A stretch of DNA of 64,000 bases from a bacterium. GTDB lineage: Bacteria; Deinococcota; Deinococci; Deinococcales; Deinococcaceae. Below are positions 1 to 64,000 of this stretch, piece by piece. Below the pieces are notes generated by a model. The model saw nothing but the letters and a program-made list of their open reading frames with translations, was not told the DNA's origin and searched no databases. The position numbers and the translations under genes were made by a program. The first letter of the stretch is position 1. Every line of letters starts with the position of its first letter. Where the stretch lies: contig JAJZIR010000010.1 of assembly GCA_021810505.1 (NCBI GenBank), forward strand, positions 1 to 64,000, written 5' to 3'.

Positions 1-113
1 TCGAGGAACTCAAGGCCAAAGCCCTGCGCTTCATGCGGACCCTGCAACAGGCGCCAGAACATGTGCGCAGCTATTTCCGTCATCCGTTGGCCCGCTACGC
101 GGCTTGTATTTAG
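1..113 (+). CDS. C-terminal end of a probable IS630-type transposase (partial)
   Basis: Reading from base 3, the frame gives 36 codons before TAG at 111-113. The peptide contains EELKAKALRFMRTL and a tail like VRSYFRHPLARYAA. IS630-family transposases typically end with a helix followed by an SYF/GFF...YAA-type tail, which is why I assign it there. The catalytic DDE residues would lie off the left edge, so activity cannot be judged. It sits beside a gene-poor stretch and a sugar-use island, which fits a mobile-element boundary. The family is inferred from a short tail only. Confidence 0.5.
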   Translation, partial: EELKAKALRFMRTLQQAPEHVRSYFRHPLARYAACI

Positions 114-613
114 GGGCCTGGTTAATAGGCAGGCGATTGACCTTGCAAGCCTTTCGGAACGGATGCTGTGGCCGCCGTCAACCCGTACCAAGATGACTTC
201 AGCTACTCCGATCGGGCGAAGCGCCAGGGCGCCGCTGTTGAAGGGCCGTCGATGTGATCTCTTTTCCGGACACACACCGCATGCGGCGCTGAAGTCAAAC
301 GTTGATGCTTGTGCACCCGTTCTGTGCAAGATAGGGCTGGTTCTGCACCGGATGCAACCAAGTGCAAATGGCCCAAAACAGCGACGAGCAAGCTGGCGTG
401 GTAGTGACCGTGTCTGGGTCTTGCGCGACCATCCCGGCATCGGCATCTACCGCGCGCCCTACAGCCCAGTACCTACACCAAAGGGCCGGTACCACCCATA
501 TCGGTAGGCCATCTAGGTCGCAGAAGTGAAACCGCGCCGAACTCTGAGGCGATCCAGCGCGGCATACCGGGTCCAGATCGCCTCAGGATCCCCAAGGGCA
601 GCCGCGCTCCAGG
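114..613. other. Gene-free stretch after the transposase end
   Basis: I see no credible gene. Open frames of 60-150 codons exist on both strands but have no ribosome site and no recognisable motif, and base composition is less GC-rich than in the neighbouring genes. The only clear structure is the inverted repeat at 544-586. It may be insertion-element flank or decayed sequence. Confidence 0.5.
544..586 (-). terminator. Stem-loop after the GH5 gene
   Basis: Perfect 11-base arms (CTGAGGCGATC at 544-554 and its complement at 576-586) enclose a 21-base loop. It begins 28 bases beyond the stop of the minus-strand GH5 gene, where a transcript end is expected. No T-run follows on the minus strand, so an intrinsic terminator is not proven; it may be a 3' stabilising hairpin. 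Confidence 0.4.
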
Positions 614-1810
614 TCAGTAGACTGCATACCCTTCCCTTTGAAACCTCTGGTCGGCCGCGCCAATAGCTTTGAGCATCCAAGAGCGGGCATTGTCGGCCGT
701 GACGGAGTTCTCCGGCTGGTTAGCCTCGTCGAATGACCAAAAGGCCGCCAAGGGAACCTTCGCCCGGACCAGGGCCGCCAGGATCGCGCCAAAGCGCTGG
801 CGTGCCTCGGTGGCGCTGTCTTTTGGCGGGCCTGCGGCACCCCACTCCCCCACCCACAGGGGTTTTCCCCAGCGCTCGGCCAGGGCCGCTGCCTGGGCGA
901 TCTCCCGGGCTGCCTGCGGCCCATAGGCGTGCACGCTGATGACGCTGAAGCCAGCGTTGTCCTGGCGCAGCATATACGCATACTCGGCTGGCGTATCTCG
1001 GGTCCAGGTGTGGTCCACCATGTTGTGCCACGACGACCGCCGCGGGAAGCTGTTGCCTGAAGAAAGGATGCGGTAAGGGTCGTAGCGCCGCACCAGGCGG
1101 ACAAACTGCTGGTACAGCTTCCACATCGTGGCATGGGTGTACCCGTAGCTCGGCCGGATCCCTAGGGCGGCCGCATCGGGTAGGTCTACCTCCAGATTCA
1201 GCTCATTGCCAAACTCCCACCCCCAGATGGCCGGAGAGCTCCGGTAGCGCTGCACCACCTGGCGCACGAAACGGCGCCAGGTTCGGCCTGGGAGAGCGTT
1301 GCGCTGCGTCCACGCTACCAGGCTTCCCCGGAGCCTCCACCGGGACAGCTGAGGGGAATTCTGCAGCCAACGCAGGCCAAAAAACAGGCTAGGAATCAGA
1401 CCGACATGGTAGCGCCGGGCCAATGCGACCATCCGGTCGAAACTGCGGAAATATTGGGTCGGATGCTGCAGGTAGGGTTCCACCCAGAGGCGATATTGCG
1501 CCTTCGACCAGGCTCCCAGGATAGGGACCCGTACGAATGGGATGTGGTTGGCTTGGAGGGTGCGGAAATCCCGCTGCACTGCCAGGCTGTCCGGGTGGGC
1601 GAGCAGGCGGAACATCAGATCCGGCCAATTGAGCCCGATACCCCGGTACCGCTGCCCGTCTTTTTCCAGCACGCCGCCTGGTCCCACCGTCAGGCCGGGC
1701 CCAATCACCGGCTTGGCTGCGCGAGCAGCAACTCCACCCACCACTGCGGCCGATGCCGCCAGCAGCGTCAACAGCAGACCTCTACCAAACTCTGCTGCGA
1801 TCCTTCCCAT
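614..1810 (-). CDS. Secreted glycoside hydrolase, family 5-like (cellulase/mannanase fold)
   Basis: 398 residues. Residues 1-32 form a signal peptide (charged start, LLLTLLAASAAVVGG core, Ala-rich end). The rest looks like a GH5-type TIM barrel. The probable acid/base is Glu203 in WGWEFGNELN and the probable nucleophile is Glu322 in WVGEWG, with HAYG (294-297) between them, the usual order in clan A enzymes. It probably cuts a beta-linked glycan outside the cell, but substrate cannot be told from sequence. An AGGGGGTG ribosome site precedes the ATG. It is last in line behind the GH2-ABC operon, separated by ~250 bases, and may share the transcript. Confidence 0.75.
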   Translation of the reverse strand: MGRIAAEFGRGLLLTLLAASAAVVGGVAARAAKPVIGPGLTVGPGGVLEKDGQRYRGIGLNWPDLMFRLLAHPDSLAVQRDFRTLQANHIPFVRVPILGAWSKAQYRLWVEPYLQHPTQYFRSFDRMVALARRYHVGLIPSLFFGLRWLQNSPQLSRWRLRGSLVAWTQRNALPGRTWRRFVRQVVQRYRSSPAIWGWEFGNELNLEVDLPDAAALGIRPSYGYTHATMWKLYQQFVRLVRRYDPYRILSSGNSFPRRSSWHNMVDHTWTRDTPAEYAYMLRQDNAGFSVISVHAYGPQAAREIAQAAALAERWGKPLWVGEWGAAGPPKDSATEARQRFGAILAALVRAKVPLAAFWSFDEANQPENSVTADNARSWMLKAIGAADQRFQREGYAVY

Positions 1811-2063
1811 CGGACACCCCCTAGCCGCCCTAGCGGTGCTAGCTAGGAGGCCGCCACCGCTGACCTTAGCCTATAGGGAAAAGCAGTCCTCAGGCGCCGG
1901 GCAGTCCCCGCCAGGAAACTCAGTCCCTGATCTTCGTTCAGGACCTCAGCTACGAAAGTGGCAGGAATCGGGGGGCCCTGGAGTGGGCCAGCAGAGAACC
2001 GGCTCTCCCCCACCAATTCTCCCAGGTAGTCGGCCCAGCCCACACCGCTAGGGCGGAATTTGG
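1811..2063. repeat. Spacer with 14-base inverted repeats between permease and GH5 genes
   Basis: CCGCCCTAGCGGTG at 1825-1838 recurs as its exact reverse complement at 2043-2056, so a 232-base segment is bounded by inverted ends. Each arm is itself nearly self-complementary (CCGC-4-GCGG) and can form a small hairpin. No duplicated target site is seen at the ends. A 66-codon frame inside on the minus strand lacks a ribosome site and I do not call it. Confidence 0.45.
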
Positions 2064-2945
2064 CTAGCCCTTGAAGCTGACCCCCAGCAAGGCCGACTTG
2101 AAGCTGTCGGTGATCTGCTTTTGAAAGATGACGTAGGCGATGACCAGGGGGAGGCCGGAAAGCACCGCCACCGCCGCGCTGGCCGCGTAGGTGATGCCGT
2201 AGAGGCTGATCGCCTGGGTGATGCCGATCGGCAGGGTCATCATCCGCGGGCTGTTCTCGATGATCAGGGGCCAGAAGAAGTTGTTCCAGGCGGCTATGAA
2301 GGTGAACAGCGCCATGGTGAGGATCAGGCCGGAAGTCATCGGAACGTAGATACGCCCCAAGATGGCAAATTCCGAGGCGCCGTCGACCAGCGCCGCCTCG
2401 CGCACCTCTTTGGGAATTTGGTCAAAGAACGACTTGAAGATGAACACCGCGCCGGCCGAGATCACCTGGGGCAGGATGATCCCGCCGTAGCTGTTGATCA
2501 TGTTGAACTTGTCCATCAGGACGTAAAGGGGGATATAGAGCGAAGCGGCCGGCACCATCAAACTGGCCAAGACGGTCCACAAGATCAGCTGGGCCGAGCG
2601 CAGCCGCAGCTGCGAGAGGGCGTAGCCGATCGGCAGGGCCAGGGCGATGGTGACGACGGTGATGAGGGCGGTGGTGAGAAGGCTATTCCAGGTGTAGGTC
2701 AAGATCCCGCTGACCTTGAAGACGGTCTGGTACGCCGCCAGGGTCCAGGGGTGGGGCAACCACTGCAGCGGGGTGGAGATGGTCTGAAATTCGTGCCGGA
2801 ACGAGGTGGAGACGGTCCAGAGCACCGGAAAGGCCCAGAGCGCCGCCAGGGCCAAGGTGAGCACGGTCAGCAGGACTCCGGGCCAGCGCGGCCGGCGCTG
2901 GCGTGCGCGAGCGGCCGGCTGGGCGCGCGAGATGGACATGGCCAC
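2064..2945 (-). CDS. Sugar ABC transporter permease, MalG type
   Basis: 293 residues. An Arg-rich cytoplasmic start is followed by about six membrane segments (first at ~23-45). The EAA loop that contacts the ATPase is at ~183-203 (EAALVDGASE followed by GRIYVPM), as in the MalG/LacG half of family 1 carbohydrate importers. With the MalF-type subunit just upstream it would form the channel. The start is GTG 2945 behind GGAGG; an ATG six bases further in is the alternative. No ATPase gene is encoded nearby, so a shared MsiK-type ATPase elsewhere in the genome is expected. Confidence 0.9.
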   Translation of the reverse strand: MAMSISRAQPAARARQRRPRWPGVLLTVLTLALAALWAFPVLWTVSTSFRHEFQTISTPLQWLPHPWTLAAYQTVFKVSGILTYTWNSLLTTALITVVTIALALPIGYALSQLRLRSAQLILWTVLASLMVPAASLYIPLYVLMDKFNMINSYGGIILPQVISAGAVFIFKSFFDQIPKEVREAALVDGASEFAILGRIYVPMTSGLILTMALFTFIAAWNNFFWPLIIENSPRMMTLPIGITQAISLYGITYAASAAVAVLSGLPLVIAYVIFQKQITDSFKSALLGVSFKG

Positions 2946-2954
2946 GGCTACCTC

Positions 2955-3869
2955 CTAGGCGCGGCTGGCGGCCGATGCGCCAGCGTTGAGCACGGTGTAC
3001 TGGATGACCGAGATGACCAGGATGATCACGAAGATCCCTACCGCGATCGCCGAACCGTAGCCGCCCTCCTGCTTGGTGAAGGCGACCGTGTACATGTACT
3101 CCAGCAGTACCCGAGTCGAGTTGTTGGGGCCGCCTCCGGTGAGCAGGTAGACCTGGCCGAAGATGTTCATGGAGGCGATCAATTGCAGGATCAGGATCAG
3201 GGTGGTGGTCGGTTTCAGCAGCGGCAGGGTGATGTAGCGGAACACCTGCCCGGTGGTCGCACCGTCGATGCGCGCCGCTTCGGAGATCTCCTTGGGGATG
3301 GACGAGAGACCAGCTTCGTAGAGCAGCATGTTGAAGCCGGCACTCCACCAGATGGTCACCACGGCGACCGTGGGCATGGCGAAGCGATAGCTGCCGGTCC
3401 AGAAAGTGGTCAGGTGGAAGATGGAGTTGATCACGCCGTACTGAGGATCGAGCATCCAGCTCCAGATCAGCCCGATGGTACCCAAGCTGAGGATGACCGG
3501 AAGGAAGAAGATCCCCTCCACCAAGCGGCGCAGCCGGCCTAAGCGCTCGACCAGCAGGGCCAAGATCAGACCGACCGCCACGTTGGGGATCACGGTCAGC
3601 AGGACGAAGTACAGGGTGTGCAGGGTAGCGCGCCAGAACTTGGGGTCTTGGACCAGCTTGGCGTAGTTGTGCAGGCCCACGAAGTTGCCGGCCAGGTTGC
3701 CCAGAGAATTGTCGGTGAAGCTCAGGTAGAGCATCCCGATCAGCGGCAGGACGAAGAAGACGGCGTAGAACAGGAGGAACGGTGTCGTGAGCAGCGTCGC
3801 CACCAGGGCCCGTTGGCGACGCGCGGCGACGGCAACCGTTGCGGGGTTAGCGGGCATACCGGCTTGCAT
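2955..3869 (-). CDS. Sugar ABC transporter permease, MalF type
   Basis: 304 residues. About six membrane segments, the first at ~22-45 (LLTTPFLLFYAVFFVLPLIG). The EAA loop near residue 200 reads EISEAARIDGATTG...LPLL. It pairs with the MalG-type permease 9 bases downstream. The frame is open 12 codons further up, but the ATG at 3869 has GGAGG (3878-3882) at proper spacing and is preferred. It follows the binding-protein gene after an 83-base spacer carrying a strong palindrome. Confidence 0.9.
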   Translation of the reverse strand: MQAGMPANPATVAVAARRQRALVATLLTTPFLLFYAVFFVLPLIGMLYLSFTDNSLGNLAGNFVGLHNYAKLVQDPKFWRATLHTLYFVLLTVIPNVAVGLILALLVERLGRLRRLVEGIFFLPVILSLGTIGLIWSWMLDPQYGVINSIFHLTTFWTGSYRFAMPTVAVVTIWWSAGFNMLLYEAGLSSIPKEISEAARIDGATTGQVFRYITLPLLKPTTTLILILQLIASMNIFGQVYLLTGGGPNNSTRVLLEYMYTVAFTKQEGGYGSAIAVGIFVIILVISVIQYTVLNAGASAASRA

Positions 3870-3905
3870 GGCCTGGTCCTCCAGTCTTGGAGAGAAACGC
3901 CGCAC

Positions 3906-3927
3906 CCGGGCCCCGGCCGGGGCCCGG
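3906..3927 (-). promoter_or_regulatory. 22-bp perfect GC palindrome between binding-protein and permease genes
   Basis: Every base from 3906 to 3927 is self-complementary around a central GGCC. It lies between the stop of the binding-protein gene (3953) and the ribosome site of the permease (3878-3882). Hairpins at this point in sugar-import operons can protect the upstream message or reduce read-through so that binding protein exceeds permease. No T-run follows, so full termination is unlikely. The role is inferred. Confidence 0.55.
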
Positions 3928-3952
3928 AGGGCGGAGGCAGACTAGGCTGCGC

Positions 3953-5248
3953 TCACTTCGGTGCAGGCTGCTTCATCAGGGCCTCCAGCTTGCTGGCGAA
4001 CTCGGCCAGCGCCGCCTTGACCGACATCTTGCCGGAGATGGCCAGCGGGAAGATGTTGCCGGCGTCGGTCTCCATCGGGCCGGCCGCGCCGCTGAACCAG
4101 TACTGGGGCTCGTAGCGCACGATCTTGGCCGAGGAGAAGTACTCGTTGTTGGGGACCTCGGCCTTGAAAGCCGCCGAGTGGATCACCGGCAGGAAGGAGG
4201 GGATCTCGCCGCCGTGAGTCCAGACGATCTCGTGGTGCACCCAGAAATTGAGGAAAGCCAAGACACCAGCCTTGACCTGCGGCGAGAGCTTCTGGTACTT
4301 GCTGGCCGGCATCACGAAGGAGTGGGAATCCGACCAGGTGGCGTCAGTCTGGTAGAACTTGGGCATGGTCATCATGGCGTACTTGAAGCGCAGTTCACCC
4401 TTTCGGGTGGCGCTGACCATCACCGGCCGCTCCCAGACGCCGTCGATCATGAACAGCGACCGGCCGCCCACGAAGTCGTTGAGCTGGGCGTTGTAGTTGG
4501 TGTTCAGCGGGCTGTAGCCGTCCTTGACCCAGGTGCGCATGTCCTGCAGCGCAGTCACGCCGGCCTGACCCCAGGCCGGCTTCCCGTTGACGATCAGGTG
4601 GGCGTTCATCTGGTGGATCAGGCCGAACCACAGCCGCCAAGGGGTCAGAGCGCCAGGGGTATTCTCCAGGCCCTCGCCGATGTAACCCAGCTTCTTGGCC
4701 GCAGCCATGTCGGCCTCGTACTGGGCCATGCTGGTGATCGGCTTGAGCTGACCGTTGGGCTGGAGCAAGCCAGCCTTCTTGGCGATGGTGAGGTTGACGT
4801 AGAGCACCAGGGGGTGGCTGTCGATCGGGATGGCGTAGAGCTTACCTTGGTAGTGAGAGTGGGCCCAGAGCAGCGGATAGAACTGGTTGCCGCTGGGATT
4901 GACCCCGATAGCCTTCAAGTCAGCGGGGGTGATCTTGGCCAGCAGGCCGCGCGGGGCGAAGCTGCCCATCCTGGAGAGGTGCATCACCGCGACGTCGGGG
5001 CCCTTACCCGCCAGCCAGGAGGTCTCCAGCTTGGTGTAGTAGGGGATCCCCCAGGGCAGGGTCAAGTGGGTGACGTGGTACTTGCTCTGGCTCTGGTTGA
5101 ACATGTGCACGATCTTGTTGGCGTCGGCGCCATCCGGACCGGTCCAGAGGTTCCACATGCTGATGGTGACGGGCGCAGCCAGCGAAGCGCTGGCCATGGC
5201 GGCGGCGAGGGCGGTGAGGATGGGTCTGACGACTCTGTTCCTATGCAT
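3953..5248 (-). CDS. Sugar-binding protein of an ABC importer (extracellular family 1)
   Basis: 431 residues. It has a signal peptide of about 24 residues ending ASLAA, without a lipobox cysteine, so the protein is probably soluble in the periplasm. The mature start TISMWNLWTGPDG and a following TKLETSWLAGKGPDVAVM are typical of family 1 sugar-binding proteins, as are several Trp-rich segments near the C-terminus. It would deliver oligosaccharide to the two downstream permeases. The start is decided by TAGGAGGAAGT just before ATG 5248. It lies 66 bases after the GH2 gene on the same strand, so the ligand is probably an oligomer that GH2 then cleaves. Confidence 0.88.
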   Translation of the reverse strand: MHRNRVVRPILTALAAAMASASLAAPVTISMWNLWTGPDGADANKIVHMFNQSQSKYHVTHLTLPWGIPYYTKLETSWLAGKGPDVAVMHLSRMGSFAPRGLLAKITPADLKAIGVNPSGNQFYPLLWAHSHYQGKLYAIPIDSHPLVLYVNLTIAKKAGLLQPNGQLKPITSMAQYEADMAAAKKLGYIGEGLENTPGALTPWRLWFGLIHQMNAHLIVNGKPAWGQAGVTALQDMRTWVKDGYSPLNTNYNAQLNDFVGGRSLFMIDGVWERPVMVSATRKGELRFKYAMMTMPKFYQTDATWSDSHSFVMPASKYQKLSPQVKAGVLAFLNFWVHHEIVWTHGGEIPSFLPVIHSAAFKAEVPNNEYFSSAKIVRYEPQYWFSGAAGPMETDAGNIFPLAISGKMSVKAALAEFASKLEALMKQPAPK

Positions 5249-5314
5249 ACTTCCTCCTAAGGGGTGGGGTAGGCGTGCGGTAGGTGGACGGCGGCTCGAC
5301 CGATCAGCTGGAGT

Positions 5315-7171
5315 TCATGCGGTCAGCTCCCCCTCGGCCCCAGAGGACGGCCTCGGCCCAGACTCCAGCCAGCGCAGCCAGCGCTCGCTGTAGCCGAGAG
5401 GGTTGGCCGGATCGGCCGCCCTTCCGCTGGTCGCCGTGTACAGCGCGGCCAGGTCGGCCTTAGGGCTGCGGTCCTCGTAGAGCAGGCCGTTCCGCTCCTG
5501 GAAGGTGTCGGCCAGCTGGGTGTAGCAGAAACCGGCCAGCACCTCGGAGTCGCGCACGGCCTGCAACAGAGCCTGGTAATGGCGCAAGAAATCCTCGGCG
5601 TCGTTAGCCCGGCTGTAGCCCCAACCACCTCCGTCCGAGAAGGCGATCCCACCGAACTCGCTGAGGATCACCGGGAGGTCTCTCCCCGAGAAACCCCCGC
5701 GCAGCAGCGGCCGCCCGGCGGGCCGGAATTGCTCCAAGCTGTGCTCCAGCGCCGAGCAGTCCCGGTAGCGGGCGCGGATCTGGTCGGGATCGGGAGTGTA
5801 GTCGTGGATGGTCAGCAGGTCGGTGACCGGCTGCTCCCAGCCGTCGTTGGCGCTGACTGGCCGGCTGGGATCCTCGCTCCTGGTCAGGTAGTACAGGGCG
5901 CGCACGAAATCTTCCTGCGCCGGGTCGCTGCCCATCTGGGCCACACCCCAGGACTCATTGAGCGGCACCCAGGCCACCACGCAGGGGTGGGAGCGGTCTT
6001 TGCGGAGTATCTCCAGCCACTCCGAGACCAGCCGTTCCCGGGAGCGGGCGGTGAAAGCGTAGGCGCTGGGCAGCTCGCTCCAGACCAGCAAGCCGATACG
6101 GTCGCACCAGTAGAGCCACCTGGGGTCCTCGGATTTCTGGTGCTTGCGGACCCCGTTGAAACCGAGCATCCGCGCCAGCTCCACCTCCCTGCGCAGCTCG
6201 GCGGAGCTGGCGCTCATCAGGCCCTGGGGCCAGTAGCCTTGGTCCAAGGCCAGGCGCAGGAAGTAAGGCCGCTCGTTGAGCAGGAAGTGTGCGGCGTCCC
6301 TGCCGACCGAGCGCAGGGCGGTGTAGCTGAAGACCTGATCGGCGACCTGGCCCTGAGTGTCTAGGAGCTCGATCTGGGCGTCGAGCAGCTGGGGGTGCTC
6401 GGGGCTCCACAGCAGCCAAGCCCGGGCGTCCTCGGCCCCAGCAGCGCCGCCGGCTAGGGCGATCTCTTGGCTGAACTCCGGCTCGGACAGCCAGACAACC
6501 GCGTCGGCCAACAGCTGCTCCCTGGCCCAGATCCGCACCCGCAGCTTGAGACCTCCCCCCTCGGCCCCCAGGGCGCGCCCGGAGAGCCGCAGCGACCAGC
6601 TGGCCAAGTCGCAGGACCAGCGCAGGGCGTCCAGGCGGGTGGCGGGTACCAGCTCGTACCAGACCGGCTGCCAGATCCCGGTGGTCCGGGGGTACCAGAT
6701 CCCGTGCGGCTCGAGCTGCCAGTCCTGTTTGCCGCGCGGTTTGGCCAGGTCGTGGGGATCGTCCTCGGCGCACACCACCAGGCTCTGCATCTCACCGCCG
6801 GCCAAGAGATCGGTCACGTCCAGCACAAAAGGAGTGAATCCCCCTCGGTGCTGACCGGCCAGAACCCCATTGACCCAGACCGAGGCCAGATCGTCCACCG
6901 CTCCGAAGTGCAGCAGGAGGCGGCGGGACCCCAGCTGGGCTCGGGAGAGGGCCAATTCGGTGCGGTACCAGACCACCGGGTGATAGCCTTGGTCACCCAC
7001 ACCGCTACGGGGACTCTCCGGGGGGTAGGGCAGCGCGATGGAGCGGTCGAAATGCACCTCCGAGGGCTCCCGGTACTGGCCTTTAGCGGCAAAGCAGAAC
7101 CCCCACGTTCCCCCTAGAAGCTGCCAGGTGCTGCGCTGGAATTGAGGATCGGGATGATCGGGGTTCAACAC
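5315..7171 (-). CDS. Glycoside hydrolase family 2 (beta-galactosidase/glucuronidase type)
   Basis: 618 residues. A sugar-binding jelly-roll is at ~40-170 (GTWGF..., VWYRTELAL, VWVNGVLAGQHRGGFTPF). An Ig-like domain follows, then a TIM barrel with acid/base Glu406 in VAWVPLNESWG and nucleophile Glu505 in VILSEFGG. No signal peptide is present, so it should act in the cytoplasm on imported oligomers. The frame is open to 7255, but that stretch contains the promoter; AAAGGAG before GTG 7171 sets the start (TTG 7168 is also possible). It heads the operon with the binding protein and permeases. Beta-mannosidase, glucuronidase or galactosidase activity cannot be separated here. Confidence 0.85.
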   Translation of the reverse strand: MLNPDHPDPQFQRSTWQLLGGTWGFCFAAKGQYREPSEVHFDRSIALPYPPESPRSGVGDQGYHPVVWYRTELALSRAQLGSRRLLLHFGAVDDLASVWVNGVLAGQHRGGFTPFVLDVTDLLAGGEMQSLVVCAEDDPHDLAKPRGKQDWQLEPHGIWYPRTTGIWQPVWYELVPATRLDALRWSCDLASWSLRLSGRALGAEGGGLKLRVRIWAREQLLADAVVWLSEPEFSQEIALAGGAAGAEDARAWLLWSPEHPQLLDAQIELLDTQGQVADQVFSYTALRSVGRDAAHFLLNERPYFLRLALDQGYWPQGLMSASSAELRREVELARMLGFNGVRKHQKSEDPRWLYWCDRIGLLVWSELPSAYAFTARSRERLVSEWLEILRKDRSHPCVVAWVPLNESWGVAQMGSDPAQEDFVRALYYLTRSEDPSRPVSANDGWEQPVTDLLTIHDYTPDPDQIRARYRDCSALEHSLEQFRPAGRPLLRGGFSGRDLPVILSEFGGIAFSDGGGWGYSRANDAEDFLRHYQALLQAVRDSEVLAGFCYTQLADTFQERNGLLYEDRSPKADLAALYTATSGRAADPANPLGYSERWLRWLESGPRPSSGAEGELTA

Positions 7172-7226
7172 ATCGGCTCCTTTGTGAAATCTTCCACCCA
7201 ACCAGCAAGTATTCTTTGCTATCTGT

Positions 7227-7255
7227 ATAGTATCGGATCTACCAATATTTGTCAA
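7227..7255 (-). promoter_or_regulatory. Sigma-70 promoter of the GH2-ABC operon
   Basis: On the minus strand, TTGACA (7250-7255), exactly 17 bases, then TACTAT (7227-7232). It sits in an AT-rich island (~7190-7290) amid GC-rich DNA, between GH2 and the divergent regulator. The match is near consensus, so strong expression with repression by the neighbour's product is plausible. AATTAATT at ~7265-7272 is a possible operator core just upstream. Confidence 0.75.
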
Positions 7256-7379
7256 ATTATCTCGAATTAATTAGGCTTTATAGGTATCAACTAGGATCCG
7301 CCGAGCTGCAGTAGTCTGGGGCGGTGAACGCTTCCCTGCAGCAGGCCCAGAGCTCCTGGAATCACATGGGAGGGACAAG

Positions 7380-8342
7380 GTGCCCAGCGCCGGCAATCGC
7401 CGACTAGTCGCGGAGGGAGAAAAGGCCACCCAGGTGCTCCGAGCCCTGGACTCAGAGACCAGGATGCTGATCTTCAGCCTGCTCTCCCACGAGGCGATGA
7501 ACGTCTCCGAGTTGGCGCAAGCCCTGGATATGGCCCACTCCACGGTCAGCACCAACCTGAAAGCCCTCGAGGAGGCCGGCTTGCTGGTGGTGCAGTACCT
7601 GCCCGGCACCCGGGGTTCCCAGAAGCTGGTAGCCAAGAAGTACGACGAGATCCTGATCAAGCTGCCCGGCGTGGAGGTCGAGGCGGTCGGGGAGGTGATC
7701 GAGATGTCCATGCCGGTCGGCAACTACCACCTCCTGGACATCCAGCCGACCTGCGGCCTGGCCAGCGAGACCAAGTTCATCGGGATGCTCGACTCGATCC
7801 GCAGCTTCTACGAGCCCGAGCACGTCTTCGCCCAGCTGCTCTGGTTCGGCCGCGGCTGGGTCGAGTACCACTTCCCCAACAACCTGCCGCGCGGCTCCAT
7901 CGCCCTGGAGCTGGAGTTCTCTGCCGAGCTCTGCTCCGAGGCGCCCCAGTACGATCTGGACTGGCCCTCGGACATCACCCTGTGGATCAACGGGGTGGAG
8001 ATCGGGACCTGGACCAGCCCAGGGGACTTCGGGGGCAGCCGGGGCAAGCTCACCCCCAGCTGGGTTCCGGAAGACCACAGCCAATTTGGGATGCTCAAAG
8101 TCTGGCGGGTCACCTCAGGGGGCAGCTATATCGACGGCGTCGTGCTCTCGCCGGTGCGCACCAGCGACCTGGGCCTAGACTCCAAGAACCACATCGAGGT
8201 CCGGTTGGGCAACAAGGCCGACGCCCGCCACCAAGGGGGTGTCAACCTGTTCGGGCGGCACTTCGGGAACTATCCCCAGGACCTGGTCATGCGGGTGCAC
8301 TACACCTTCCCAGAGGGCCAGAAATCCTACCGGATCAAGTGA
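7380..8342 (+). CDS. ArsR-type transcriptional regulator with a large C-terminal domain
   Basis: 320 residues. Residues ~15-85 form a winged helix: an ATQVLRALDSETRMLIFSLL helix, a recognition region MAHSTVSTNLKALEEAGL and a wing near VVQYLPGTRGSQKLV. Residues ~100-320 form a separate domain rich in aromatic and beta-type segments (WVEYHFPNN, ITLWINGVEIGTWTSPGDFGG, NHIEVRLGNKADARHQGG) that looks like a sugar-binding or jelly-roll fold rather than a metal site. It matches the layout of predicted regulators in COG4189. GTG 7380 follows GGGAGGGACAAG. Divergent to the GH2 operon, it probably senses the imported sugar. Confidence 0.75.
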   Translation: MPSAGNRRLVAEGEKATQVLRALDSETRMLIFSLLSHEAMNVSELAQALDMAHSTVSTNLKALEEAGLLVVQYLPGTRGSQKLVAKKYDEILIKLPGVEVEAVGEVIEMSMPVGNYHLLDIQPTCGLASETKFIGMLDSIRSFYEPEHVFAQLLWFGRGWVEYHFPNNLPRGSIALELEFSAELCSEAPQYDLDWPSDITLWINGVEIGTWTSPGDFGGSRGKLTPSWVPEDHSQFGMLKVWRVTSGGSYIDGVVLSPVRTSDLGLDSKNHIEVRLGNKADARHQGGVNLFGRHFGNYPQDLVMRVHYTFPEGQKSYRIK

Positions 8343-8452
8343 CGCGGCGGCGCTAAATACTGCAAATTTTTGCGAATCATATTGCAGTTTACCGAAATAT
8401 TTGTTAAAACTGGCCCAATACCCTCCGGCAGCTAGCCGGACAAGGAGGGGCC
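8343..8452 (+). promoter_or_regulatory. Promoter and 7-bp dyad before the GH93-like gene
   Basis: ACTGCAA at 8359-8365 and TTGCAGT at 8382-8388 form a perfect dyad separated by 16 bases. A possible promoter TTGCAG (8382-8387), 17 bases, TAAAAC (8405-8410) overlaps the right arm, a position where a bound regulator would block polymerase. The segment is AT-rich against its surroundings. AAGGAGGGGCC precedes the ATG at 8453. Confidence 0.45.
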
Positions 8453-9643
8453 ATGAACGATTTCGCAGCGCAGCGCGTGGCCAGAGCTCTCCGGGCCTGC
8501 AGGTCTCTCGCAATCTGGCTACTGGGATTGGTTCTGGCCCTGCTCAGTTCCGGGCTGGCTGCTCGCAGCAAGCTTCCGGTACCCGCCGGTCTGGTCGGCA
8601 GCCTCTATCCTAGGGTCCTAGTGCTCCGCCACAGCGGCAGCGCCGACGGCCAGCTGGTGGCCAGCGTCACCAGCCTCTCCGGCAATCAGGGGTTGGGCCT
8701 GATCTACCACAGCAAAAGCGGTAAAAGCTTCCACCTGGTAGGAATTATCCGCGACCCGGCCGCCTCCCACAACTTCGGCCTGTGCTGTTCCACCCTCTAC
8801 CAGCTGCCTATCCGGATCGGCCGGTTGCCCGCCGGAACGCTACTCTGGGCGGCCTCGGTGGGACAGAACGTCTCGGTCCACCGGCGCATGTCCATCGACA
8901 TCTGGGAGAGCCAGGACCTAGGCAAACGCTGGAAGCCGCTGTCGCGCTGCGCCACCGCGGCGAATAGCCGGGGGATCTGGGAACCCCAGTTTTCGGTCGA
9001 CCGGGCCGGAGATCTGGTCTGTTACTTCTCCGACGAGACCTCCCCCCGGCACAGCCAGCGGATCGCCGAGGTGCGCTCGAAGGATGGGGTGCACTGGGGC
9101 AAAGTACACGCGGTGGTCGCGGCCAGCGCCTACGCCGACCGGCCAGGGATGCCAGTGGTCCTGCGGGTATCCAAGCGCCGCTGGCTGATGAGCTACGAGG
9201 TCTGCACGCCGTCCGGGATCCATGCCTGCGCCGCTCACCTGCGTAGCTCCCGCAATGGCTGGAACTGGGGCGATCCAAGGAATCTGGGAAAGATGGTGGT
9301 CAGCCGGAGCGGGCTGTACTTTAACCACGCCCCCACCCTCCAGGTGGTCCGCTCCGGGGGCAAGACCTTCCTCCTGCTGATCGGGGAAGTCCTCCACCAG
9401 CCGGACGGCCACTACGCCCCCGGCAACGGCAAGACCATCTTCGTAAACGCCCACGGCGGCCGGGGAACCTGGACTACCCTGGCCACGCCGGTCGCGGTGA
9501 CGGACGCCAGCAACGACCCCTGCACCAACTACTCCTCGGTGCTGGTGGCGCTGAGGGGGAGGCTCTTGGAGCTGGCCAGCGACTACGACCTGAACGGGGT
9601 CTGCAGGACCTACTTCGCCTCCGAACCGCTCCAGCTTCCCTGA
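8453..9643 (+). CDS. Secreted sialidase-fold glycosidase, GH93 (exo-arabinanase)-like
   Basis: 396 residues. A signal peptide/anchor covers ~17-37 (LAIWLLGLVLALLSSGLAA). The remainder looks like a six-bladed propeller with segments matching GH93: GIWEPQFSVDRAGDLVCYFSDE near 175-196, YADRPGMPVVLRV near 222-234 and WLMSYEVC near 240. In GH93 the RPGMP region and the WEP/SDE blades line the active site; the fold also resembles GH33/BNR enzymes. It probably releases arabino-oligosaccharides outside the cell for the nearby ABC importer. The ATG follows AAGGAGGGG. Its 3' end overlaps the convergent tsaE by 34 bases. Confidence 0.65.
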   Translation: MNDFAAQRVARALRACRSLAIWLLGLVLALLSSGLAARSKLPVPAGLVGSLYPRVLVLRHSGSADGQLVASVTSLSGNQGLGLIYHSKSGKSFHLVGIIRDPAASHNFGLCCSTLYQLPIRIGRLPAGTLLWAASVGQNVSVHRRMSIDIWESQDLGKRWKPLSRCATAANSRGIWEPQFSVDRAGDLVCYFSDETSPRHSQRIAEVRSKDGVHWGKVHAVVAASAYADRPGMPVVLRVSKRRWLMSYEVCTPSGIHACAAHLRSSRNGWNWGDPRNLGKMVVSRSGLYFNHAPTLQVVRSGGKTFLLLIGEVLHQPDGHYAPGNGKTIFVNAHGGRGTWTTLATPVAVTDASNDPCTNYSSVLVALRGRLLELASDYDLNGVCRTYFASEPLQLP

Positions 9644-10062
9644 GGGGGACCGGAAATCCAGCGGGCTGAGCGACCAGGCGGCGCGTAGCTCAGCCTGAGG
9701 ACCGCCGCCTGCGGGTAGCTGGGGTACAGCGCTTCCCCCCACTCGATCGCGGCCAGGCGGCAACTCGACAGCAGCTCTTCCAGGCCCAGCTCCAAGAGCG
9801 GCGCGGGGTCGGCGAGGCGGTACAGGTCGGCGTGCACCAAGGGACCCTGGGGGGTGGGGTAGCTCTGGATCAGGGTGAACGTGGGGCTGGAGACCCGCCC
9901 GGATACCCCCAGCCGCCGGGCCAGGCCGCGCACCAGAGTGGTCTTGCCGGTCCCCAGCTCGCCCTCGAGGAACAGCAAGCTACCCGGCGGTAGCCGCTCG
10001 GCCAAAGCGGCCCCGAAGGCGAGTTGCTCCCGTTCGCTGGGCAGAAAGACTGAGCCGGTCAC
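9610..10062 (-). CDS. tsaE: tRNA threonylcarbamoyladenosine synthesis ATPase TsaE
   Basis: 150 residues, normal for the family. The P-loop GELGTGKTT (34-42), SPTFTLIQSY and HADLYRL segments, and the AAIEWGE motif near 105 are the family hallmarks. TsaE works with TsaB and TsaD to transfer threonylcarbamoyl to A37 of ANN-reading tRNAs. The GTG start overlaps the stop of the upstream coiled-coil gene (GTGA), so it is translated as the last member of the roadblock operon. The C-terminal tail overlaps the convergent GH93 gene by 34 bases. Confidence 0.92.
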   Translation of the reverse strand: MTGSVFLPSEREQLAFGAALAERLPPGSLLFLEGELGTGKTTLVRGLARRLGVSGRVSSPTFTLIQSYPTPQGPLVHADLYRLADPAPLLELGLEELLSSCRLAAIEWGEALYPSYPQAAVLRLSYAPPGRSARWISGPPQGSWSGSEAK

Positions 10063-12602
10063 CCCGGCAAGGCTTCCAGGAAACGGCCCATCCAGCCCAG
10101 GACCTCTTCCAGCCGGGTCAGGTCGCTGAGCACCACCAGCAGCTGCCGATCCGCTCCCCCGCGCAGCAGCACCGTCCCGCGCTCGGCCTCCAGCTGCAGC
10201 GCGGGGGCGCTCTGCCCCAGGTCGGTCGACAGCTCCCGGGTGGCCGAGGCCAGCGCCCCTAGGGCGCCCTCCTCCTCGGCGGCGAGCTGACCAGCCAGCA
10301 GCCGACCGGGGGCCCTCAGGATCAGCCTGGCGATCTCGGGCGACCCAGCCCGCCGTTTGAGTTCAGCGACCTGCTCGGCGGGCAGCTCGGCCGCATCGAC
10401 GAACAGCTCGGCGGCGGGCCGGAGCGGCTCGGAGGCCAGCTGGTCGAACAGGCCCAACAGGCCCTCTAAGGCGCCGGGATCCTTGAGCGCCGAGAGGACG
10501 GCTTCGGCGGCTTGGCGCTCGCTCCTCAGCTCGGCCAAGGCCTGCTCGGCCCCCGCGATCATCTCGCGGTAGCGGAGCAGGCCGGCCGCGGACAGGCTGG
10601 CCAGCTGGCGGTGCTCGGCCAGGGGAGCCGCTGACCGCCTGAGCTGTTCGGCGGCCTCCCCTTCCGGCGAGGGTAGGGTGGCGATCTCGGCCAACAGGGC
10701 GTCAGCCCGGCGGTCCAGCTCGGCGCGCTCCTGCTCGCGGGCCAAGCGCAGAGCCTGCAGCCGCTGCCAGAACCCCTCCAGGTCGACCGGAATCCCGGTC
10801 TCCGCGGCAGAGCGGGCGCCATCCAAGTCGGCGATGAGGCTCTGCTGCTGCTCGGAGGCCGGCAACTCCCTGGCCGCTTGGACCAGGTCGCGCAGCTCGG
10901 ACAGCCAGGAGGTTCTCTGGCGCTCCCTGGCCACCTCCACCCGTTCGGCCAGCTGCAGGATGGAGAGAGCGCCGCCGTCCCCTTCGTCGGCGGCCAGCGC
11001 GCCCAGCTGCAGCGCCTCAGCGACCAGCTGGGCGCGCTGGCGCTGCAGCCGCTGCTCAAATCGCTCCAGGAAGGCCTGGGAGCGGTGCAGGGTCGGGGAG
11101 GGGTCCGCGCCCACTGGTTCCTGATCCTGAGCCAGTTCCCGGACCAGCTCGGCCCGCCACTCCGCCCGCTCGGTGGCCAGTTCAGGGAGCTCAGGGAGCT
11201 GATCCAGGGCAGCCACCATCCGCTGGAGCTGCTCCTGCCTGCCCAGGCGGTAGCGGGTCGCCCAGTCCTGGTAGTGGCGGACCAGCTCGGCAGCCAGGTC
11301 CTCGGCGACCTCGCCCGCCTCGGTGCGCTGGGCCAGCTGCAGGTGCAGCGCCCAGAAGTCGTCCGCCTCGGCCGGCAGGTGGTAGTCCCTGAGGATCTGG
11401 CCCTGGTGCTCCAGGGCCTGCAGCCGGCGAGCCTCTTCTTGGTGGCGGCGCTGCAGCTGGCGCTCCGCCGCCACCATCCAATCGCCCAGATGGGCCAGCT
11501 CGGCAGTAGCCAGAGCCTGGCCTTCCAGCATGCCGGCGATCACCTCGGCTTGCACCAGGCCTTCGGAGATGTCGACCGAGGAGGAAGCCAGGGCGGTCAG
11601 CTCTGCACGCCGCCCCTCCAGCTCCTTGACCTGGCGGGACAGCTCTTCCTTGCCGGCGGCCACGATCTGCTCCCTGAGAGCCTCCAGATCGATCTCGGCC
11701 AGCCGGCGCCCGGTCACCGCGGTGCGGGCCTGTGCGACCTCCTGGGCCAGATCCGAGCGGATGGCCAGGACCTGCGCGTGGTCGCGCTCGATCAGGTTCA
11801 GGCGGCGAGCCTGCTCGGCCAAGTCCAGCTCGAGGAGCCGCTGGCTCTGCTCCGGCTCCAGGCCTTCTGGAGCCACCTCGAGCTCGGCGGAGAGGTCGAG
11901 CTCGGCGGTGGCCGGTCCAGGGATACGCACCACTGAGGACTCGATCAGGCGGCGCAGCTCGGTGGCTAAGGCGTGAGCGCGCTCCAGCTCGGCGCTGGCC
12001 AGGGTACGCTGGCTCTGCGCCGCCTCCACTTGAGCCAGCAGGCTCTCCAGCCGCCGCACCCGCGGCCCACCGATCTGGGCCAACCTGGAAAACTCGGAGC
12101 GCAGCTGGGTGAGTTCCTGGGTCTGAGCGGCCAACAGTTCCTGCAGGCGGGCTTCCAAGGTGTCGCGGAGGGCGAACCCCTCCCTGAGCAGGGCGGGGGC
12201 TGCTTTCGAGGCAGCTTGCTCCTGCTGCAGGACAGTCAGGAGAGCCCGCAGCTTCTGGGTCTCCGGCCACTCGAAATAGAGGTTGTATTTCCTGGTGGTC
12301 TCCTCGAGCACCTTGAGCTGCTGACCCTGCCACTGCAGGGGGTCTTGGGCCTGAGGCTCCTCCGGTTCGGGGGGCAAGGTGGCCAGCAGCTGCTGAATTC
12401 TGGCCTTGGCGAAGGTGGCCGGCATGAACAGCTGCAGCTGCCGGTAGATGCTGCCCTTGAGGATCCGCTCGATCTCGCGGGACCCCAGGGTCTCCGGGGT
12501 CTTGCCAGCTTCCTTGGCCGCTTCGGCGAAGGCTTGGGCCAATTGCCTGGCTGGGATCAGGTCTCCCAGCATCTCGATGGTGGTATCGACAGGACTGGCC
12601 AA
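10059..12602 (-). CDS. 847-residue coiled-coil protein with a roadblock-like C-terminus; function unknown
   Basis: TTG start behind AAGGAG. Three parts are visible. Residues 14-77 align without gaps with residues 15-78 of the roadblock protein at 14392-15027 (shared pattern E..ILK..IY.QLQ..MP......I.QLL..LP). Residues ~90-740 are almost entirely Glu/Gln/Ala/Leu/Arg heptads, that is, long coiled coils with few breaks. The last ~70 residues (ALGALASATREL..., GTVLLRGGADRQLLVVLSDL, then a closing helix) have the helix-strand-helix rhythm of a degenerate roadblock domain. No signal peptide, membrane segment or true P-loop is present, so it is not an SMC ATPase. I infer a long cytoplasmic scaffold joined to the two upstream proteins. 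Confidence 0.6.
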   Translation of the reverse strand: MASPVDTTIEMLGDLIPARQLAQAFAEAAKEAGKTPETLGSREIERILKGSIYRQLQLFMPATFAKARIQQLLATLPPEPEEPQAQDPLQWQGQQLKVLEETTRKYNLYFEWPETQKLRALLTVLQQEQAASKAAPALLREGFALRDTLEARLQELLAAQTQELTQLRSEFSRLAQIGGPRVRRLESLLAQVEAAQSQRTLASAELERAHALATELRRLIESSVVRIPGPATAELDLSAELEVAPEGLEPEQSQRLLELDLAEQARRLNLIERDHAQVLAIRSDLAQEVAQARTAVTGRRLAEIDLEALREQIVAAGKEELSRQVKELEGRRAELTALASSSVDISEGLVQAEVIAGMLEGQALATAELAHLGDWMVAAERQLQRRHQEEARRLQALEHQGQILRDYHLPAEADDFWALHLQLAQRTEAGEVAEDLAAELVRHYQDWATRYRLGRQEQLQRMVAALDQLPELPELATERAEWRAELVRELAQDQEPVGADPSPTLHRSQAFLERFEQRLQRQRAQLVAEALQLGALAADEGDGGALSILQLAERVEVARERQRTSWLSELRDLVQAARELPASEQQQSLIADLDGARSAAETGIPVDLEGFWQRLQALRLAREQERAELDRRADALLAEIATLPSPEGEAAEQLRRSAAPLAEHRQLASLSAAGLLRYREMIAGAEQALAELRSERQAAEAVLSALKDPGALEGLLGLFDQLASEPLRPAAELFVDAAELPAEQVAELKRRAGSPEIARLILRAPGRLLAGQLAAEEEGALGALASATRELSTDLGQSAPALQLEAERGTVLLRGGADRQLLVVLSDLTRLEEVLGWMGRFLEALPG

Positions 12603-12646
12603 GGTATCTCCTTAAGGCGAGGGCCAGGAGGCCGCTGCGGGCGGGC

Positions 12647-14392
12647 TCAGAACTCCTCGTCCCACTCCACGGTGGTGGTCGAGTTCTCCGGCTTGTCCTC
12701 CGGATGCGCCGGGGTGGCTGGTTGCTGCTCAGCCGCCCCAGAGGCGCGCAAGAGGCCTAGCTGGAGACAGATCCCGCGGAATCCGGCGGCAGCCAGCAAG
12801 ACGGCGGCCAACATCAGCAGAGCCCAGAGGATCTGGATCAAGGGGTTCTCGAAGAGGCTGAACTCGGCCAGCAGGTTGAAAGCGCCCAGGCCGGTCAGGG
12901 CGGCCAAGAGGTTGCCGAGCATGGCCAGGCCGTCCAGGGCCAAGGGCAGGAGCAAGAAGACCATGGCCAGCCGGATCAGCTGCCAGGAGCGGTTACGGCC
13001 GCCGAAAGCCAGGCCCAGCAGGCGCAGCGGCCAGAAGATCAGCAGAGCGGCGATCAAGGTGACCAGCAGGCGAGGCCAACCCGACCAGATGCGGTCCAGC
13101 GTAGCCACCCAGGCCGGATCGTTGGAGAGCAGCGGCCGGTGGGTCAGAGCGCTGCGCCAGGCCGCCAACCGGGAGAGCAGCAAGGTCAGATCGGCTACCC
13201 GCAGGCCGGGAGCAGCGCTGAACTGCCGGAGTAGGGACTCCACGTGGCCGGTGTGCACCGGGTGCAGGCGACCAGCCCAGGGGGCCCACAGGTTGGAGAA
13301 CTCCAGCTGCAGGTTGCCCAAGACGGTCTGGGCCGCGGCGATGTGGCTGGCCTGGGCGAGCACGATGGCCCTAGCGACCTGCGCGTCGAGAAAATCCAGG
13401 GCCACCGGCAAGCTGGCCTGCCCGTGGGCCAAGAAAGCCGCCCCGAGCGAGCGAGCCTGGGCCCTGGGCAGGCCCAGAGCGGTCAGCTGCCGCACCATCG
13501 GGTCTCGGGGGGGCCTGGGGCGGCTCACCGCCGCTGCGGAACGGGTAGGGGTGAGCCGGCTCGGGGTAAATGGGGCGGTCCGGGAAAGCGCCACCAAGCC
13601 CGAACCTGGGGCGACCGCCGAGGGGGGGGCCGAAGCGATTCGGCTGCGGACAGATACCAGGTCCGCGCCGATGCGCTTCAGCAGGGCCGGCGCCGAAGCC
13701 GGCGGCTTGAGCTTGGCCAGATCGTCCAGAGCCTTCGAGAACAAGGCCGGCGAGAGCGGCGCGGTGACAGCGGCGTCCTCGATCAGCAGGTAGCCGTTGC
13801 TGGCGCGGGCCAAATCCAGGAAAGCCGCCGAGCGGGAGGCTGATTCGGCGGCCCGGACCTGCCTGGCCATCCTCCCGAGGATGGCTTCCTCGACGGCCCG
13901 CTCCAGCGCGGCGCTGTTTCCGGAATGCGCCGCTGCGAGGAGTTGGGAGCGCACCGCCGGTCCCAAACCGGCGGTCGCGGCCAGGGTATTGACCAGTGGG
14001 GCGGCGTTTTTACCCTGCTGGACTGCCGCGATCAGCTGGTCGTAGATCCCCTTGCGCAGGATCGCCCGGATCTGCCCCAGCTGGGCCTGCAGGTCGGTCG
14101 GGGTGAGGGCGATCGCCTGCGTCGCCGCGTCGAAGTCGCGCTGCAGGGCGCCTACCAACACCGACGAGGCCAGCTGGGGGGCGACCTCGCGGAACAGGTT
14201 TCTGGCCGCGTTCAGGTCGGCCAGGCTGGTGCTGGGCTGCGCAACCTGTTCGGCCTGGACGCTGGACAGCAGGGCGGCGATCTTGGGGTAGACCGCGATC
14301 AGCGCCGGCGCAGCCTGAGCCTGCACCGGAAACAGGGCGGCCAGCAGGCCACCTAAGGTGAGGAGCAGCGGGAAGGTGCGGTACCGGCGCAT
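12647..14392 (-). CDS. Membrane protein with a large extracytoplasmic domain, roadblock operon; function unknown
   Basis: 581 residues. A signal peptide (1-28, LLLTLGGLLAALFPVQAQA) is followed by ~400 helical Ala/Leu-rich residues, a Pro/Ser/Arg linker at ~253-300, three membrane segments (~440-462, 472-500, 517-540) and an acidic tail EDKPENSTTTVEWDEEF. With the signal peptide cleaved, the big domain would face the periplasm and the tail the cytoplasm. Residues 108-120 (IRAILRKGIYDQL) repeat the motif found at the N-termini of both partner proteins. The ATG overlaps the roadblock gene's stop (TGATG), implying tight coupling; the coiled-coil gene follows after 44 bases. I infer it anchors the complex to the envelope. 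Confidence 0.6.
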   Translation of the reverse strand: MRRYRTFPLLLTLGGLLAALFPVQAQAAPALIAVYPKIAALLSSVQAEQVAQPSTSLADLNAARNLFREVAPQLASSVLVGALQRDFDAATQAIALTPTDLQAQLGQIRAILRKGIYDQLIAAVQQGKNAAPLVNTLAATAGLGPAVRSQLLAAAHSGNSAALERAVEEAILGRMARQVRAAESASRSAAFLDLARASNGYLLIEDAAVTAPLSPALFSKALDDLAKLKPPASAPALLKRIGADLVSVRSRIASAPPSAVAPGSGLVALSRTAPFTPSRLTPTRSAAAVSRPRPPRDPMVRQLTALGLPRAQARSLGAAFLAHGQASLPVALDFLDAQVARAIVLAQASHIAAAQTVLGNLQLEFSNLWAPWAGRLHPVHTGHVESLLRQFSAAPGLRVADLTLLLSRLAAWRSALTHRPLLSNDPAWVATLDRIWSGWPRLLVTLIAALLIFWPLRLLGLAFGGRNRSWQLIRLAMVFLLLPLALDGLAMLGNLLAALTGLGAFNLLAEFSLFENPLIQILWALLMLAAVLLAAAGFRGICLQLGLLRASGAAEQQPATPAHPEDKPENSTTTVEWDEEF

Positions 14393-15027
14393 CAGGCCTC
14401 CTTGAGCTGAGTCATGCGGTTAAGTAAGCTTCCGGTATTGGCCGATGCGCTGGCCAGGACCGCCAGGACCTTGCGGTCCCGCAGGCGGCACAGGTAGATG
14501 GCCAACTCGCCCAAGTCCAGATAGACCAGGCGTAGGGGGTGGCGCCGTTCCAGCAAAGCCAGGGTCGCCACGGCCACCGCCGAAGGGTCCCCGGCCAGCG
14601 GGCCAGCGAGGCGGGCGTCGAGCAGCGCGCCGTCGGGTTGGCAGAGCAGGATGTGGGTGACCCCATCCTCCTTGGCCAGCTCGGCGATCCACTGCCGGGG
14701 GTCACGGCTGGCCGGCTGGGGAACAGGGGGCGCCGCTTCCGGGAGGGGGGCCTTAGACCTCTCGGCGGGCCCGCTCTCCGGCAGCCCGGGCGCCGGGAGC
14801 TGGTCCAGAAGCTGGCGGATGGACTGGCGGGCAACCGGAACCGGAACCACCTTCTGGAGGCGGCGGAAGATGCCCTGGCGCAAGACCTTGGCCATCTCCT
14901 CGGCGGTCACCCGGTCCGGGCCGAGGGCGGCTTCGGCCAGCGAGGCCTGCACCAGGCTCTCGGCGGCCCTGCGCGACATCAAGTCATCGAAACCGGAGCA
15001 GACTAGGTTGTACACCGCGTTGCCCAT
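14392..15027 (-). CDS. Roadblock/LC7-domain protein heading a three-protein system; function unknown
   Basis: 211 residues. Residues 15-78 are a helical domain shared with the 847-residue protein downstream (EEMAKVLRQGIFRRLQ core). A Pro-rich linker follows (~79-107). Residues ~112-205 fit the roadblock/LC7 fold: HILLCQPDGALLDARL, AVAVATLALLERR, LRLVYLDLGELAIYLCRL, KVLAVLASASANTGSLLNRM. Bacterial roadblock proteins usually regulate a Ras-like GTPase such as MglA, but none is encoded here. The frame is open to 15180; ATG 15027 is chosen because a -10 box ends 11 bases before it and the homologous domain starts there. It has no Shine-Dalgarno sequence, fitting near-leaderless translation. Confidence 0.65.
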   Translation of the reverse strand: MGNAVYNLVCSGFDDLMSRRAAESLVQASLAEAALGPDRVTAEEMAKVLRQGIFRRLQKVVPVPVARQSIRQLLDQLPAPGLPESGPAERSKAPLPEAAPPVPQPASRDPRQWIAELAKEDGVTHILLCQPDGALLDARLAGPLAGDPSAVAVATLALLERRHPLRLVYLDLGELAIYLCRLRDRKVLAVLASASANTGSLLNRMTQLKEA

Positions 15028-15038
15028 GTTGCGCCCGC

Positions 15039-15044
15039 AGTATA
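15039..15044 (-). promoter_or_regulatory. Extended -10 box of the roadblock operon
   Basis: Minus strand TGCTATACT: TATACT at 15039-15044 with the TG extension directly upstream. It ends 11 bases before ATG 15027, so the predicted 5' leader is about 5 bases. No convincing -35 is seen, as is common with extended -10 promoters. Confidence 0.55.
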
Positions 15045-15188
15045 GCAGCTGCCCGGACATCCCGGAGCAGGGCAAGTCCAGCCCCAGCAGCGAGGAGCGG
15101 GTGTCCGGGCTGGGCGCTGGGCGGTGTCCGGAAAGGGGCAGCGGCTGTACCTGCGCACCCCCTGCCCGGCGGAGTGTCAAAGTGGGGC

Positions 15189-16373
15189 ATGGTTTCCTTG
15201 CGACAACGCGTCGAAGCTGAGTTGGAAGACCTGCAGCGCTCGGGCCTGCGGATCTCGCTGAAAGTCCTCGAGGCCCCCCAGGCCGCCCGGACCGCCGTGG
15301 ACGGGCGCAGCGTCATCAATCTGGCTTCCAACAACTACCTGGGCTTCGCCGACCACCCCGAACTCAAGGCCAGAGCTAAGGAATTCGTGGAGCGCTGGGG
15401 GGTGGGCAGCGGGGCGGTCCGGACCATCGCCGGGACGCTGTCCATCCACCAGCAGCTGGAAGAGCAGCTGGCCAGCTTCAAGGGGACCGAGGCCGCCTTG
15501 GTCTTGCAGAGCGGCTTCACCACCAACCAGGGAGTGCTGGGGGCTCTGCTGAAGGAGGGGGACACCGTCTTCAGCGACGCGCTCAACCACGCCTCGATCA
15601 TCGACGGGCTGCGGCTGACCCGGGCCGAACGCAAGGTCTTCCCCCACCGCGATGTGGGCGCGCTGGAACAGCTGCTGGCCGAAACGAGCGGAGACGGTCT
15701 CAAGCTGGTAGTCACCGATGGGGTCTTCAGCATGGACGGCGACGTCGCCCCGCTGGACCGGTTGGTCGAAGTCGCCCGCCGCTACGGGGCGACCACCTAC
15801 GTCGACGACGCCCACGGCTCCGGGGTCCTGGGTCAAGCCGGGCGCGGGACGGTCCACCACTTCGGGCTCGAAACTTCCCCGGACGTGATCCAAGTGGGCA
15901 CCCTCTCCAAGGCCTGGGGAGGAGTCGGCGGCTACGCCGCCGGGAGCGCCGGGCTGCGGGAGCTGCTGATCAACCGGGCCCGCCCTTTCCTGTTCTCCAC
16001 CAGCCACCCTCCGGCGGTGGTGGGGGGGCTCAGCGCCGCCCTGGAGCTGGTGGTCCGCCAGCCCGAGATCGTGGAGCGGCTTTGGGAGAACACCCGGTTC
16101 TTCCGGAGCGAGCTGCGCCGGCTGGGTTTCGACACCCTGCGCAGCGAGACGCCCATCGTCCCGGTGCTGTTCGGTGAAGCCAGCGCGGCCTTCGAGGCCA
16201 GCCGCCAGCTGCTGGCCAAGGGGATCTTCGCCGTCGGGCTGGGCTTCCCCACCGTTCCGCGCGGCGCCGCCCGCATCCGCAACATCGTGACTGCCGGGCA
16301 CGACCAGGAGATGCTGGAGCAGGCCCTGGCGGCCTACCGAGAGGTAGGCCGCAACCTGGCCCTGATCTCCTAG
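15189..16373 (+). CDS. kbl: Alpha-oxoamine synthase: 2-amino-3-ketobutyrate CoA ligase / 8-amino-7-oxononanoate synthase
   Basis: 394 residues. PLP-dependent condensation of an amino acid with an acyl-CoA. PLP lysine Lys241 in VGTLSKAWGGVGGY; VDDAHGSG at 205-212 holds the Asp and His that contact the cofactor; NLASNNYLG (44-52) and GSGAVRTIAGT (73-83) are family landmarks. From memory the match to the dual KBL/BioF-like enzyme of Thermus is close throughout, so both glycine/threonine and biotin roles are possible. GTG 15174 in the same frame is the alternative start, but the family alignment favours ATG 15189. It is divergent from the roadblock operon; no tdh or bio genes adjoin it. Confidence 0.85.
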   Translation: MVSLRQRVEAELEDLQRSGLRISLKVLEAPQAARTAVDGRSVINLASNNYLGFADHPELKARAKEFVERWGVGSGAVRTIAGTLSIHQQLEEQLASFKGTEAALVLQSGFTTNQGVLGALLKEGDTVFSDALNHASIIDGLRLTRAERKVFPHRDVGALEQLLAETSGDGLKLVVTDGVFSMDGDVAPLDRLVEVARRYGATTYVDDAHGSGVLGQAGRGTVHHFGLETSPDVIQVGTLSKAWGGVGGYAAGSAGLRELLINRARPFLFSTSHPPAVVGGLSAALELVVRQPEIVERLWENTRFFRSELRRLGFDTLRSETPIVPVLFGEASAAFEASRQLLAKGIFAVGLGFPTVPRGAARIRNIVTAGHDQEMLEQALAAYREVGRNLALIS

Positions 16374-16407
16374 GCCCGCAGCGCCCCCCACCCCTAAGGA
16401 GTGCACC

Positions 16408-18225
16408 ATGGATCAGCCGAGCATCCCGCCAGCCCTGCGATGGCCCAACCTCTGGAAGCTGGAAGTCCCTCTGCACCACGACCACACCCCCGCGTACACC
16501 GAGCGGCTCGGGGCGGTCCCAGGAGAGAGCGTGCGGCTCTGGCTGCGCAGCGACCTGCCGCTGGAGCGAGCCTGGCTGGTGGTCCGGGTGGACGGCGAGT
16601 TAGAGAATCAGCCCGCTCAGCCGGTCTCCCGTCCCGGGTTACCCGGCCACTGGTTCGAGGCCAGCCTGGAGCTCATCGAGGCGCGCAGCTACTACGCCTG
16701 GGGCTACACCCTGCAGGGCGGCGAGAGCGGCCTGCTGACCATGGCCGGCCCGGCGACGCTGCGGCCAGCCTTCCGGGAGTGGTTCCAGTACTTGGCCCTC
16801 CCCCGGGATCCCTGGCCCTGGTCGCAGGTCTTCTATCAGATCTTCCCCGACCGCTTCCGCGCCGAAGGGGAGAGCGCCGCGCAGCTCCCATGGAACCGCT
16901 CCCCACAAGCCAGCGACGGGGCGCGGCTGCGCTACGGGGGGAACCTGGCGGGAGTCCAGGCGGCGCTGGGCTACCTCAAAGACTTGGGGGTGAGCGCCCT
17001 GTGGCTCAACCCCATCTTCGTCAGCCCCAGCAACCACCGCTACGACATCAGCGATTACCTGAGCGTGGACCCCGCGCTGGGCGGCAACGCTGCTTGGGAC
17101 CATCTGATCCAGGCGGCCCATGCCGAAGGTATCCGTATCGTACTGGACGGGGTCTTCAACCATACCGGCTCCCAGCACCCCTATTTCGTGGACGCCCTGA
17201 AGAACCCCAGCAGCCCTTGGCGAGAGCTGTACAGCTGGAGAGAGCGCGCGCCCGGCTACGCCAGCTTCAAGTCGGTGGCCGGCATGCCCAAACTCAACTA
17301 CGGCTCCGAGCTCACCTACCGGCTGTTCCTCGACGGGCCGGAGGCGGTGGTGCGCCACTGGCTGCGCCGGGGTGCCGACGGATGGAGGCTGGACGTCGCC
17401 CACATGATGGGGGAAGGTGGGCACGACCGGAACAACTTGGAGGTCCACCGCCGGCTGCGCCGGGCCGCCCTGGAGGAAGCCCCTTCCTCTTACGTGTTCG
17501 GCGAGCGTTTCTTCGACGCCGAAGCTTCACTGGGCCAGGGCGGCGAGGACGCAGTGATGAACTACCACGGCTTCGGACTCCCAGTTCTGCAGTGGTTCTG
17601 CGGCCGGGATCACCACGGGCTGCAGCTCCCGCTGGGCGGGGAGGCGCTGGTCCACCTGCTGTGGGACGCCTACCACGTCCTACCGGCCCCGACTGCGCTG
17701 AGCCAGTTCAACCTGATCGAGTCCCACGACATCCCCCGAGCGCTCTACCGGCTAGGCGGGGACCGCGGGCATTTCCTGGCGGCCACCGCCTTCTTGCTGA
17801 CCTATCCAGGGGTTCCCTGCCTGTACTACGGCAGCGAGGTGGGGCTGAGCCAGGAGCGCGGCGGCTCCGACGCCCACTGCCGGGCGCCGATGCCCTGGGA
17901 CCCGGCCAGCTGGGATGGGGAGCTCCGCGCAGCGGTGCGCCAGCTCATCGCGCTGCGCCGCAGCCGGGCAGCGCTGATCCAGGGCAACCTGCGCTGGTTG
18001 GCCTTCGGCGAGGACGTGCTCGGCTACTCCAGAACCTACAGCCCAGCTACGGGTCCGGCCGAGCAGATCCTAGTCCTCATCTCCCGGAAGGAGGGGGCCC
18101 GGCTCCGTCTGCAGCTTCCGGAAGGCCTTTGGCGCAGCGCCCTGGGGAATGAGGTGTTCAGCGGCGGCCCGCAGGAACTAGAGCCCAGCGGCTTTCTGAT
18201 CCTGCTGCCGGCGGCCTCGGGCTAG
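16408..18225 (+). CDS. malZ: Maltodextrin glucosidase, GH13 (MalZ-like)
   Basis: 605 residues, the length of E. coli MalZ. An N-terminal beta domain (~1-125) precedes the barrel, beginning FYQIFPDRF at 142. GH13 regions: DGVFNH (247-252), GWRLDVAHM with nucleophile Asp329, VFGERF with acid/base Glu366 and NLIESHD with Asp441. The YYGSEVGL motif closes the barrel before a C-terminal beta domain. It removes glucose from short maltodextrins in the cytoplasm; no signal peptide is present. CTAAGGAG before the ATG sets the start. It lies 34 bases behind kbl, so co-transcription is possible. Neopullulanase/cyclomaltodextrinase activity is the main alternative. Confidence 0.85.
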   Translation: MDQPSIPPALRWPNLWKLEVPLHHDHTPAYTERLGAVPGESVRLWLRSDLPLERAWLVVRVDGELENQPAQPVSRPGLPGHWFEASLELIEARSYYAWGYTLQGGESGLLTMAGPATLRPAFREWFQYLALPRDPWPWSQVFYQIFPDRFRAEGESAAQLPWNRSPQASDGARLRYGGNLAGVQAALGYLKDLGVSALWLNPIFVSPSNHRYDISDYLSVDPALGGNAAWDHLIQAAHAEGIRIVLDGVFNHTGSQHPYFVDALKNPSSPWRELYSWRERAPGYASFKSVAGMPKLNYGSELTYRLFLDGPEAVVRHWLRRGADGWRLDVAHMMGEGGHDRNNLEVHRRLRRAALEEAPSSYVFGERFFDAEASLGQGGEDAVMNYHGFGLPVLQWFCGRDHHGLQLPLGGEALVHLLWDAYHVLPAPTALSQFNLIESHDIPRALYRLGGDRGHFLAATAFLLTYPGVPCLYYGSEVGLSQERGGSDAHCRAPMPWDPASWDGELRAAVRQLIALRRSRAALIQGNLRWLAFGEDVLGYSRTYSPATGPAEQILVLISRKEGARLRLQLPEGLWRSALGNEVFSGGPQELEPSGFLILLPAASG

Positions 18226-18243
18226 CCGGCCTCCGCCGAGGGC

Positions 18244-19326
18244 TCAGGCCTCGGGGACAGCGGCCTCGGCAAAGGTGCGCATGCCGCGCAAGGTCGCGGC
18301 GGCGGCCAAGTGGATCTGCGCGGCCAACAAACCACCCGTGCCCTCTCCCAAGCGCAGCCCCAGCTCGAACAGGGGCTCCAACCCCAGCGCGTCTAACTGG
18401 GCACGGTGGCCGATCTCGGCGCACAGGCCGGCCGGCAGGAGGTAGCCGGAGACCTCGGGCCGGAGCTCCCTGGCGATCAGCGCCGCAGCCCCCTCGACGA
18501 AGCCGTCCACGATCACGCCCAAGCGCAGCGCGGCGCCCTGCAGGATCACACCCACCATCGCCGCGATCTCGAAGCCGCCCAAGTCCGCCAAGGTCTCCAA
18601 GGGGCTCAGCGGTTCAGGGCCCCGGCGGTCCAGCGCCCGCTGCACCACCTCCCGCTTGCGCAGCAAAGTCAGGTCGTCGATTCCAGTTCCCCTGCCGGTC
18701 ACCTGGCGGACCGGCAGGTGCAGGCAGCGCGCGGTCAGCGCGCTGGCCGAGGTGGTGTTGCCGATCCCCAGCTCGGCCGGTACCAGCAGGCCGGCGCCCT
18801 CTGCCCCGGCCCGCTGGGCCAGCTCGGCTCCGGCCAGCAGCAGGGCCAGCGCCTCGCCCACCGCCATAGCCGGGCCCAGGCTCAGGTCATCCGTCCCCCG
18901 CCGGACGGCGGCCCGGACCAGCGCCGGGTGCAGCGGCAACTCAGCGCGGACCCCGGCGTCCATGGGGTAGAGCCGGGCCCCGAACTGCTCGGCCATCGCG
19001 CAGATGGCCGCCCCGCCCGGCCCGCTCTCGGTGGGCAACAGGTTGCGCACCATCGCGGCGGTCACCTCGGCCGGGTAAGCGCTGACCCCCTGCGCGGCCA
19101 CGCCGTGGTCAGCGGCGGCCAGGATCACCGCCACGCCGCGGGGATCAGGTCGCTCGCTGCCGAAGATCCCGGCTAGGCGCAGGCTGAGCTGCTCCAGCCG
19201 GCCCAGAGAGCCGGGCGGCTTGGTCAGCGTAGCCTGGCGTTCGACCGCCCTCTGGACCGCAGCCTGGTCGGTGGGCTGGACTGCGGCGATCAGCCGGTCG
19301 AAGCGGTCAAAGGCGTCTTCTTTCAA
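18244..19326 (-). CDS. cobT: Nicotinate-nucleotide-dimethylbenzimidazole phosphoribosyltransferase
   Basis: 360 residues. It makes alpha-ribazole phosphate for the lower loop of cobalamin. Landmarks are TKPPGSLGRLE near the start, ADHGVAAQGVSAYP, ELGIGNTT, TGRGTG and the DGFVEGAAAL segment that carries the catalytic Glu. The frame is open another ~90 codons upstream through cobU, but TTG 19326 follows AGGAGGAGAGACC and overlaps the cobU stop (TTGA). It is last in the cobalamin operon and its end is convergent with malZ 18 bases away. Confidence 0.93.
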   Translation of the reverse strand: MKEDAFDRFDRLIAAVQPTDQAAVQRAVERQATLTKPPGSLGRLEQLSLRLAGIFGSERPDPRGVAVILAAADHGVAAQGVSAYPAEVTAAMVRNLLPTESGPGGAAICAMAEQFGARLYPMDAGVRAELPLHPALVRAAVRRGTDDLSLGPAMAVGEALALLLAGAELAQRAGAEGAGLLVPAELGIGNTTSASALTARCLHLPVRQVTGRGTGIDDLTLLRKREVVQRALDRRGPEPLSPLETLADLGGFEIAAMVGVILQGAALRLGVIVDGFVEGAAALIARELRPEVSGYLLPAGLCAEIGHRAQLDALGLEPLFELGLRLGEGTGGLLAAQIHLAAAATLRGMRTFAEAAVPEA

Positions 19327-19838
19327 GGTCTCTCCTCCTGGGGGGTGGGCTTGAGCGGCAGGGCCAAGCCGGCCGCCATCAGATAGACCTGCTCGGCTTG
19401 CGCGGCTAGGTGTTGGTTGGCCAGGCCCAGCAGGTCGCGGTAGCGGCGGGCCAGCGGCGAGGCGGGGACCACCCCCCAGCCCACCTCGTTGCTGACCACC
19501 ACCAGGCGGCAGCGGCGGCCGAGCAGGGCCAAGCGCTCCACCCGGGACAAGGTCTCCTGGTCGCTGAAACCCGCCTCGATCAGGTTGCTGACCCACAGGG
19601 TCAAGCAGTCCAGCAGGGCGCTGCCTTCCCAGCCCTCCAGGGCGGCGCAGACCTCCAAGGGAGCCTCCCGGGTCACCCAGCTGGCCGGCCTAGCCGCCCG
19701 GTGGACAGCGATGCGCGCGGCCATCTCGGTGTCCCTAGCTTCAGCGGTGGCCACCATCAAGGCCCGGCCCGGCCCGAGCAGCGACTGGGCGAAGCGCGAC
19801 TTGCCGCAGCGGACCCCTCCGGTGATCAGGGTCAGCAC
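19323..19838 (-). CDS. cobU: Adenosylcobinamide kinase / guanylyltransferase
   Basis: 171 residues. P-loop ITGGVRCGKSRFAQ at the N-terminus (most relatives have RSGKS, so Cys replaces Ser), the DCLTLWVSNL segment, and VVVSNEVGWGVVP near 115-128. It phosphorylates adenosylcobinamide and then adds GMP. The open frame runs on to 20570, but GTG 19838 overlaps the cobQ stop (GTGCTGA) and gives the family's normal length. The stop overlaps the cobT start. Confidence 0.92.
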   Translation of the reverse strand: MLTLITGGVRCGKSRFAQSLLGPGRALMVATAEARDTEMAARIAVHRAARPASWVTREAPLEVCAALEGWEGSALLDCLTLWVSNLIEAGFSDQETLSRVERLALLGRRCRLVVVSNEVGWGVVPASPLARRYRDLLGLANQHLAAQAEQVYLMAAGLALPLKPTPQEERP

Positions 19839-21250
19839 CGCAGGCCCTCGGTGGCCAAGCTCCAGACCCTGGGCCAGTCCAGGTGGGCGCGCACTTGGGT
19901 GGCCACCGCGTCCAGCCGGGCGTCCAGGTCCTCCTGGACCTGGACCGGTAGGCCAGCGCGCTCCAGCCAGCTGTGCAGGTAAGCGGGCGTCTCTAGGAGC
20001 CCGTGCAGGTAAGTGCCAAAAACATTGCCCTGGCGCCAGAGCAGGCCGGGGACTAAGGTTTGGACCCGGCTCCCGGGCACGGTCTCGCCGTGGTGGATCT
20101 CGTAGCCGCGCAGGGGCAGCTGGCTCAGCGGGTCGGTCAAGCTGCGCTGGCGGACCGCCTTCTGAGGGGCGAAGCTGGTAGCCAGATCGAGCAGGCCGGT
20201 CCCCTGGGCTTCTCCCCCGCCCCCTTCGACCCCCCAAGGATCGGTGATGGGTCCGCCCAGCATCTGCATGCCGCCGCAGATCCCCAGCACCGGCAGGCCG
20301 GCCTGGGCCGCGCGGGCGATCGCCGCAGCCAGCCCGGTCGCGCGCAGCCAGTCCAGGTCGGCCAGAGTACTCTTGCTGCCGGGAAGAATCACCCAGCTGG
20401 CCCCCTCCAGCTGGGCCGGGCGGTCCACCCAGCTGGCCAGCTGGCCCAGCGGAGCGAACTCGTCGAAATTCGACAGGTGCGGCAGGCGCACGATCGCCAC
20501 CGGACCCGGCCCGGTCGGTCGGCGCTCCAGGTCGGCGGCGTCCTCTTCGGGGAGCGGCACCGGCAACCAAGGGATCACGCCCAAGACCGGAACGCCGCTG
20601 CGGCGCTCCAGCCAGCGCGGCCCAGAACCCAGCAGCGCCGGGTCCCCGCGGAAGCGGTTGAGCAGGAAGCCCTGCACCAGCGCGCGGTCACGCTGGGGCA
20701 GGCAGGCCAAGGTGCCCAGCAGGTGGGCGAAGGCCCCGCCGCGGTCGATGTCGCAGGTCAGCAGCACCGGCGCCCTGGCCGCCTGAGCCACGCGCATGTT
20801 GGCGATGTCGCCGCGGCGCAGGTTGACCTCGGCTGGGCTCCCGGCGCCCTCCAGGATCAGCAGGTCGAAGCGGCCCTGCAACCGCTCCAGAGCGGCCTGC
20901 ACCACCGGCCACAGCCGCTCCTTGCGCCGCTGCCAAGGCAGGGCGCTGAGCTCGGGGTCTGGCCTTCCCAGCACCACCACCTGGGAGCGGCCGCCGGCTT
21001 CGGGCTTGATCAGCACTGGGTTCATGTCCACGCTGGGTTCCGCCCTGGCCGCCACAGCCTGCAGCAGCTGGGCGCGGCCGATCTCCAGACCCGGACGGAC
21101 TACCCCGGCGTTGTTGCTCATATTTTGCGCCTTGAAGGGGGCCACCCGCAGGCCGGCGTCCGAGAAGGCCCGCAACAGGGCGGCCACCAGGTAGCTCTTA
21201 CCCGCTCCGCTGCTGGTGCCCTGCACCATCAGCGCCTTAGCCGTAAGCAC
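19832..21250 (-). CDS. cobQ: Adenosylcobyric acid synthase, glutamine-hydrolysing
   Basis: 472 residues. N-terminal dethiobiotin-synthetase-like domain with ALMVQGTSSGAGKS and KAQNMSNNAGV; C-terminal class I amidotransferase-like domain with nucleophile Cys in GLPVLGICGGMQMLGG and HGLLETP near the end. It amidates four side chains of adenosylcobyrinic diamide. GTG 21250 starts inside the end of the upstream decarboxylase gene (14-base overlap) and the stop overlaps cobU. Confidence 0.93.
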   Translation of the reverse strand: MLTAKALMVQGTSSGAGKSYLVAALLRAFSDAGLRVAPFKAQNMSNNAGVVRPGLEIGRAQLLQAVAARAEPSVDMNPVLIKPEAGGRSQVVVLGRPDPELSALPWQRRKERLWPVVQAALERLQGRFDLLILEGAGSPAEVNLRRGDIANMRVAQAARAPVLLTCDIDRGGAFAHLLGTLACLPQRDRALVQGFLLNRFRGDPALLGSGPRWLERRSGVPVLGVIPWLPVPLPEEDAADLERRPTGPGPVAIVRLPHLSNFDEFAPLGQLASWVDRPAQLEGASWVILPGSKSTLADLDWLRATGLAAAIARAAQAGLPVLGICGGMQMLGGPITDPWGVEGGGGEAQGTGLLDLATSFAPQKAVRQRSLTDPLSQLPLRGYEIHHGETVPGSRVQTLVPGLLWRQGNVFGTYLHGLLETPAYLHSWLERAGLPVQVQEDLDARLDAVATQVRAHLDWPRVWSLATEGLRC

Positions 21251-22220
21251 CCCCCAGCGCAGCCTCCAGCAGCAAGTCGTTGTCCTGGGGCAGGCGGGCG
21301 CAGATCCTCCACCAGCCCGGCTGGCCGTAGCTGGATAGCTCGCGCAGGCCGAATCCGCTGGCCTGCAGCCGCTGGGCCCGCTGGGCGGGGAACTGCACGC
21401 TCAGGAAAGGTAAGCCGCTGTGCTGCAGCGGCCAGCGCCCAGCTAGCGCGCCAGCGATCCGCTGCGCCTCATCCCGCCAGCGCGGCAGGGTCTCGGCCAG
21501 CCAGCCCTGGGCCTCCGGGAGCGCCGACAGCGCGGCCACGGTGGGCGAGGGCAGCGGCCAAGCCGGGAGCAGGTTCTCCAGGGCAGCGACGATCTCGGGC
21601 TCCCCCAGCGCGTAGGCCATGCGCAACCCCACCGCGCCGTGGGCTTTTCCAGGGGACTGCAGGCGCAGCAGGGCCGGGTGGCTCCAGTCCGGCTCGGGCT
21701 GGGGGTGCAGGGGGGCGTAGGCCTCGTCGAGCACCAGCAGCGCGCCCGCACCCCAGCAGCGCTCCGCCAGCGCCTCCAGTTCGGCCCGGGAAATCCGCAG
21801 GCCGCTGGGGTTGTGCGGCCGGCTCAGATAGACCAGCTGAGGAATCCCCGGCCAGTCTCCCCCGGGGGCGATCACCTCCAGGGAAGCACCCTGCAGGCGC
21901 AGAGCTCGGGTCAGCTCGCCGAAGGGGGCCAGCACGCTGAGCGCTAGGCCACCCGGGGGGACGAAGGCGCGGACCGATCGGTAGAGCAGCTCGGAAGCTC
22001 CCAACCCCAAGGCGACCTGGCTCGGTTTCAGGCCGTGCAGCCAGGCCAGGCGCTCTCTGGGCAGGCCGAGGGTCCGCTCCGGGTAATCCAAATCAGCCGA
22101 AGCGCTGGCCTGAACCAGCCGCGGGTTGGGGCCGAAAGGGTTGGCGTTGACGCTGAAGTCGGGGGCTCCCCCGCCACCGTGCTGCTGGAACGGGACCTGC
22201 GGGAACAGCGGCTTAGGCAC
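21237..22220 (-). CDS. cobD: Threonine-phosphate decarboxylase, CobD/CobC aminotransferase-fold
   Basis: 327 residues. Fold I PLP enzyme that supplies aminopropanol phosphate for the cobalamin nucleotide loop. Visible features: [32 protein letters not shown], and the PLP lysine in [18 protein letters not shown] 22220 overlaps the cbiB stop (GTGCCTAA); the frame stays open upstream, but this start gives normal length. HisC is the look-alike; the cobalamin context decides. Confidence 0.85.
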
Positions 22221-23148
22221 CGCGCACCGCGCGGCGCCAGCTGAGCAGCGGCAGCAGCAGCCACAGCGTGCGCCGAGCCAGCCGCAGCGCCCTGGGCAGG
22301 TCGGAGGGGGCGGGAGCGCGGCCCGGCGCATTCAGGCAGTAGTGGCCCACCTTCTCCAAGCACAGGCCCAGCGCCCCAGCAAAGGCGCCCATGGACTGGC
22401 CGGCGTTGGGGCTCTCGGTCAGGCCGGCGTCACGGCTCCAGCAGCGCCAAGCCCCCAGAGCGTCCTCGCCGGACAGCCAGGCAGCCAAGATCACCCCCAA
22501 GGCGACCATCCGGGCCGGCGCAAAATTGGCCAGGTCGTCGGCGGTAGCCGCCACCTTTCCGGAGTACTCCAGCGCGCCGCGGTACCCCCACACCGCATCG
22601 GCGGTGTTCCAGAAACGGTAGGCGGCGGCCAGGGGAAGGCCGCCCAGGGCCTGGGCCAGCAGGGGGGCCACCACGCTGTCGCAGAGGTTCTCGGCCAGGC
22701 TCTCGATCGCCGCCCCAGCGACTTGGTCGGCGGCCAGCTGGTCGACCGGGCGGCTGACCAGGTGCCAACCCAGCAGCTCCCTGGCCCGGTCCAGCCGGCC
22801 GGCTTCCAGGGCGACCCCCACCTCGGCCACCGCCTGGAACAGCGCCCGCCTGGCCAGCAGCGTCCTCAGCAGCGCGGCCTGGCCCAGCGCGCCCGCCCAG
22901 CCGGGCAGTGCCCAGCTAAAGGCCTGAGCGGCGGCGGCGCTGAGCAGCGTCCCCAGCAGCCAGCCGAGCCCCCCTTCCAGCAGCTGCCAAGAGGGCTGGC
23001 GCGCGGTCCAGCGCTTCCGGCAGAAACCGAGATAGCGGCCCATCCAGCGCACCGGGTGCAGGGCCGGAGGCGGCTCGCCCAGCAGGTCCAGGGCCAAAGC
23101 CAAGGCCGGGACCGCGCTGGGGCGCAGGCGCAGCGGGCTAGGGCGCAC
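22213..23148 (-). CDS. cbiB: Adenosylcobinamide-phosphate synthase CbiB
   Basis: 311 residues, integral membrane. [20 protein letters not shown] at the start, the segment [16 protein letters not shown] with [13 protein letters not shown], and [17 protein letters not shown] are the conserved CbiB/CobD blocks. It attaches aminopropanol phosphate to cobyric acid. The GTG start overlaps the end of bluB by 11 bases; the stop overlaps the next gene. Confidence 0.93.
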
Positions 23149-23785
23149 CGTTACCTTCCCAGCGGACCTGCAGGGCGCGGCGGCGCTCCCAACCCAGCGT
23201 CTCCAGGAGAGGGGCGTCCAACTTCCTGGCCGGAACCCCTAGGCACAGGTAGGCGATCAGGCGGCTGCCGCCCGGCAGTTCCAGCAAGCTGGCCGCCTCC
23301 TGGGGGTCGAGCAGGCTGACCCAGCCCACCCCCAGGCCCCGGGCAGTAGCCCGCAGCCAGAGCAGGGTGATGGCCGAGACGACGCTGTAGGCCAAGGCCT
23401 CCTCCATGCTGGTGGTGCCCAAGGTAGCTCCGGGGGGCGGGAGCAGGTACACCGCCAGGCCGACCGGGGCGTCGGTGATGGCTTCCAGCTTGAGCTGGTC
23501 GTAGCGCTCCTGCCTGGCGCCGGAGAAGCGTTCGCGCTCCCGGGCCCGGACCCGCTCGAAGGAAGAGCGCAGCCGGGCGCGCAGCTCCGGGCTGCGGACC
23601 ACAATCACACCCCAGGGCTGGCTGAGGCCCACGCTAGGGGCGTAGCGGAAGGCCTCCAGCAGGTCGGAGATGGCCTCCTTGGGGAGCGGGGTGGGCAGGA
23701 AGTGGCGGTGGTCGCGGCGGCGGCGCATGACCTGCTCCAGGGCGCGGCAGCAGAGCTCCTCCGGGAGCTCGCCCTCCGGCGGCAT
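23138..23785 (-). CDS. bluB: 5,6-dimethylbenzimidazole synthase
   Basis: 215 residues. Nitroreductase fold: [26 protein letters not shown] at the N-terminus binds FMN, followed by [34 protein letters not shown], and LGVPARKLD. BluB breaks down FMNH2 aerobically to make the lower ligand of B12, implying aerobic, self-sufficient DMB supply. ATG 23785 overlaps the cobO stop (TGATG); the open frame above it belongs to the cobO region. Confidence 0.9.
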
Positions 23786-24411
23786 CAGTGCTCGATCCCG
23801 GCTTGAGCGGGGATGCCCTGATCGTAGGCGTGCTTGACCAGCGCCATCTCGGTGACGGTGTCGGCCAAGGTGATCAGCTCGGGTAGGGCGTCTCTGCCGG
23901 TGATCACCACGTGCACGGCAGCTGGGCGGGCGCGCAGCGCCGCCTCCACCTCCGCCCACTCGACCCAACCGTATTTGAGCGGGTAGGTGAACTCGTCCAA
24001 GACAATCAGGTCATAGTCGCCGGAGAGCAGGGCCTCCCGAGCCGCTCGCCAGCCCTGCAGGGCCAGGTCGGCGCTGCGCTCCAAGTCCCGGCTGCGCCAG
24101 GTAAAGCCGTCCCCCAGGCCCTGGTAGGGGATTCCCAGGCGGTCCAAGCTGCGGTGCTCACCAAATTTGGCCCGCTCGTGCTTGAGAAACTGGAACAGCC
24201 GGGTGCGCAGGCCCCGCCCGGAAGCCCGCAGCAAGAGACCCAGGGCGGCAGTGGTCTTCCCCTTACCGGCCCCGGTGTAGACCAGAACCAGGCCCCGCCG
24301 GGGACCGGCCATCTCCTTCTTGTGATGCGCCTCCCGCTGGGCGGTCAGCTCGCGCATGGCTCTCTCTCGGCGCTCTGAAGTCTCGGCCACGGTCCCCTCC
24401 CCGAACAGCAT
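23785..24411 (-). CDS. cobO: Corrinoid adenosyltransferase, CobO/BtuR type
   Basis: 208 residues. P-loop [14 protein letters not shown] (45-58), RLFQFLKHE, and [19 protein letters not shown] are typical. It transfers the adenosyl group from ATP to cobalt(I). ATG 24411 is chosen because GGGGGAGGG lies at good spacing; the frame is open to 24594 inside cobC but without a ribosome site. A 41-base gap separates it from cobC. Confidence 0.92.
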
Positions 24412-24452
24412 ATCCGCAGCCCTCCCCCTGGACGGGCACAGGCTTGGGGACT

Positions 24453-25001
24453 TCAGGGACCTCGCTGCAAGAGCAGCCAATCCCCCGGAAGCAGCTGCGC
24501 GAAGCCGCCGCCGGTGAGCCGCAGGACCGCCTGGATCACGCCCCCGTGCGTGACCCACAAGGCCCTGGGGTAGCGGGGCAGCGCGTTCAGGCAAGCCCAG
24601 ACCCGGGCGTGGAAGGCCGCCCCGCTCTCCCCCCGCGGCGGACCCCCCGGGGAGGTCGGATCGGCCAGGAGGCGCAGCCAGGCCGCTGCCTCAGGGCCGT
24701 AGCTGGCCTGCGCCTGAGCCCAGGTGAGACCGGCCAGAACCCCGAAATCGGCCTCCGCCAGGCCGGGGTGGATCCGGTCTGGGGTCAACCCGAGTACCTG
24801 GCAGGTTTGCCGGGCGCGCAGCGCCGGCGAGGACCACACCCGCAGGCCGCAGATTCCGTCCCCGCCCCAGGGGAAGGCTGTGTTGCGCAGCGCCTCCCTG
24901 CCCACCGGGTCCAGCGCCGGCCCGGGGCCGGCGCTGGGGTAGCGGCCGGCCCCGGTGTCTCGGGTAGCCCCGTGCCGCAGCAGGTAGAGCTCAGCGGACA
25001 C
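24453..25001 (-). CDS. cobC: Alpha-ribazole phosphatase (histidine phosphatase family)
   Basis: 182 residues. The phosphohistidine motif LYLLRHGAT (6-14), [26 protein letters not shown], the catalytic GES segment and [13 protein letters not shown] mark the phosphoglycerate-mutase superfamily. The position between cobS and cobO makes alpha-ribazole-5'-phosphate (or cobalamin phosphate) the probable substrate. GTG start overlapping the cobS end by 11 bases. Confidence 0.85.
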
Positions 25002-25713
25002 GAGAGGCGGCCAGCAGGGCGGAGAGTTCGGCGAGCTCGATGACCATCCCGTAGATATCGCCGTTCAGGACGCCACCGAGGCGGCTGGCCGCCCAAGCTG
25101 AGGCGGCGGAGGTGCAGGCCAAGACCAGCAGTGCGGCCAACCAGCCGCCCGGCAACCAGAGCACCGGCAGGGCCAGCAGGACCGCCAACCACCACCAGCC
25201 GGGGCGGGACCGGGCCGAGAGCGAGCTGTCTCCCAGCGCAGGGTAACGCATCGGCCAGAGCACCGCCAGCCTGGCCAGGACAGCGGCCTGGACGGGGGCC
25301 CAGAGCGCCACGGAGTCCAGCAGGCTCCACTTGAGCAGCAGCGCAGCGGCGCCTACCCCCAGAGCAAAAGCGCCCAGGTGCAGGTCCTTCAGGATGGCCC
25401 GGCGGGCAGCGGGGGGCCTAGCTGCCAGCAGCGCGTCGGCGCTGTCGACTAATCCGTCGAAATGCAGCAGGCCGCTGAGAGCCAACCAGGCGGCCAGGGC
25501 CAGCGCCGCCGCTACTGGGCGGGGCAGACCCAACCAGCCGGCTACCCCCAGAGCGGCCGAGCTACCCAGGCCGATCAGGTAGCCGGCCAGCGGGTAGAAA
25601 CCGCTGGCCCTGGAGAAGTCCTGGGCACTCGGCAAAGGAACCTGCGGGACGGGCAAGGTGGTCATCAGGCTGAGCGCCAGCCACAGTGGGCGCAGGGGGT
25701 GGCGGTCGGGCAC
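24991..25713 (-). CDS. cobS: Cobalamin (5'-phosphate) synthase
   Basis: 240 residues, six to seven membrane segments. GFYPLAGYLIG, LLHFDGLVDSADALL and RRAILKDLHLGAFALG are the conserved blocks; RLAVLWPMRYPALGD follows. It joins adenosylcobinamide-GDP and alpha-ribazole in the membrane. It is the first gene of the nine-gene cobalamin operon. GTG 25713 is only 46 bases from the divergent foldase gene, leaving no room for a cobalamin riboswitch. Confidence 0.92.
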   Translation of the reverse strand: MPDRHPLRPLWLALSLMTTLPVPQVPLPSAQDFSRASGFYPLAGYLIGLGSSAALGVAGWLGLPRPVAAALALAAWLALSGLLHFDGLVDSADALLAARPPAARRAILKDLHLGAFALGVGAAALLLKWSLLDSVALWAPVQAAVLARLAVLWPMRYPALGDSSLSARSRPGWWWLAVLLALPVLWLPGGWLAALLVLACTSAASAWAASRLGGVLNGDIYGMVIELAELSALLAASRVR

Positions 25714-25747
25714 AGCTCACTCTCGCACGCCGAGGGACCGATGGGCG

Positions 25748-25753
25748 TATCCT
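25748..25753 (+). promoter_or_regulatory. -10 box of a leaderless foldase gene
   Basis: TATCCT lies exactly 6 bases before ATG 25760, so transcription should begin at or next to the A of the start codon; no Shine-Dalgarno sequence is present. This TANNNT-6-ATG layout is known for leaderless genes of Deinococcus. No good -35 is visible. Confidence 0.5.
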
Positions 25754-25759
25754 GGGACG

Positions 25760-26779
25760 ATGCGACTCTCTCCCCTGATCCAAGGCGGCGTCCTCGCTGC
25801 CCTGCTAGCCGGCTCCGGGCTGGCCGCGCCGCAGAACAGCCCGACCAACAGCACTGTCGTCGCCGTTGTGAACGGGCAAGATCTCACCCTCGGAACCTTC
25901 AACCAGGATTTCGACGCCTTTGCCGGGCGCATCCTCAACCAGCAAGGGCTGCCCTTCAGCGCCCAAGCGGTCGTCCCCCTGGAGAGCTACCGGCCTCAGG
26001 TGCTGCAGCAGATCGCCCAAGAGCTAGTCATCCTGCAAGCCGCCGCAGCGGCCGGGGTGCAGGCCAGCACCGCCAAAGTCGACCGAGAGCTGGCTAAGGT
26101 CAGGAGCCAGTTCAAGACCAACACGGCTTTCCTGTCCGCCCTAGCCCAGACCGGGATCCAGAGCGAGGCGGTCTACCGCACCCTGATCCGCGACGGGATG
26201 ATCTACAGCACCTACTCCAAGGACTTGATCAAGCAGTTCACCTTCCCGAATTCGGTGGTCAAGCTGTACTACCAGACCAACCAGAGCCAGTTCACCAAGC
26301 CGGCGACGGCCTGCGTCCGCCACATCCTGGTCAAGACCGACGCGCTGGCCGAGAAGATCAAGGCGATGCTGCTCAAGGGAGCTAGCTTCTCAGCTCTGGC
26401 CAAGAAGTACTCCATCGACCCGGGCAGCAAGAACAAGGGCGGCAACCTGGGCTGCATCGCCCCCGGAACCACCGTCCCGCCCTTCAACCAAGCCGCCTTC
26501 TCCGGGCCGGTGGGCAAGTACCAGATCGTGCACAGCCAGTACGGCTACCACGTGCTGTTGGTCACTAAGCGCACCGCGGCCAGCCTCGAACCGCTGAGCC
26601 AGGCCAAGGCCGCTATCCTCAAGGCCCTGAGCAACCAGGCGCTGCAGAGCTACTTCAACCACCTGACCAAGAAAGCCAAGATCGTGACTTATCCCAAGCT
26701 GGTCACGGTGGCCAGCCCGACTCCGGTGGCTCCGCCCACCCAAACGCCTTCCGCTGGAACCAACACCAGCAAACCCTAG
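25760..26779 (+). CDS. Secreted parvulin-type peptidyl-prolyl isomerase (SurA/PrsA-like)
   Basis: 339 residues. Signal peptide 1-23 (GGVLAALLAGSGLAA). A SurA-like N-terminal helical domain (~30-170) begins VVAVVNGQDLTL. The parvulin domain is at ~184-271: ACVRHILVKT, FSALAKKYSIDPGSKNKGGNLG, GPVGKYQIVHSQYGYHVLLV. A Pro/Thr-rich tail (~310-339) follows. It probably helps fold exported or outer-membrane proteins. The 3' end overlaps the convergent BtuF-like gene by 4 bases. Confidence 0.88.
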   Translation: MRLSPLIQGGVLAALLAGSGLAAPQNSPTNSTVVAVVNGQDLTLGTFNQDFDAFAGRILNQQGLPFSAQAVVPLESYRPQVLQQIAQELVILQAAAAAGVQASTAKVDRELAKVRSQFKTNTAFLSALAQTGIQSEAVYRTLIRDGMIYSTYSKDLIKQFTFPNSVVKLYYQTNQSQFTKPATACVRHILVKTDALAEKIKAMLLKGASFSALAKKYSIDPGSKNKGGNLGCIAPGTTVPPFNQAAFSGPVGKYQIVHSQYGYHVLLVTKRTAASLEPLSQAKAAILKALSNQALQSYFNHLTKKAKIVTYPKLVTVASPTPVAPPTQTPSAGTNTSKP

Positions 26780-27534
26780 GCTAGGGCAGCCAGAACCCGT
26801 AACTCGGCGGCCAGCGCCCGGGCCCCCTCCAGCAGCCGGGGCCCGGGTCGGCCTAGAGCGGACTCGGGGATCACCGCGACCCGCTTCAGCGCAATCCCCC
26901 GGCGCCCTACCACCTCTGGGCGAGTTCGTTTGACCCCACACCAGGAGAGCACCAGCAAGTCCGGTGCGGCCTCGCCCAAATCGGAGGGGGTCAGAGGCAA
27001 GCTGCGCCGGTGCGGCGCATCCGGGACCAGCTGGGCTCCCAGGCCCGAGACTAGGTCGCTGACCCAGCTCTTCCCGCCAGCGACGATGACCGGTCTAGGC
27101 CACCACTCCACCGCCACCCGGGGCCGCCAACCGGCCAAGGCGCCGAGGACTTCCCCGGCAAGTTCGGAGAGCTCTGCGCGCCAGGCCGCCACCAACTGGG
27201 CAGCCAGCTGAAAGCGGCCCAGGACGGCCCCCACCTCCAAGACGTCCCCCCAGACATCGGACAACCTAACCGGGTCCAAGGTGAGCTGGTCGAAGCCCAG
27301 GCGACCCACCTGCTGCACCACTCGCTCCATGCCCGGGACCGAGAGGCTGGCCAGCACCAGATCGGGGCGCGAGGCAGCCAGCAGACCGGTCTGGATGGCC
27401 AGGTCCGGACCGAGCCGCACCGCGCGCTCCAGGCCCGGGACGTCGCTGTGCCCGTCCACCGCGACCAGGTCTTCCAGCAGGCCCAGAGCGGCTAGGATCT
27501 CGGTATTCGAGCAGGTCAGGCTAGCTAGGCGCAC
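26776..27534 (-). CDS. BtuF-like corrinoid/iron-complex binding protein without signal peptide
   Basis: 252 residues. Periplasmic-binding-protein family 2 (BtuF/FhuD) features: MRLASLTCSNTEILAALGL, VDGHSDVP, RPDLVLASLSVPGMERVVQQVG, VLEVGAVLGR, and PDLLVLSWCGVKRTRPE. In most relatives a signal peptide precedes this pattern, but here it starts at residue 1 (GTG 27534), so the protein appears cytoplasmic or exported another way. Position near the cobalamin operon suggests a corrinoid ligand. No permease or ATPase adjoins it. Confidence 0.7.
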   Translation of the reverse strand: MRLASLTCSNTEILAALGLLEDLVAVDGHSDVPGLERAVRLGPDLAIQTGLLAASRPDLVLASLSVPGMERVVQQVGRLGFDQLTLDPVRLSDVWGDVLEVGAVLGRFQLAAQLVAAWRAELSELAGEVLGALAGWRPRVAVEWWPRPVIVAGGKSWVSDLVSGLGAQLVPDAPHRRSLPLTPSDLGEAAPDLLVLSWCGVKRTRPEVVGRRGIALKRVAVIPESALGRPGPRLLEGARALAAELRVLAALA

Positions 27535-27659
27535 ACCTCAGCCTAGCCCAAGCTCGGAGCCGGAACCGGTCGCGGGGACATTATTCTCTGGCCAGGCAGA
27601 TGAGAGCTCCCTCAGACTCGGGGAAGCAGGCTGTGGTAGCCTGAAAGCTGGGAGGGACA
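27535..27659. promoter_or_regulatory. Divergent spacer upstream of the cytochrome gene
   Basis: A possible -10 TATTCT (27582-27587) faces the cytochrome gene. A small hairpin (AGGCT, 5-base loop, AGCCT) lies ~20 bases before the start, and GGGAGGGACA is the ribosome site. I looked for a B12-box or other cobalamin riboswitch elements on both strands and saw none. Confidence 0.35.
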
Positions 27660-28748
27660 GTGAACCGATTCGCCGTATCCATCACCATCTTCCTGGCGCT
27701 GTTCATCGCCGCTGGGTTCACCGCGTACCGGATCGGCGCCGCCGTCGGCGCGAGCAGCAAGGCCCAGTTCGCTGCAGCCAACGCGACCGTGGCTTCGAGC
27801 TCGTCCTCCGGAAAGCAGTACACCGTGGCGGCCAGCGAGGTCGCAGCCGGCAAGAAGGTCTTCGACACCAACTGCGCAGCCTGCCACCAGACCACCGGGC
27901 TCGGCGTCCCGGGGGCTTTCCCTCCGCTGAAGCAGCACATCGTCAACCTGATGGCCAGGGCTGGGGGGCGCATCTACCTGGGTAAGGTCTTGCTCTACGG
28001 CATCCAAGGAAAGATCAAGGTGCTGGGGAAGACCTACAACGGGGTGATGCCGGCCTGGGGGAGCATCCTCTCCAGCAAGCAGATCGCCGAGGCGGTCAAC
28101 TACGCGCTGTCCAGCTGGGGTAATCAATTGCCCAAAGGCAAGAAGCCGATCAGCGTCAGCGAGATCGACCGGCTGCGCAAGAAGCAGCTCAGCCCCCAGC
28201 AGGTCTATAAGCTGCAGCCGAGCAGCGCCAGCGCAGCCGCCAAGCCGTCTACCAAGGCGTCCAGCACGACCTCCAACACCAAGGCGAAGGCGTCCAGCAC
28301 GACCTCCAAAGCGCCTACGTCCTCCGGAAAGCAGTACACCGTGGCGGCCAGCGAGGTCGCAGCCGGCAAGAAGGTCTTCGACACCAACTGCGCAGTCTGC
28401 CACCAGACCACCGGGCTCGGCGTCCCGGGGGCTTTCCCTCCGCTGAAGCAGCACATCGTCAACCTGATGGCCAGGGCTGGGGGGCGCATCTACCTGGGTA
28501 AGGTCTTGCTCTACGGCATCCAAGGAAAGATCAAGGTGCTGGGGAAGACCTACAACGGGGTGATGCCGGCCTGGGGGAGCATCCTCTCCAGCAAGCAGAT
28601 CGCCGAGGCGGTCAACTACGCGCTGTCCAGCTGGGGTAATCAATTGCCCAAAGGCAAGAAGCCGATCAGCGTCAGCGAGATCGACCGGCTGCGCAAGAAG
28701 CAGCTCAGCCCCCAGCAGGTCTATAAGCTGCAGCCCAAGGGAGGCTGA
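27660..28748 (+). CDS. Diheme c-type cytochrome made of two nearly identical domains
   Basis: 362 residues. An N-terminal membrane anchor (~5-28) is followed by two class I cytochrome c domains with haem sites CAACH (72-76) and CAVCH (244-248) and likely axial Met130 and Met302 in NGVMPAWG. The domains differ by one residue. They are joined by a Ser/Thr/Lys/Ala linker (~186-222) with its own short repeat KASSTTS. It probably carries electrons at the outer face of the membrane. GTG start behind GGGAGG; sppA follows 3 bases after the stop. Confidence 0.88.
   Translation: MNRFAVSITIFLALFIAAGFTAYRIGAAVGASSKAQFAAANATVASSSSSGKQYTVAASEVAAGKKVFDTNCAACHQTTGLGVPGAFPPLKQHIVNLMARAGGRIYLGKVLLYGIQGKIKVLGKTYNGVMPAWGSILSSKQIAEAVNYALSSWGNQLPKGKKPISVSEIDRLRKKQLSPQQVYKLQPSSASAAAKPSTKASSTTSNTKAKASSTTSKAPTSSGKQYTVAASEVAAGKKVFDTNCAVCHQTTGLGVPGAFPPLKQHIVNLMARAGGRIYLGKVLLYGIQGKIKVLGKTYNGVMPAWGSILSSKQIAEAVNYALSSWGNQLPKGKKPISVSEIDRLRKKQLSPQQVYKLQPKGG
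27802..28735 (+). repeat. 418-bp tandem duplication inside the cytochrome gene
   Basis: 27802-28219 and 28318-28735 match at every position I compared except one (GCC versus GTC, the Ala/Val in CAACH/CAVCH). The offset is 516 bases, exactly 172 codons, so the frame is kept. The 98-base spacer encodes the linker and contains a smaller repeat (GCGTCCAGCACGACCTCCAA twice). Confidence 0.93.
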
Positions 28749-28750
28749 TC

Positions 28751-30382
28751 GTGGAGCAGCTCCTGATCCAGGATTACGCTTACAACGCTGCAGTAGCGCT
28801 GAAGAACGCTCTGGCCGACCTCCCCGGCCCTAGACCCCCCCTGGTGGTTCTGGATCTCTCCGGAAGCTATCCGGCCCGCAACCTGCCTAGGAGGCCGCTA
28901 GACCTGCTGCAGCCCCGTCCGGAGAGCCTAGAGGAGTTCTGCTTCAAGCTCTCTACTCTGAGAAACACGCCCTGGCTGCGGGGTGTCGTGTTGCGTATCG
29001 GGGATCTGCAGGTCGACCTGAGCACCGCTTACGCCCTGCGGCGGGCAATCGCCGACTTAGCTAGCTCCAAGCTGGTCCACGTGGTGGCCAACAGCCTGAA
29101 CATGGCGCAGTACCTGGTAGCCAGCGCAGGTGGACAGCTGGCTGTCCCCGAGAGCGCCGAGCTCAACCTGAGCGGCCTCGCGCTGGGCCGCACCTACCTC
29201 AAGGACGCCCTGGAGCGCTACGGCATCTCCTTCGAGAAGATCGCCATCCAGGAGTACAAGAGCGCCTTCTCGGAGTTCACCCAGTCGGCGATGGACGACT
29301 TCGACCGCGAGCAGCGGACCGCGCTGCTCAGACAGCTGCAGCGCAGCTTCTGCGAGGAGGTAGCCAGCAGCCGCCGAGTGCAGCCGGAAACGGTGGAGGC
29401 CTGGCTGCAGGAAGGGGTCAGCTCGGCCAGAAGGGCCAAGGAACTGGGCGCAGTCGACCGGATCGCCTACGAGGACGGGCTATTGGGTAGCCAGCACCTG
29501 TCCCTGGCGCAAGCCGCGCGCTTCCTGAAACTGAGCCCGCGCCGCCCCGGAGAACCCCGGCTGGCGGTGGTCTCGGTGCTCGGTACCATCGTCACCGGCA
29601 AGTCCAGGCGCAATCCGCTGCCGCTGCCGCTGCTGGGGGGTGCCATGAGCGGCTCGGAGAGCGTGATCCGGGCCTTGCGGCTGGCCGAGCGCGACCCCCT
29701 GGTCTCCGCGGTGGTCCTGTACGTGGACTCCGGAGGTGGCTCGGCGCTGGCCAGCGACCTGATCGCCCACGAGGTGGAGCGGATCCGCAGAAAGAAGCCG
29801 GTAGTCGGGGTGATGGGCACCCTGGCGGCCTCGGGCGGCTACTACGTCCTGGCTCGGTGCAGCCGTATCGTGGCGGCTCCGACCACCCTGACCGGGTCGA
29901 TCGGCGTCCTCAGCGTCAAGCCGGTCTTACAGGGCTTCAACCAGAAGTACGGGCTAAACCCCGAAGTGATCAAGACCGCCCCGCTGGCCGACCTACTCAG
30001 CAGCGACCACCCCTTCAGCGAGCAGGAGCGGGCCGTGGTGGAGCGCCAGGTAGCTGAGATCTACGACCGCTTCCTGGGACAGGTCGCTGCCGGCAGGGGA
30101 CTCAGCAAGCAGCAGGTCGACGCGGTCGGGAGAGGGCGGATCTGGTCCGGCAAGGACGCGCTGGACCACCGATTGGTCGACGAGCTGGGGGACTTGGAGC
30201 TCGGCCTGCAGCGGGCCAGGGAGCTGGCCGGCCTGCCCAGCGACAGCCCGGTCTGGAACATCGAGGCGCCGAGGACCCTGCAGCTGCCCGACCTGGAGCC
30301 GGCTGCTCTACTCCAGTCCTGGCTACCGCTACTGCGCGAGCGGGTCCTCCTGCTCGCCAGCGATCTCCCGACGCTCCGCTGA
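28751..30382 (+). CDS. sppA: Signal peptide peptidase SppA, two-domain form
   Basis: 543 residues, the long (67K) form with two ClpP-like domains. General-base Lys170 in QEYKSAFSEFT of the first domain and nucleophile Ser361 in MGTLAASGGYY of the second are the expected Ser-Lys pair. GSIGVLSVKP follows. No clear membrane segment is seen at the N-terminus, unlike E. coli SppA. GTG start 3 bases after the cytochrome stop; metG follows after 7 bases, so the three form one operon. Confidence 0.9.
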   Translation: MEQLLIQDYAYNAAVALKNALADLPGPRPPLVVLDLSGSYPARNLPRRPLDLLQPRPESLEEFCFKLSTLRNTPWLRGVVLRIGDLQVDLSTAYALRRAIADLASSKLVHVVANSLNMAQYLVASAGGQLAVPESAELNLSGLALGRTYLKDALERYGISFEKIAIQEYKSAFSEFTQSAMDDFDREQRTALLRQLQRSFCEEVASSRRVQPETVEAWLQEGVSSARRAKELGAVDRIAYEDGLLGSQHLSLAQAARFLKLSPRRPGEPRLAVVSVLGTIVTGKSRRNPLPLPLLGGAMSGSESVIRALRLAERDPLVSAVVLYVDSGGGSALASDLIAHEVERIRRKKPVVGVMGTLAASGGYYVLARCSRIVAAPTTLTGSIGVLSVKPVLQGFNQKYGLNPEVIKTAPLADLLSSDHPFSEQERAVVERQVAEIYDRFLGQVAAGRGLSKQQVDAVGRGRIWSGKDALDHRLVDELGDLELGLQRARELAGLPSDSPVWNIEAPRTLQLPDLEPAALLQSWLPLLRERVLLLASDLPTLR

Positions 30383-30389
30383 GGACATC

Positions 30390-32318
<1,929 letters not shown>

Positions 32319-32320
32319 GG

Positions 32321-33766
32321 TTAGCTGAGGGGGACCAGGAGCAGGCCGGAGCGGGCCCCCACCGCGAAGGTCGCCTCCTCCGAGAGCGCGATCTGCTGGC
32401 CGCTGAGGCATTCCAGGTAGTTCCCCGGCTGCAGCCCCCGCAGGTCGGCAGAGGTGTTCTGGCGGCTGGCGTTGACGACCACGTAAGCCTGCCGTTCACC
32501 CAAGGCGCGGCGGTAGGCCAGCAGCTCCCCGCGGGCAAGGATCACCTCGGTGGCACCGCGGCGCAGCGTTATCTCTTTGGACCTGACCTGGATCAGGCGC
32601 TTGGTCAGGGCGTAGGACTCCAGATTCCAGGCGGTCGGGGTGTGCCAAGGAAAGGCGCGTCGGCAATCAGGGTCTTTCCCCCCCTCCATGCCGACCTCGT
32701 CGCCGTAGTAGATGCAGGGAGCTCCAGGCAGGGTCATCTGCAGCAGGGTGGCCAGGCGGTAGGCGCTCTCGTCGCCCTTGGCCACCGTCCGGAACCTAGG
32801 GGTGTCGTGGGAACCGAGCAGGTTGAGCTGGGCCTGGCCGGCCTCGTCGGGATACCAGTCGAGCTGGTCGAGGAGTTGCTCGGCAAAATTCTCGCCGCTG
32901 AGAGGCGGGATGGCCCCGTAACCGGTCCCGGAGATTACCGCTGGGTCGAGGCTGTCCGCCGCCGTGAAGCCGAGGATTGCCCGGGCCAGGGGGTAGTTCA
33001 TCACCGCATCGAATTGGTCGCCGGCCAGCCAGCGGTCAGCCCGCTCCCAGATCTCTCCGACGATGTAGGCATCGGGGTTGATGGCCTTGACCCGGCGGCG
33101 GAACTCCCTCCAGAATTCGTCGTCGTCGATCTCGTTGGGGACGTCCAAGCGCCAGCCGTCGATGCCCAGGCGGATCCAGTGCTCGGCGACCCCCCACAGG
33201 AATTCCCGCACCTCCGGGGTAGCGGTGTTGAATTTGGGCAGGGCCCGGTTACCCCACCAGCAGTCGTACCCGGGGGGCTGGTCGGGTGGGCCGTAGGGCC
33301 GCAGCGGAAAGGAGCGGGCGTGAAACCAGTCCAAATAGGGGCTGTCCGGGCCGTTCTCCAGGATGTCGTTGAACTGGAAGAAACCTCGGCTAGCGTGGTT
33401 GAAGACGCCGTCCAAGACCAGCTTGATCCCGCGGGCATGGGCCTCTTGGATCAAGGCCTCCAGGGCAGCGTTACCCCCTAGCAGAGGATCTACTTGGAAG
33501 TAGTCGTAGGTGTGGTAGCGGTGGTTGCTGGTCGACTGGAATACTGGGCAGAAATAGATGGCTCCGATGCCCAAGTCGACTAAGTGGTCGAGGTGTTCGA
33601 CCACCCCCAGCAAGTCCCCACCCTGGAAGAGGTGGGATTGGGGCGGATCCCCCCAGGGCTGCAGGCGAGCGGGCTTGGAGACGCGGGCGCTCTGGGCAAA
33701 GCGGTCTGGAAAGATCTGGTAGAAAACGGTGTCCTTCACCCAATCGGGCGTCTTCATGTCGCTCAT
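32321..33766 (-). CDS. GH13 alpha-glucan hydrolase (neopullulanase/cyclomaltodextrinase type)
   Basis: 481 residues. FYQIFPDRF at 15-23, DGVFNH (119-124), GWRLDVPNE with nucleophile Asp208, IVGEIW with acid/base Glu238 and LGSHD with Asp321; a C-terminal beta domain follows. It lacks the N-terminal domain of the malZ product at 16408 and has no signal peptide. The open frame starts six codons earlier, but TGATACAAT ends 8 bases before ATG 33766, which makes that ATG the leaderless start. Convergent with metG (2 bases apart). Confidence 0.85.
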
Positions 33767-33774
33767 GCCGGGGC

Positions 33775-33780
33775 ATTGTA
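33775..33780 (-). promoter_or_regulatory. Extended -10 box of the leaderless GH13 gene
   Basis: Minus strand TGATACAAT, with TACAAT at 33775-33780 and 8 bases to ATG 33766. Transcription would begin at or near the start codon. It lies just beyond the stop of the upstream CCA-transferase gene. Confidence 0.55.
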
Positions 33781-33793
33781 TCACCGCGCCAGA

Positions 33794-35086
33794 TCAGTTC
33801 TGGCCGGCTCGCAGGGCCGCCAGGCGCCGGCGAAGGTACTCGGTAGCCTGCTCGCTGGTCTCCAGGTCCCCCACCGCCTGCGCCTCGGCGAGCTCGGCGA
33901 GCAGGCGGCCGATCAGCGGACCGGGTGGCAGTCCGAGGGCAGCCATGATCTGGTGGCCATCCAGCAGCGGGGCCGCTGGCCGCGGGGATTCCATCGCCTG
34001 AAGGACCCGGTCGATCCCCTGCTGATAGGCCAAGCGGGTGCCCTGGTTGGAGAGCGGACCCCGGGCCGCCTGCCGGTCGGCGATCATCAGGTCCAGCAAG
34101 TCCGGGAGCAGCTCCCCGCGGCGGTGGACGAAGCGCTTGGCCAGGCGGAGGTCGCCCGGCAGCGGCAGCATATGGGCGGCGATCAGGGCGGAGACCCGCT
34201 CGGCCAACCCGCGCGGGCGGCGTAGCTCCAGTAGCCTGGAGCTGGCCAACGCGGCTCCCAGCTCGGCGTGGCCGTAGAAGTGGTAGCGCCCGAAAGCGTC
34301 CTGGCTGCGGCTGGCCGGTTTGCCCAGGTCGTGGAGCAGGGTGGCCCAGCGCAGGTCCAAGGGGGCTCGGGGGCGCAACCGGACCAGCTCGGCCAGGGCC
34401 AGCAGGCTGTGGTGATACACGTCGAGGTGGTGGAAGCCCCCCTGCCAGACCCCGGAGGTGGCGGCCAGCTCGGGAATCCAGATGGCCAGGGCGCCCCAGC
34501 GCTCTAGGGCCCGCAGCCCGGAGACCGGATCGCCGCCGCACAGCAGCAGGTCGAGTTCGGCTCCGACCCGTTCGGGAGCCGGGGCCGCGAGCTGGCGGCT
34601 GGCCAGGTCCGCAGCGCAGCGCCCCAGAGCCGCCTCGGTCTCCGGCTCGGCCCTGAGGCCATGGGTCGCGATCAGCCTGGCCCCGCGGAGCAGCCGCAGG
34701 GGATCCGCGCGCAGGTTAGCCTCTGCGACCATCCTGAGGCGGCGGCGGCGCAGGTCGGCGCGCCCCCCTACGGGATCGACCAAACCGCTGCCCGGCGACC
34801 AAGCCAGCGCGTCGACCGAGAAATCGCGGCGGCGCAGCTCGTCGGCAAGGCTGCCCTGGATGGGAGCGAAATCGTTCCACACCCCAGCGATCTGGACCCG
34901 GTAGAGCAGCCGGCTGGGATCGATCTGGACCGGTTCGCTGTCAGGCCGCCGGCGCAGCTGCCCCAGCGCCGCCTCGATGTCCGGGACCAGCCAGTCCAAA
35001 TCGCGCGGGCTCAAGTCCATCAGCGCGTCGCGGACGGCGCCGCCCACCAGGACCGCTCCGTCCACCAGCGGGCGCGGCCAGCTCAC
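33794..35086 (-). CDS. cca: tRNA nucleotidyltransferase / poly(A) polymerase family with HD domain
   Basis: 430 residues. VLVGGAVRDALM (13-24) and RDLDW with metal-binding Asp29/Asp31; RRRDFSVDALAW (86-96); ADPLRLLRGARL (128-138) for nucleotide choice. An HD-type site follows: HHLDVYHHSLLAL near 219-231, LLHDLGKP at 250-257 and a later IAAHMLP. It adds CCA to tRNA 3' ends, although some relatives add only CC or A. GTG 35086 has TAGGA at 9 bases; the frame is open to 35140 inside the upstream gene. Confidence 0.85.
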   Translation of the reverse strand: MSWPRPLVDGAVLVGGAVRDALMDLSPRDLDWLVPDIEAALGQLRRRPDSEPVQIDPSRLLYRVQIAGVWNDFAPIQGSLADELRRRDFSVDALAWSPGSGLVDPVGGRADLRRRRLRMVAEANLRADPLRLLRGARLIATHGLRAEPETEAALGRCAADLASRQLAAPAPERVGAELDLLLCGGDPVSGLRALERWGALAIWIPELAATSGVWQGGFHHLDVYHHSLLALAELVRLRPRAPLDLRWATLLHDLGKPASRSQDAFGRYHFYGHAELGAALASSRLLELRRPRGLAERVSALIAAHMLPLPGDLRLAKRFVHRRGELLPDLLDLMIADRQAARGPLSNQGTRLAYQQGIDRVLQAMESPRPAAPLLDGHQIMAALGLPPGPLIGRLLAELAEAQAVGDLETSEQATEYLRRRLAALRAGQN

Positions 35087-35097
35087 TGGGGTAATTC

Positions 35098-35382
35098 CTA
35101 GTCCTCCTCGAGGCCCATGGTGAAGCCGCGGTCCAGCCACTCCGGGCTGTAGCTGCGAAAAGCCAGCATGGTCTGGGTCCTCAGGATCCCACTCAGCTTG
35201 CGCAGCGAGCCGGTGACGACGTCATCCAGATCCTCGTAACTGGGCAAACGCAGGATCGCCACGATGTCCCAGTCCCCGGTCACGCTGTACACCTCGGTCA
35301 CCCTGGGCAGGGCGGCGAGCTCGCTAGCCGTTTCGGGGATTCTGGAGCGCTCGGCTTGGATGAGCACGATGGCAGTGACCAT
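35098..35382 (-). CDS. Stand-alone RAM (Lrp/AsnC ligand-binding) domain protein
   Basis: 94 residues comprising only the ligand-binding half of Lrp/AsnC regulators: MVTAIVLIQAERSRI, VTEVYSVTGDWDIVAILRLP, and LRTQTMLAF. No DNA-binding helix-turn-helix is present. Such proteins form amino-acid-binding rings and a Thermus example is known structurally. A TATGCT box ends 6 bases before the ATG and no ribosome site is seen, so it is probably leaderless. Confidence 0.88.
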   Translation of the reverse strand: MVTAIVLIQAERSRIPETASELAALPRVTEVYSVTGDWDIVAILRLPSYEDLDDVVTGSLRKLSGILRTQTMLAFRSYSPEWLDRGFTMGLEED

Positions 35383-35388
35383 GCCACC

Positions 35389-35394
35389 AGCATA
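35389..35394 (-). promoter_or_regulatory. -10 box of the leaderless RAM-domain gene
   Basis: Minus strand TATGCT at 35389-35394, then GGTGGC, then ATG 35382. The six-base gap predicts a transcript that starts at the initiation codon. Confidence 0.5.
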
Positions 35395-35416
35395 GGTCCA
35401 AGCGGGGCCGTGCCCC

Positions 35417-35896
35417 TCAGCTCTCGATCGCTACCAGCCGGTAGGCGAGCTGCCGTTTCCCCTCGTCCAGGGAGACCACGAAGGACTCACCGACTTTGCG
35501 GCCGAGCAGCTTGACTCCTACCGGCGAGTCCTCGCTGATCCTGGGGAGGGTCCCTCCGAGCACCGCCGCCTCCGGAGCAGAAACCAGCTGGACCCGCAGA
35601 TCCTTGCCGGTCCGCTCGTCGTGCAGAACGATCACCGATCCCAAGGTGACCGTGTCCTGCTGGCCGCTGGCGATAACGGTCGCCCGGGCCAAGGTATCCT
35701 CGAGCTCCTCGATACGGGCCTCGATGTTCAGCTTCTCGCGCTTGGCCTCCTCAAGGCCGTTGTCCTCGTCGTCCTCGCCGGCCTCCATCTGTTCCCGGAG
35801 AATCCTGGTCGCCTCGGCGAGCCTGGCATACTCCTGCTCCAGAGTGCGCTGCAGGCGCTCGTATCCTTCCTGCGTCAGCTTGACTTCCCTAGCCAC
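35417..35896 (-). CDS. gfh1: Gfh1-type GreA paralogue, RNA polymerase secondary-channel factor
   Basis: 159 residues. The N-terminal coiled coil (1-~75) starts [15 protein letters not shown] and the C-terminal FKBP-like domain ends RLVAIES. The coiled-coil tip is EDDED (41-45) followed by [10 protein letters not shown], more acidic than the GreA tip (D..EN.EY) and like the acidic tip of Thermus Gfh1, which inhibits polymerase instead of stimulating cleavage. Identity throughout fits Gfh1 better than GreA from memory. GTG start behind AAAGGGGAGAT. Confidence 0.85.
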
Positions 35897-35930
35897 ATCT
35901 CCCCTTTCACGGCGGACAAACTCGGGTTCC

Positions 35931-36308
35931 TCAGACCGGTTGCTGGAGCCGCTGGGCGAGGCGCTTCAGGCGTGCGCTGCCGGCAACCGACTCACACCCC
36001 GACCGCTTCGCGCACAGGGCCAAGTAGCGCCAACGCCCAGCCGCAGAGGGGACCCGCACGCGGTAGAATAGCGCATCCGAGCGCGAAACGGTACGGGAGC
36101 ACAGCTCGCACATCACCGAACCCCTCCCGGCTTGCTCGAGCGGCTCCAGCTCGAGCAAGCGGTCGCCGTCGATCAGGGCCAATCCCCCGCCGGCGACGGG
36201 GCAGAGCGCCAAAGTCGGGGGGGCGCCTGCCGGACCGCCCGGGAACAGGCGGCGAGCAGTCGCCGGGAATAACTCAAACAGCAGATCTTTTTCGTTGTGA
36301 TAGGCCAC
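35931..36308 (-). CDS. Small treble-clef zinc-finger protein (FBP C-terminal-like)
   Basis: 125 residues. The C-terminal half has CELC (67-70) and CAKRSGC (99-105), with [18 protein letters not shown] between: a C2...C2 pattern resembling the FBP_C treble-clef finger of EF-G-binding proteins. The N-terminal half ([15 protein letters not shown]..., [14 protein letters not shown]) is unrecognised. The frame is open to TTG 36338, but that lies upstream of the predicted transcript start; GTG 36308 has GAGG 5 bases before it. A ribosome-related role is only a guess from the finger type. Confidence 0.6.
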
Positions 36309-36325
36309 CGAAACCTCGGGTAGGC

Positions 36326-36355
36326 ATAGTACCGCCAAAGGGCCGGGCGTGTCGA
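36326..36355 (-). promoter_or_regulatory. Promoter of the zinc-finger gene
   Basis: Minus strand TCGACA (36350-36355), 18 bases, TACTAT (36326-36331). The -35 matches consensus at five of six positions. Predicted start of transcription near 36319, leaving a short leader with GAGG before GTG 36308. Confidence 0.55.
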
Positions 36356-36373
36356 GCCCGAAGCTGCCGCGAG

Positions 36374-37681
36374 CTAGCCGGACAGGCCAGACAGAGCCCG
36401 GTCGGCGGCAGCCAGGGTGCGCTCCAGCTCGCGCGCGCCGTGGGCTGCGCTGACGAAGGCGCTCTCAAACTGGCTGGGCGGCCAGTAGACCCCCTGGTCG
36501 AGCAGAGCGTGAAACCAGCGCGCAAAGCGGGCGGTATCGCTGGCCGAGGCCTGGGCGTAATTCTCGACCGGGCCCCCTGTGAAGAAGAGGGTGAGCATCG
36601 AGCCGATCTGGTGGACCACCGCCGGGACACCGTGCCGCGCAGCCAGGCCAGTAAGCCCGGCGGCCAGCTCAGCAGCGTAGCGGTCCAGTCGGGTATACAA
36701 GCCCGGATCGGCCACCAGCGCGCGCAGCGCGGCCAGGCCGGCGGCCACCGCCAGAGGATTGCCGCTGAGCGTTCCAGCCTGGTACACCGGCCCGCTGGGA
36801 CTGATCTGGGACATCAGGTCGGCAGGACCGCCGTAGGCGCCCACCGGCAGCCCGCCGCCCAAGATCTTCCCCCAGCAGAACAGATCCGCCTCGATACCCA
36901 GCAGCCCGCAGGCGCCGGATAGACCCAAGCGAAATCCGGTCATGACCTCGTCGGCGATGAGCAGGATCCCCAGGCGGCGCGCCTCCTGTAAGGCGCCGAG
37001 GAAGTCGGCCGAGGGGAGGAGGACGCCGGAGTTGCCCACCACCGGCTCGAAGATAATCGCAGCCAGCTGATCCCCCTGAGCGCGGAGCAGATCCCTCAGG
37101 GCTGCGGCGTCGTTGTACTCCACCACCAGGGTCAGGGCGGCGTACTCTTCTGGGACCCCCGCTGACGAGGGCGCGCTTCCGGACGATCCGGCCGAACCCA
37201 GCGCAGCCAAGCCGCTGCCGGCTTGGACCAACAGGCCGTCCGCGTGGCCGTGATAGTTCCCCCGGAACTTGAGGATCTTCGAGCGGCCGCGGGCCGCTCG
37301 AGCCAGGCGCAGGCAGCTCATGGTGGCTTCGGTCCCCGAGTTGACCAGGCGCACCTGATCGGTGCCGGTCAGCTGGCAAACCAGCTCGGCCAGCTCGACC
37401 TCCAAGGGGCTGGGGGCACCGAAGCTGGTCCCCATGGCCAGGGTCTGGATCAGGGCGTCGCGCACCACCGGGGAATTGTGCCCCAGGATCATCGGCCCCC
37501 AGGAGCCCAGGTAATCGATGAAGAGGTTCCCGTCGACGTCTTCCAGGTAAGCGCCCTGGGCCCTAGCGATGAAGTGCGGCGTACCGCCGACTGCCAGGAA
37601 AGCGCGTACGGGTGAGTTCACCCCTCCGGGAATCCGCCGGAGCGCCCGGGCAAACCATTCTTGAGAGCGAGAGGTCTGCAT
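36374..37681 (-). CDS. hemL: Glutamate-1-semialdehyde 2,1-aminomutase
   Basis: 435 residues. GGVNSPVRAF at 19-28, NSGTEATMSCLRLARA, FRGNYHGHADGLL, LIADEVMTGFR (241-251) and PLP Lys272 in WGKILGGGLPVGAYGG. It makes 5-aminolevulinate for haem and corrin. ATG starts 4 bases after the dnaX stop, so both are probably on one message. Confidence 0.96.
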   Translation of the reverse strand: MQTSRSQEWFARALRRIPGGVNSPVRAFLAVGGTPHFIARAQGAYLEDVDGNLFIDYLGSWGPMILGHNSPVVRDALIQTLAMGTSFGAPSPLEVELAELVCQLTGTDQVRLVNSGTEATMSCLRLARAARGRSKILKFRGNYHGHADGLLVQAGSGLAALGSAGSSGSAPSSAGVPEEYAALTLVVEYNDAAALRDLLRAQGDQLAAIIFEPVVGNSGVLLPSADFLGALQEARRLGILLIADEVMTGFRLGLSGACGLLGIEADLFCWGKILGGGLPVGAYGGPADLMSQISPSGPVYQAGTLSGNPLAVAAGLAALRALVADPGLYTRLDRYAAELAAGLTGLAARHGVPAVVHQIGSMLTLFFTGGPVENYAQASASDTARFARWFHALLDQGVYWPPSQFESAFVSAAHGARELERTLAAADRALSGLSG

Positions 37682-37685
37682 CCGC

Positions 37686-39434
37686 TCAGACTACTCCGCC
37701 GGATCCCTCGGCAGGCTCCTCGTCAGCGCTGGATTCAGCTTGAGGGGCCTGTCCGGCACCGCGCCGCCCCAGCTCGCGCACCTGGTGCGGGAAGAGCTGG
37801 CTGAGGTGGCCGTAGAGCGGGTGCTCCAGAATCCCCCGGGCCTCCTCCCCGCGGGCCTCCCGGGGCAGGGGCGAGGTGCGCGGCTCGGGAAGTTCGGGCT
37901 GCGCGGCGGGCTTGTCCGGAGCCGCGGCAGGTGACCCCGCAGGGCCGGCCGGCGTCCCTCCGCCCCCGCTCGGCCCCGGCGTGGCCTGGGCCGGACCAGG
38001 GCCAGGGAGCGCCGGCCGGCTAGGGGAGGGCGAGGCCTCGCCCTCCAGGTTGACCTGCAGGGTGACGTCGCCGAAGACGCGGCGGGCCAACTCGGTGTAC
38101 TCCTCGGTGCGGGAGCGGACCGACTTGGCGTGGAAGGCGCTGGCGGCGGGGTAGGACAGCCGCAGCAGGCCGGGCAGGATCTCGGGGCGAGCCGGTTTCA
38201 GGAAGGCCCTCTGCTGGACGCTGGCCACCCTGAGGAAATCCTCCCAACCCGCCGGCGCCGAATCCCCAGGGGGGGTTTCCGGGGACCGGTCCGCCCCTCC
38301 CGGGCCCTCGGCCCGCCGCCAGGGCCCGGGAGGAACCGATCGGCCCTGGCCGGGCGGCGCGCCGCGCAGAGCCGCCAGCTCAGCCTCTAGGCGGTCCACG
38401 CGCTCCCACAGCTCCCCGGACGGGTAGGCTGGCCTGAGCAGATGGGTGATGGAGAGCTCTAAGGCAGTCCGGTCCTGCTGCCGGCTCAGCCGCAGATCCT
38501 GGTCGTCCAGGTCGGCGAGAAGCCCCAACAGGGTCTGCAGGTCCGCAGGTCCCCGCGTCCCCAGCCAGGAGCGCAGGCGGGCCAATAGCACTTCCTTGAG
38601 CTGTCCCAAGAGGGTGCGGGTTGCGTAGCCCTGATCGTAGAGCTGGCCGGCGACAGAGAGGCTGGCCCCGATGTCCTGCTCCAGGAGAGCGTCGGCGAGC
38701 TCACCCAAACGCTCCGCGGGCGGCAGGCCCAGTTCGCGCTCGACCTGCTCCAGGCTGAGTTCCCTAGTCGCCGGCCCCAGCCTCTCCAGCAGGGTCTCGG
38801 CGTCGCGCATCGCGCCGTCGGCCAGCTTGGCGATCAGTTCCAAGGCGGCCGGAGTCACCTTGAACCCCTCCTGAGAGCAGAGTTCGGCCAGCTTGGCTGC
38901 GATCTCGGCCTCAGCCAGCCGGCGGAAGCGAAAGGTCTGGCAGCGGCTGATCACGGTGGCGGGAACTTTCTCCGGCTCGGTGGTCGCCAGGATGAAGATA
39001 ACCGCTGGAGGGGGCTCCTCCAAGATCTTGAGCAGGGCGTTGAAGGCCCCGCGGCTGAGCATGTGCACCTCGTCCAGGATAAAGACCTTGTAGCCGCCCT
39101 GGAAGCTGGAGAGCGGGGCGCGCTCGCGCAGGTCACGCACGTCTTCGACGCTGTTGTTGCTGGCGGCGTCGATCTCGAGAACATCTGGGTGGTTGCCCGC
39201 GCGGATCATCTTGCAGGAGGCGCACTCCCCGCAGGGCGGGTGCTCAGCCTGGCAATTCACGGTCATAGCGATCAGGCGGGCCGCCGAGGTCTTGCCGACT
39301 CCCCTGGGGCCGCTGAACAGGTAAGCGTGCGCCAGGCGGCCAGCGGAGATAGCGGCGAGCAGCACGTCACGGACATGGTCCTGACCGATCAAGGCTTCCC
39401 AGGCCTGCGGCCTTGCACGCTGGTAGAGAGCCAC
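37686..39434 (-). CDS. dnaX: DNA polymerase III gamma/tau subunit
   Basis: 582 residues. P-loop SGPRGVGKTSAARLIA near 40-56, zinc cluster CQAEHPPCGECASC near 64-77, LDEVHMLSRGAFNALLKILEEPP near 120, sensor-1 region, then domain III to ~365. The remainder is a Pro/Gly/Ala-rich tail as in tau. No A-run like the Thermus slippage site is present; a run of seven C is at codons 387-389. GTG 39434 has TAGAGT ending 6 bases before it and no ribosome site, so it is probably leaderless. Confidence 0.93.
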   Translation of the reverse strand: MALYQRARPQAWEALIGQDHVRDVLLAAISAGRLAHAYLFSGPRGVGKTSAARLIAMTVNCQAEHPPCGECASCKMIRAGNHPDVLEIDAASNNSVEDVRDLRERAPLSSFQGGYKVFILDEVHMLSRGAFNALLKILEEPPPAVIFILATTEPEKVPATVISRCQTFRFRRLAEAEIAAKLAELCSQEGFKVTPAALELIAKLADGAMRDAETLLERLGPATRELSLEQVERELGLPPAERLGELADALLEQDIGASLSVAGQLYDQGYATRTLLGQLKEVLLARLRSWLGTRGPADLQTLLGLLADLDDQDLRLSRQQDRTALELSITHLLRPAYPSGELWERVDRLEAELAALRGAPPGQGRSVPPGPWRRAEGPGGADRSPETPPGDSAPAGWEDFLRVASVQQRAFLKPARPEILPGLLRLSYPAASAFHAKSVRSRTEEYTELARRVFGDVTLQVNLEGEASPSPSRPALPGPGPAQATPGPSGGGGTPAGPAGSPAAAPDKPAAQPELPEPRTSPLPREARGEEARGILEHPLYGHLSQLFPHQVRELGRRGAGQAPQAESSADEEPAEGSGGVV

Positions 39435-39440
39435 GCGACC

Positions 39441-39446
39441 ACTCTA
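39441..39446 (-). promoter_or_regulatory. -10 box of leaderless dnaX
   Basis: Minus strand TAGAGT at 39441-39446, then GGTCGC, then GTG 39434. Same six-base layout as the foldase and RAM genes. Confidence 0.45.
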
Positions 39447-39777
39447 GCGCCGGCCGCGGCTTCAGACCAGCGCAGCCGCCGCAGTCGGCGGGATGGCCCG
39501 GAAGGTAGCGGAGTTCGCTGTAACCTAGGGAGGCGGACCCGAGGCCCGGCGGGCAGCCGCGCGCCAGCTACCAGCAGCAGTACCCCCGAAGGCGGCCCAC
39601 GCTCCGCCGGAGCCGCTCAGCAAGAGATTGCAAGCCCAACTGCGCACGGGCCCGGGGCCGGCATGTTACAATCCGCTGCGTTGCCTGGACTAGCCCCCGC
39701 CGCCCTGCGATCTCCTCCTGGCACAGCGGGCCGGGGCAGGGTTCTTTCGTGCAACGAACAGGAGAAAGCGAGGCGTC
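39447..39777 (+). promoter_or_regulatory. Spacer between dnaX and the quinate-dehydrogenase-like gene, with an extended -10 promoter
   Basis: TGTTACAAT places TACAAT at 39667-39672, facing the downstream gene with a leader of ~100 bases. In the leader TTCGT-GCA-ACGAA can form a small hairpin directly before AGGAG and GAGGCGTC ahead of ATG 39778. The part from 39447 to ~39640 shows no gene and no clear structure. Confidence 0.5.
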
Positions 39778-40770
39778 ATGTCTGAGTCCAGCGCGCTGCC
39801 TCCCGGATGGACCCCTGCTCCCCAGGGGTACCGGCACGTCGTCAGCGTCAGTATCGGGAGTTCGAAGCGGGACGCTCGCGAGGAGCTGACCGTCCTGGAT
39901 CAGCACTTCCTCCTCGAGCGGATCGGGACCGACGGAGACATGCGGCGAGCCGCCCGAATCCTCTCGGAGCTGGACGGCCGAGTGGACGCTTTCGGGTTGG
40001 GTGGGACGGATCTCTACATCGTGGCTGGGCGGCGCCGCTATTCCTTCCGGGACATCATCAAGCTAGCCGGCCACGCCAAGCTGACCCCCCTCCTGGACGG
40101 CAGCGGCCTCAAGCATACCCTGGAGCGGGAAGCCATCCGGCTCCTAGAGCCGGATATCCGCTGGAAGGGCTGCAGGGTGCTGATGGTCTCGGCGCTGGAC
40201 CGCTTCGGGATGGCCGAGGCGCTCTCCGGCGCTGGAGCCGATATGGTCTTCGGGGATGTGATCTTCTCGCTCAACCTGCCGCTCCCCTTGCGCAGCTTCG
40301 CCGCCCTGAAGCTGCTGGCCACCACCCTCCTGCCGGTGGTCACCCAGCTCCCCTTCCAGTGGTTCTATCCGACCGGCGACAAACAGGAGCAGGAAGTCTT
40401 GGGCAGAGGAACTAAGTACTACGCCTGGGCCGACGTGCTGGCCGGGGACTTCCTCTACATCCGCCGCTACGCCCCCGAGGACCTGCACGGGAAGATCATC
40501 TTGACCAACACCACCACCAAAGCGGACCTGGAGTGGGCCGAGCGCAGCGGCGTCTGGAAGATGGTCACCACCACCCCCAGGATCGGCGGGAGGTCGTTCG
40601 GAACCAACGTGATGGAGGCTTTCTTCGTAGCGCTCTCGGGCAAGGGAAGGCCTCTGAGCGAGAGCGAGTACCTGGACTACATTCACCAGATTGGGTTCAA
40701 GCCCGAGATCACGGTTCTCAACGATCCCCAAGGGGGGCCGCTGCGGACCGATCGGCAGGAGTCAGCATGA
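39778..40770 (+). CDS. Conserved protein of the family annotated 'quinate 5-dehydrogenase'
   Basis: 330 residues. VVSVSIGSSKRDAREELTV near the start, ERIGTDGDMRRAARILSELDGRVDAFGLGGTDLYIVAGRRRY, and a middle segment with VLMVSALDRFGMAEAL that could be a Rossmann nucleotide-binding turn. HGKIILTNTTTKADLEW and a GGRSFGTNVMEAFF stretch follow. From memory such proteins occur in Deinococcota and Firmicutes under the quinate dehydrogenase name, but the activity is doubtful. The stop overlaps the efp start (ATGA), so the two are translationally coupled. Confidence 0.6.
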   Translation: MSESSALPPGWTPAPQGYRHVVSVSIGSSKRDAREELTVLDQHFLLERIGTDGDMRRAARILSELDGRVDAFGLGGTDLYIVAGRRRYSFRDIIKLAGHAKLTPLLDGSGLKHTLEREAIRLLEPDIRWKGCRVLMVSALDRFGMAEALSGAGADMVFGDVIFSLNLPLPLRSFAALKLLATTLLPVVTQLPFQWFYPTGDKQEQEVLGRGTKYYAWADVLAGDFLYIRRYAPEDLHGKIILTNTTTKADLEWAERSGVWKMVTTTPRIGGRSFGTNVMEAFFVALSGKGRPLSESEYLDYIHQIGFKPEITVLNDPQGGPLRTDRQESA

Positions 40771-41324
40771 TCAGCGTGACCGAACTCAGGAGTGGGACCA
40801 AAATCGAGATGGACGGCAGCCTGTGGGAGTGCCTGGAGTACTCGCACCTCAAGATGGGGCGCGGCGGGGCCAAGGTGGTCACCAAGCTGCGCAACCTGGA
40901 GAGCGGCTCCATCATCGACCGGACCTTCAACGCGACCGAGAAGCTGCAGGATATCTTCGTGGAGTCCAAGAAGATGCAATTCCTCTACCGCGACGGCGAG
41001 GATTGCATCTTCATGGACATGGAGACCTACGACCAGCTCAGCCTGCCGGTGCGCTTAGCCGGCGATGCCTCGCGCTTCCTCAAGGAGAACCTGGAGGTCG
41101 AGGTGCAGCAATACGGGGAAAAGCCCCTGAAGATCACTCTGCCCAACCAGGTCACCCTGAACATCGTCCAGACCGATCCGGGGGTACGCGGGGACACCGT
41201 CTCCGGGGGAACCAAGCCGGCGACCCTGGAGACCGGTGCGGTGATCCAAGTTCCCCTCTTCGTCGAGCAGAGCACTCTAGTGCGGGTCGACACCCGCACC
41301 GGCGAGTACCTGGGGCGCGCCTGA
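40767..41324 (+). CDS. efp: Elongation factor P
   Basis: 185 residues, the normal three-domain length. MISVTELRSGTKIEMDG opens the KOW-like domain; the tip that reaches the peptidyl-transferase centre is KMGRGGAK with Arg32 at the modified position, as in Thermus and in EarP-type organisms; no earP is nearby. VTLNIVQTDPGVRGDTVSGGTKPATLETG is the signature of domain III. It relieves stalling at polyproline, relevant to the Pro-rich proteins here. The stop overlaps accB (TGATG). Confidence 0.95.
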   Translation: MISVTELRSGTKIEMDGSLWECLEYSHLKMGRGGAKVVTKLRNLESGSIIDRTFNATEKLQDIFVESKKMQFLYRDGEDCIFMDMETYDQLSLPVRLAGDASRFLKENLEVEVQQYGEKPLKITLPNQVTLNIVQTDPGVRGDTVSGGTKPATLETGAVIQVPLFVEQSTLVRVDTRTGEYLGRA

Positions 41325-41770
41325 TGGACGCCGAGGAGCTGCGCAGGCTGCTGGAGGTTCTCGTCTCCGCGGACGTCCGGGAGTTTCACCTCAAAACCGA
41401 AGCCTTCGACTTGCAGCTGCTCAGGGGGGCCAGCGGTGAGCCGTCAGCCCCCCTAACATCTCCCCTGCCCCCGCAGGAGCGCCTACCCCCCGGCGAACCG
41501 GGCGCGAGCCAGGAGCCATCCGCCCAGCCGGGCCTGGTCCCGGTGCACGCCCCCATCGTGGGAACCTTCTACACGGCCCCCGCGCCCGATCAACCCCCCT
41601 TCGTGACCGTGGGGGAGCGGGTGAAGGAGGGCCAGGTCCTGTGCATCATCGAGGCGATGAAGCTTATGAACGAGATCGAAGCCGAGCAGGCCGGTGTCAT
41701 CCGCGAGATCCTGGCCAAGAACGGCGATCCGGTCGAGTTCGGCCAAGAGCTCTTCCTGATCGAGACCTGA
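41324..41770 (+). CDS. accB: Biotin carboxyl carrier protein of acetyl-CoA carboxylase
   Basis: 148 residues. N-terminal helix (MDAEELRRLLEVL), a Pro/Ser/Glu linker (~38-70), then the biotinyl domain with Lys113 in EAMKLMNEI and the AccB-type thumb near HAPIVGTFYTAPAPDQPP. The ATG overlaps the efp stop and accC begins at the next base, so efp-accB-accC are one unit. Confidence 0.96.
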   Translation: MDAEELRRLLEVLVSADVREFHLKTEAFDLQLLRGASGEPSAPLTSPLPPQERLPPGEPGASQEPSAQPGLVPVHAPIVGTFYTAPAPDQPPFVTVGERVKEGQVLCIIEAMKLMNEIEAEQAGVIREILAKNGDPVEFGQELFLIET

Positions 41771-43123
41771 ATGGCGGACCGGGCTCTGTTCCAGAAAATC
41801 CTGATCGCCAACCGCGGCGAGATCGCTCTGCGGGTGGTCCGAGCGGCCAAGGAGCTGGGTATCCAGACCCTGGTGGTCTACAGCCAGGCCGACGAGCGGA
41901 GCCTACCGGTTCTGCTGGCCGACGAGTCGGTCTGCGTTGGACCTCCCCCCAGCAGCAAGAGCTATCTGAATATCCCCAATATCCTCTCGGCTGCCCTGAT
42001 GACTGGGGCCCAGGCCATCCACCCAGGCTACGGTTTCCTGGCCGAGAACCCCGAGTTCGCCGAGATGTGCCGCGACCACGGCCTGGTCTTCATCGGCCCT
42101 ACCCCGGAGAGCATGCACCTGCTCGGCTCCAAGGCGGGGGGGCGCAAGCTGGCCGCCGAGTGCGAGGTACCGACCGTCCCGGGGACCGGAATTCTCAGCG
42201 GGGTCGAAGAGGCGCTGAGCAGCGCCCGGCAGCTGGGTTATCCGGTCCTGCTCAAGGCCAGCGCAGGGGGCGGGGGGCGGGGCCAGAGGGTGGTGCGCAC
42301 CGAGCAGGAGCTGCCCGAGGCGCTGGCAGCCGCGCAGAACGAGGCGCTGCTGCACTTCGCCGACCCCTCGGTGATCATGGAGAAACTCATCGAGGGATTC
42401 CGGCACGTGGAGGTCCAGGTCCTAGGAGACGGCAGGGGGGAGGTGATCCACCTGGGGGAGCGGGACTGCTCGGTGCAGCGGCGCAACCAGAAGCTGATCG
42501 AGGAAGCCCCCAGCACCCTACCTGAATCGCTGCGGCGGGAGTTGCTGGCGGCGGGAGTCCGGCTGGCTAAGCGCGTCCAGTACGCCGGCGCCGGCACCCT
42601 GGAGTTCATCGTCGACCGGGATGGGCATTTCTATTTCATGGAGATGAATACCCGCATCCAGGTGGAGCACCCTGTCACCGAGATGATCAGCGGGGTGGAT
42701 CTGGTCCGCTGGCAGATCCTCATCGCCGCTGGGCATCCCCTCACGCTGCACCAAGAAGACATCCACCTGCAGGGGCACGCCATCGAGTGCCGGATCAACG
42801 CCGAGGATCCCGACCGGGAGTTCCGGCCCAGCCCCGGGCACATCGACAACATCCACTTCGCCGGGGGCCCAGGGGTCCGCGTCGACACCCACGCGTACAG
42901 CGGCTACCAGATCCCCCCGAACTACGACAGCCTGATCGGCAAGCTGATCGTCCACGCCCCCGACCGGGCCTGGGCCATCGCCCGCATGCGGCGGGCCCTC
43001 GAGGAAAGCGTCGTGGAAGGTGTCAAGACCACTATCCCGCTCTACCTGAAAGTGATGGACCACCCTTACTACCGCAGGGGAGCGGTGCAGACCGACTTCA
43101 TCCGGGCGCAGATGGGGCTCTGA
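41771..43123 (+). CDS. accC: Biotin carboxylase subunit of acetyl-CoA carboxylase
   Basis: 450 residues. FQKILIANRGEIALRVVRAAKELG at the N-terminus, the Gly-rich ATP loop KASAGGGGRGQRVV, MEKLIEGFRHVEVQVLGD, the GERDCSVQRRNQKLIEEAPS signature, and FYFMEMNTRIQVEHPVTE with catalytic residues. Complete ATP-grasp enzyme that carboxylates the AccB biotin. Starts immediately after accB. Confidence 0.97.
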   Translation: MADRALFQKILIANRGEIALRVVRAAKELGIQTLVVYSQADERSLPVLLADESVCVGPPPSSKSYLNIPNILSAALMTGAQAIHPGYGFLAENPEFAEMCRDHGLVFIGPTPESMHLLGSKAGGRKLAAECEVPTVPGTGILSGVEEALSSARQLGYPVLLKASAGGGGRGQRVVRTEQELPEALAAAQNEALLHFADPSVIMEKLIEGFRHVEVQVLGDGRGEVIHLGERDCSVQRRNQKLIEEAPSTLPESLRRELLAAGVRLAKRVQYAGAGTLEFIVDRDGHFYFMEMNTRIQVEHPVTEMISGVDLVRWQILIAAGHPLTLHQEDIHLQGHAIECRINAEDPDREFRPSPGHIDNIHFAGGPGVRVDTHAYSGYQIPPNYDSLIGKLIVHAPDRAWAIARMRRALEESVVEGVKTTIPLYLKVMDHPYYRRGAVQTDFIRAQMGL

Positions 43124-43281
43124 GCAAATCGCTCCGGAGGGGGCGCTCCCGCTGGCGCAGGTGGGGCGTGGACGGACCCGGCCGAGCATGCTAGAGTACG
43201 GGCGGTCCAGCGACTACCCGCAGGCCCCGAGTCCGGTCTGGGTCGTCCCCGCCTCCCTCATCCTCCGGCCACAAGGACACC
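43124..43281 (+). promoter_or_regulatory. Promoter region of the envelope cluster
   Basis: TGCTAGAGT places a -10 TAGAGT at 43192-43197 with the TG extension, ~85 bases before ATG 43282. A weak hairpin (GGAG...CTCC near 43136-43150) follows the accC stop but has no T-run. Confidence 0.4.
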
Positions 43282-44439
43282 ATGCCCAAGCTGCGCCACC
43301 GACTCCTCGCCACCTGCTTTCTGTTCGCCCTGATACCTCTGGGAGCCCGGGCCGGTGGGATCAACCTGCGGATCCTGGTGGCAGAAGGTCCGGCCCTGTC
43401 GGTCGACTTGCCGAGCAGCTTTTCCATGTTCAGCGGCTCCGGCCAGCCCCTGGCTGACGGGACGGCCGGGGGCTGGGAAGTTTCCAGAACCCCCGGCGGG
43501 ACGCTGTCGCTCTCAGGGCAAGGCAGCGGGCAGAGCACCCTGTTGCTGATTCCTCAGGCTGGGGTGTTCCAGGTCCAGGGCCGGTCCTACCGCGGGGACC
43601 TGATCCTCCGGGTCTCCGAGGGAGCTGCTCAGGCCATCGATGTGGTGCCGATGTCGGAGTACCTGGACTCGGTGGTCCCGGCCGAGATGCCCTCCGAGTG
43701 GCCCATGGCCGCCTTGGAGGCGCAGGCGATCGTGGCCCGCACCTACGCGATCCGGCACCTCCACCCGGCGGGCGCCTACGACCTCTGCGCGACGACCGAT
43801 TGCCAGCTCTACCCAGGCCTCGGCAACGAGACGAGCCGCACCGATCGAGCGGTCGCCGCGACGGCAGGGGAAATCGTCGCCTGGCAGGGGCGGCCCGCCG
43901 ATACCTTCTTCTCCAGCAACGACGGCGGCTACACCGCCAGCAGCCAGGAAGTCTGGGGGCACTCTCTCCCCTACCTGACCTCCAGACCGGACCCCTTCTC
44001 GGCTGGACCGGTCTGGTCGGTATCGGTACCCCTGGCGCAGGTTGCAGACCTGGCCCGTGCAGACGGGATCTCGGTCGGGATCCTGCAGTCGGTCACCGTC
44101 CTCAGGAGCAGCAGTTCCGGGCGCCCCACCGCGCTGCTGTTTCTGGGTAGCCAGGGCCAATCCGAGCTATCCGGCCCTGCGGCCGACCGCTTCGTCCGGC
44201 AACTCAGCGGCAAGTCTTCCAGAGCCAACCTGGCGGTCACCGGGAACACCCTGACAATCCGAGGAGAAGGCAATGGGCACGGGGTGGGGATGTCCCAGTG
44301 GGGCGCCAAGCAGATGGCTGCCCAAGGCTACTCGGCCGATCAGATCTTGGGCTTCTACTTTCCAGGGGCCGAGCTGGGCAAGTATCAGGTCGCCGGAAGC
44401 CCGCCGGGGGCGGCCAAGCAAGTCGCCGGAGGCCCGTGA
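43282..44439 (+). CDS. SpoIID/LytB-domain protein (peptidoglycan enzyme or amidase enhancer)
   Basis: 385 residues. Signal peptide 1-24 (LLATCFLFALIPLGARA). The SpoIID domain covers ~110-370: EYLDSVVPAEMPSEWPMAALEAQAIVARTYA, DCQLYPGLGNETSRTDRAVAATAGEIV, FFSSNDGGYT, and GEGNGHGVGMSQWGAKQMAAQGYSADQIL near the end. SpoIID cleaves denuded glycan strands, whereas LytB enhances an amidase; Glu in VPAEMPSEW is the candidate catalytic residue. The stop overlaps the LptD-like gene (GTGA). Confidence 0.88.
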   Translation: MPKLRHRLLATCFLFALIPLGARAGGINLRILVAEGPALSVDLPSSFSMFSGSGQPLADGTAGGWEVSRTPGGTLSLSGQGSGQSTLLLIPQAGVFQVQGRSYRGDLILRVSEGAAQAIDVVPMSEYLDSVVPAEMPSEWPMAALEAQAIVARTYAIRHLHPAGAYDLCATTDCQLYPGLGNETSRTDRAVAATAGEIVAWQGRPADTFFSSNDGGYTASSQEVWGHSLPYLTSRPDPFSAGPVWSVSVPLAQVADLARADGISVGILQSVTVLRSSSSGRPTALLFLGSQGQSELSGPAADRFVRQLSGKSSRANLAVTGNTLTIRGEGNGHGVGMSQWGAKQMAAQGYSADQILGFYFPGAELGKYQVAGSPPGAAKQVAGGP

Positions 44440-47213
44440 GCGGGGGGTGGCGCTCCCCGCTCTGGCTGGTGGTTGGGATCGTCCTGATCGGGGGGTTGGG
44501 GAAGGCCCTGGCCACCACCATCACCATCGTCAAAGCGGATACCCTGCAGCTGCGCAGGGTGAAGCTGCCGGACGGCCACAGCCAGAACCTGATCGTGATC
44601 ACCGGCCACCCCGCCGAGATCCGCTTCGGGGGCAACACCGTGATCGCGCCGGAAGTGGATTTCAACGAGACCACCCGGCAGCTCACCCTGGTCGGACCCG
44701 GCGAATTCATCGGCCAGGCCAGCAGCTCGGTCACCGCCGGCCTGAGCTCGCTGGGGACGACCACGCCTTCCGCGACGACGGCGACGGCGAACAGCCCAGC
44801 CAACATTCAGGAGAAAACCGTCCTGCGCGGTCACCACTTGGTCCTGAACCTCAACACCATGGCCCTGCGGGGCAACGATGTGTTCATCTCGTCAGGGTCG
44901 CTGGAGATCCGGGGGGCGAGCGCCGAGCAGCTCCCCGGGCAGATCCAGATATCCGGCGGCTTCTTCACCCCCTGTGGCCGCTGCGGTCAGACCCCCGACG
45001 ACTACGCCTTTCAGGCGGACCGGATCACCCTCTATCCGGGCAACCGGCTGATCGGCTACGACACCACCGTGCTGCTGGCCGGACAGCCGGTCGCCTACCT
45101 CCCAGTGGTGGTGTTGCTGCTCAACAACCCGGCCAGGCAGCCCAAGCTGACCCTGTCCAACGATCCGGTCGACGGCTTCACCGTCGCCTTGGATCTCCCC
45201 TTCGTCAGCGGAAACGCCACTTACGGGTTCACCCTGCTGCGCTACTACCAGAACCGCAGCCCTTCGCTGGGCTTGGGGATCCAGCTGAACTCCGACCAGG
45301 TACTCGGCCAGCCGGGAAGCTTGTCCCTCTACGCCTTAGCGACGCCGTTACCGGTGGGGAGCAGCGGCTACAGCCTGGACTACGCGCTGAGCCTGAGCGG
45401 GGAGACGCCGCTGCTGGGGACGACGGTCAGCTTCCAGCTCAGCGCCGACCGCAACGACACCCAAACCGCCGCCACCCTGAGCTCCACCGAGCCCAACCAG
45501 GTAGGAGCGCTGAATCCCAGCACCGCCGGGCTGACCCAACTCAACTTCAGCGCCTCGGGATCCTGGCCCGGCCTGAGCGCCCAGCTCAACTACGTGGGCG
45601 AGATCAATACCAATCCCGCCCTGGTCCCCCCTCCGGAAGTGCTCAAGCTTCCCGAGCTGCAGCTGAGCACCCAGACCTTCACCTTCGGCCACCTGAGCGC
45701 CCAGTTCGGTGCGACCATCGGCGACTACGTCGCCCCGGTCAATCCCCTGGACCGGCAGGCCCGGCTGCTGGGGAGCACCGTTTCGGACGGCCGGCTGCTG
45801 GTCAGCGATCAGATCAGCGATTCCTCGGTACCGTGGAAGGGCGGGCTGTTCAGTTTGAGCAACAACTTTACCGGCCAGTACTACACCGACGGGCAGCGGG
45901 CGGTCAACTGGACCATCCAGGCCTCGGCCAGCCACACCTTCAGCATCGGCAATACCATCTCGCTGAGCTACGCCTTCACCCGGATCCAGGGCCAGAGCCC
46001 CTTTGCCTTCGACAGCCTGATCGGTCAGAGCAACCAGCAAGTCCTCACCTTCGGTGTCACCTTGCGGCCGCTGCCTTCGCTGAACCTCTCGGCCACCCTA
46101 CCCGACACCCTGCAGGGGCAGACCAGCCCGGCGGTCTTCGGCGCCCAGTTCGCCAGCGGCTCTCTGAGCGCCAGTTTCAACCTGCAGCAAGACATCGCCA
46201 CCAACAGCCTAGGCGGCTGGACCCTCAGCGCCGCCAGCAGCGGGCAGGGACCCAGCTTCAGCCTCAGCACCGGCTTCAGCGGTCAGACCCGGCTCTACAA
46301 TCCCCTCTCGCTCACCTTGGGCGACTCGGACTACCACCACAACACCAACGTCAGCCTGGGCCTCCTCTACGACCTCAACGCCGAGACCCTCACCAGCCTC
46401 AGCGGTACCCTCAACGCCACCACCCAGACATCCAGCGGGGCAGCCGGCTGGGGCCTCAGCCTGCAGGAGAGCTACAGCTTCGGCGCCGCCCAACTGAGCG
46501 GAACCTGGACGGTCAGCCACAGCGGCCTCAGCTTCGGGATCAGCCATACCCTGACCTTAGGGGCGGTAACCGGCAGCTTCCCGGCCAGCTCCTCGCTGAC
46601 CTTCTCGCTGGCCGACGGCCTGACCGGGTCACCGCTGAGCTGGAGCGTGCAGTACGGGGGGGCTTACGATCTGCAGCAGGGGGCCTGGATCAATCCGACG
46701 CTCAGCGCCAGCCTCCAAGCTACCCGCAGCGCCCAGCAGCTCAGCGCCCAAGTGGTCTTCAACGCCCCAGGACCGAGCCAACCCAGCTTCGAGCTGGAGA
46801 CCACCCAAGTCAGCGCCCAGTGGGACCTGACCCCTTGGCTGGCCCTCCAGGGCAGCGCCTCCTTCCAGCGCGGCAGCCTCGGCACACCCGACACCCTGAG
46901 CTTCAGCCCTTTCGGGATCACTTTGGCCCTAGGGAAAGACGCCAACGGCCTGCCCGGAGCCTACGTGACCACGCTGCTGCAGCAGAACTTCTTCTTCCAG
47001 GCCGGTCAGGACTTTCAGCAGCAGGTCCTGCCGATCTTCTTCGTGACTATCAACCAGTGCTGCTGGGCGCTGCAGGTCGAGGTCAACCCGCTCTCCAATT
47101 TCGCTCAAGTCTCCTTCGTCCTGCCGAACGGCCAGCTGCAGCCCATCGCCGGTTTCGGGCAGGGAGCGGGCGGCCTGCAGTTCCCAGGTCTCTCTGGCCT
47201 ACAATCTCCCTGA
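44436..47213 (+). CDS. LptD-like outer-membrane beta-barrel protein
   Basis: 925 residues. Signal peptide ~9-35 (WLVVGIVLIGGLGKALA). An OstA-type periplasmic domain covers ~36-190 with the landmark GGFFTPCGRCGQTPDDYAF and YPGNRLIGYDTTVLLAGQPVAYLPV, as in LptD where TTC...W..A and the PvfYlP segment precede the barrel. The remaining ~700 residues alternate short Ser/Leu/Thr-rich amphipathic strands, a large barrel. GTG 44436 overlaps the SpoIID stop; the frame is open to 44298 but within that gene. Deinococcota generally lack classic LPS, so the cargo is unclear. Confidence 0.75.
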   Translation: MSGGWRSPLWLVVGIVLIGGLGKALATTITIVKADTLQLRRVKLPDGHSQNLIVITGHPAEIRFGGNTVIAPEVDFNETTRQLTLVGPGEFIGQASSSVTAGLSSLGTTTPSATTATANSPANIQEKTVLRGHHLVLNLNTMALRGNDVFISSGSLEIRGASAEQLPGQIQISGGFFTPCGRCGQTPDDYAFQADRITLYPGNRLIGYDTTVLLAGQPVAYLPVVVLLLNNPARQPKLTLSNDPVDGFTVALDLPFVSGNATYGFTLLRYYQNRSPSLGLGIQLNSDQVLGQPGSLSLYALATPLPVGSSGYSLDYALSLSGETPLLGTTVSFQLSADRNDTQTAATLSSTEPNQVGALNPSTAGLTQLNFSASGSWPGLSAQLNYVGEINTNPALVPPPEVLKLPELQLSTQTFTFGHLSAQFGATIGDYVAPVNPLDRQARLLGSTVSDGRLLVSDQISDSSVPWKGGLFSLSNNFTGQYYTDGQRAVNWTIQASASHTFSIGNTISLSYAFTRIQGQSPFAFDSLIGQSNQQVLTFGVTLRPLPSLNLSATLPDTLQGQTSPAVFGAQFASGSLSASFNLQQDIATNSLGGWTLSAASSGQGPSFSLSTGFSGQTRLYNPLSLTLGDSDYHHNTNVSLGLLYDLNAETLTSLSGTLNATTQTSSGAAGWGLSLQESYSFGAAQLSGTWTVSHSGLSFGISHTLTLGAVTGSFPASSSLTFSLADGLTGSPLSWSVQYGGAYDLQQGAWINPTLSASLQATRSAQQLSAQVVFNAPGPSQPSFELETTQVSAQWDLTPWLALQGSASFQRGSLGTPDTLSFSPFGITLALGKDANGLPGAYVTTLLQQNFFFQAGQDFQQQVLPIFFVTINQCCWALQVEVNPLSNFAQVSFVLPNGQLQPIAGFGQGAGGLQFPGLSGLQSP

Positions 47214-47233
47214 GGGAGGTCTCGAGAAGTCAG

Positions 47234-48370
47234 ATGCGCACGCACCCCTCCACACCCCGTCCCCTGCGCTGGGCCCTTCTGGCCTTGGCCAGCGCGCTGT
47301 GCGCCTGGTCGCTGGTCGGCTGCACCGGGACGGTGAGCTCATCTCTGCCTATCGACATCGTGGTCAGCGACCAGGGCAGCAGCGGAGGACCCCAGCTGCA
47401 GACCATCTCGACCCAGGCGATCGACCCATCCTCCAGCAGCTACGACCCCTCGGCTGCCATCCAAACCCTTCCTCTGAACCAACCGCCCGTCGGGCTGGCC
47501 AACGCGCCGGACGGCCAGACGCTCTACGTCGGCTTCCCGGACACCATCGCGCTGTACAACGACGCGCTGCAACAGACTGGAAGCATCTCGCTGCCCAGCG
47601 GCTGCAGCCTGCAGAGCTTTTCCATCAACGGCGCAGGCACCTGGCTGGCTGGCCTGCTGCAGTGCTCCGGCCAGCCGCAGCTCTGGGTCACCTCCCTGAG
47701 CAACCCGGCGACGCTCTACCAGCAGGGCTCCCCCAACGCCTTCAGCTTCTCGGTGTCCAGCGGCGGCGGTCCCGGCGCTCTGCCCTACGCCATCGGGGAC
47801 AGCGCGCTGTACTTCGTGACCGGGAGCCCAGCCGGCGGCGGGACCACCCTATTCCAGACCGTCCAGCTCCCGATCAGCAACAACAGCTCCCCGCTGGTCA
47901 ACTCGAACGGGACAGCGCTGACCTCGGCAGCCAACGACCTGAGCAGCTACCAGGGGCAGGGAGTGGTGGCCACAGACAGCGCGGTGAGCGCGGTGAGCGC
48001 CGGCCAGCTGGGCTCCTCCCTGATCCCGAGCGGCGCGCAGCGGATCTTCCGGGGCTACGGGATCTCGGTGCTGGCCGCCTTCTCCGTCTCCAGCACTACC
48101 GGCGTAGCCCAGCTCAGTTTCCTGTCCCCCAACGGCAGCGCCACGCTGTCCAGCAACAACTTAGGGACCAGCCCGCTTCCCGGCTCCATCGCGGCGATGA
48201 CCTTCACCCCGGATGGCTACGCCTGGTTCTTCGACCCGCAGGGCAACCTCTGGCGGGTCGACGTCTCGGTCCTGCATGGGAGCGTGCTCTCGACGGCGGT
48301 GAGGACCACCTCACTCCCCATCTACGGGGTGAACGGCTTGGCTTGGCTCACCGAGAGCGCGGCGCCCTAG
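47234..48370 (+). CDS. Lipoprotein with beta-propeller-like repeats; function unknown
   Basis: 378 residues. Signal peptide with lipobox LVGC, so it is lipid-anchored. The mature protein is Ser/Gly/Gln-rich with segments such as PVGLANAPDGQTLYVGF, AAMTFTPDGYAWFFDPQGNLWRV and YGVNGLAWL that resemble propeller blades. No catalytic motif is seen. ATG 47234 follows GGGAGG; TACAAT at 47200-47205 inside the end of the barrel gene may be its own promoter. Its position suggests an outer-membrane partner of the barrel, which is inference only. Confidence 0.65.
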   Translation: MRTHPSTPRPLRWALLALASALCAWSLVGCTGTVSSSLPIDIVVSDQGSSGGPQLQTISTQAIDPSSSSYDPSAAIQTLPLNQPPVGLANAPDGQTLYVGFPDTIALYNDALQQTGSISLPSGCSLQSFSINGAGTWLAGLLQCSGQPQLWVTSLSNPATLYQQGSPNAFSFSVSSGGGPGALPYAIGDSALYFVTGSPAGGGTTLFQTVQLPISNNSSPLVNSNGTALTSAANDLSSYQGQGVVATDSAVSAVSAGQLGSSLIPSGAQRIFRGYGISVLAAFSVSSTTGVAQLSFLSPNGSATLSSNNLGTSPLPGSIAAMTFTPDGYAWFFDPQGNLWRVDVSVLHGSVLSTAVRTTSLPIYGVNGLAWLTESAAP

Positions 48371-48392
48371 CCCGGACCGAGGCGCCGAAGCA

Positions 48393-49595
48393 TCAGGCGC
48401 GGCCGGCGGAGCGGCGGCGCTGGCGGCTGAGCGTGTCGACGGTGACGGCCAGGAGCAGGATACCGCCCTGGACCAAGTAGCGGGTGCTGGAAGGGACGCT
48501 GAGCAGGTCCATACCGTTCTCCACGCTCCCGATCACCAAAGCGCCGGCCAGGGCGTTGAAGACGCTGCCGCGGCCTCCGAAGAGGCTGGTCCCGCCGATC
48601 ACCGCGGTGGCGATCGAGTCGAGCAACAAGTTGCCGCTACCCGCAGCGGGTGAGGCGGCGCCCAGGCGCGAGGCGTAGATGATGCCGCCGATGCCGGCCA
48701 TGAAACCGGAGATGGTGAAGACCCAGACCCGGATCCAGGCGACGTTCAGGCCGGCGCGGCGGGCCGCCTCCTGGTTCCCCCCCAACGCGTAGATCTTGCG
48801 GCCGAAAGGGGTCGAGCCGGTGATGAAGGCGAAGGCGCCTACGGCGATCATCAGCAGCAGGCCGACCAGCGGGATACCCTTGTAGGCGTTGAGGGTGGCG
48901 ACGACTAGGGCGGTGATGACGGCGATGGCCACAATCCGGGCCAGAGACTGCCGGGAGCTCGGGAGGCTGAGCCCGTAACGGGCGCGCAGCCGCCGGGTGC
49001 GCAGGTCCAGCCAGACCAGCAGCGCCACCAGCAGGGCGCCCAGCAGCCAGCCCACCGCTCTGGGAAGGTAGATGGTAGCGATGGCCAGCAGCGTGTTGCT
49101 GAGGATGATCACCGTCCCCTGCTGACCGATCAGGGCCAGGGTCAAACCCTGGAAGGCCAGCCAACCAGCCAAGGTCACGATGAAGGCGGGGACGCCGATC
49201 AGCGAGATCCACAGGCCCTGCACCCAGCCGAGCAGGGTGGTCACCAGCAGGACGCCGAGAATGGTGACCCAGGCGTCGAAGTGCAGGGATATCGACAAGA
49301 TGACCAGCATCGCCCCAGCTACGCCGCTGAGGGCAGCGACCGACAGATCGATCTCCCCCAGCAGCAGGACCAAGGTCTCCCCGATCCCCAACATACCGAT
49401 GACTGCGATCTGCAAGATCAGGTTGGAGAGGTTTCTAGGAGTGAGGAAGACCGGATCGGCCACCTGGAAGATCGCCCAGATGATCACTAGACCGACGAAG
49501 ACCGGGAGGAGCCCCAGATCTCCGCTGCGCAGGCGCGCCGCCATCGAGGAGAGTTCGGGGGAGCGCTCCCGGGAGACCACCTTGGGTTCGTCCAT
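48393..49595 (-). CDS. xylH: Sugar ABC transporter permease, XylH/RbsC type
   Basis: 400 residues, ~10 membrane segments. NLILQIAVIGMLGIGETLVLLLGEIDLSV, VPAFIVTLAGWLAFQGL, IYALGGNQEAARRAGLNVAWIRVWVFTISG and VIGGTSLFGGRGSV are the family signatures; the long central insert with Arg-rich loop (~200-225) is characteristic of XylH over RbsC. ATG overlaps the ATPase stop (TGATG). Confidence 0.9.
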   Translation of the reverse strand: MDEPKVVSRERSPELSSMAARLRSGDLGLLPVFVGLVIIWAIFQVADPVFLTPRNLSNLILQIAVIGMLGIGETLVLLLGEIDLSVAALSGVAGAMLVILSISLHFDAWVTILGVLLVTTLLGWVQGLWISLIGVPAFIVTLAGWLAFQGLTLALIGQQGTVIILSNTLLAIATIYLPRAVGWLLGALLVALLVWLDLRTRRLRARYGLSLPSSRQSLARIVAIAVITALVVATLNAYKGIPLVGLLLMIAVGAFAFITGSTPFGRKIYALGGNQEAARRAGLNVAWIRVWVFTISGFMAGIGGIIYASRLGAASPAAGSGNLLLDSIATAVIGGTSLFGGRGSVFNALAGALVIGSVENGMDLLSVPSSTRYLVQGGILLLAVTVDTLSRQRRRSAGRA

Positions 49596-50362
49596 CAGGC
49601 GCGCGCTCCTTCCCGGGACCCGGTGATCGCGGCGACCACCTCGTCTGGCTCCACTTCCGAGGTCCGGTAATCCGCGACGGTGGCCCCCAGGCGGAGCACC
49701 ACGATGCGGTGGGAAACTTTGAACACGTCGGCCAGATTATGCGAGATCACGACCACAGCGATCCCCTGGCTGGCCAGGTTGGTGATCAGCTCCAGAACCA
49801 GCCGGGTCTGGGCGACGCCCAGGGCGGCGGTAGGCTCGTCCAGCATGACCAACTTCGGATTCCACAGGACGGCCCGAGCGACCGCGACCGCCTGGCGCTG
49901 GCCTCCGGAAAGGCTGGCCACCGGCGTGGATAGGGGGGGCAGGCGGATCCCCAAGCGGCGCAGCACCGGTAAGGAGCGCTGCTCCATCTCCAGGCCGAGC
50001 AGGACCGAGAGGACCCCGGGGATCACGGTCCGGCGCAGCTCGCGGCCCAGGAACAGGTTGGCGGTGATGTCCAGGTTGTCGCAGAGCGCCAGGTCTTGGA
50101 AGACGGTCTGGATCCCCAAGTCGCTGGCCACCTTGGGGCTGAAAGTGGTCACCGGATGTCCCTGGAATTCCAGGTGGCCTTCGCTGGGGGACTCCACCCC
50201 CGAGATGATCTTGACGGTAGTCGACTTGCCAGCGCCGTTATCCCCGACCAGGGCCACCACCTCACCGGCGTGGACCGATAGGTCCACGCCGCGCAGCGCC
50301 TGAACGGCGCCGAAGCGTTTTTGGAGGCCGGAGATGCGCAGGACCGGCGCCTCAACCGTCAC
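49595..50362 (-). CDS. xylG: Sugar ABC transporter ATPase, single-domain XylG type
   Basis: 255 residues, so one nucleotide-binding domain rather than the fused pair of E. coli XylG. Walker A GDNGAGKSTTVK near 40-51, Q-loop near TVFQDLALCDNL, signature ASLSGGQRQAVAVARAV, Walker B LVMLDEPTAALG, switch His in VISHNLADV. GTG start behind GGAAGGGGG. A homodimer is expected. Confidence 0.9.
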   Translation of the reverse strand: MTVEAPVLRISGLQKRFGAVQALRGVDLSVHAGEVVALVGDNGAGKSTTVKIISGVESPSEGHLEFQGHPVTTFSPKVASDLGIQTVFQDLALCDNLDITANLFLGRELRRTVIPGVLSVLLGLEMEQRSLPVLRRLGIRLPPLSTPVASLSGGQRQAVAVARAVLWNPKLVMLDEPTAALGVAQTRLVLELITNLASQGIAVVVISHNLADVFKVSHRIVVLRLGATVADYRTSEVEPDEVVAAITGSREGARA

Positions 50363-50371
50363 GGCGCCCCC

Positions 50372-50401
50372 TTCCGGCCAGGGGCTGACCCCTGGCCGGA
50401 A
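50372..50401 (-). promoter_or_regulatory. 13-bp-arm hairpin between xylF and xylG
   Basis: Arms 50372-50384 and 50389-50401 are perfectly complementary around a CTGA loop (core CCGGCCAGGGG). It lies 15 bases after the binding-protein stop and 9 bases before the ATPase start. No T-run follows, so it is more likely a 3' protecting or partial-attenuation hairpin than a terminator. Confidence 0.65.
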
Positions 50402-50416
50402 ACTCGCCGCTCGCGC

Positions 50417-51475
50417 TCACTTTCCAGGGCACATCCCAGCCGGTAGGCCAGCGCAGACCTTGGCCCAGGTGGTGAAGTGATCGGCTATGACCGTGCTGGC
50501 CATGTTGGCTTTGGTCACGACCAAGGGAGTGAGCAGGACCGAGGGGACCCGGATGAGCCCGTTATTGGTCGTGCCGTTCACGAAGCCCTTGGGAATAGTC
50601 TGGCCGGTGGCCAGGTCGTAGGCCAGCTGCGCAGCGGCCTTGGCCTCCAGCGGGATGGCCTTGTAGACGGTCATCGACTGGGTGCCCTGCAGGATCCGCC
50701 GCAGGCCGGCGTTGGTGGCGTCTTGACCGGTAACCGGGACCTTGCCGGCCAAGCCCTGGGCCTTCAAGGCCTGGATGATCGCTCCAGCCAGGCCGTCATT
50801 CGCCGAGAGGACGCTGGAGACGTGGTTGTTCAGCTTGGTCAGGGCCTGCTCCATCTCGGTCAGGCCGTTGGAGGGCAGCCACCCAGGGGTCATGATGGTG
50901 TAGCCCAGCTTGAAGGTGCCGTTCTTGAACAAGGGCCCCAGCACGTCCAGGGCTCCGCGGCGGAACAGCACCGCGTTGTTGTCGGTAGGGGAGCCGTTGA
51001 TCATCACGATGGTCCCGCCCTTAGGGGTGTGATCCGCGATGAACTGGCCCTGCAGCTGGCCGACCCTCACGTTGTTGAAGGACACGTAGTAGTCCACCTT
51101 GGCGTCCAGGATCAGGCGGTCGTAGGAGATGACCTTGATCCCGTTGCGGTTGGCCTGATCCACGATGGCCGCTGCCGCCTTGCTGTCGACCGGGTCGATG
51201 ACCAAAACCTTGGCGCCGTTGGTGATGGCCGCCTCAGCTTGCTGCTGCTGGGTGGTGGCGCTGCCCTGTGCATTCTGGGTGATGATCTTTGCCGAAGGGT
51301 CCAACTTCTTCATGGCCGCCAGGAAGTCCGGAAGGTCTTGGGTGGCGTAGCGAGAAGAGGTCGCGGTCTCCGGCAGCAAGAAGGCGATGGTAGTAGCGCT
51401 CTGGGCCAGCGCGGCCGAGGTGGCCAGGGCGGCAGCAGCGACGAGAAGGGCGGAAGAGCGATGCGATCGGATCAT
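50417..51475 (-). CDS. xylF: Periplasmic xylose-type sugar-binding protein
   Basis: 352 residues. Signal peptide ~1-25 (SSALLVAAAALATSAALA). Type I binding-protein fold with FLLPETATSSRYATQDLPDF, KVLVIDPVDSKAAAAIVDQANRNGIKVISYDRLI and DYYVSFNNVRVGQLQG, then NDGLAGAIIQALKAQGL, VTGQDAT and MTVYKAIPLEAKAAAQLA; these match XylF more than RbsB. The frame is open 37 codons further up through the promoter; ATG 51475 behind GGGAGGAACT is the start. Ligand D-xylose is probable but not proven. Confidence 0.88.
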   Translation of the reverse strand: MIRSHRSSALLVAAAALATSAALAQSATTIAFLLPETATSSRYATQDLPDFLAAMKKLDPSAKIITQNAQGSATTQQQQAEAAITNGAKVLVIDPVDSKAAAAIVDQANRNGIKVISYDRLILDAKVDYYVSFNNVRVGQLQGQFIADHTPKGGTIVMINGSPTDNNAVLFRRGALDVLGPLFKNGTFKLGYTIMTPGWLPSNGLTEMEQALTKLNNHVSSVLSANDGLAGAIIQALKAQGLAGKVPVTGQDATNAGLRRILQGTQSMTVYKAIPLEAKAAAQLAYDLATGQTIPKGFVNGTTNNGLIRVPSVLLTPLVVTKANMASTVIADHFTTWAKVCAGLPAGMCPGK

Positions 51476-51535
51476 AGTTCCTCCCACAAGGCGACCCACC
51501 GAGCACCTGCGATTTACCATGCTCGATTTCAAGTC

Positions 51536-51577
51536 CTTGTACTGGCTATCATACAAGAGCAGATCTCTATTTGTAAA
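51536..51577 (-). promoter_or_regulatory. xylFGH promoter with an overlapping dyad
   Basis: Minus strand TTTACA (51572-51577), 18 bases, TATGAT (51548-51553). CTTGTA at 51536-51541 and TACAAG at 51552-51557 form a 6-base dyad spaced by 10 bases that covers the -10 box and start point, a typical repressor site. The surrounding ~80 bases are AT-rich. No regulator gene adjoins it. Confidence 0.6.
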
Positions 51578-51687
51578 GCTTTCCACCCCATACCGCTCGG
51601 GGTAGGTCTAAGCGGGCACCGCCTTGGTGTGGGCAAGTTTTCGGCCCAGCTTGAGGACCAATTTCGGCCAAGGAGATGAAATCTGGC
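51578..51687. other. Short spacer between xylF promoter and atpD
   Basis: About 110 bases after the last ATP synthase gene. Two small stems can be drawn on the minus strand (GGGC-9-GCCC and CACC-5-GGTG), neither with a T-run; termination of the atp operon here is not clear from sequence. Confidence 0.3.
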
Positions 51688-52356
51688 TCAGCTGGCCCGG
51701 GGGGCCGCTGCGGCAGGGGCCGGGCCGGCCGCAAGCTCGGCCTCCTCGAGCTTGGCTTTGATCCGCTTGAGCCGGAAGCTCTCTTCGCGCTCGCGCTGGT
51801 CTAGGACGCCGCGGATGAAGCGGATGTCCTCGCGGATACCGGGGATGACTACCTGTTCGAGGGCGTTGACCCGGCGTGAAGTCTTCTTAATCTCTTCACC
51901 GATGCGGCGCAGGCGGGTCTCGGTCGACGCGACCCGCAGCAGGGCTTCCATGACCGCCTCGAAAGCTCGGACCGCCGCCAAGGTGGCGCTGCCCACCCCG
52001 ATGGGCGAGAAGGGCAAACCGCTGGCCTGCTCCGAGGCCTCGATGCGCGGGACCTTGACCCCGTAGATGCTCTCCACCTGGATGCGGATCTGCCGCTCGG
52101 CGGGCATGGCCAGCGCCAAGGACTCGACCGCTTCGGGGCTATCCCAAGCCTTGGCGGCGAAGAGCGCCAGGTAGGCCTGCTGGCTGGCCTTGGCCAGCTC
52201 TTCCCTGGCGACGAGGACCTCGTGCACCAGGGCGAAGAACTGCCCGATCAGGGCGTCGCGCTTGCGCTTGAGCAGCTCGGCCCCGCTGCTGGCTAGGCGC
52301 TGCTGCGCCTTGCTGGCGAGCAGGGCGGTCCGGGTTGGGCTGACCTGACCCGGCAT
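51688..52356 (-). CDS. atpD: V/A-type ATP synthase subunit D (central stalk)
   Basis: 222 residues. VSPTRTALLASKAQQRLASSGAELLKRKRDALI at the N-terminus and the C-terminal coiled coil RRVNALEQVVIPGIREDIRFIRGVLDQREREE form the rotor shaft. The last ~20 residues are Ala/Pro-rich. Final gene of the operon, 18 bases after atpB. Confidence 0.95.
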   Translation of the reverse strand: MPGQVSPTRTALLASKAQQRLASSGAELLKRKRDALIGQFFALVHEVLVAREELAKASQQAYLALFAAKAWDSPEAVESLALAMPAERQIRIQVESIYGVKVPRIEASEQASGLPFSPIGVGSATLAAVRAFEAVMEALLRVASTETRLRRIGEEIKKTSRRVNALEQVVIPGIREDIRFIRGVLDQREREESFRLKRIKAKLEEAELAAGPAPAAAAPRAS

Positions 52357-52374
52357 CAGCGCGTTGCAATCCTC

Positions 52375-53784
52375 TCAGACACGGTGCCCCCTCCAAGCCT
52401 CCTCCAGCCGCTCGCCGTAGTAGTGGTCGATGTGGTCGCGGCTGATCCTGGTGAGCTCGTTTCTAGGCAGCTTGGAGAGCAGCGCCCAGGCCACCTTCAA
52501 GCTCTCTTCGATACTTCGGTCTTGGTCGCCTTGCCCGATAAAGTAGGCTTCGAAGTCATCGGCAAAGCGTAGGTAGAGCCGGTCGTTATCGGTCAGGGCG
52601 TCCTCGCCGGTAATGGCCACCAGCTTGCGCAGGTCCAGGCCGTTGGAGTAGCCGGCGAAGAGCTGATCCGAGACGCTCTTGTGGTCGGCCCGAGTCTTGC
52701 CTTTACCGATACCGTTTCCGGCCAGCCGGGACAAGCTGGGCAGGGGGTTGATGGGCGGAAAGATACCCTTCTGGTGCAGGCCGCGGTCGACCACGATCTG
52801 GCCCTCGGTGATGTATCCGGTCAGATCGGGGATGGGGTGGGTGATGTCGTCATCCGGCATCGAGAGGATCGGGATCTGAGTCACCGAACCCTTCTTGCCC
52901 GCCACCACCCCGGCCCGCTCGTAGAGGCTGGCCAGGTCGGTGTACATGTACCCCGGGAATCCGCGCCGACCGGGGATCTCCTCGCGAGCGCCGCCGATCT
53001 CCCTGAGCGCCTCGCAGTAGTTGGTGAGATCGGTCAGGATCACCAGCACGTGGTAGTCCTGCTCGAAAGCCAGGTACTCGGCGGTGGTGAGGGCCATCCT
53101 GGGGGTGAGGATCCGCTCCACCGCCGGGTCATCGGCCCGGTTCAGGAATAGCACCGCCCGGGCCAGAGCCCCGGTGCGCTCGAATTCCTGGGTGAAAAAG
53201 CTGACCTCGCGCTGGGTCAGGCCCATCGCGGCGAAGACTACCGCGAACTCCCCCTCGTGCCCTGGAACCTTGGCCTGCCTGGCGATCTGCGCCGCTAACT
53301 CATTGTGCGGCAACCCTGAGCCGGAAAAGATCGGGAGTTTCTGGCCGCGGATCAGGGTGGTGTTGACGTCGATGGTGCTGATGCCGGTCTGGATGAACTC
53401 CTCGGGTTTGCGGCGCGCCACCGGATTGATCGGCTGCCCGTTGATCGGCAACCGGCGCTCGGCGATGACCGGAGCCAGGCCGTCGATAGGGTATCCGATC
53501 CCGTCGAAGCGCCGGCCGATCATGTCCCTGGCGACGCCCAACCTGGCGACGTCCTCGACCAGGGACACGCTGGCGCTGGCCAGATCCAAGCCGGAGGTCT
53601 CCTCGAAAACCTGGATGACCGCGACCTCGGTGGAGATTTCGATGACCTGCCCCCCGCGCAGGCGCCCGCTGCCGTCCCGGATCTCGACGATGGCGCCGTA
53701 GCTAAGGTCGCTGGCCGCGTTGACGAAGAGCAGAGGGCCGGAGATGTAGGAGACGTCGGTATATTCCTTCTTCAAAAGGCTCAA
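52375..53784 (-). CDS. atpB: V/A-type ATP synthase subunit B (non-catalytic)
   Basis: 469 residues. [14 protein letters not shown] start, [25 protein letters not shown] in place of the catalytic P-loop, [21 protein letters not shown] and the [29 protein letters not shown] block. Forms the A3B3 head with AtpA. Starts 8 bases after atpA. Confidence 0.97.
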
Positions 53785-53792
53785 GATTCCCC

Positions 53793-55532
<1,740 letters not shown>

Positions 55533-55548
55533 ATCTCCCCCTCTAGCT

Positions 55549-55872
55549 TCACAGCTTGATGTCGAAGCCGATCGTCTCGCGGACGAGCCGGCCCAGGTAA
55601 CCGCGCAGGTCCTGGCTGGCCGAGAAGCTCTGCGCAACGCCGCTGATCGGGACCAGGATGGGTAGCGTCCGGCCGCGCATGACCCGCTCCGAGGCGCGCA
55701 CCGGATCCTCCAAGATGCCCTGGTCGACGGCGATCAGCCCGTAACGGTTGCTGCGGATCAGCTCCGCGAGCTGGTCACCGGCCTGGTCCTGCGAAGATTC
55801 GACCACCGAGGCGCCGGCCAACCGAAATCCGGTGGCCGATTCTGAGCTACAGAGGATCACGATCCTATCCAC
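55549..55872 (-). CDS. atpF: V/A-type ATP synthase subunit F
   Basis: 107 residues. Rossmann-like start [36 protein letters not shown], and LPILVPISG. It binds the D shaft and controls rotation. GTG start overlaps the atpC stop by 8 bases; atpA follows after 16. Confidence 0.92.
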
Positions 55873-56845
55873 GCAGCACCTCCGCCAGCTGCTCCTGGCT
55901 CAGCTGGTAGAACTTTCCCCGAGCGATCAGCCGCAATCTGGCCACCTGGATCTCCAAGCGCAGCAAGTAGTCGAGAGCGATCCCTGGACCGTCCGAGTCC
56001 GAGGAAGCCACCTGGGCAGCTTCCTCGGCCAGGCGCTGGCGGGCCATCGCCTGAACCTGGACCAAGGTCGCCCCTTCCGGCAGATCTAGGTCGGCGGGCA
56101 AAGCGGCCAAGTCGCCAGCACAGAGCCTGAGGAAGTCGGCCTCCCCCAGGCGCCCGCCGGGCAGGTAGAACCGGGGCTCCGGGGGCTGGCCGCGCAGCTC
56201 GGTGGCGGTGATCAGGTTGCGCAGATCGATCTCCAGGCGCCAGAAGCGGGCCATGGTCTGCCCGCGCACCAGGCGGCGCACCTGCTGGTAGTACCCCTGG
56301 TCGAGCGCGACCTCCAGGGCCAAGAGCTCGCCGGAGCCGATCTGGGCCCGCACCGCCTCGGCGAAGACCTTGAGCAAGGGGTGGCGGCTCAGGGAGAGCG
56401 TCTGCAGAGCGCCATCCAGATCGCCGCCGGCTGCGGCCTCGAGCAGGGAAAAGCGCAGGGTTCCCAAGGGAACCAGCTGAGAGCGAATCTCTTGGGCCGG
56501 CCGGCCGGCGAGCAGTCCGCGGGCCAGGGTCTTCAAGTTGAGCAGGTCCCAGCGCGCCACCAGGGCGGCCAACTGCTCCCTGGCGTCTCCCTGGGATAGC
56601 CCCAACACCTTGGCGCCCAACCGCTGGAGGTGGCGCGAGAGCGCCTGATCCAGGTCACCCAGAGCGGCCGCAGGAGCGGTAGCTCGGGTGAGGTCGGCAG
56701 CCAAATCGGTCTCGGTCAGCAGGCGCAGGAATTCGACGTAGTTGGCTGCCGCGACCAGGTCCTGCTCCTGGCGCTCGGTGAGCAACCGGGTCCGCATGAC
56801 CCGTATCCGGGCGTTGATGTAGCCGAAGTCATCGGGCAAGGGCAC
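55865..56845 (-). CDS. atpC: V/A-type ATP synthase subunit C
   Basis: 326 residues, all helical, threefold pseudo-repeat. YINARIRVMRTRLLTERQEQDLVAA at the start and ALDYLLRLEIQVARLRLIARGK near the end are typical of the socket joining shaft D to the proteolipid ring. GTG start 5 bases after atpE. Confidence 0.93.
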   Translation of the reverse strand: MPLPDDFGYINARIRVMRTRLLTERQEQDLVAAANYVEFLRLLTETDLAADLTRATAPAAALGDLDQALSRHLQRLGAKVLGLSQGDAREQLAALVARWDLLNLKTLARGLLAGRPAQEIRSQLVPLGTLRFSLLEAAAGGDLDGALQTLSLSRHPLLKVFAEAVRAQIGSGELLALEVALDQGYYQQVRRLVRGQTMARFWRLEIDLRNLITATELRGQPPEPRFYLPGGRLGEADFLRLCAGDLAALPADLDLPEGATLVQVQAMARQRLAEEAAQVASSDSDGPGIALDYLLRLEIQVARLRLIARGKFYQLSQEQLAEVLRG

Positions 56846-56850
56846 ACCGC

Positions 56851-57426
56851 CTAGGGTTGGCGCAAGATGGCCAGGAGCTGGGGAGCCACCTCCTCCCAGA
56901 TGCGGCCCAGCCGCTCCGGGAGGGTGTTGCTGACGCTGCTGTGGCTGCTGGTGGATTCCAGGCGGATGCCGGCTCGGAGTCCGGGGTGGGGGCGCAGGGA
57001 TAGCTCTGGCTTGAGCTTCTCGAGGACTGGCTCAGCGATGGGGAGTTCCTCGGGGGCCAGGTAACCCAGGTCAGCGGTCGGAAGCGCCTCTAGAGCTTCC
57101 CGGATCAGGCGGCTCAGGACCTCTTGGTACTCCGGTCGGCTGGGGAGAGCCGCCAGAACTTCCTCGGCTCTGCGCCGGACCTCCTGGAGGTCGGCATCGA
57201 TCGCCGCGATCCGGCGGGCCGCTGCCGCCAGCTCAGCTGCGCTGCGCACTCTGGCCAGGTGGGCCTGCAGAGCAGACTCCAGGCGCGCCTTGCGCCCTTC
57301 CAAAAGCTCCGCGATCTCCTGATCGGTCTGGCGCTTCAGCTCAGCGACCTGCTGCTCGGCGGAGCGCAGGGTCTCAGCGATCTCCCCCTCGATTTCCCCA
57401 GCGAGCAAGCTCCGCAGATCCGACAT
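56851..57426 (-). CDS. atpE: V/A-type ATP synthase subunit E (peripheral stalk)
   Basis: 191 residues. Long N-terminal coiled coil (LRSLLAGEIEGEIAETLRSAEQQVAELKRQ...) then a globular end with RLESTSSHSSVSNTLPERLGRIWEEVAPQL. Pairs with subunit G. Its start touches the atpK stop. Confidence 0.93.
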   Translation of the reverse strand: MSDLRSLLAGEIEGEIAETLRSAEQQVAELKRQTDQEIAELLEGRKARLESALQAHLARVRSAAELAAAARRIAAIDADLQEVRRRAEEVLAALPSRPEYQEVLSRLIREALEALPTADLGYLAPEELPIAEPVLEKLKPELSLRPHPGLRAGIRLESTSSHSSVSNTLPERLGRIWEEVAPQLLAILRQP

Positions 57427-57725
57427 CAGCTCATCTTGCCCAGCAGGATGATCGCGATCACGAAACCGAAGATGACCAGAGTCTCCGGGATCACGAACCA
57501 GAGCAGCATCAGACCGAACTGCTCACGGTTTTCGGCGGTCACCCCAGCAGCAGCGGCGCCGATCCTTCCCTGCGCCAGACCGGTTCCGACCGCACCCAGA
57601 CCGATGGCCAGACCCATGCCGACGCCGATGAGCCCGTTACCTGAGGAGGACCCTCCCGCAGCCGACTGAGCCAGGGCGAAGGAGGCCGAGATCAGGGCGA
57701 CCAGCAGTGCAACGTATTTCTTCAT
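57426..57725 (-). CDS. atpK: V/A-type ATP synthase proteolipid subunit K
   Basis: 99 residues. A cleavable-looking start (MKKYVALLVALISASFALAQ) precedes two membrane helices joined by the AENREQF loop. Ion-carrying Glu81 in FVIPETLVIFGF. No Na+-site Gln pattern is obvious, so protons are presumed. The ATG overlaps the end of atpI by 4 bases. Confidence 0.93.
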   Translation of the reverse strand: MKKYVALLVALISASFALAQSAAGGSSSGNGLIGVGMGLAIGLGAVGTGLAQGRIGAAAAGVTAENREQFGLMLLWFVIPETLVIFGFVIAIILLGKMS

Positions 57726-59692
57726 AAACCCTCCGGGTGTTCGGTGCGGGCGAGCCGCCGGAACGGAGCGTAGCGAGGACCGGTGTTGTCGTAAAACCCG
57801 GTCGGGCTCAGGAACTCGACGTAATGGAGACGGAGTGGCTGCAAGACGTGGCCGATAATGGTCAGGGTCAGCGCGGCAGCCTGGACGATAAAAGCGATCA
57901 CGATACCCAAAATGGCGCCGATCAGGCCCCATTGCTGGTAGATCCCCCAGCCCAGATCCGTTGCCAGCTTGGCCAAGATAGCCGATGCCAGGCCCACGGC
58001 GAACAAGCGGACGTAGGAGATGATGTACCCTCCGTTGGAGATCAGCTCGAAGACCATCATGGCCGCCCGGGTAGCGGCCAGGCCGATCACGAACACCAGA
58101 AACCCCAGCAGCATCACGTCGTTGGTCAGCGGCGTCGCCGCGTGGGTCAAGAAGCCATAGGCGTAGAGGATCAGGCCGACCAGGCCCCCGAACATCCCGG
58201 CGGCCTCAAAGAAATGCTGGCGCTCCCCGTGCTTGAGGGAGAGCTGGGCCCGCAGACCCCAGGCCCACAGTACCTGGACGATGCCGAAAGCGATGCTGAT
58301 CAGGACGGCGGTGGTGATCAGGTTGCTCTGCAGCCTGGGGAAGAGAATCGGGATCAGTCCCGGATGGCCCGGCAGGTGAAAGATCCGCAGGTGCTCGCCG
58401 AGCGAGCCGAAGATCTCACCGGTCAGGCAGCCGAACACCAGGGTCCAGACGCTCATGGTGGTCAGGATATAGGCGACCTGACCGAGTAAGCCGGGTCCGA
58501 GGTCGATCCCCATGAAACCGAGGTCCAGCCCCTTGCCGGAGCGCGACCGGGCCCTGAGGGAGAGGGCCAACCAGAGGAACAGCAGGCCGAAGCCGATGTC
58601 GGCGATGACGAAGCCGAAGAAGAAGGGGAAGAAAGCGGCGATGATCCAGGTCGGATCGAAGGTGTCGTAACGGGGTGGAGCCGAGATGGCCAGCAGGAGC
58701 TCAAAGTTACGGGCGTAGCGGTTATTGGTCAGCTTGACCGGGATCTCCTTGGCAGCGTGGAGATCGGGGTCGGCCAACCTGAGATCGATCAGGTCTTCCA
58801 TGGGGCGCAACACCTCGCGCAGCCTGGCCTCCGAGTTGGCCGGCAGGTAGCCGCGCAGGAACAGGCTGTAGCGGCCCATACCGACCTGCGACTGGACGTC
58901 GTAGATGGCGACCGCGTCGCGGAGGGCCGCTTGCAGGGACAGCAGCTGGCCGCTGTACAGCTTGGCCAAGCGCCTGAGCTCGGACTCCAAAGCCTGCAGG
59001 CGGCTGAACCCGTTGGCCTGCAGTTCGCTGAAACGCTTGGCCGCCTCGCTCCAGCCGAGCTCCTCCAGGGAAGTAGGCAGGCGGAGCTCGCCGGTCCTCA
59101 GCTGCAGGAGCACCCCTCTGGCCGCCTCGCGGTCGGCCCGCATGGTGAGGATCAGGGCCAGCTGGCGATCGGCCAAAGGCGCCTGCGCGACCAGGTAGCG
59201 GCTCGGCAAGGCTTTGGCGAGCCCCGCTTCCAGCGCCGACAGGGCCGCCGCGTCGTCGACGACTACCGCCAGAGCTGCCAGCCTAGGGCTGCGGTCTAGG
59301 CCGTGGGACAAGGCCGCGATCACCCCGGCGGCCTTGCCGTAGCTGGTGGCAGCCTCCAGGTCGGAGCGCAGCGCCGAACGCTCCGCGGATACCCGCTGGA
59401 CCGCCTGCGCCGCTTCCTCGACGTAGTCCTCCCAGCGCTCTGGGGTGGGCGGCTCCTCGCTGGCGGTGGGCAGCGGGGCGAGCTCTCCCAAGGTGGAATC
59501 GACCCGGGCCAGCAACCGCTCCAGCCTCCGCTTCCGCTCGGCGTCCTCCGGATCCAGCACCCCCGAGCGCACCGGACCTTCCGCGGGGATGGGGCGCAAA
59601 TGGACCACACCGGCCTCTTGGAGGGCGGCGATCAGGCGCTTGGCGTCGCGCCGGCGGCCAGCGATCACCACCTCGCGCATCGCCGTGATCAC
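57722..59692 (-). CDS. atpI: V/A-type ATP synthase subunit I (a-type, membrane)
   Basis: 656 residues. Cytoplasmic N-terminal half with coiled coils (MITAMREVVIAGRRRDAKRLIAALQEAGVVHL start), then seven or eight membrane helices from ~345 (PTWIIAAFFPFFFGFVIADIGFGLLFL). The essential Arg helix is SNGGYIISYVRLFAVGLASAILA near 560-583. GTG 59692 is preferred behind GGGGGG; ATG 59680 is the alternative. Confidence 0.95.
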   Translation of the reverse strand: MITAMREVVIAGRRRDAKRLIAALQEAGVVHLRPIPAEGPVRSGVLDPEDAERKRRLERLLARVDSTLGELAPLPTASEEPPTPERWEDYVEEAAQAVQRVSAERSALRSDLEAATSYGKAAGVIAALSHGLDRSPRLAALAVVVDDAAALSALEAGLAKALPSRYLVAQAPLADRQLALILTMRADREAARGVLLQLRTGELRLPTSLEELGWSEAAKRFSELQANGFSRLQALESELRRLAKLYSGQLLSLQAALRDAVAIYDVQSQVGMGRYSLFLRGYLPANSEARLREVLRPMEDLIDLRLADPDLHAAKEIPVKLTNNRYARNFELLLAISAPPRYDTFDPTWIIAAFFPFFFGFVIADIGFGLLFLWLALSLRARSRSGKGLDLGFMGIDLGPGLLGQVAYILTTMSVWTLVFGCLTGEIFGSLGEHLRIFHLPGHPGLIPILFPRLQSNLITTAVLISIAFGIVQVLWAWGLRAQLSLKHGERQHFFEAAGMFGGLVGLILYAYGFLTHAATPLTNDVMLLGFLVFVIGLAATRAAMMVFELISNGGYIISYVRLFAVGLASAILAKLATDLGWGIYQQWGLIGAILGIVIAFIVQAAALTLTIIGHVLQPLRLHYVEFLSPTGFYDNTGPRYAPFRRLARTEHPEGL

Positions 59693-59720
59693 GTAGGCCC
59701 CCCGGGATCCCTTAAGCCGG

Positions 59721-60035
59721 TCATGGCAAGACAGCCCGCAATAGCTGCTGGACTGCCTCTTCCAGGTGGCCTTGCCGACTCGACGCCTCCTGGCGCTGGC
59801 TGCGCTCGGCGTCGTCTAGGATCTGCCGCTCGAGCGCAGCGGCCTCCGATTGGGTGCGGCTACGGAATTCGCTCTCCAGGTGCTCAAGCTGCTGCTTAGC
59901 CTCTTGCAAACGGCGCTCACGCTCCTGGCGGGCGGCCTCGACCTTCTGCTCGGCGTCGCGCCGAGCCTCCGCCAAGCGAGCTTCGAGTTTCGCCTCCTCT
60001 TCGGCGAGCTCAGCTAAGACGTCCTTAGGTTGCAT
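59721..60035 (-). CDS. atpG: V/A-type ATP synthase subunit G (peripheral stalk)
   Basis: 104 residues, one continuous Ala/Glu/Arg coiled coil. First gene of the operon, 28 bases before atpI. Pairs with E. ATG preceded by GGAGGAGACG. Confidence 0.9.
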   Translation of the reverse strand: MQPKDVLAELAEEEAKLEARLAEARRDAEQKVEAARQERERRLQEAKQQLEHLESEFRSRTQSEAAALERQILDDAERSQRQEASSRQGHLEEAVQQLLRAVLP

Positions 60036-60222
60036 GCAAACGTCTCCTCCATGTCGCGCGGCGTTCAGACCCGACCTAGGGCTAGGAACCGAGACAAGCG
60101 CCCAGCAACGACGCCTGCCAGAAATGGGATCTGATCAAGAAGGCAACGCCCGATGCGTCCCTTTCTCAAGGGTAGCATAGCAGCGCAGAGGGTGTAAACC
60201 GAGCGGGTTCGCCCACAAGAAA
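60036..60222 (-). promoter_or_regulatory. Promoter region of the ATP synthase operon
   Basis: Minus strand TGCTATGCT places a -10 TATGCT at 60174-60179 with the TG extension, giving a leader of ~130 bases before atpG. No strong -35. A short stem (CCCTT-5-AAGGG type) lies just after the -10. Nothing else is visible. Confidence 0.45.
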
Positions 60223-60267
60223 GCCGTGCCCTGAGAGCAGGAATCTCAGTGTCTCTCAGGGCACGGC
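60223..60267 (-). terminator. Terminator after amt
   Basis: Fifteen-base perfect arms (60223-60237 and 60253-60267; GCCGTGCCCTGAGAG and complement) with a 15-base loop, followed on the minus strand by TTTCTTG. It starts 22 bases beyond the amt stop. A strong hairpin with a modest T-tract; it should also insulate the atp operon promoter. Confidence 0.8.
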
Positions 60268-60288
60268 GCAGTTCAGGAGCGGTACGAA

Positions 60289-61638
60289 TCAGTCGCTTGA
60301 GCCGGAGAGCACAACCGGTGCGGAGATCGGCATGGTCTCGGAGGCGACGTAGCCCAGGTCGTCGCTGGTGTAGCCAGACTCCTCATGGGCTGCCAGATCG
60401 ATTCCCAAGCTCTCCTCATCGGCGCTGGCGCGCAGCGGAAAGAACAAGCCGATCAGTTTGAGGAGGACGAAAGTGCCGACCGTGGCGATCAGGATGGTCG
60501 CCAGGACGCCCACCAGCTGGATACCGATCTGCTGGATGGTCCCCACGCCGCTGGCCGTGGTGAAGGCGAAAATCCCGGTCAGGATCGCGCCGGCCATGCC
60601 GCCGAGGCCGTGGCAGGAGAAGACGTCCAGGGCGTCGTCGACTCCCCTGAGGAAACCCCTGGGCTTCCACTGCACCGCCCAGAAGCAGACCGTCGCGCCC
60701 AGGGCGCCCACGGCGATGGAGGCCATCGGGCTGACGAAGCCGGCAGCTGGGGTGATCGCGACCAAGCCGACCACCGCACCGGTAGCGGCGCCGACGGCGC
60801 TCGGTTTCTGGCCGCGCAGGACCTCCCAGAGTACCCAGGCCAGCATGGCCGCCGCCGTCGCGGTGTTGGTGGTCACGAAGGCCAGGGCAGCGGTCTGATC
60901 GGCAGCCAGCGCCGAGCCGGCATTGAAGCCGAACCAGCCGAACCAGAGCAAGCCAGCCCCCAGCAGCACGAAGGGGATGTTGTGGGGGATAGCCGCCTGC
61001 TTGCTGGAGCGGAGCCTAGGACCCAGAACCCAGGCCGCTACCAGCGCGGAAAACCCTGAGGACATATGCACGACCGTACCCCCGGCAAAGTCCAGGGCTC
61101 CCAGTTTGGCCAGCCAGCCGTCCGGGGCCCAGACCCAGTGGGCCAAGGGGGCGTAGACAACCAGGCTCCACAGCGCCACGAACAGGACGAAGGGGCCGAA
61201 GCGCATCCGATCGATCAGCGCTCCGCTGATCAGCGCTGGGGTGATGATCGCGAACATGGCCTGGAAGATCATGTAGGCGTAGGCCGGGATGGTGCCGTTC
61301 AGCTGGTTGGACATCCCGGCCAGGCCGAGCTGCCCCAGGCCACCGATCAGCGGCGAGGTGCCGCTCCCGAAGGCTAAGGTGTACCCGGCGACGATCCACA
61401 GCACGCCGACCACCCCGATGGTGATGAAGCTCATCATCATGGTGTTGAGCACCGCCCGGCCGCGGACCAACCCGCCGTAGAAAAAAGCCAGGCCGGGGGT
61501 CATCAGCAAGACTAGAGCGCTGGAGCTCAGCATCCAAGCGGTATCCCCGCTATTCAGGGTAGCTGGGGCGGCGCTGGCAACCCCGAGCGACCAGATCAGC
61601 AGCAGGGCCCAGAGCGCCTTGGTAGGGATCCTCTTCAC
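60289..61638 (-). CDS. amt: Ammonium transporter
   Basis: 449 residues. Signal-like start (1-23), then 11 membrane segments. Conserved His pair in GTVVHMSSGFSALVAAW and VFSCHGLGGMAGAI; FFYGGLVRGRAVLNTMMMSF and FGFNAGSAL are family blocks. The acidic cytoplasmic tail ends VVLSGSSD. GTG start overlaps the PII stop (GTGA), so Amt and its PII regulator are co-translated. Confidence 0.96.
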   Translation of the reverse strand: MKRIPTKALWALLLIWSLGVASAAPATLNSGDTAWMLSSSALVLLMTPGLAFFYGGLVRGRAVLNTMMMSFITIGVVGVLWIVAGYTLAFGSGTSPLIGGLGQLGLAGMSNQLNGTIPAYAYMIFQAMFAIITPALISGALIDRMRFGPFVLFVALWSLVVYAPLAHWVWAPDGWLAKLGALDFAGGTVVHMSSGFSALVAAWVLGPRLRSSKQAAIPHNIPFVLLGAGLLWFGWFGFNAGSALAADQTAALAFVTTNTATAAAMLAWVLWEVLRGQKPSAVGAATGAVVGLVAITPAAGFVSPMASIAVGALGATVCFWAVQWKPRGFLRGVDDALDVFSCHGLGGMAGAILTGIFAFTTASGVGTIQQIGIQLVGVLATILIATVGTFVLLKLIGLFFPLRASADEESLGIDLAAHEESGYTSDDLGYVASETMPISAPVVLSGSSD

Positions 61639-62021
61639 CGCACGGCCTCCTCTCGCTGCGGGCTGCGCTGCCCAGACACTGGGGTCAAGGCGTCGTTGTC
61701 CTCCTCGCCGGTACGGATGCGGATCACCCGTTCCAGCGGCTGCACAAAAATCTTCCCGTCCCCGACACTACCGGTCCTGGCCGTCCGCAGGATCGCCGCG
61801 ATGGTCGGCTCGACGAAGGGGTCGCTGACGGCGATGCTGAGCTGGACCTTCTCGTGGAATTCCAACCGGACCTGGTGGCTGCGGAAGTGTTCGACGACTT
61901 CGCGCTCCCCGCCGTGCCCACTCACCCGGGACAGCGTCATCCCGGTGACCCCGGCGCTGAACAGAGCTTCCTTGACTGCGCTGAGCTGCTCGGGTCGGAT
62001 CACTGCCGTGATGAGCTTCAC
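61635..62021 (-). CDS. glnB: PII nitrogen regulatory protein (GlnB/GlnK type)
   Basis: 128 residues: the ~112-residue PII fold plus a 16-residue tail. MKLITAVIRPEQLSAVKEAL start, T-loop SGHGGEREVVEHFRSHQVRLEF, signature GSVGDGKIFVQPLERVIRIRTGEE. Tyr51, the uridylylation site of proteobacterial PII, is Val51 and Tyr46 is Phe46. It probably closes Amt directly when nitrogen is plentiful. GTG 62021 behind GAGGAGG; the frame is open upstream through the promoter. Confidence 0.93.
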   Translation of the reverse strand: MKLITAVIRPEQLSAVKEALFSAGVTGMTLSRVSGHGGEREVVEHFRSHQVRLEFHEKVQLSIAVSDPFVEPTIAAILRTARTGSVGDGKIFVQPLERVIRIRTGEEDNDALTPVSGQRSPQREEAVR

Positions 62022-62180
62022 TGCGACGCCTCCTCTCTTTTTGATCAGAAATTCAATTACAAGATGTAATTGAATGCCGATAAGTATAACCAATACTCCA
62101 GTAAAGTATGCAAGTTGTCCAGACTTTATCTGACAACTTGGCAAGTATAATTATGATATTCCATTCACTAGTCATCAGCT
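62022..62180 (-). promoter_or_regulatory. PII-amt control region with two dyads
   Basis: AT-rich. Dyad 1 at 62051-62075 has 11-base arms (ATTCAATTACA, 3-base spacer, complement). Dyad 2 at 62111-62140 has 9-base arms (CAAGTTGTC and complement) around 12 bases. Between them, on the minus strand, TTGCAT (62108-62113) and TATACT (62083-62088) lie 19 bases apart as a possible promoter, so dyad 1 would span about +1 to +25 and dyad 2 the -35 and upstream DNA. AGTAT(A/G) recurs three times. A nitrogen- or carbon-responsive regulator is inferred. Confidence 0.6.
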
Positions 62181-62345
62181 GAAACGGCGATGAGCTCCGC
62201 GCTCCGGCCTTCCGCTATGCTGGGGGCGGGAAACGAGTGCCAACACGCTGGCCCGAATCGCCGAGAGAGGAGAGTGGGAAGGAGCCTGGTTTCCGGCTAC
62301 GCAATTCCTCCTGCAGAGATAATGCAAGAGTTCCCACGCCGACAC
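62181..62345 (+). promoter_or_regulatory. Upstream region of the LapA-like gene
   Basis: GATAAT near 62317-62322 is a possible -10 box. No Shine-Dalgarno sequence precedes ATG 62346. In-frame ATG 62322 would add eight residues. Nothing else is recognised. Confidence 0.3.
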
Positions 62346-62855
62346 ATGCGAACCCACACCGCCTTACTCATCTTAGTCCTGGTGATCCTGATCGCCTTCG
62401 CGGCCGCGAACTACAGCACGCTCACCAGCCCGCAGCTGCTCAACTTGATCTTTGTCAGCTTCAGCGCCGCCCCAGTCGGGATGATCCTGACCATCACCGC
62501 GATCATCCTCTCGCTGCTCTTCGCGTTGCTGACCGGCGTCCACGACCTCCAGTCGCGCGCGGAGAGCGCCCGGGGACTGCGCGAGATCGCCAATCTCCGG
62601 CAGAGCCTCGACCAAGCCGAGAGCTCCCGGATCGCCGACCTGCGGGCGCAGCTGGAGAAGGTCCTAGAAGGGATCGACACTCGGCTGAGCCGCCTGGATC
62701 AGCAGTGGCTGGCCCAGAGCTCCTCTCTGGCCAACGAGATGAACGACCGGGTTGACCAGCTGCGCGACCGCCTAGCGGCCGACCTGGGTGAGCTGGAAGA
62801 CACCATCCTCAAGAAATTGGGCGGCGGCCTGGGAGCGGACGGGGAAAACAGGTGA
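62346..62855 (+). CDS. LapA-like two-helix membrane protein with coiled-coil tail
   Basis: 169 residues. Two membrane helices (~5-20 and ~41-62; [20 protein letters not shown] and [20 protein letters not shown]) match the LapA (DUF1049) pattern, followed by a cytoplasmic coiled coil (~70-160). LapA in E. coli takes part in envelope assembly control. The stop overlaps dcd (GTGA). Confidence 0.7.
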
Positions 62856-63412
62856 GCATCCGGCCAGACTGGTGGATCCGCGAGCGGGCCGAACAGGGGA
62901 TGATCTCTCCTTTCGTCGCCGAGCAAGTGCGCTCTAAGGAGGGGGTGGGTAGCATCAGTTACGGCCTCTCCAGCTTCGGCTATGACCTGAGAGCTGCCCC
63001 GGAGTGGCGTATCTTCGTCAACGCCTTCAATACGGTGGTGGATCCCAAGCACTTCGATCCCAGGGGCCTGATCGAGATCAGCGGCGAGGTCTGCGTGATC
63101 CCCCCCAACTCCTTCGTCCTGACGCGCTCCGTCGAGTATCTGCGCGTCCCTGACACCGTCATGGTGGTCGCCTTGGGAAAATCGAGCTACGCCCGCTGTG
63201 GAATCGTGGCCAACGTCACACCTCTGGAACCCGGCTGGGAGGGACACGTTACGCTGGAGCTCTCCAACACGACGCCCCTACCGGCCAAGGTCTACGCCGG
63301 GGAAGGGATCGTGCAGCTGCTCTTCTTTGAGGGCGAGCGGCCCGAAGTCACCTATAAGGATAGGGGCGGAAAGTACCAGGGGCAGACCGGGATCACCTTG
63401 CCCAAGCTCTGA
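62852..63412 (+). CDS. dcd: dCTP deaminase
   Basis: 186 residues. [12 protein letters not shown] (36-47), signature [12 protein letters not shown] (107-118) and catalytic Glu136 in [44 protein letters not shown] closes the fold. It supplies dUTP for thymidylate synthesis. GTG start overlapping the previous stop. Confidence 0.95.
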
Positions 63413-63728
63413 TCCCTCCAGCTGGCCAACCCTGCGAGAGGGCGGGGAGCGGGAACCCGGACACGGGATTCTCCCTCCTGTGCGCAGCGCCCCATCCGCA
63501 TGGGAGGACGCACCTAGGCGGCCTTGATCCGGTTGCGGGTCCGGATCTCCCAACTAGGCCACGAAAAGTAGGGTATCCGGGCGGGCCCACCGGGGCCTAG
63601 ATACCGGTCTCCGCTCCTAGAAGCGCCCGGGACCACCAGCCAGCGCCGGGTGGAAATCCGAGTGCGGTGGGGGCAGCCGGGCTGGGTCCCGGGCCCTCGG
63701 GCTCAGAGGCCCGCTGGGCAGAGCGCCG
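63413..63728. other. Gene-free stretch between dcd and tRNA-Asn
   Basis: No reading frame with supporting motifs. Several small hairpins: CCCAT-4-ATGGG near 63491-63504, and GATCCGG (63526-63532) with its complement at 63541-63547. I compared it by eye with RNase P RNA, SRP RNA, tmRNA and cobalamin riboswitch landmarks on both strands and found no match. An unknown structured RNA or long untranslated end of dcd is possible. Confidence 0.35.
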
Positions 63729-63761
63729 AAAAAAGCGTGGGAACCGCTAAGAGTTCCCACG
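63729..63761 (-). terminator. Intrinsic terminator of tRNA-Asn
   Basis: Nine-base arms (63753-63761 and 63736-63744, CGTGGGAAC and complement), 8-base loop, followed on the minus strand by C then six T (63729-63734). It begins 9 bases after the tRNA CCA end. Confidence 0.9.
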
Positions 63762-63769
63762 TCCCCATT

Positions 63770-63844
63770 TGGCTCGGCAGGTAGGGATCGAACCTACGAC
63801 CATCCGATTAACAGTCGGACGCTCTACCGCTGAGCTACTGCCGA
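63770..63844 (-). tRNA. tRNA-Asn(GTT)
   Basis: On the minus strand: acceptor TCGGCAG pairs with CTGCCGA; D-arm AGCTCAGCGGTAGAGC; anticodon loop CTGTTAA with GTT anticodon; T-arm GTAGGTTCGATCCCTAC; discriminator G and encoded CCA (63770-63772). All four stems pair. Confidence 0.97.
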
Positions 63845-63857
63845 AGGCAGCGTGCGG

Positions 63858-63887
63858 AGTATAGCAGGGCCCCTAGCCCGGATGCAA
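63858..63887 (-). promoter_or_regulatory. Promoter of tRNA-Asn
   Basis: Minus strand TTGCAT (63882-63887), 18 bases, TATACT (63858-63863) with an upstream TG (TGCTATACT). The -10 ends 13 bases before the mature tRNA. Confidence 0.7.
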
Positions 63888-63915
63888 GCGCGCCGCCCCT
63901 AGCCCGGATGCAAGC
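63869..63915. repeat. 21-bp direct repeat over the tRNA promoter
   Basis: GCCCCTAGCCCGGATGCAAG plus C occurs at 63869-63889 and again at 63895-63915. Each copy contains the -35 hexamer sequence TTGCAT (minus strand), so the -35 is duplicated with a 26-base period. Confidence 0.85.
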
Positions 63916-63921
63916 CGCGCC

Positions 63922-64000
63922 TCACTGGCCGGACAGCGTCCCTGAAACGCGACCCACCGCCACCACGTCGCCGTTGCGCAGGTTGAAGCGAATGGTCGCT
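63922..64000 (-). CDS. C-terminal end of an unidentified gene (partial)
   Basis: Minus-strand frame entering from the right edge and ending at TGA 63922-63924; the visible end reads ATIRFNLRNGDVVAVGRVSG then TLSGQ. It looks like real coding sequence (alternating beta pattern) but is too short to name. Confidence 0.5.
   Translation of the reverse strand, partial: ATIRFNLRNGDVVAVGRVSGTLSGQ

Follow-up and report, generated by a model that had tools for sequence, protein, structure and literature searches.

A four-gene operon with two roadblock proteins and a membrane protein

The stretch of DNA that we analyzed (the window) is 64,000 nucleotides from a member of the Deinococcaceae (positions 1 to 64,000 of contig JAJZIR010000010.1, GenBank assembly GCA_021810505.1). 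The original prediction, which was made from the DNA alone, placed four genes at 9610–15044. All four are there, on the minus strand: three genes that we will call A, B, and C, followed by tsaE (Table 1). The genes overlap or nearly overlap, as had been predicted. A's stop codon and B's start codon share one nucleotide (TGATG), C and tsaE overlap by 4 nucleotides, and a gap of 44 nucleotides separates B from C. C begins with TTG, and there is an AAGGAG 6 nucleotides upstream of this start codon. The single promoter that had been described is another matter: we found no sigma-70 consensus site upstream of A, just a TATACT without a -35 partner. By open reading frames and Pfam, the operon encodes neither a GTPase nor a histidine kinase.

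Table 1. Features of the operon (positions in the window).
Feature	Position	Strand	Description or basis
Possible -10 element (TATACT)	15039..15044	-	11 nt upstream of A's ATG; read from sequence
Gene A	14392..15027	-	211 aa: N-terminal 4-helix domain, linker, C-terminal roadblock domain
A, N-terminal helical domain (residues 1–85)	14773..15027	-	Homologous to C residues 1–85 (hhalign prob 99, E = 7e-18)
A, roadblock domain (residues 108–211)	14395..14706	-	AF2, α-β-β-α-β-β-β-α; Foldseek prob 1.00
Gene B	12647..14392	-	581 aa: signal-like segment, exported domain, three membrane segments, cytoplasmic tail
B, predicted cytoplasmic tail (residues 537–581), ending TTVEWDEEF	12650..12784	-	Alignment of B homologues, tail tally
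WDEEF-stop codons, end of B	12647..12664	-	DNA pattern search across 111 genomes
Gene C	10059..12602	-	847 aa: N-terminal domain, helical array, C-terminal roadblock
C, N-terminal helical domain (residues 1–85)	12348..12602	-	Same domain as A's (hhalign, AF2)
C, best conserved part (residues 88–235)	11898..12341	-	Alignment of C homologues
C, predicted helical array (residues 88–722)	10437..12341	-	AF2: 23 predicted helices, longest 41 residues
C, roadblock domain (residues 742–847)	10062..10379	-	AF2; Foldseek prob 1.00; hhalign to A
tsaE (t6A synthesis ATPase)	9610..10062	-	Last gene of the operon, as predicted; PF02367, E = 1.3e-33

Elsewhere in the window, an open reading frame of 1365 amino acids (44273–48370) has no match in Pfam and lies directly after a gene with a SpoIID domain (43282–44439). 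Genes for a V/A-type ATP synthase, including the catalytic A subunit and the I subunit, are at 53793–59692.

Proteins A and C have the same two end domains

Proteins with the roadblock fold usually regulate small GTPases. When we compared A, B, and C to Pfam and NCBIfam, nothing scored above the cutoffs, and only A had a weak match to the roadblock family (PF03259; E = 0.13 and 12.4 bits, versus a gathering cutoff of 23). Among 22 homologues of A, PF03259 matches 5 with E < 0.1 (the best is 4.7e-4); for C, there was no match.

Structure prediction was clearer. The AlphaFold2 model of A (46 homologues; pLDDT 88) has four N-terminal helices (residues 4–15, 19–32, 42–60, and 63–76), a loose linker, and then the full set of roadblock elements. 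In a Foldseek search of the PDB, this model matched roadblock proteins with probability 1.00 and E values down to 2e-7. The top match was LAMTOR2/p14, and roadblock proteins from Streptomyces and MglB from Thermus (1j3w) were also matched. Similarly, a sequence profile of A matched a Robl_LC7 chain in the PDB (7f8m, E = 1.4e-5). So, the roadblock-domain protein that had been predicted at 14392–15027 does have this fold. A does not belong to the MglB family, and comparison to the MglB profile (prob 68, E = 5e-5) indicates that A's relation to MglB is distant only.

C was also predicted to end in a roadblock-like fold, and this was confirmed by its model (all 847 residues, 22 homologues; mean pLDDT 80). 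The model begins with four helices like those of A and ends with roadblock helices at residues 742–752, 775–795, and 828–844 and strands at 757–764, 767–770, 802–806, 809–815, and 820–825. When we compared the whole model to the PDB, the best matches were roadblock domains, again with probability 1.00 but with modest E values (from 0.009); LAMTOR5/HBXIP was among them. A search of a library of viral structures found nothing. By hhalign, the roadblock domain of C aligns with that of A (prob 95, E = 2.6e-8); it has no significant match to the MglB profile (prob 4). Since both end domains appear to be homologous, A looks like C without its middle.

The end domains of C are separated by about 640 residues, which had been described as a very long coiled coil. 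The single-chain predictions do not support this. In the AlphaFold2 model, these residues form helices of 4–41 residues that are joined by loops, and heptad periodicity was found in patches only. Going by the model, “helical array” is a better term for the middle of C than “847-residue coiled coil.” (The spacing of the helices suggested spectrin-like repeats, but there were none among the best 50 Foldseek matches.) The best conserved part of C is at the start of the array. It includes the conserved stretches LYFEWPEVQKLR, GGPKVRRLE, and ERARxLAxELRK and four near-invariant basic residues (R119, R184, R208, and R217).

We noticed a third protein with an N-terminal helical domain of this type, in another genome (791 amino acids; L218:1647-4022, minus strand, on contig G001:C1). 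There, after this domain come an acidic linker and then a long C-terminal part that looks helical and in which no roadblock domain could be recognized. The N-terminal domain of these three proteins looks like a reusable assembly module.

Protein B ends with a near-invariant peptide

B has a signal-like segment (residues 7–25), an exported part (26–434), and three membrane segments (435–464, 475–493, and 518–536). By this predicted topology, the last 45 residues, with a net charge of -5, are cytoplasmic. This agrees with the earlier description of B as a membrane protein with a large exported domain and an acidic cytoplasmic tail. B has no match in Pfam or NCBIfam, and its profile has only chance-level matches to sequences in the PDB. 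We also considered that B's exported domain might be homologous to the N-terminal domain of A, but hhalign gave a probability of just 2, so we rejected this.

The end of the tail is near-invariant across homologues of B, and TIVEWDEEF is the commonest form. To quantify this, we searched 111 genomes for DNA that encodes WDEEF followed by a stop codon. In 81 of the 111 genomes, there was exactly one match, and every match was at the end of B. The reversed control had 0 matches. The remaining genomes have variants such as WDEDF, WDDDY, WEEEF, or WDEEL, or they have broken contigs, or the tail is absent. We found no paper on the WDEEF peptide or on the A-B-C trio.

The trio is conserved across Deinococcota

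The 111 genomes are from the phylum Deinococcota, and no Deinococcaceae were recognized among them. The counts were 107 genomes for B, 105 for C, 100 for A, and 99 for MglA. For B and C, this is far more than expected by chance, and the trio is conserved across the phylum. We also used patterns from the alignment of B to scan the species genomes of GTDB R220. This identified 56 loci, all of them from Thermus, Meiothermus, Calidithermus, Thermaceae, Trueperaceae, or metagenome-assembled Deinococcales.

Under the original prediction, the homologues should not be unlinked in related genomes. A and B are a stable pair: A is directly before B in all 46 of the GTDB loci whose contigs extend far enough. 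C is less so. C follows B in 27 loci, and most families have an A-B-C(-tsaE) operon, but C has moved elsewhere in the genomes of Thermus and Meiothermus, which for C counts against the original prediction. In Thermus, the neighbors of A-B and of C give no hint as to function.

Because tsaE closes the operon, we considered that the trio might be a partner of TsaE in the t6A modification of tRNA. tsaE follows C in 17 of the GTDB loci and in families f1, f2, and f3, as this would predict. However, tsaE is detached from the trio in Thermus, in Meiothermus, in Calidithermus, and in loci from family f5, and it stays in place in genomes that have lost A and C (see below). Also, the trio is confined to one phylum, while tsaE is, to our knowledge, nearly universal among bacteria. 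We consider this explanation to be very improbable.

The genome that contains the window also encodes two small roadblock proteins, of 115 and 119 amino acids, directly after ybaB and recR (L196:2752-4740, contig G000:C12). Pairs of small roadblock genes are also present in many relatives. In a genome from family f5, ybaB is about 1.9 kb downstream of C (L088:2-277, contig G019:C33).

C is lost together with MglA

The original prediction emphasized that no GTPase accompanies these genes. That is true of the operon, but not of the genome, which has a canonical mglA that overlaps mglB on another contig (L195:4833-6208, contig G000:C26). This MglA is 69–82% identical to those of relatives.

Six genomes that are 89–98% complete lack C (G012, G026, G041, G052, G060, and G106), and all six lack MglA as well. 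Another six genomes have no match to MglA, but these are at most 85% complete. The presence of C and of MglA agrees in every genome that is at least 89% complete, and among those genomes we saw none with the trio but without MglA. Furthermore, a scan for roadblock domains in five of the six genomes without C found none at all. In a tree of IF-2, G041 is apart from the clade of G012, G026, and G052, and a single event is seen in 4% of bootstrap trees, so C and MglA were lost together at least twice.

This pattern bears on the idea of a structural tether that maintains cell shape or envelope integrity without any GTPase. In that scheme, A and C would pair through their roadblock domains, with no other partners, and would thereby tie the cytoplasmic helical protein to the envelope. 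Roadblock domains commonly dimerize, as is known from structures of MglB and Ragulator. A and C have the same two end domains, which makes mixed dimers plausible, and the operon lacks a GTPase. However, C disappears exactly where MglA does, which argues that the system is not independent of a GTPase. And in one genus (g8, represented by G008 and G110), A has been lost but C, MglA, and B's tail (as WDEDF) remain. A is therefore not essential to the system, and the tail does not need A. Given these losses, we think that a GTPase-independent tether is unlikely. The better supported link between membrane and cytoplasm is the near-invariant C-terminal peptide of B, not the pairing of roadblock domains, because in genus g8 it is A that is gone while C and the tail stay.

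(In both genomes of genus g8, at loci L077 and L213, the loss of A is accompanied by a shorter B and by lower scores for MglA than in other genomes. From matches to PF00025, we had thought that G008 might lack MglA, but a specific MglA profile finds it there.)

What might the tail bind? In G012, G026, and G060, the genes for A, C, and MglA are gone, and B is joined directly to tsaE. In these genomes, B ends shortly after its last membrane segment, and WDEEF is absent. The tree of B indicates that the tail was lost in one event. C, MglA, and MglB disappeared along with the tail, and its partner is probably one of them. As these were lost together, their distribution does not distinguish them, and because G008 has MglA, it gives no reason to prefer C to MglA as the partner of the tail. 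We favor C because it adjoins B in most families and because near-invariant basic residues are frequent in its best conserved stretch.

Alternatively, the joint losses might reflect a reduced lifestyle, with the trio serving some other function at the envelope, such as attachment to the outer layers or a surface machine, that was shed along with the control of motility. Most of the genomes without MglA are small (1.8–2.5 Mb, with one of 3.2 Mb), so the losses could be part of a general reduction, and G041 and G052 also lack a full-length PilT. Also, B's exported domain survives on its own in three genomes, so B has some function without C and MglA. On the other hand, full PilT genes are still present in G012, G026, and G060, so this was not simply the loss of pili. 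The pattern in those genomes is selective: they lost A, C, MglA, and just the tail of B. A separate function for the trio also does not fit with the lack of any genome, among those that are at least 89% complete, that has the trio but not MglA. Overall, we judge that reduction is an improbable explanation for these losses.

Proposed role of the trio

We propose that A, B, and C are a roadblock scaffold that is anchored in the inner membrane and acts in concert with the polarity GTPase of Deinococcota, MglA/MglB. We would put the chance that this is correct at about even. B would span the membrane, with its large, helical exported domain outside and its tail displayed to the cytoplasm, where the tail would dock C. 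C would be a helical spacer, with the assembly domain that it has in common with A at one end and a roadblock domain at the other. A, with the same two end domains, would be a shortened C. Through their roadblock domains, C and A would bind each other, MglB, or MglA. This would position MglA's activity at a specific part of the envelope, most likely the piliated pole. What we observed is the gene structure, the folds of A and of both ends of C, the uniqueness and conservation of the tail, and the co-distribution with MglA; the contacts between the proteins, their placement at a pole, and any connection to type IV pili are inferred.

A more specific version of this proposal is that the trio is an undescribed, phylum-wide polarity landmark: B's WDEEF peptide would recruit the roadblock-tipped C, which would be the envelope receptor for MglA/MglB and would set the piliated pole. 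This is possible, but we hold it tentatively and lean against it.

Our proposal retains much of the original idea of a roadblock tether at the envelope: a scaffold that is tied to the envelope fits with the folds of A and C, with B's membrane anchor, and with the conservation of the trio. The rod gives way to an array of helices, and the independence from GTPases conflicts with the joint losses of C and MglA. Several findings count against a scaffold for MglA/MglB: A, B, and C are encoded apart from mglAB; most genomes without MglA are small, so that the joint losses may be part of a general reduction; the tail was lost in a single event; C's roadblock domain has no significant profile match to MglB; and genus g8 does without A.

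Thermus-type bacteria position their type IV pili at a single pole, and MglA and MglB are implicated in this. The genes A, B, and C and the last five residues of B are candidate parts for this control of the cell pole. According to a statement in PMC12024867, which cites Salzer 2015, deletions of mglA or mglB in Thermus affect the localization of pili to one pole. The mechanism of the polar bias in Thermus is said to be unclear (PMC12393216), and the mechanism of unipolarity in T. thermophilus is stated as not known (PMC7519303).

Comparison to known systems

If our proposal is correct, then bacteria have a membrane-tethered roadblock scaffold whose design is comparable to that of Ragulator, and two of the proteins that it is made from (B and C) have no match in Pfam. 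Either way, this is a clear, undescribed, and phylum-wide module with a short peptide. Ragulator is a membrane-tethered roadblock scaffold for small GTPases, and its components LAMTOR2/p14 and LAMTOR5/HBXIP are the ones that Foldseek matched to A and C, respectively. However, the likeness is of fold only, with about 20% identity. Also, Ragulator's membrane anchor is the lipidated p18 peptide, while the anchor here would be a polytopic membrane protein.

In the conservons of Streptomyces (CvnA-D), too, one operon encodes a roadblock protein along with a protein that is associated with the membrane. Furthermore, roadblock structures from Streptomyces match A, both by Foldseek (3kye) and by sequence profile (cvnB5 chain 3leq). 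But conservon operons include a GTPase (CvnD) and a histidine kinase (PMC4316618), and this operon has neither.

SgmX, an effector of MglA in Myxococcus, is a large, helical cytoplasmic protein that links MglA to polar pili (PMC7519303), and we propose a comparable position for C. SgmX has TPR repeats and binds MglA-GTP directly, whereas C has no TPR match and has a roadblock domain at its end.

The closest precedent for the tail is in the MglA/MglB/MglC/RomR module of Myxococcus xanthus, which controls polar type IV pili (PMC12719032, PMC9481161). There too, a roadblock protein (MglC) is encoded apart from the GTPase. The C-terminal helix of RomR, which is acidic and has an essential tryptophan (Trp394), docks on the roadblock dimer of MglC, and MglC binds MglB as well (PMC12719032). 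B's tail, with its tryptophan and acidic residues, may dock on C in an analogous way. There are differences: RomR is a response regulator in the cytoplasm, whereas B is integral to the membrane. A and C have an additional helical domain at the N terminus, and C also has a 640-residue helical array and a roadblock domain without a sequence match to MglB.
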